A DNA stretch of 11,672 bases, taken from Planctomycetaceae bacterium. GTDB lineage: Bacteria > Planctomycetota > Planctomycetia > Pirellulales > Thermoguttaceae. The number at the start of each line of letters is the position of its first letter. Position 1 is the stretch's first letter. The DNA lies in NCBI GenBank assembly GCA_031266315.1, contig JAISBG010000040.1, positions 1 to 11,672 on the forward strand, written 5' to 3'. Shown here one piece after another: positions 1 through 11,672 of the stretch. Under the pieces are notes generated by a model, which saw only the letters and a program-made list of their open reading frames with translations, had not been told where the DNA came from and made no database searches. The position numbers were made by a program, and so were the translations under genes.

Positions 1-107
1 AAAGCCCGCTGGGCGGTCGTGCCGGTTGAGTCATAATTTTGCCGTCATTAATCTGATTCACTGTCGGCTAACGCCGACGCAACCTTTTAGCAAAAGGTTG
101 CCCACCT
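1..107 (-). repeat. Hairpin repeat copy A, cut by window edge
   Basis: This is one of five copies of an intergenic hairpin repeat and reads in the minus orientation. From position 107 leftwards it shows AGGTGGGC, then a perfect stem (GCAACCTTTT, loop GCT, AAAAGGTTGC), then a second stem of the GTCGGC/GCCGAC type. The conserved middle AGTGAATCAGATTAATGACG follows, and the copy ends in the GCCCAGCGGGCTTT type of far end. The far terminus lies outside the window. It begins 26 bases past the waaA stop codon, so it falls in the 3' region of that gene. No coding potential is seen. Confidence 0.85.
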
Positions 108-133
108 GATTTAACGAAAATTTCGCATGTGAA

Positions 134-1537
134 CTATCCACTCTCCACTATTTTTTCGAGCATTTCTAAGGTTCGTTTTGTTGCGCCGAGTTGACGGTCA
201 ACCAACTTTTTCGCACGCTCGCCAAACTGTTCGGCAATATCCGGCTTTTCAAGGCAACGACGGACAAATTGTTCCATTTCGTGTTGGTCATGGACAACTT
301 GTGCCGCATTGTCGCGAAGAATTAAATCAACAATGTCACGAAAATTTTTCGTGTTGGGACCAAAACAAACCGCCGCACCATAAGCAGCCGGTTCAATCAT
401 GTTTTGCCCGCCGCGTTGTCCCATGCTTCCGCCAACAAACGCAATCGAAGCCGTTCCCCACCAACTGCCAAGTTCGCCAATCGTATCAACCAACAGAATA
501 CGCGGTTTAACCGCTTTACGGGAACTTTCGCCTTCCAAAATACCAGAACTTATACCGGAATCAGAAGAAGACGACAAATCCGCGTTGTTGTCTTCCTGAA
601 CCTCCCGAAGTTTTGAACGGCGTTGCCACAAAACGGATCGGGCTTCCAGCAATGCCGCAACTTCTTCAAACCGCTCAGGATGACGCGGGACAAGAATTAA
701 ACGAAGACGCGGAAAATCCGTTTTCAGGTTTTCATAACATTCCACCGCAAACGCCTCTTCCGGTGACTGAGTGCTGCCGGCAAGAAAAACAATATCCTCG
801 TCCGAAATTCCGGCAAGCAATTTGAGTCGTTGTGTTTCGGGATTGTTACGGTCTGATTTGGCTCCGTCGAACTTCATGGAACCGATTACCCGAATTGAAT
901 CCGCCGACGCCCCAAGCCGATGAAACCAACCGGCGTAAGTCTCACTTTGAGCAGCAATAATATCAATCTGCCGGAACATCGGAGCAATAAAACGCCGAAC
1001 CCAAAGATACCTTTTATATCCGGTTTCGCCGAAACGTCCGTTGATAATCGCAACTTTGGCTTTATGTTGTTTGGCAGTGCTGATCAGATTGGGCCAAAGT
1101 TCCTGTTCCACAAGAACCAGCAAATCAGGACGAAGCCGTTGCATCGCTTTGTCCACCGCCCAGCTAAAATCAAGTGGACAATAAAATACCGTCAACTCGT
1201 TACCAAAAAGTTTCAGAGCAAGTTCCATGCCGGTAAACGATGTTGTCGATACAACACAATGCCAATTGGTTTTTGACTCCTGAATCAATTTCAAAATCGG
1301 ACGGAGCAAATTGACCTCTCCAACACTGACCGCGTGAAACCATACGACTTTTGTATCCGGTAAATCCGCAGAACCGGTTTTTGCCAACACATTGCGCCGA
1401 CGCGGAATACGACCGAAATATTTTTGCTTGAATCCATAACGGTATTTTCCCTGTTTCAGCGCACGATAAACCAGCAACGGCGAAAAAACCGCCAAAAGAA
1501 TAATATAAATCAGGTTGAAAAACCAATTTCTGAACAT
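134..1537 (-). CDS. waaA: 3-deoxy-D-manno-octulosonic acid (Kdo) transferase, GT30 family
   Basis: The product transfers Kdo from CMP-Kdo to the lipid A precursor at the inner membrane, the first step of LPS core assembly. The 467-residue protein has an N-terminal membrane anchor (about residues 5-25). The N-terminal domain carries HAVSVGE at 68-74, whose Glu74 matches the family's catalytic base, and ELWPN at 146-150. The C-terminal domain carries AGSTQSPEE (253-261), VPRHPERF (283-290) and the sugar-nucleotide motif GGQNMIEPAA (376-385). It is about 40 residues longer than common family members because of a hydrophilic Ser/Glu-rich insert at about 312-343. The ATG start gives a normal membrane anchor, but no Shine-Dalgarno is evident. 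The gene follows ptsI on the same strand but is separated by repeat copy B, so co-transcription is uncertain. The family assignment is firm; how many Kdo residues it adds cannot be told from sequence. Confidence 0.95.
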   Translation of the reverse strand: MFRNWFFNLIYIILLAVFSPLLVYRALKQGKYRYGFKQKYFGRIPRRRNVLAKTGSADLPDTKVVWFHAVSVGEVNLLRPILKLIQESKTNWHCVVSTTSFTGMELALKLFGNELTVFYCPLDFSWAVDKAMQRLRPDLLVLVEQELWPNLISTAKQHKAKVAIINGRFGETGYKRYLWVRRFIAPMFRQIDIIAAQSETYAGWFHRLGASADSIRVIGSMKFDGAKSDRNNPETQRLKLLAGISDEDIVFLAGSTQSPEEAFAVECYENLKTDFPRLRLILVPRHPERFEEVAALLEARSVLWQRRSKLREVQEDNNADLSSSSDSGISSGILEGESSRKAVKPRILLVDTIGELGSWWGTASIAFVGGSMGQRGGQNMIEPAAYGAAVCFGPNTKNFRDIVDLILRDNAAQVVHDQHEMEQFVRRCLEKPDIAEQFGERAKKLVDRQLGATKRTLEMLEKIVESG

Positions 1538-1575
1538 GAATCAATTTTTAGCGGTAATTGTTCTGTGGTAAAATG

Positions 1576-1604
1576 AGTAACTCATGTTACGCACCGTAGG
1601 TCAA
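1576..1604 (-). promoter_or_regulatory. Candidate waaA promoter inside repeat arm
   Basis: On the minus strand TTGACC (1599-1604) is followed after 17 bases by GTTACT (1576-1581), about 39 bases before the waaA ATG. The -35 is good (5 of 6 bases), but the -10 matches only 3 of 6. Most of the candidate lies in the outer arm of repeat copy B, so if real the element supplies the promoter. It is weak evidence, listed because nothing better lies in the short space between repeat and gene. Confidence 0.22.
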
Positions 1605-1823
1605 AAAGTCGGCAAAACATAAGAAAAATCGAAAGAGGTGGGCGACCTTTCGCTATTTGTTAAAAGGTCGCGTCGGCGTACTCGCCGACAGGGAATCAGA
1701 TTAACGACGGCAAAATGATGACTCAACCGGCGCGACCGCCCAGCGGGCTTTTTGATAAATAGCCCACCTCTTTCGATTTTTCGTGTGTTTGACTGACTTT
1801 TTTACCGTGCGTAACATGAGCTA
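1578..1823 (+). repeat. Hairpin repeat copy B with long outer inverted arms (MITE-like)
   Basis: The core (1636-1769) runs from AGGTGGGC to AGCCCACCT. It contains a perfect stem GCGACCTTT/AAAGGTCGC with an ATTTGTT-bearing loop, a second stem GTCGGCG/CGCCGAC, the conserved middle, and a GCCCAGCGGGCTTTTT far end. Outside the core, imperfect inverted arms of about 60 bases continue on both sides. The left arm starts CTCATGTTACGCAC at 1581 and the right arm ends GTGCGTAACATGAG at 1820. Both outer ends abut a TA dinucleotide (1578-1579 and 1822-1823), compatible with a TA target duplication. The unit is about 246 bases and lies 4 bases from the ptsI stop codon. No transposase or coding sequence is present. 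The overall form suggests a non-autonomous miniature inverted-repeat element; that is inference. Confidence 0.8.
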
Positions 1824-1827
1824 TTAA

Positions 1828-3582
1828 TTAAAATTCTGACGAATCGAAAATTTCGGACGCGATTTGTTTCAGTTTGTTTTGGACATAATCCCGAATATCT
1901 TTCGCATTGGAGATTCTCAACGCTTTCCGCGCCATTGCGCGGCAGTCTTCAATAGAAACATACCGGCAAATTTGTTTTAGTCGGGCAATCGCTCCGGGCG
2001 CACAACTGATATTTCTTAAACCAAGACCAAGAAGAAGAACAATATTTTGCGGAGTTCCCATTTGACCGCAGAGCGAAACCGGAATCGAATAACGAGTTGC
2101 CACATCAACCGTGCGACGAATCAATCGTAAAATTGCCGGATCATCGGTTTGAAAAAGATGATTGACACTGCTGTTGCCGCGATCTACTGCCATAGTGTAC
2201 TGAGTGAGGTCGTTTGTGCCAATACTGAAAAAACTGGCATCTTCCGCGAATTTATCCAGCATGACCACTGCCGAAGGAACCTCAACCATCATACCAACCG
2301 GAATTTCCTCATTAAATGCGATTTTTTCTTCACGAAGTTCCTCCATCGCATCACGAAGAGCCGTATGTTTGGCTTGACGAAATTCTTTGACGGTTGACAC
2401 TAACGGAAACATGATCCGAACATCGCCAAACGCACTCGCCCGAAGAATCGCACGAAGTTGGCAACGGAACAATTTCCAATTCTTCAACGCAAGCCGAATC
2501 CCCCGTAACCCCAACGCCGGATTGTGTTCAACTGTCGTATTATACCGGTCTAACGTTTTATCGTCGCCAAAATCAAAAGTACGAATAATAACCGGTTTCC
2601 CCGCCATTTGGTCAACAACATGTTTGTAAGCCGCAAAATGTTCTTCTTCCGCAGGGTCTTCTTTTTGTGTGAGATAAAGAAATTCAGTACGAAAAAGCCC
2701 GATACCTTCGGCTCCGCGTTGGACGGCGTTTTCCGCTTCAAAGGGAAACTCAATATTGGCACAAATGGAAATTCGTGTTCCGTCGCGGGTTGTGGCTTCG
2801 ACATCACGAAAAGAGTCCAAACACTCAATTCGTGTTGAATCGGCAACCATAATCCGACGATATTTTTCAAGTACCTCTTCATCTGGACGAACAATAACAC
2901 TTCCGCTGTTGCCGTCAACAATAAGCGTATCACCGCCGTCAACATCTTCCAAAAACCGGCGAACACCAACAATACAAGGAATTTCCAACGCGGCAGCCAA
3001 AATTGCCGTGTGTCCGCCTTGTCCGCCCAATTCCGTTACAATCGCCTGAATAAACTGTTTATCAAGAGCCGCCGTTTCACTCGGTGTCAAATTGGTTGCC
3101 AACAGAATTACCGGTGAACGCAACATCCCAATCGTTTCTTTCTTTTCGCCAAGAAGATGACGGAGAAGCCGTTTTTCAATATCACGAAGATCATTGATTT
3201 TTTCGGAAATATAAATATTTTCGATTCGGCGAAGCGTATTCGTGTGTTTTCCCATGACCACCGTAACAGCATGTTCAGCGGAAAAACGTTGAGACCGAAT
3301 CAATTCTTCGGTATCGTTAAGAATATGCGGGTCAAGCAGGAGTTGAATTTGCGCTTCAAAAATATCGGCAAATGTTTGTCCCAATGCGCCGCGTGTGGCT
3401 TCACGATTGACGGCAATTTCGTCTCTGGCGTGGTCAACCGCCGCCCGAAACCGTCGGATTTCCGATTCAAGTGCTCCCGCGTCAACAAATTGCTCTGGAA
3501 TCCGAAACCCTTCCGCCTCCTGAACAAACGCTTTGCCAATTACTATTCCCGGAGAAACCGGAATACCTTGAAAAATTTTCAT
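1828..3582 (-). CDS. ptsI: PTS enzyme I (phosphoenolpyruvate-protein phosphotransferase)
   Basis: This cytoplasmic enzyme autophosphorylates from phosphoenolpyruvate and passes the phosphate to HPr. At 584 residues it has the usual length. The N-terminal HPr-binding and swivelling domain holds the phosphorylated His191, but in the setting GGQGGHTAI instead of the usual GGxTSHxAI. The PEP-binding barrel is canonical: GAEGIGLFRTEFLYL (290-304), RTFDFGDDK (334-342), NPALGLRGIR (354-363), MMVEVPSA (431-438), FFSIGTNDLTQYTMAVDRGN (451-470). Cys505 in LCGQMGTP corresponds to the catalytic cysteine, with Gln where Glu is usual. The ATG overlaps the ptsH stop (ATGA), implying translational coupling, and a GAGG lies upstream. 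No sugar permease is encoded nearby, so a regulatory PTS is likely. The family call is firm; the substrate pathway is unknown. Confidence 0.96.
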   Translation of the reverse strand: MKIFQGIPVSPGIVIGKAFVQEAEGFRIPEQFVDAGALESEIRRFRAAVDHARDEIAVNREATRGALGQTFADIFEAQIQLLLDPHILNDTEELIRSQRFSAEHAVTVVMGKHTNTLRRIENIYISEKINDLRDIEKRLLRHLLGEKKETIGMLRSPVILLATNLTPSETAALDKQFIQAIVTELGGQGGHTAILAAALEIPCIVGVRRFLEDVDGGDTLIVDGNSGSVIVRPDEEVLEKYRRIMVADSTRIECLDSFRDVEATTRDGTRISICANIEFPFEAENAVQRGAEGIGLFRTEFLYLTQKEDPAEEEHFAAYKHVVDQMAGKPVIIRTFDFGDDKTLDRYNTTVEHNPALGLRGIRLALKNWKLFRCQLRAILRASAFGDVRIMFPLVSTVKEFRQAKHTALRDAMEELREEKIAFNEEIPVGMMVEVPSAVVMLDKFAEDASFFSIGTNDLTQYTMAVDRGNSSVNHLFQTDDPAILRLIRRTVDVATRYSIPVSLCGQMGTPQNIVLLLGLGLRNISCAPGAIARLKQICRYVSIEDCRAMARKALRISNAKDIRDYVQNKLKQIASEIFDSSEF

Positions 3583-3875
3583 GCCTGATCTACCTCGTCT
3601 TCAAAAAATCGGGCGTTGAAGAGCGAAGCAATCGCGTTTAAGGCAGCCTCCGCGTCGGAACCAACCACTTCCAAAACAACCGCATCTCCCTGAAAGGCTC
3701 CCAACGACAAAAGATCAAGAACACTTCGGCAATCCGCAACATAACTTCCTTTACGAAGACGAATGTCCGAAGTAAATTCCTTAGCCTTTTGTGCCAGCAT
3801 ACTCCCCACCCGCAAATGCACACCGCAACGGTTGGAAATCAGTAATTCTTTTATCAATTTCTGTTCACGGGTCAT
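3579..3875 (-). CDS. ptsH: HPr phosphocarrier protein
   Basis: This small cytoplasmic carrier accepts phosphate from enzyme I and hands it to EIIA proteins. With the ATG at 3873-3875 it is 98 residues, close to the usual 85-95. It contains the active-site segment NRCGVHLRVGSM (15-26), in which His20 is the expected phosphohistidine and Arg22 matches the conserved arginine. The common Pro after that Arg is Val, and Ala before it is Leu. Ser51 in RSVLDLLSLGA sits 31 residues after the histidine, exactly as regulatory Ser46 does relative to His15, so kinase control by an HPrK-type enzyme is possible. The frame stays open upstream to a TTG at 3939-3941, but those residues do not look like HPr, so the ATG was chosen. 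No Shine-Dalgarno is visible. The stop overlaps the ptsI start. Confidence 0.9.
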   Translation of the reverse strand: MTREQKLIKELLISNRCGVHLRVGSMLAQKAKEFTSDIRLRKGSYVADCRSVLDLLSLGAFQGDAVVLEVVGSDAEAALNAIASLFNARFFEDEVDQA

Positions 3876-4233
3876 AGAAAAGCGAAAAGGGAAAACGGCA
3901 GGATGGTTGTCAAAAAATAATATTTCAGGATTGAGTAACAAGGTTGGGTTGGATGAAAGGAGATTTTATTACTCCGGTTGATATTTATTTAGGGACGGTT
4001 TTCAGTTTCGGTTCTTTACCCAGTAACAATCAAATCAATAGGATTGAAGTTTGTCAAACCAATCGAAACCTATCTAACCAATTTGTCCACACCAACAACG
4101 GTAATAAATCGCCATGTCAAGAAAACATTTTCGCCCGTTTTTACGAACTCCAAAACGGTTTGACCGACAATTTATTGACCGATTATTGAGCAAACAATTT
4201 ACCGAAACAATTTACTGAAACGATTTATCGAAA
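3876..4233. other. Spacer between ptsN and ptsH, no supported gene
   Basis: This 358-base stretch holds no convincing coding sequence on either strand and no minus-strand promoter that I can defend. A plus-strand frame at 3944-4189 shows no family resemblance and runs against all the neighbours. The right end carries the 13-bp tandem repeat that enters the ptsN stop codon. The region presumably carries the ptsN 3' untranslated region and the ptsHI leader. Confidence 0.5.
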
Positions 4234-4247
4234 TTATTTACCGAACA
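4196..4247. repeat. Four-unit 13-bp tandem repeat at ptsN 3' end
   Basis: Four consecutive 13-base units are visible: AATTTACCGAAAC (4196-4208), AATTTACTGAAAC (4209-4221), GATTTATCGAAAT (4222-4234) and TATTTACCGAACA (4235-4247). The last unit encodes the C-terminal Phe-Gly-Lys of the EIIA protein and abuts its stop codon. The others look like its duplicated and drifting copies downstream. Slippage is the simplest origin. Confidence 0.7.
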
Positions 4248-4710
4248 TATTATTGTCGGCTTCTTCCAGCAGGGATAAAATGTCGTCTTTCGTTTTGGAT
4301 TGTTTTAGGAAACGGCAAAAGGTATCATCTTTCAATTGCCGAGTGATATGTTCCAAAGCACGAAGATGATCTCCCGGACAATCCGGCGGTGAAACCAACA
4401 GGAAAAAGAGATAAACTTTTTCACAATCCAAACTGTCGAAATCAATTCCTTCGGGACTGACCGCAACACAACCGACGAGTCGTTCAACGCTGGGATGTTT
4501 GGTATGAGGGACGGCAATCCCGCGACCAATTCCGGTTGAACCGAGTTCTTCGCGTTTGGTGATTGCTTTAACAATACTTTCGTATTCTTCCTTCTTAATA
4601 CCGTTAGCATCGAGAAGTGATTGAACCATTTCGCGAATCACTCCTTGCTTATTGGTGGCTTTAACTTCCGCACTGATGGCTCCCGGCAAAATAAAATCAG
4701 CAAATTTCAT
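4234..4710 (-). CDS. ptsN: PTS EIIA domain protein of the nitrogen/fructose type (PtsN-like)
   Basis: This is a single-domain EIIA of 158 residues that receives phosphate from HPr. The active-site segment is GIGRGIAVPHTKHPSVERL (60-78), with His69 as the expected phosphorylated residue after a Pro, and a second conserved histidine at 115 in HLRAL. GSTGIG and the FLLVSPPD stretch (103-110) also fit the family. No EIIB or EIIC domain is fused or adjacent, favouring a regulatory role as in EIIA-Ntr over sugar import. A strong Shine-Dalgarno, AAGGAG seven bases before the ATG, fixes the start. It follows hpf by 96 bases on the same strand, the same hpf-ptsN adjacency as in the enterobacterial rpoN cluster, but rpoN is absent here. 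Its regulatory targets are unknown. Confidence 0.92.
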   Translation of the reverse strand: MKFADFILPGAISAEVKATNKQGVIREMVQSLLDANGIKKEEYESIVKAITKREELGSTGIGRGIAVPHTKHPSVERLVGCVAVSPEGIDFDSLDCEKVYLFFLLVSPPDCPGDHLRALEHITRQLKDDTFCRFLKQSKTKDDILSLLEEADNNMFGK

Positions 4711-4806
4711 TCACCAACTCCTTAAGTTAGTTTTTTAATTTTATAGTTAATAATTAGTAGTTAATAAGGGAACAATAATTGAGGAAAACAAAATCAGGAA
4801 ACAACA
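4711..4806. other. Spacer between hpf and ptsN
   Basis: This is a 96-base AT-rich gap. It contains a ten-base direct repeat TAGTTAATAA at 4744-4753 and 4758-4767, and the ptsN Shine-Dalgarno at its left edge. No terminator-like stem followed by a T run is visible on the minus strand, consistent with read-through from hpf into ptsN. Confidence 0.4.
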
Positions 4807-5115
4807 TTAATCTTGTTTTTTGTTATGGTCTTGAATTTTTTCTTTGTATTTTTTGATTTGCTGTTCCAACTTGGCAACAACATGATCAACAGAAGCGAAC
4901 ATATCTTTTGATTGATGATTGGCGACAAAATCGTGTTTATGTTCTGGAGTAACAACCGCTTCAATCTTTGGTTCATCTGCTTTTTCGAGATCAACGGTTA
5001 CATCGATCGACATTAGGCGTTCGAAAAAACGTTGGAGCTTTTCTACTTTTTCGGTAATTTTTTTCCGTGTTGCTTCGCTTAGTTCACCATGTCTCGTGGA
5101 AATTCTTACTTGCAT
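4807..5115 (-). CDS. hpf: Short-form ribosome hibernation promoting factor (HPF/RaiA family)
   Basis: The product binds the small ribosomal subunit and helps inactivate ribosomes in slow growth. It is 102 residues, the short form without the C-terminal dimerisation domain of long HPF. It starts MQVRISTRHGELSEATR, shows the beta-alpha-beta pattern with MSIDVTVDLEKADE (35-48), and ends in the hallmark KDMFASVDHVVAKLEQQIKK (70-89), a basic helix, followed by a Lys-rich tail. The frame is open to 5157, but GGGAG seven bases before the ATG at 5113-5115 and family length support this start. It is followed by ptsN and is probably co-transcribed with it. Whether it dimerises ribosomes (HPF) or keeps them as inactive monomers (YfiA) cannot be decided from sequence. 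Confidence 0.92.
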   Translation of the reverse strand: MQVRISTRHGELSEATRKKITEKVEKLQRFFERLMSIDVTVDLEKADEPKIEAVVTPEHKHDFVANHQSKDMFASVDHVVAKLEQQIKKYKEKIQDHNKKQD

Positions 5116-5158
5116 ACTAAAACTCCCGTAATAGTAATAAATGGTGGTAATATACATA

Positions 5159-5186
5159 ATTTTAACATCCCGTTTTCCGGTGAAAA
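5159..5186 (-). promoter_or_regulatory. Candidate hpf promoter
   Basis: On the minus strand TTTTCA (5181-5186) and TAAAAT (5159-5164) are spaced by 16 bases, giving a leader of about 35-40 bases before the hpf ATG. The match is moderate (4 of 6 and 5 of 6). An imperfect inverted repeat at 5167-5203 (ATCCCgTTTTccGGT paired with ACCgAAAAaacatGGGAT) overlaps the proposed promoter and could be an operator. Confidence 0.3.
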
Positions 5187-5367
5187 CCGAAAAAACATGG
5201 GATATTTAACCGGTTTAGGAAAAAGAACTTAGAACTCATTATCAAGAAATAAATTCTATGAACGATGTTCTCTAATGTTCCATTTCTCAACTTGATTTTT
5301 ACTCAATCAATTTGATCTGAAAATCAATTGAATTGAGACAAGTAAATGATATTCTATCAATTTGTTG

Positions 5368-5397
5368 AAAAAAAAAAAGGGACGCCGGATAATCCCT
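5368..5397 (-). terminator. Candidate intrinsic terminator upstream of hpf
   Basis: On the minus strand AGGGA and TCCCT (a 5-bp stem, 10-base loop) are followed immediately by an 11-base T tract. It would stop transcripts coming from rpoD or the intervening repeats before hpf. The stem is short, so strength is doubtful; the T tract is the best evidence. Confidence 0.4.
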
Positions 5398-5501
5398 GTG
5401 AAAAAATACACAATTTCAATATTCACTCTCCCTGATTCTCCACAACCTAATACCTGCTTGTGCAAACGGTACCAGGGTTGAAATATGGATAGGCAATCAT
5501 C

Positions 5502-5643
5502 AGGTGGGCAACCTTTCGCTGAAAGGTCGCGTCGGCGATAGCCGACTGTGAACCAGATTAACACGGCAAACTGTATTGCCAACCGTTTTGGAGTCAATGC
5601 CGAGTCAACCGGCGCGACCCTTCAGCGAAGGGATCGTCCACCT
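5502..5643 (+). repeat. Hairpin repeat copy C
   Basis: This is a complete core from AGGTGGGC (5502) to GTCCACCT (5643). The first stem GCAACCTTTC/GAAAGGTCGC has one mismatched pair. The second stem is GTCGGC/GCCGAC. A third, GGCAA..TTGCC, lies in the middle. The far end is the symmetrical type, with CCCTTC-AGC-GAAGGG inside. The right flank CTTTCGCAATTTTTCGTGTG resembles the right flank of copy B, but no matching left arm is seen, so the outer unit is incomplete here. It is non-coding and lies in the rpoD-hpf gap. Confidence 0.85.
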
Positions 5644-5767
5644 CTTTCGCAATTTTTCGTGTGCTTCGCGTTTAAACGAACTTTTCAATGTTTAGACACC
5701 GCATCCGGTAGAATCATGAATTTTTAGAGATGCCCAAGTTTAATTTTTGATCCAATTTTTATTAGAG

Positions 5768-5856
5768 TAGCAGGTCAAGTGCAAAGGTTGCGGGACATTT
5801 TTTTTGATTAAACTTATCATTTACTGTCCCGCGAATCCTTGCACTTGACCTGTTAC
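5768..5856. repeat. Long inverted repeat just downstream of rpoD
   Basis: The left arm (5768-5797) and right arm (5825-5855) pair over about 28 bases. Both arms hold CAGGTCAAGTGCAA in inverted orientation, then a short imperfect patch, then CGGGACA. The roughly 27-base centre holds eight T and a partial palindrome (TGAT..ATCA). It lies about 45 bases past the rpoD stop codon. There is no T tract after the stem in the rpoD direction, so it is not a standard terminator. It shares no sequence with copies A-E. It may stabilise the rpoD 3' end or be another miniature element. Confidence 0.75.
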
Positions 5857-5899
5857 TTTCTACGATCAAATTTCCTTGACGCTATTGCCGTCTTGATTT

Positions 5900-7639
5900 T
5901 TATTCTTCTTGCAACAGAAAACCGGCGAGTGCGCGGCAACGACCCGGTTGTTGTAATTTTTGAACGGCTTTTTGTTCAATCTGGCGGACACGTTCCCGTG
6001 TTACCTGAAAAATACGTCCCACTTCTTCCAACGTATAAGAATATCCGTTTTCAAGACCGTAACGTAATTTAATGATTTCACGTTCGCGCGGAGTGAGTGT
6101 TTTCAGGAGTTTTCCGATTTCTTTTCGTAACATATCATTTGACGCGGAATGTTCGGGGCGGTCAAAATTGGTATCGGCGACAAATTCACCGAAACAATTT
6201 TCGTCACTTTCGCCAACCGGATGTTCCAAACTGATTGGGTTGGAACCCATTAGCAAAATCCGCCGAACTTCATCAACCGTCATTTCAGCCGCTTCGGCAA
6301 CTTCATGAACATTCGGTTCGCGACCGGTCGATTGGTAAATCATGCGGGCAATGTTACGTAAACTGGTCAACGCATCAATCATGTGTACAGGAATCCGAAT
6401 CGTCCGCGCCTGTTCCGCAATCGCTCGCGTAATCGCCTGACGTATCCACCAAGTCGCATACGTTGAAAATTTGAAACCGCGACGATATTCAAATTTGTCC
6501 ACCGCCCGCATTAAACCGGTGTTGCCTTCCTGAATTAAATCAAGAAAATTAAGACCGCGATTCCGATAATTTTTCGCAACGGAAACAACAAGCCGTAAAT
6601 TACTGCGCGATAAATCACATTTTGCCTGTTCGTATTCTTTAAGCAGATCGCGCATCTTTTGACAACGAAGCCGTAAACTTTTCGGACTTTCCTGTGTTGT
6701 AACAATAAGATTCCGAAGTTCCGTTTGCAACATTTGCCGGCGTTCTGGCATCATCAGAATATTGGAATCGCGAAGAAGCCGTGAAATTTCGTCCATGCGT
6801 TTGGACATACTTTCAATCTGTTTCATTAAAGCATGAACACGGCGGTTGCGAAGACTCAGTTCTTCGACAAGATTCAACGCTTTGCGACGACGTTCCAGAA
6901 ATCGTTTTCGTGCAATAACTTTGACTTCTTCCGGCGTATTTTTTCGCACCAATAATTCAAAGTCGGAAGTAATTGATTCGAGCAACGGAGCCAATGTCCG
7001 TAAATTGTGGGGCATTCGGCGTTGGATTTGTTCTTTCGAGAGTTTTTCGGTCAACGACATTTTGATTGTCCGTTCAAACGCCAATTGTCCGTGAAACACT
7101 TTTGTTAATGTACTAAAAGCGTTTTGAAGCCCAAAGGGTGAACCGAGAACACAACGGCGGAATGTGCGGCGGCTTTTTTCAATCCGTTTCGATAAAACCA
7201 CTTCCTCTTCTTTGGTGAGAAGCGGAATATTCGCCATTTGGGAAAGATACATCCGAATCGGATCACTGTTCCAACGTTCCGGTTCGGGAGCAGGCATGGT
7301 AAACGCCGGTTCTTCGTCAATTTCTTTTTCGGATTGCAATACGGAAGCTGTTGTTACATTTAATTTATCGGTTCCGCGTTCGATATTAAATTCTTCCTCT
7401 TCTTCCTCATCGTCGTTTGGTTCCATACAGAGTTGGCTTGACGATAATTCGGTAAAGAAATCATCTTCATCGGAAATTCTGTTACGATCCGTTTCAAGAC
7501 TGCCGAATAATTCCGCAGCCCGCAACATCTCGTTCATCTCCTCTTCGTTTAAGTGGTGAACGACTTCCTCGTAATTCAAACGATTGGTCGTTTTATTATT
7601 CGCAACATTTTCACATTCAAGAACTGTCATCCGTGACAT
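5900..7639 (-). CDS. rpoD: Primary RNA polymerase sigma factor, sigma70/RpoD family
   Basis: This is the housekeeping sigma factor that directs RNA polymerase to -10/-35 promoters. Of 579 residues, the N-terminal 120 are strongly acidic. Region 1.2 begins at about 124 ([20 protein letters not shown]). A long helical non-conserved region covers about 160-340. Region 2 starts with [18 protein letters not shown] (346-363) and contains [20 protein letters not shown] (367-386) and [17 protein letters not shown] (391-407). Region 3 follows at about 421-500. Region 4 holds [15 protein letters not shown] (515-529) and the helix-turn-helix [20 protein letters not shown] (535-554). These motifs mark a primary rather than an alternative sigma. 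AGGAGA six bases before the ATG supports the start. It lies downstream of dnaG, as in the macromolecular-synthesis operon, but a membrane-protein gene sits between them. Confidence 0.96.
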
Positions 7640-7667
7640 GAAATTCTCCTAATCTAAAGTTAATGAC

Positions 7668-7781
7668 CGGTTCGATCCGTCGAACCGATGCCGGGAAACA
7701 TCATGAAACCAAAATAGGTTTCAATTTTCTGTTGTATCAATAATTGATTAAAATTCAACAATTCCGAAGTCCTACGGACTT
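7668..7781 (-). promoter_or_regulatory. Three hairpins in the rpoD leader
   Basis: Three short perfect stems lie upstream of rpoD. One is at 7668-7687 (CGGTTCGA/TCGAACCG, loop 4), only about 16 bases from the Shine-Dalgarno. Another is at 7705-7722 (GAAACC/GGTTTC). The third is at 7767-7781 (AAGTCC, loop TAC, GGACTT). None is followed by a T tract, so they are not obvious terminators. The first could affect translation initiation or mRNA stability. No promoter in the 208-base gap is convincing. Confidence 0.5.
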
Positions 7782-7847
7782 AATAATCATGAACCAATAC
7801 ATTATCTTCACTTTGATTCCTCGTGAACGGTTACAAAATATTTTCCG

Positions 7848-8540
7848 CTATTCTTCAATATAATTTGTTTTAAAAATATCATTGTTACTGAAATCGAAAG
7901 TTGACCGAAGAACAAAACTTGTTCCCATCAAGATAGCGGAAAAAATCAAAAAGATCACAAAAGGTTTCCAAAAAGGCGGTTTCTTTTTCAGTTTGGGAAG
8001 CAATATTTCTGTTTCAAAGCGGAGACGATCTTCTTCTGATCGAAATGCCGATTTTGGAATCGGTACAAAACGAAAAGGGTTTATGTATAACAAATAATAA
8101 TCCTTCCAAACACGGGCAAACGGAAAAAGGCTTAATGATCCGCTTCCTTCCGACTCGTCCTTTGTTGTCACATAATATTTCTGATCATCAAACGATAGTT
8201 TTCGTTTTTGAAATATATTGGTAAAATTTTTTGTAAAAGCATTATATTGAGCCATAGTGTAATTCAGTATGAATAAAGCAATACCAAGACTTACTATTTT
8301 AATAAGATATATAATCCATTCATTTCCATTCCATGTAAGAGCCAAGTCCTCATTATTATTCAGGAAAAAGAAACGTAAAATAATCCGCCGTTCATTTTCA
8401 TTCCCCGTAAGAGCCGAAAAGAGTAAAATTACACTTGTATAACACCATATCCAAACATTAGTAATACCATTTCGCCAAAAGTAAAGGCAAATTCGTAAAC
8501 AATCTTTTGCCGAAAATTCAAATTCGTTTAATTCTATCAT
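7848..8540 (-). CDS. YcxB-like membrane protein, function unknown
   Basis: The protein has 230 residues. There are membrane segments at about 28-45 and 76-97. A soluble domain follows (about 112-183) whose pattern resembles the YcxB-like domain: a VWKDYYLLYINPFRFVPIPK stretch (144-163), then SAFRSEEDRLRFETEIL. A third membrane segment is at about 193-211. The frame is open to 8609, which is inside repeat copy D. The ATG at 8538-8540 is preferred because AGGAAAAG lies just before it and the protein then begins with the expected short cytosolic lead. Its role is not known in this family as far as I can tell. It lies between dnaG and rpoD on the same strand. It is AT-richer in feel and less conserved-looking than its neighbours. 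Confidence 0.8.
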   Translation of the reverse strand: MIELNEFEFSAKDCLRICLYFWRNGITNVWIWCYTSVILLFSALTGNENERRIILRFFFLNNNEDLALTWNGNEWIIYLIKIVSLGIALFILNYTMAQYNAFTKNFTNIFQKRKLSFDDQKYYVTTKDESEGSGSLSLFPFARVWKDYYLLYINPFRFVPIPKSAFRSEEDRLRFETEILLPKLKKKPPFWKPFVIFLIFSAILMGTSFVLRSTFDFSNNDIFKTNYIEE

Positions 8541-8568
8541 TGGTCTTTTCCTGTTAGATTTGAAATTA

Positions 8569-8810
8569 TGTAATATTTCAGCGGAATTTTCGTTAAAAGT
8601 AATCCACACAAGGTAGGCAACCTTTCGCTGAAAGGTTGCGTCGGCGTACTCGCCGACAGTGAATCAGATTCACGACGGCAATTTTGTATTGCCAACTGGA
8701 ATTAGGGGCAAGTCGGCTAACGCCGACGCGATGTTTCAGCGAAACATCGCCCACCTTTTGAATTTTACCCATAAAGTCAATCATTTACAAAAATTCCCTG
8801 AATAATTACA
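8569..8810 (+). repeat. Hairpin repeat copy D, most symmetrical copy, with outer arms
   Basis: The core (8611-8756) consists of six stems in order. They are 8617-8639 (GCAACCTTTC, loop GCT), 8640-8657 (GTCGGCG, loop TACT), 8659-8673 (GTGAATC-A-GATTCAC), 8677-8693 (GGCAAT/ATTGCC), 8712-8727 (GTCGGC, loop TAAC) and 8728-8750 (GCGATGTTTC, loop AGC). The last two mirror the first two. Outside the core, TGTAATATTTCAG at 8569 faces CTGAATAATTACA at 8810, with partly matching inner arms, giving a unit of about 242 bases. It fills the gap between the dnaG stop and the YcxB-like gene. It has no coding content. Confidence 0.85.
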
Positions 8811-8826
8811 AAAATACATTAATTTG

Positions 8827-10896
8827 TTATTCAAATTTTTTGCGTTTTTCTTCTTGTTGTTTTCGTAACATTTCCTGCATTTGGAGCAATTTATTGACTC
8901 GTTCTGTCTTTGTCAGGTTGTTGTCGCGAAGAGTTCCGATGTCGGCGATTTTTGTACGTTCCGAATCTCTCCGATTAAAACCGTCAATAATTTCCTGAAT
9001 CAGTTTCGCCCGCAATTCCTTATCCAATTGTGGTTCTTCGGTCTCATCGCGTAACGTTTTTCCAAGTTCCTCCAATTCATCGTGATAAGCCGGTTGTTCG
9101 GAATCATTATCGTTACCGTCGAAAAATTTTTCCCGTCCCGATTCGTCGAGTTCTACGAGAAAACTTTTGATTTTAGGATCATCGAAGGAAACAATCAAAC
9201 GGCTGAAAGTTGCCGGTCTGTTCTGTTCGATCAATTTGTTACATTTTTCATAAATGATCCGCGTAAGCGGTGATCGGCAACGTTCCGGCGGAACTCTTTC
9301 CCAAAATTCGTAAATTGCCGTCGGGTCGGTAATCCAAAGTTCCAGCATATCCCGTTCCAGCGCGTCCGGCAACAATGTTTTATCGTTCCACAATTCGTTT
9401 GTGTTTTCGGTGCTTTCCGTATTTTCCGCAACATTTTCTTCCTGATTGCCGGTACGTTTAATTTCGGTTTCGGTTTTGCGTTGTTTTTCTTTCAATCTCC
9501 GTCTGATTTCGGCTTCCGGCATCAAAAAACGCACGGACAAATTTTGTATCGTTTTCTCAATCCGAAACCGTACCGGATTATCCGGCGTGGTTCCTTTGAT
9601 TGGAGCGAAGGCGACAATTTCAAGAATTGCGTCCAACGCCTTACTCGACCCGATAATATCGTTCTTCAAATCGACACCGCGTGTTTTTGCACGAAAAATA
9701 TGTTCCAGTGCATCTACCGTTTCTGTTTTCAGTAACAATTCCAATGCTTCCGTGCCGTGTTGTTCCAAAAATTCGCAGGGATCAAGTCCTTCCGGTAAGG
9801 TCAGCACCGCCATATCGGCACCTTCCGCAATAAAATCTTTAAGTACCTGATCACTTTCGGCTTTCATTTGACCGGCTTTATCGCCGTCGAGCATCAAAAT
9901 AATTTTATCGGCGGCTAATCGCGACAATAATCGTATGTGTGCCGGACCCAACGCGGTTCCGAGTACCGCCACCGCGTCGCTAAACCCGAATTGATGAGCG
10001 ACAATACAATCCGTGTATCCCTCCATAATCAACGCTCGCCGTGTCTCTTTAATTTTGTGACGGGCAAGGTCAAGTCCGTAAAGGACTTTATGTTTTGAAA
10101 ATAATGTTGTTTCTGACGAATTAAGGTATTTTCTATCTTTATGCCACGAATCATGACTGAGCGGTGAATTAGGAATCAACCGTCCGCCGAAGGCGACTGT
10201 TCGTCCGTTTTCGTCACGAATAGGAAAAATCAATCTGCCGCGAAAAAAATCTTCGCTCTTTTTTTTCAGGTTGCCGATAATTTCCAAAATTTGCAAACGT
10301 TCGGATTTTCGTTTTACTTTTTTGACAAGCCATTCGTGTTCCATGGGAGCGTATCCGAGTTGGAATTTTTTAACGGCGTTGTCGTCGATTCCGCGTTCTG
10401 TCAAATATTTTCGTGCAATTTCCGCTTCGTCCAGATAAAGTAAGGCTTCGTGATAATTTTTCGCAATCCAGTCCGCTGCCTGAAACAATTGTTTACGAGT
10501 TATTTCTGTTTCCGGCGACGCTGCGGTTGCATATTCTTCATTCTCTGCTGTTTGTTGTCTGTTGCCAGGATTCCGTTCATTAATAACGGCTTTGTGTTTT
10601 TTCGGCAATGTAATACCGGTTTTGTCGGCGAGGATTTCGAGTGCTTCCCTGAAACCGACATTTTCGATTTTCATTACAAACGAAAAAACATCACCGCCAA
10701 TATCGCAGACCCAACATTTGAAAGTTTGACGTACAGGATTAACTTGGAGGCTTGGTTTTGAATCGTCGTGCCATGGACAACGACCAACATAATTCCGACC
10801 GGATCGGCGTAACGGAATGTACTGCGACACCAGATCGACAATGTCGATTGCCTCACGAATCCGTTCCTTCACATGATCATCGGAAGAAATAGACAC
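8827..10896 (-). CDS. dnaG: DNA primase
   Basis: The product synthesises RNA primers at the replication fork and works with DnaB helicase. The 689 residues show the N-terminal CHC2 zinc finger with Cys40, His43, Cys61 and Cys64. The primase core contains KKFQLGYAP (176-184) and RGRLIFPIRDENGRTVAFGG (219-238). The TOPRIM domain has Glu292 in MEGYTD and Asp337/Asp339 in LDGDKAG. A polar Glu/Asn/Thr-rich linker (about 472-502) precedes the C-terminal helicase-binding region (about 505-689), which ends in a Lys/Glu-rich helix. The start is GTG at 10894-10896, fixed by AGGAG eight bases upstream. It is about 100 residues longer than the E. coli enzyme, mostly in linker and C-terminus. It is the first gene of its transcription unit, with a good promoter about 190 bases upstream. 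Confidence 0.97.
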   Translation of the reverse strand: MSISSDDHVKERIREAIDIVDLVSQYIPLRRSGRNYVGRCPWHDDSKPSLQVNPVRQTFKCWVCDIGGDVFSFVMKIENVGFREALEILADKTGITLPKKHKAVINERNPGNRQQTAENEEYATAASPETEITRKQLFQAADWIAKNYHEALLYLDEAEIARKYLTERGIDDNAVKKFQLGYAPMEHEWLVKKVKRKSERLQILEIIGNLKKKSEDFFRGRLIFPIRDENGRTVAFGGRLIPNSPLSHDSWHKDRKYLNSSETTLFSKHKVLYGLDLARHKIKETRRALIMEGYTDCIVAHQFGFSDAVAVLGTALGPAHIRLLSRLAADKIILMLDGDKAGQMKAESDQVLKDFIAEGADMAVLTLPEGLDPCEFLEQHGTEALELLLKTETVDALEHIFRAKTRGVDLKNDIIGSSKALDAILEIVAFAPIKGTTPDNPVRFRIEKTIQNLSVRFLMPEAEIRRRLKEKQRKTETEIKRTGNQEENVAENTESTENTNELWNDKTLLPDALERDMLELWITDPTAIYEFWERVPPERCRSPLTRIIYEKCNKLIEQNRPATFSRLIVSFDDPKIKSFLVELDESGREKFFDGNDNDSEQPAYHDELEELGKTLRDETEEPQLDKELRAKLIQEIIDGFNRRDSERTKIADIGTLRDNNLTKTERVNKLLQMQEMLRKQQEEKRKKFE

Positions 10897-10940
10897 GTTT
10901 TTGGCTCCTAAGACAGAACTCCTTTTCTTCTTGTCTTGAA

Positions 10941-11073
10941 AACAGCCGCCTTTTGGGATTTCGGCGTCTGTTATTGTAATGGTAACTCTTTTACCATGTT
11001 TTTAATGTGGATAGTTAAAATGAACACGCTGCCGGAAATCGTTATTCTGATGATTCATCAACAACGATTTTCC
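10941..11073 (-). promoter_or_regulatory. Structured 5' leader of dnaG
   Basis: Three stems lie in the transcribed leader predicted from the promoter. The largest, 11034-11073, pairs GGAAATCGTT with AACGATTTTCC and has an inner TGATGA/TCATCA stem; it begins within about ten bases of the likely start of transcription. The second is GGTAA/TTACC at 10981-10995. The third, 10941-10972, pairs AACAG.CGCC with GGCG.CTGTT across single mismatches. No known riboswitch class is recognised. A 5' end hairpin that protects the mRNA is one option. Confidence 0.5.
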
Positions 11074-11087
11074 TAACAGTGCGGAGA

Positions 11088-11116
11088 AGTATAGAGTATT
11101 TTTCCAAACCGGTCAA
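11088..11116 (-). promoter_or_regulatory. Sigma70-type promoter for dnaG
   Basis: On the minus strand TTGACC (11111-11116) and TATACT (11088-11093) are separated by exactly 17 bases, each matching consensus at five of six positions. Transcription would start near 11081, leaving a leader of about 185 bases before the dnaG GTG. It is the best promoter in the window and lies just inside repeat copy E. The primary sigma factor that would use it is encoded downstream in the same orientation. Confidence 0.72.
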
Positions 11117-11158
11117 GACGAATTTTTTAAAGATTTTTTTCAGAAGTGTTAAAATTTT

Positions 11159-11438
11159 TAATTATTCGCAATTTCAGCGGAATTTTCATTAACTGGCTTT
11201 ATGGATAAAATTCAAGAGATAGTCAATCATAAAGTGGGCAACCTTTTGCTATTTGTTAAAAGGTCGCGTCGGCGATAGCCGACAGTGAATCAGATTAATG
11301 ACGGCAAAATTATGACTCAACCGGCGCGACCCTTCAGCGAAGGGATCGCCCACCATTTTTTGCCGACAGTGAATTAGATTAATGACGGCAAAATTATGAC
11401 TCAACCGCCCAGCGGGCTTTTTGATAAATAGCCCACCT
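11159..11438 (+). repeat. Hairpin repeat copy E, composite with internal duplication
   Basis: The core (11233-11438) begins GTGGGC with a stem GCAACCTTTT/AAAAGGTCGC (one mismatch, loop containing ATTTGTT). It continues through GTCGGC/GCCGAC and the conserved middle to a first far end of the copy C type, GATCGCCCACC (11344-11354). A second copy of the middle (11362-11407, 45 of 46 bases equal to 11278-11323) then leads to a second far end of the copy B type. The left outer arm (about 11159-11232) shares TTTCAGCGGAATTTTC with the left arm of D, and CTTTATGGATAAAATTCAA with the inverted right arm of D. It ends 29 bases from the TPR gene stop. Confidence 0.8.
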
Positions 11439-11467
11439 CTTTTCGCTCTTTTCGCGTTAAGACGTGG

Positions 11468-11672
11468 TTATTCCTTTTCTTCCGGCAAGATTTCGCGGAA
11501 TGGTTTTTTTTGCTTGTAAGATTCGAGTTCTTTTCGGAGGTCATCAATACGTTCACTGACGTTTTCATCGTCTTTGGCGTATTCGATACTTTTTTGCGAC
11601 CACTCGATTGCTTTTTCAAAGTTACCGATTTCCGCGTAAGCGGCTGCCAGTGTACTGAGAATGTACGCTTTT
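11468..11672 (-). CDS. TPR-repeat protein, C-terminal fragment
   Basis: Only the last 67 residues are in the window; the gene continues beyond its right edge. The fragment contains one clear tetratricopeptide repeat, LSTLAAAYAEIGNFEKAIEW (residues 5-24 of the fragment) followed by SQKSIEYAKDD. A charged helix (VSERIDDLRKELESYKQKKP) and a short tail ending LPEEKE then close the protein. TPRs mediate protein-protein contacts; the partner and the domains before it are unseen. The ending, TPR then a basic KPFRE-type tail, resembles proteins I associate with planctomycetes. The stop TAA is at 11468-11470. An overlapping frame at 11401-11619 is a shadow. Confidence 0.85.
   Translation of the reverse strand, partial: KAYILSTLAAAYAEIGNFEKAIEWSQKSIEYAKDDENVSERIDDLRKELESYKQKKPFREILPEEKE

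Follow-up and report, generated by a model that had tools for sequence, protein, structure and literature searches.

A GT[AG]G-tagged repeat of covarying hairpin dimers in a Planctomycetaceae bacterium is probably a REP-like, non-autonomous mobile element

The stretch of DNA analysed (the window, 11,672 nucleotides) corresponds to contig C45 in a draft genome of 4.24 Mb, which has 883 contigs and is 66% complete. The closest named relatives are MAGs labelled 'Planctomycetaceae bacterium', with DnaG 85-87% identical in the best six. By Pfam, its genes encode a KDO transferase, the phosphotransferase components PTS EI, HPr and EIIA, an S30AE ribosome factor, a sigma-70 factor, a YcxB-like protein and DnaG. 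Five copies (A to E) of a structured repeat lie in the window, all of them intergenic; their number agrees with a preliminary description of this DNA, as does the location of copy D, whose core is an inverted pair of tag-plus-hairpin units (type t1). The features are given below, the two feet and hairpin 4 being read directly from the sequence.

8611-8756, plus strand: core of copy D, inverted dimer of two tag-plus-hairpin units, type t1
8613-8616, plus strand: left GTAG foot of copy D
8617-8639, plus strand: hairpin 1 of copy D, 10-bp stem and triloop, covarying
8640-8657, plus strand: hairpin 2 of copy D, weaker covariation
8659-8673, plus strand: hairpin 3 of copy D, perfect here; 19 of 24 distinct copies have a mismatch
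8677-8693, plus strand: hairpin 4 of copy D, in the spacer, absent from short t2 copies
8712-8727, minus strand: hairpin 5 of copy D, mirror of hairpin 2
8728-8750, minus strand: hairpin 6 of copy D, hairpin 1 mirrored, with different stem letters
8751-8754, minus strand: right foot of copy D, GTGG on the minus strand
8569-8596, plus strand: left-hand outer arm of copy D (shell I); L098 lacks it, together with the core, at this junction
8784-8810, minus strand: right-hand outer arm of copy D (shell I)
1-107, minus strand: copy A, truncated where the contig ends; what remains is t2-like
1636-1768, plus strand: copy B (type t2), within shell IV
1581-1596, plus strand: shell IV terminal repeat, left of copy B
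1805-1820, minus strand: shell IV terminal repeat, right of copy B
5502-5643, plus strand: copy C (type t2)
5699-5717, minus strand: shell II terminal repeat, right of copy C
11232-11355, plus strand: copy E (type t2)
11360-11437, plus strand: truncated tandem copy adjoining copy E
11170-11192, plus strand: shell I terminal repeat, left of copy E

Copy D starts with AGGTAGGC and ends with GCCCACCT. Inward from either end come a GT[AG]G foot, the triloop hairpin 1 and then hairpin 2, and hairpins 1/6 and 2/5 are mirror images, as had been described. Six conserved hairpins in an order common to all copies were also proposed. Hairpins 1, 2, 5 and 6 are indeed conserved; hairpin 3 carries a G.A mismatch in most distinct copies (rows collected through similarity to the common sequence) and was ruled out as a conserved hairpin, and hairpin 4 is missing from the short t2 copies. 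Nor is the order shared: copies B, C and E differ in the right half, where type t2 lacks the mirrored hairpin 2 and has a hairpin with a single bulged T, and what the contig end leaves of copy A is t2-like. The window also contains, in the rpoD-hpf gap (5766-5857), a second, unrelated long inverted repeat of MITE-like appearance with 24-nt arms that are 88% complementary.

The anatomy was surveyed in 61 stretches of the same genome (385,067 bases including the window), 39 of them picked for matches, one for a Y1 gene and 20 by contig number regardless of matches. Counting as ends the 196 of 215 profile matches that start at profile position 3 or before, a GTGG or GTAG tag was present at 135 of 137 left-type and 59 of 59 right-type ends, 194 of 196 overall. 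These ends form 85 inverted pairs, 81 of which are 117-179 bp long; 36 pairs are D-like (t1), with foot, hairpin 1 and hairpin 2 at both ends, and 49 are t2. Copy density was 12 in the 99,763 bases of the 20 stretches picked by contig number, and the genome contains 675 exact tag-and-stem motifs, against three for a reversed-pattern control. The element thus numbers several hundred copies, and the earlier view that it is abundant and non-autonomous is supported.

The paired changes first noted between copies (A-T to G-C at the third pair, C-G to T-A at the last, CC/GG to TG/CA) are right in every letter and hold generally. Among 68 distinct hairpin 1 sequences from this and related genomes, 96.3% of 680 cells were paired, and nine of the ten pairs showed two-sided change, in 88 cells. 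None of 500 shuffles reached the observed paired fraction, number of two-sided pairs, number of two-sided cells or covariation score; four of 500 gave as many further pair types as observed, and in a second shuffle test 90 of 500 did. The signal was lost when the partner columns were slid by one to three positions. The alignment used (A1) comprises 68 of 74 distinct 29-mers, four bulged t2-type sequences, one indel and one insertion variant having been dropped and 17 indel variants from relatives excluded beforehand; alignment A2 (38) was picked by hand, and A3 was fitted to the model and is biased towards structure. In a tree-based test, three hairpin 1 pairs took the top three ranks among 2485 column pairs. 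Simulation on the tree of 115 own copies (of the 116 regular hairpins 1, themselves from 137 left ends) gave 149,100 null scores, all of them lower than those of pairs 9-27 and 16-20, with pair 13-23 at E 0.08; pairs 11-25 (E 3.4) and 12-24 (E 4.7) failed to pass. Some non-stem column pairs reached E 0.35-0.8, probably reflecting the mixture of left and mirrored-right halves. Hairpin 2 varies little in this genome, its two-sided changes coming mainly from relatives. Paired changes so far above chance support the proposal that structure rather than sequence is under constraint.

The six adjacent stems of the preliminary description can be drawn, and covariation favours local stems, but the minimum-energy RNA fold of D is a single long hairpin in which the two ends pair with each other. 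In 27 D-like elements, each of nine stem pairs was locally matched in 49-54 of 54 cases. The two ends of the same element differed in 25 of the 27, and in 20 of these 25 both local stems were perfect. Pair 9-27 matched locally in 51 of 54 cases versus 7 of 27 at long range, so that the constraint acts on each hairpin, and one long palindrome as the constrained unit is ruled out despite being the minimum-energy fold. Partners tend to be unlike in t1 dimers, where pair 9-27 was discordant in 23 of 33 (Fisher p 0.03), and show no preference in t2 (18 of 39, p 0.73); besides one unoriented pair, these counts exclude four that were long and eight that had T at the position tested.

Paired changes might also arise without selection, if template switching repaired quasi-palindromes, and the confinement of the changes to each hairpin is as expected of templating within a hairpin. 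Against such an artefact, the palindromes have not simply been perfected, since irregularities are retained: the G.A mismatch of hairpin 3, the bulged T in 46 of the 48 t2 right hairpins with the loop in register (of 59), and an A.G mismatch near the loop in 21 of 21 G006 ends among those listed. The tag and loop likewise stay fixed. We consider this explanation improbable.

The paired changes had been attributed to selection on RNA or on single-stranded DNA. Mispairs in hairpin 1 were balanced (G.T 15 vs A.C 12 of 1160 cells; in a second set, G.T 20 vs A.C 23 of 666 cells), and t2 elements were oriented at random with respect to co-directional neighbouring genes (12 vs 13). Because G.T and A.C are about equal and orientation is random, the data for the terminal hairpin favour DNA over RNA; the short form of hairpin 2 leans the opposite way, towards RNA, on few cells (G.T 9 vs A.C 4 of 150). 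A transcribed element whose hairpins stabilise, cleave or terminate mRNA would nonetheless account for the strong fold (region 8600-8770, z -8.8 against shuffles), for the intergenic location of 73 of 78 loci in a sample that is 77% coding (crude gene call, ORFs of at least 100 aa, also used for orientation), and for the shorter distance to 3' gene ends (median 81 bases) than to 5' ends (median 206). It sits poorly with the lack of G.U excess in hairpin 1 and with the random orientation. Enrichment between convergent genes is not clear either (12 of 57 vs 29 of 197): the 57 elements with two neighbours comprise 37 co-directional, 12 convergent and 8 divergent cases, near the background of 146, 29 and 22. 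The Rfam comparison that had been proposed gave no family at gathering score in the window. Mispair balance, placement and random orientation thus disfavor a terminator or other RNA role, which we regard as highly improbable.

The repeat is spread through the genus. A plain DNA query matched 12 of 20 related genus genomes and none of 19 others. With covariance model R1, at least 88 ends were found in 13 of 21 genus genomes (own included), 1-23 matches in five and none in three; about 150 candidates were scored per genome, so that these counts are floors. Outside the genus, R1 gave 0-2 marginal matches in each of 19 genomes, all at E 5e-4 or weaker. What is common to the genus members is the foot, and the stems are species-specific. 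Thus, the own-genome motif matched G006 eight times and G017 not at all, whereas structure matches numbered at least 123 and at least 149, respectively; the stems of these two genomes differ in letters (GCAGCCGACC.. and GCGGCGTTTC..) and have an AGGTAGG foot in common. The GT[AG]G foot was present at 62 of 64 ends in relatives, and at 36 of 36 among the matches listed (36 of 61) in G006, G011 and G017; among the places listed, the tag was GTAG in G014 and mostly GTGG in G013. A different GTAG-tagged hairpin (GTAGGGGCGGGGCTTGCCCCCGCCC and kin; four matches, two overlapping) lies at 1676-2009 of stretch L201 in G020, a core-poor member of the genus, not far from a weak match to a REP-associated tyrosine transposase (RAYT). 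Element-rich genomes within the genus (G000-G020) tend to have more contigs (p 0.004; G006, with 80 contigs, is an exception), so that the repeats probably break assemblies.

The core often lies within symmetric, MITE-like outer arms, or shells, whose terminal repeats fall into at least three classes (I, II and IV); shells I and II can share one arm and thus may not be independent. An arm was recognised on at least one side in 58 of 79 elements. The same arm class was present on both sides in 24 of 79, compared with 8.9 expected and with none of 10,000 shuffles reaching this number, and neither side had a recognised arm in 14 of 79. At the copy D junction, the relative L098, which has the same gene pair, lacks the core and shell I together, so the missing segment is longer than first stated, the arms reaching ~8569 and ~8810. 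This junction is not perfectly clean, with a few bases unaligned, and comparison with L098 revealed no target duplication at the D insertion.

These shells raise the possibility that DDE-type MITEs with shell I, II or IV ends are the mobile entity and the tag-hairpin core merely their palindromic interior. Besides the recognised and symmetric arms, this explanation can draw on the many shell terminal-repeat sites in the genome (II 389, IV 208; control 0), on exact 7-8 bp direct repeats flanking 5 of 17 full shell IV elements, and on shell IV surrounding unrelated hairpin arrays, two others in this genome and another in G009. On the other hand, the core occurs with three arm types and also armless on both sides, and G009 has shell IV at 69 sites with no core (0 model matches, 2 motif matches). 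Furthermore, the nearest facing shell ends are 193-387 bp apart among the matches listed (100 of 389 and 100 of 208), so that no transposase-sized copy is seen. On balance we hold the passenger explanation to be somewhat unlikely. Shell IV MITEs (ends CTCATGTTACGCACC; L233-L243, L224, L227, L232) hold their unrelated hairpin arrays as if cargo had been exchanged.

The short spacing of facing ends, among those matches listed, was also the ground for rejecting an autonomous IS with shell ends. Two more widely spaced pairs were set aside individually: on C380, nearer ends interrupt a pair 2.3 kb apart, and in L009 inspection of the ORFs enclosed by a 1684-bp pair showed no transposase. The ORFs of L224, the only G009 stretch with ORFs listed, are ordinary genes by eye.

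A Y1 or REP transposase had been suggested as partner; a search of these drafts revealed no cognate. The RAYT model NF047646 gave no match above cut-off in any of the 21 genus genomes, own included (matches below cut-off in six), compared with 13 of 19 genomes outside the genus. PF01797 had no match at E<=1e-3 in the element-rich G005, G008 and G013; in the own genome it found one gene (L079), of IS200 type by NCBIfam, whose 2.4-kb stretch contains no core copy and revealed no ends shared between the repeat and a resident IS200-type IS. This sole own-genome PF01797 gene adjoins, at L079 1900-2383, a tandem hairpin array (e.g., GACCCCTTACGGGGTC) of a different repeat family. Among 14 Y1 or RAYT loci of the genus (10 of its 26 PF01797 matches and four weak RAYT matches), one, the PF01797-found L085, had a tag-hairpin end, which appears unremarkable because such ends are dense. 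Overall, no gene tracks the element, whether by PF01797 and NF047646 in 40 genomes (own included) or by a RAYT-like protein across the genus. Absence of a RAYT from the genus is likely rather than certain, since the drafts are 66-90% complete and binning loses repeat-flanked genes.

The repeat was at first not recognised as a named family. That it stands outside the described families is not supported: its anatomy is that of GT[AG]G-tagged REP inverted dimers, as PMC3733652 and PMC6006769 describe them, with a foot tetranucleotide, a perfect or bulged palindrome beside it, extragenic location and hundreds of copies. In its treatment of the GTAG superfamily, PMC3733652 (Di Nocera et al. 2013) describes GTAG-tagged REPs that are short palindromes of high copy number, mostly extragenic, and form inverted dimers with structured spacers and a preference for heterodimers, which the unlike-partner preference of t1 dimers resembles; it also reports families in Planctomycetes, naming R. 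baltica. This likeness is one of anatomy, and unlike those REPs the present element has a second covarying hairpin after the first, MITE-like shells and no RAYT found in the genus. As in the REPINs treated in PMC3116915 (Bertels & Rainey 2011), the repeated unit is two inverted REPs and the hairpins show compensatory changes, the SBW25 group I foot being GTGGG; the difference lies in the want of a RAYT above cut-off in the 21 genus genomes. The E. coli type TnpAREP/REP system, in the parts of PMC8266576 and PMC6006769 devoted to it, also combines a foot (GT[AG]G rule) with a stem, which in one group has a bulge or mismatch that is conserved. Both foot and bulge are important for the enzyme (PMC8266576), and 'double foot' REPs have GT[AG]G at one end and its complement at the other (PMC6006769). 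The present element has another stem sequence, and the search for an enzyme found none. To MITEs, as outlined in the background of PMC3733652, the shells are alike in their terminal inverted repeats, in the short spacing of facing pairs among those listed and lack of a visible transposase gene, and, at 5 of 17 shell IV elements, in 7-8 bp direct repeats; they are unlike in that different, unrelated hairpin arrays take turns as the interior of shell IV and that the parent IS was not found. Among the papers listed in literature searches, none was on such repeats in termite-gut planctomycetes. We class the repeat as a variant among inverted dimers of GT[AG]G REPs and not as a RAYT-mobilised REPIN, because the cognate RAYT, usually REP-flanked in such systems, was sought in the genus and not found.

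From the tagged and covarying hairpins, their inverted pairing, the abundance of the copies, their extragenic placement and spread through the genus, and the shells, we infer, with a probability of roughly two in three, that this is a mobile element of REP-like kind, non-autonomous and of GT[AG]G-tagged REP/REPIN type, that is recognised as folded single-stranded DNA. The unit would be two tag-plus-hairpin ends in inverted orientation round a spacer, each end recognised as a folded single strand by its tag and hairpin shape, with little demand on stem sequence. Recognition of this kind would let the stems drift through paired changes while the tag, loop size and sometimes a fixed bulge or mismatch persist, and copies would spread to intergenic DNA, often carried within MITE-like shells. 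More tentatively, and as a rather unlikely extension, REP-like replicators may have persisted and diversified their stems genus-wide without a REP transposase, moved by another single-strand DNA enzyme or hitch-hiking in cargo-exchanging MITE shells.

REPs are common bacterial repeats whose movers are still mostly inferred. The genus forms a natural series, with the same tag, stems that differ between species, 13 of 21 genomes loaded, eight with 0-23 matches and no RAYT seen, so that the need for a RAYT becomes directly testable.
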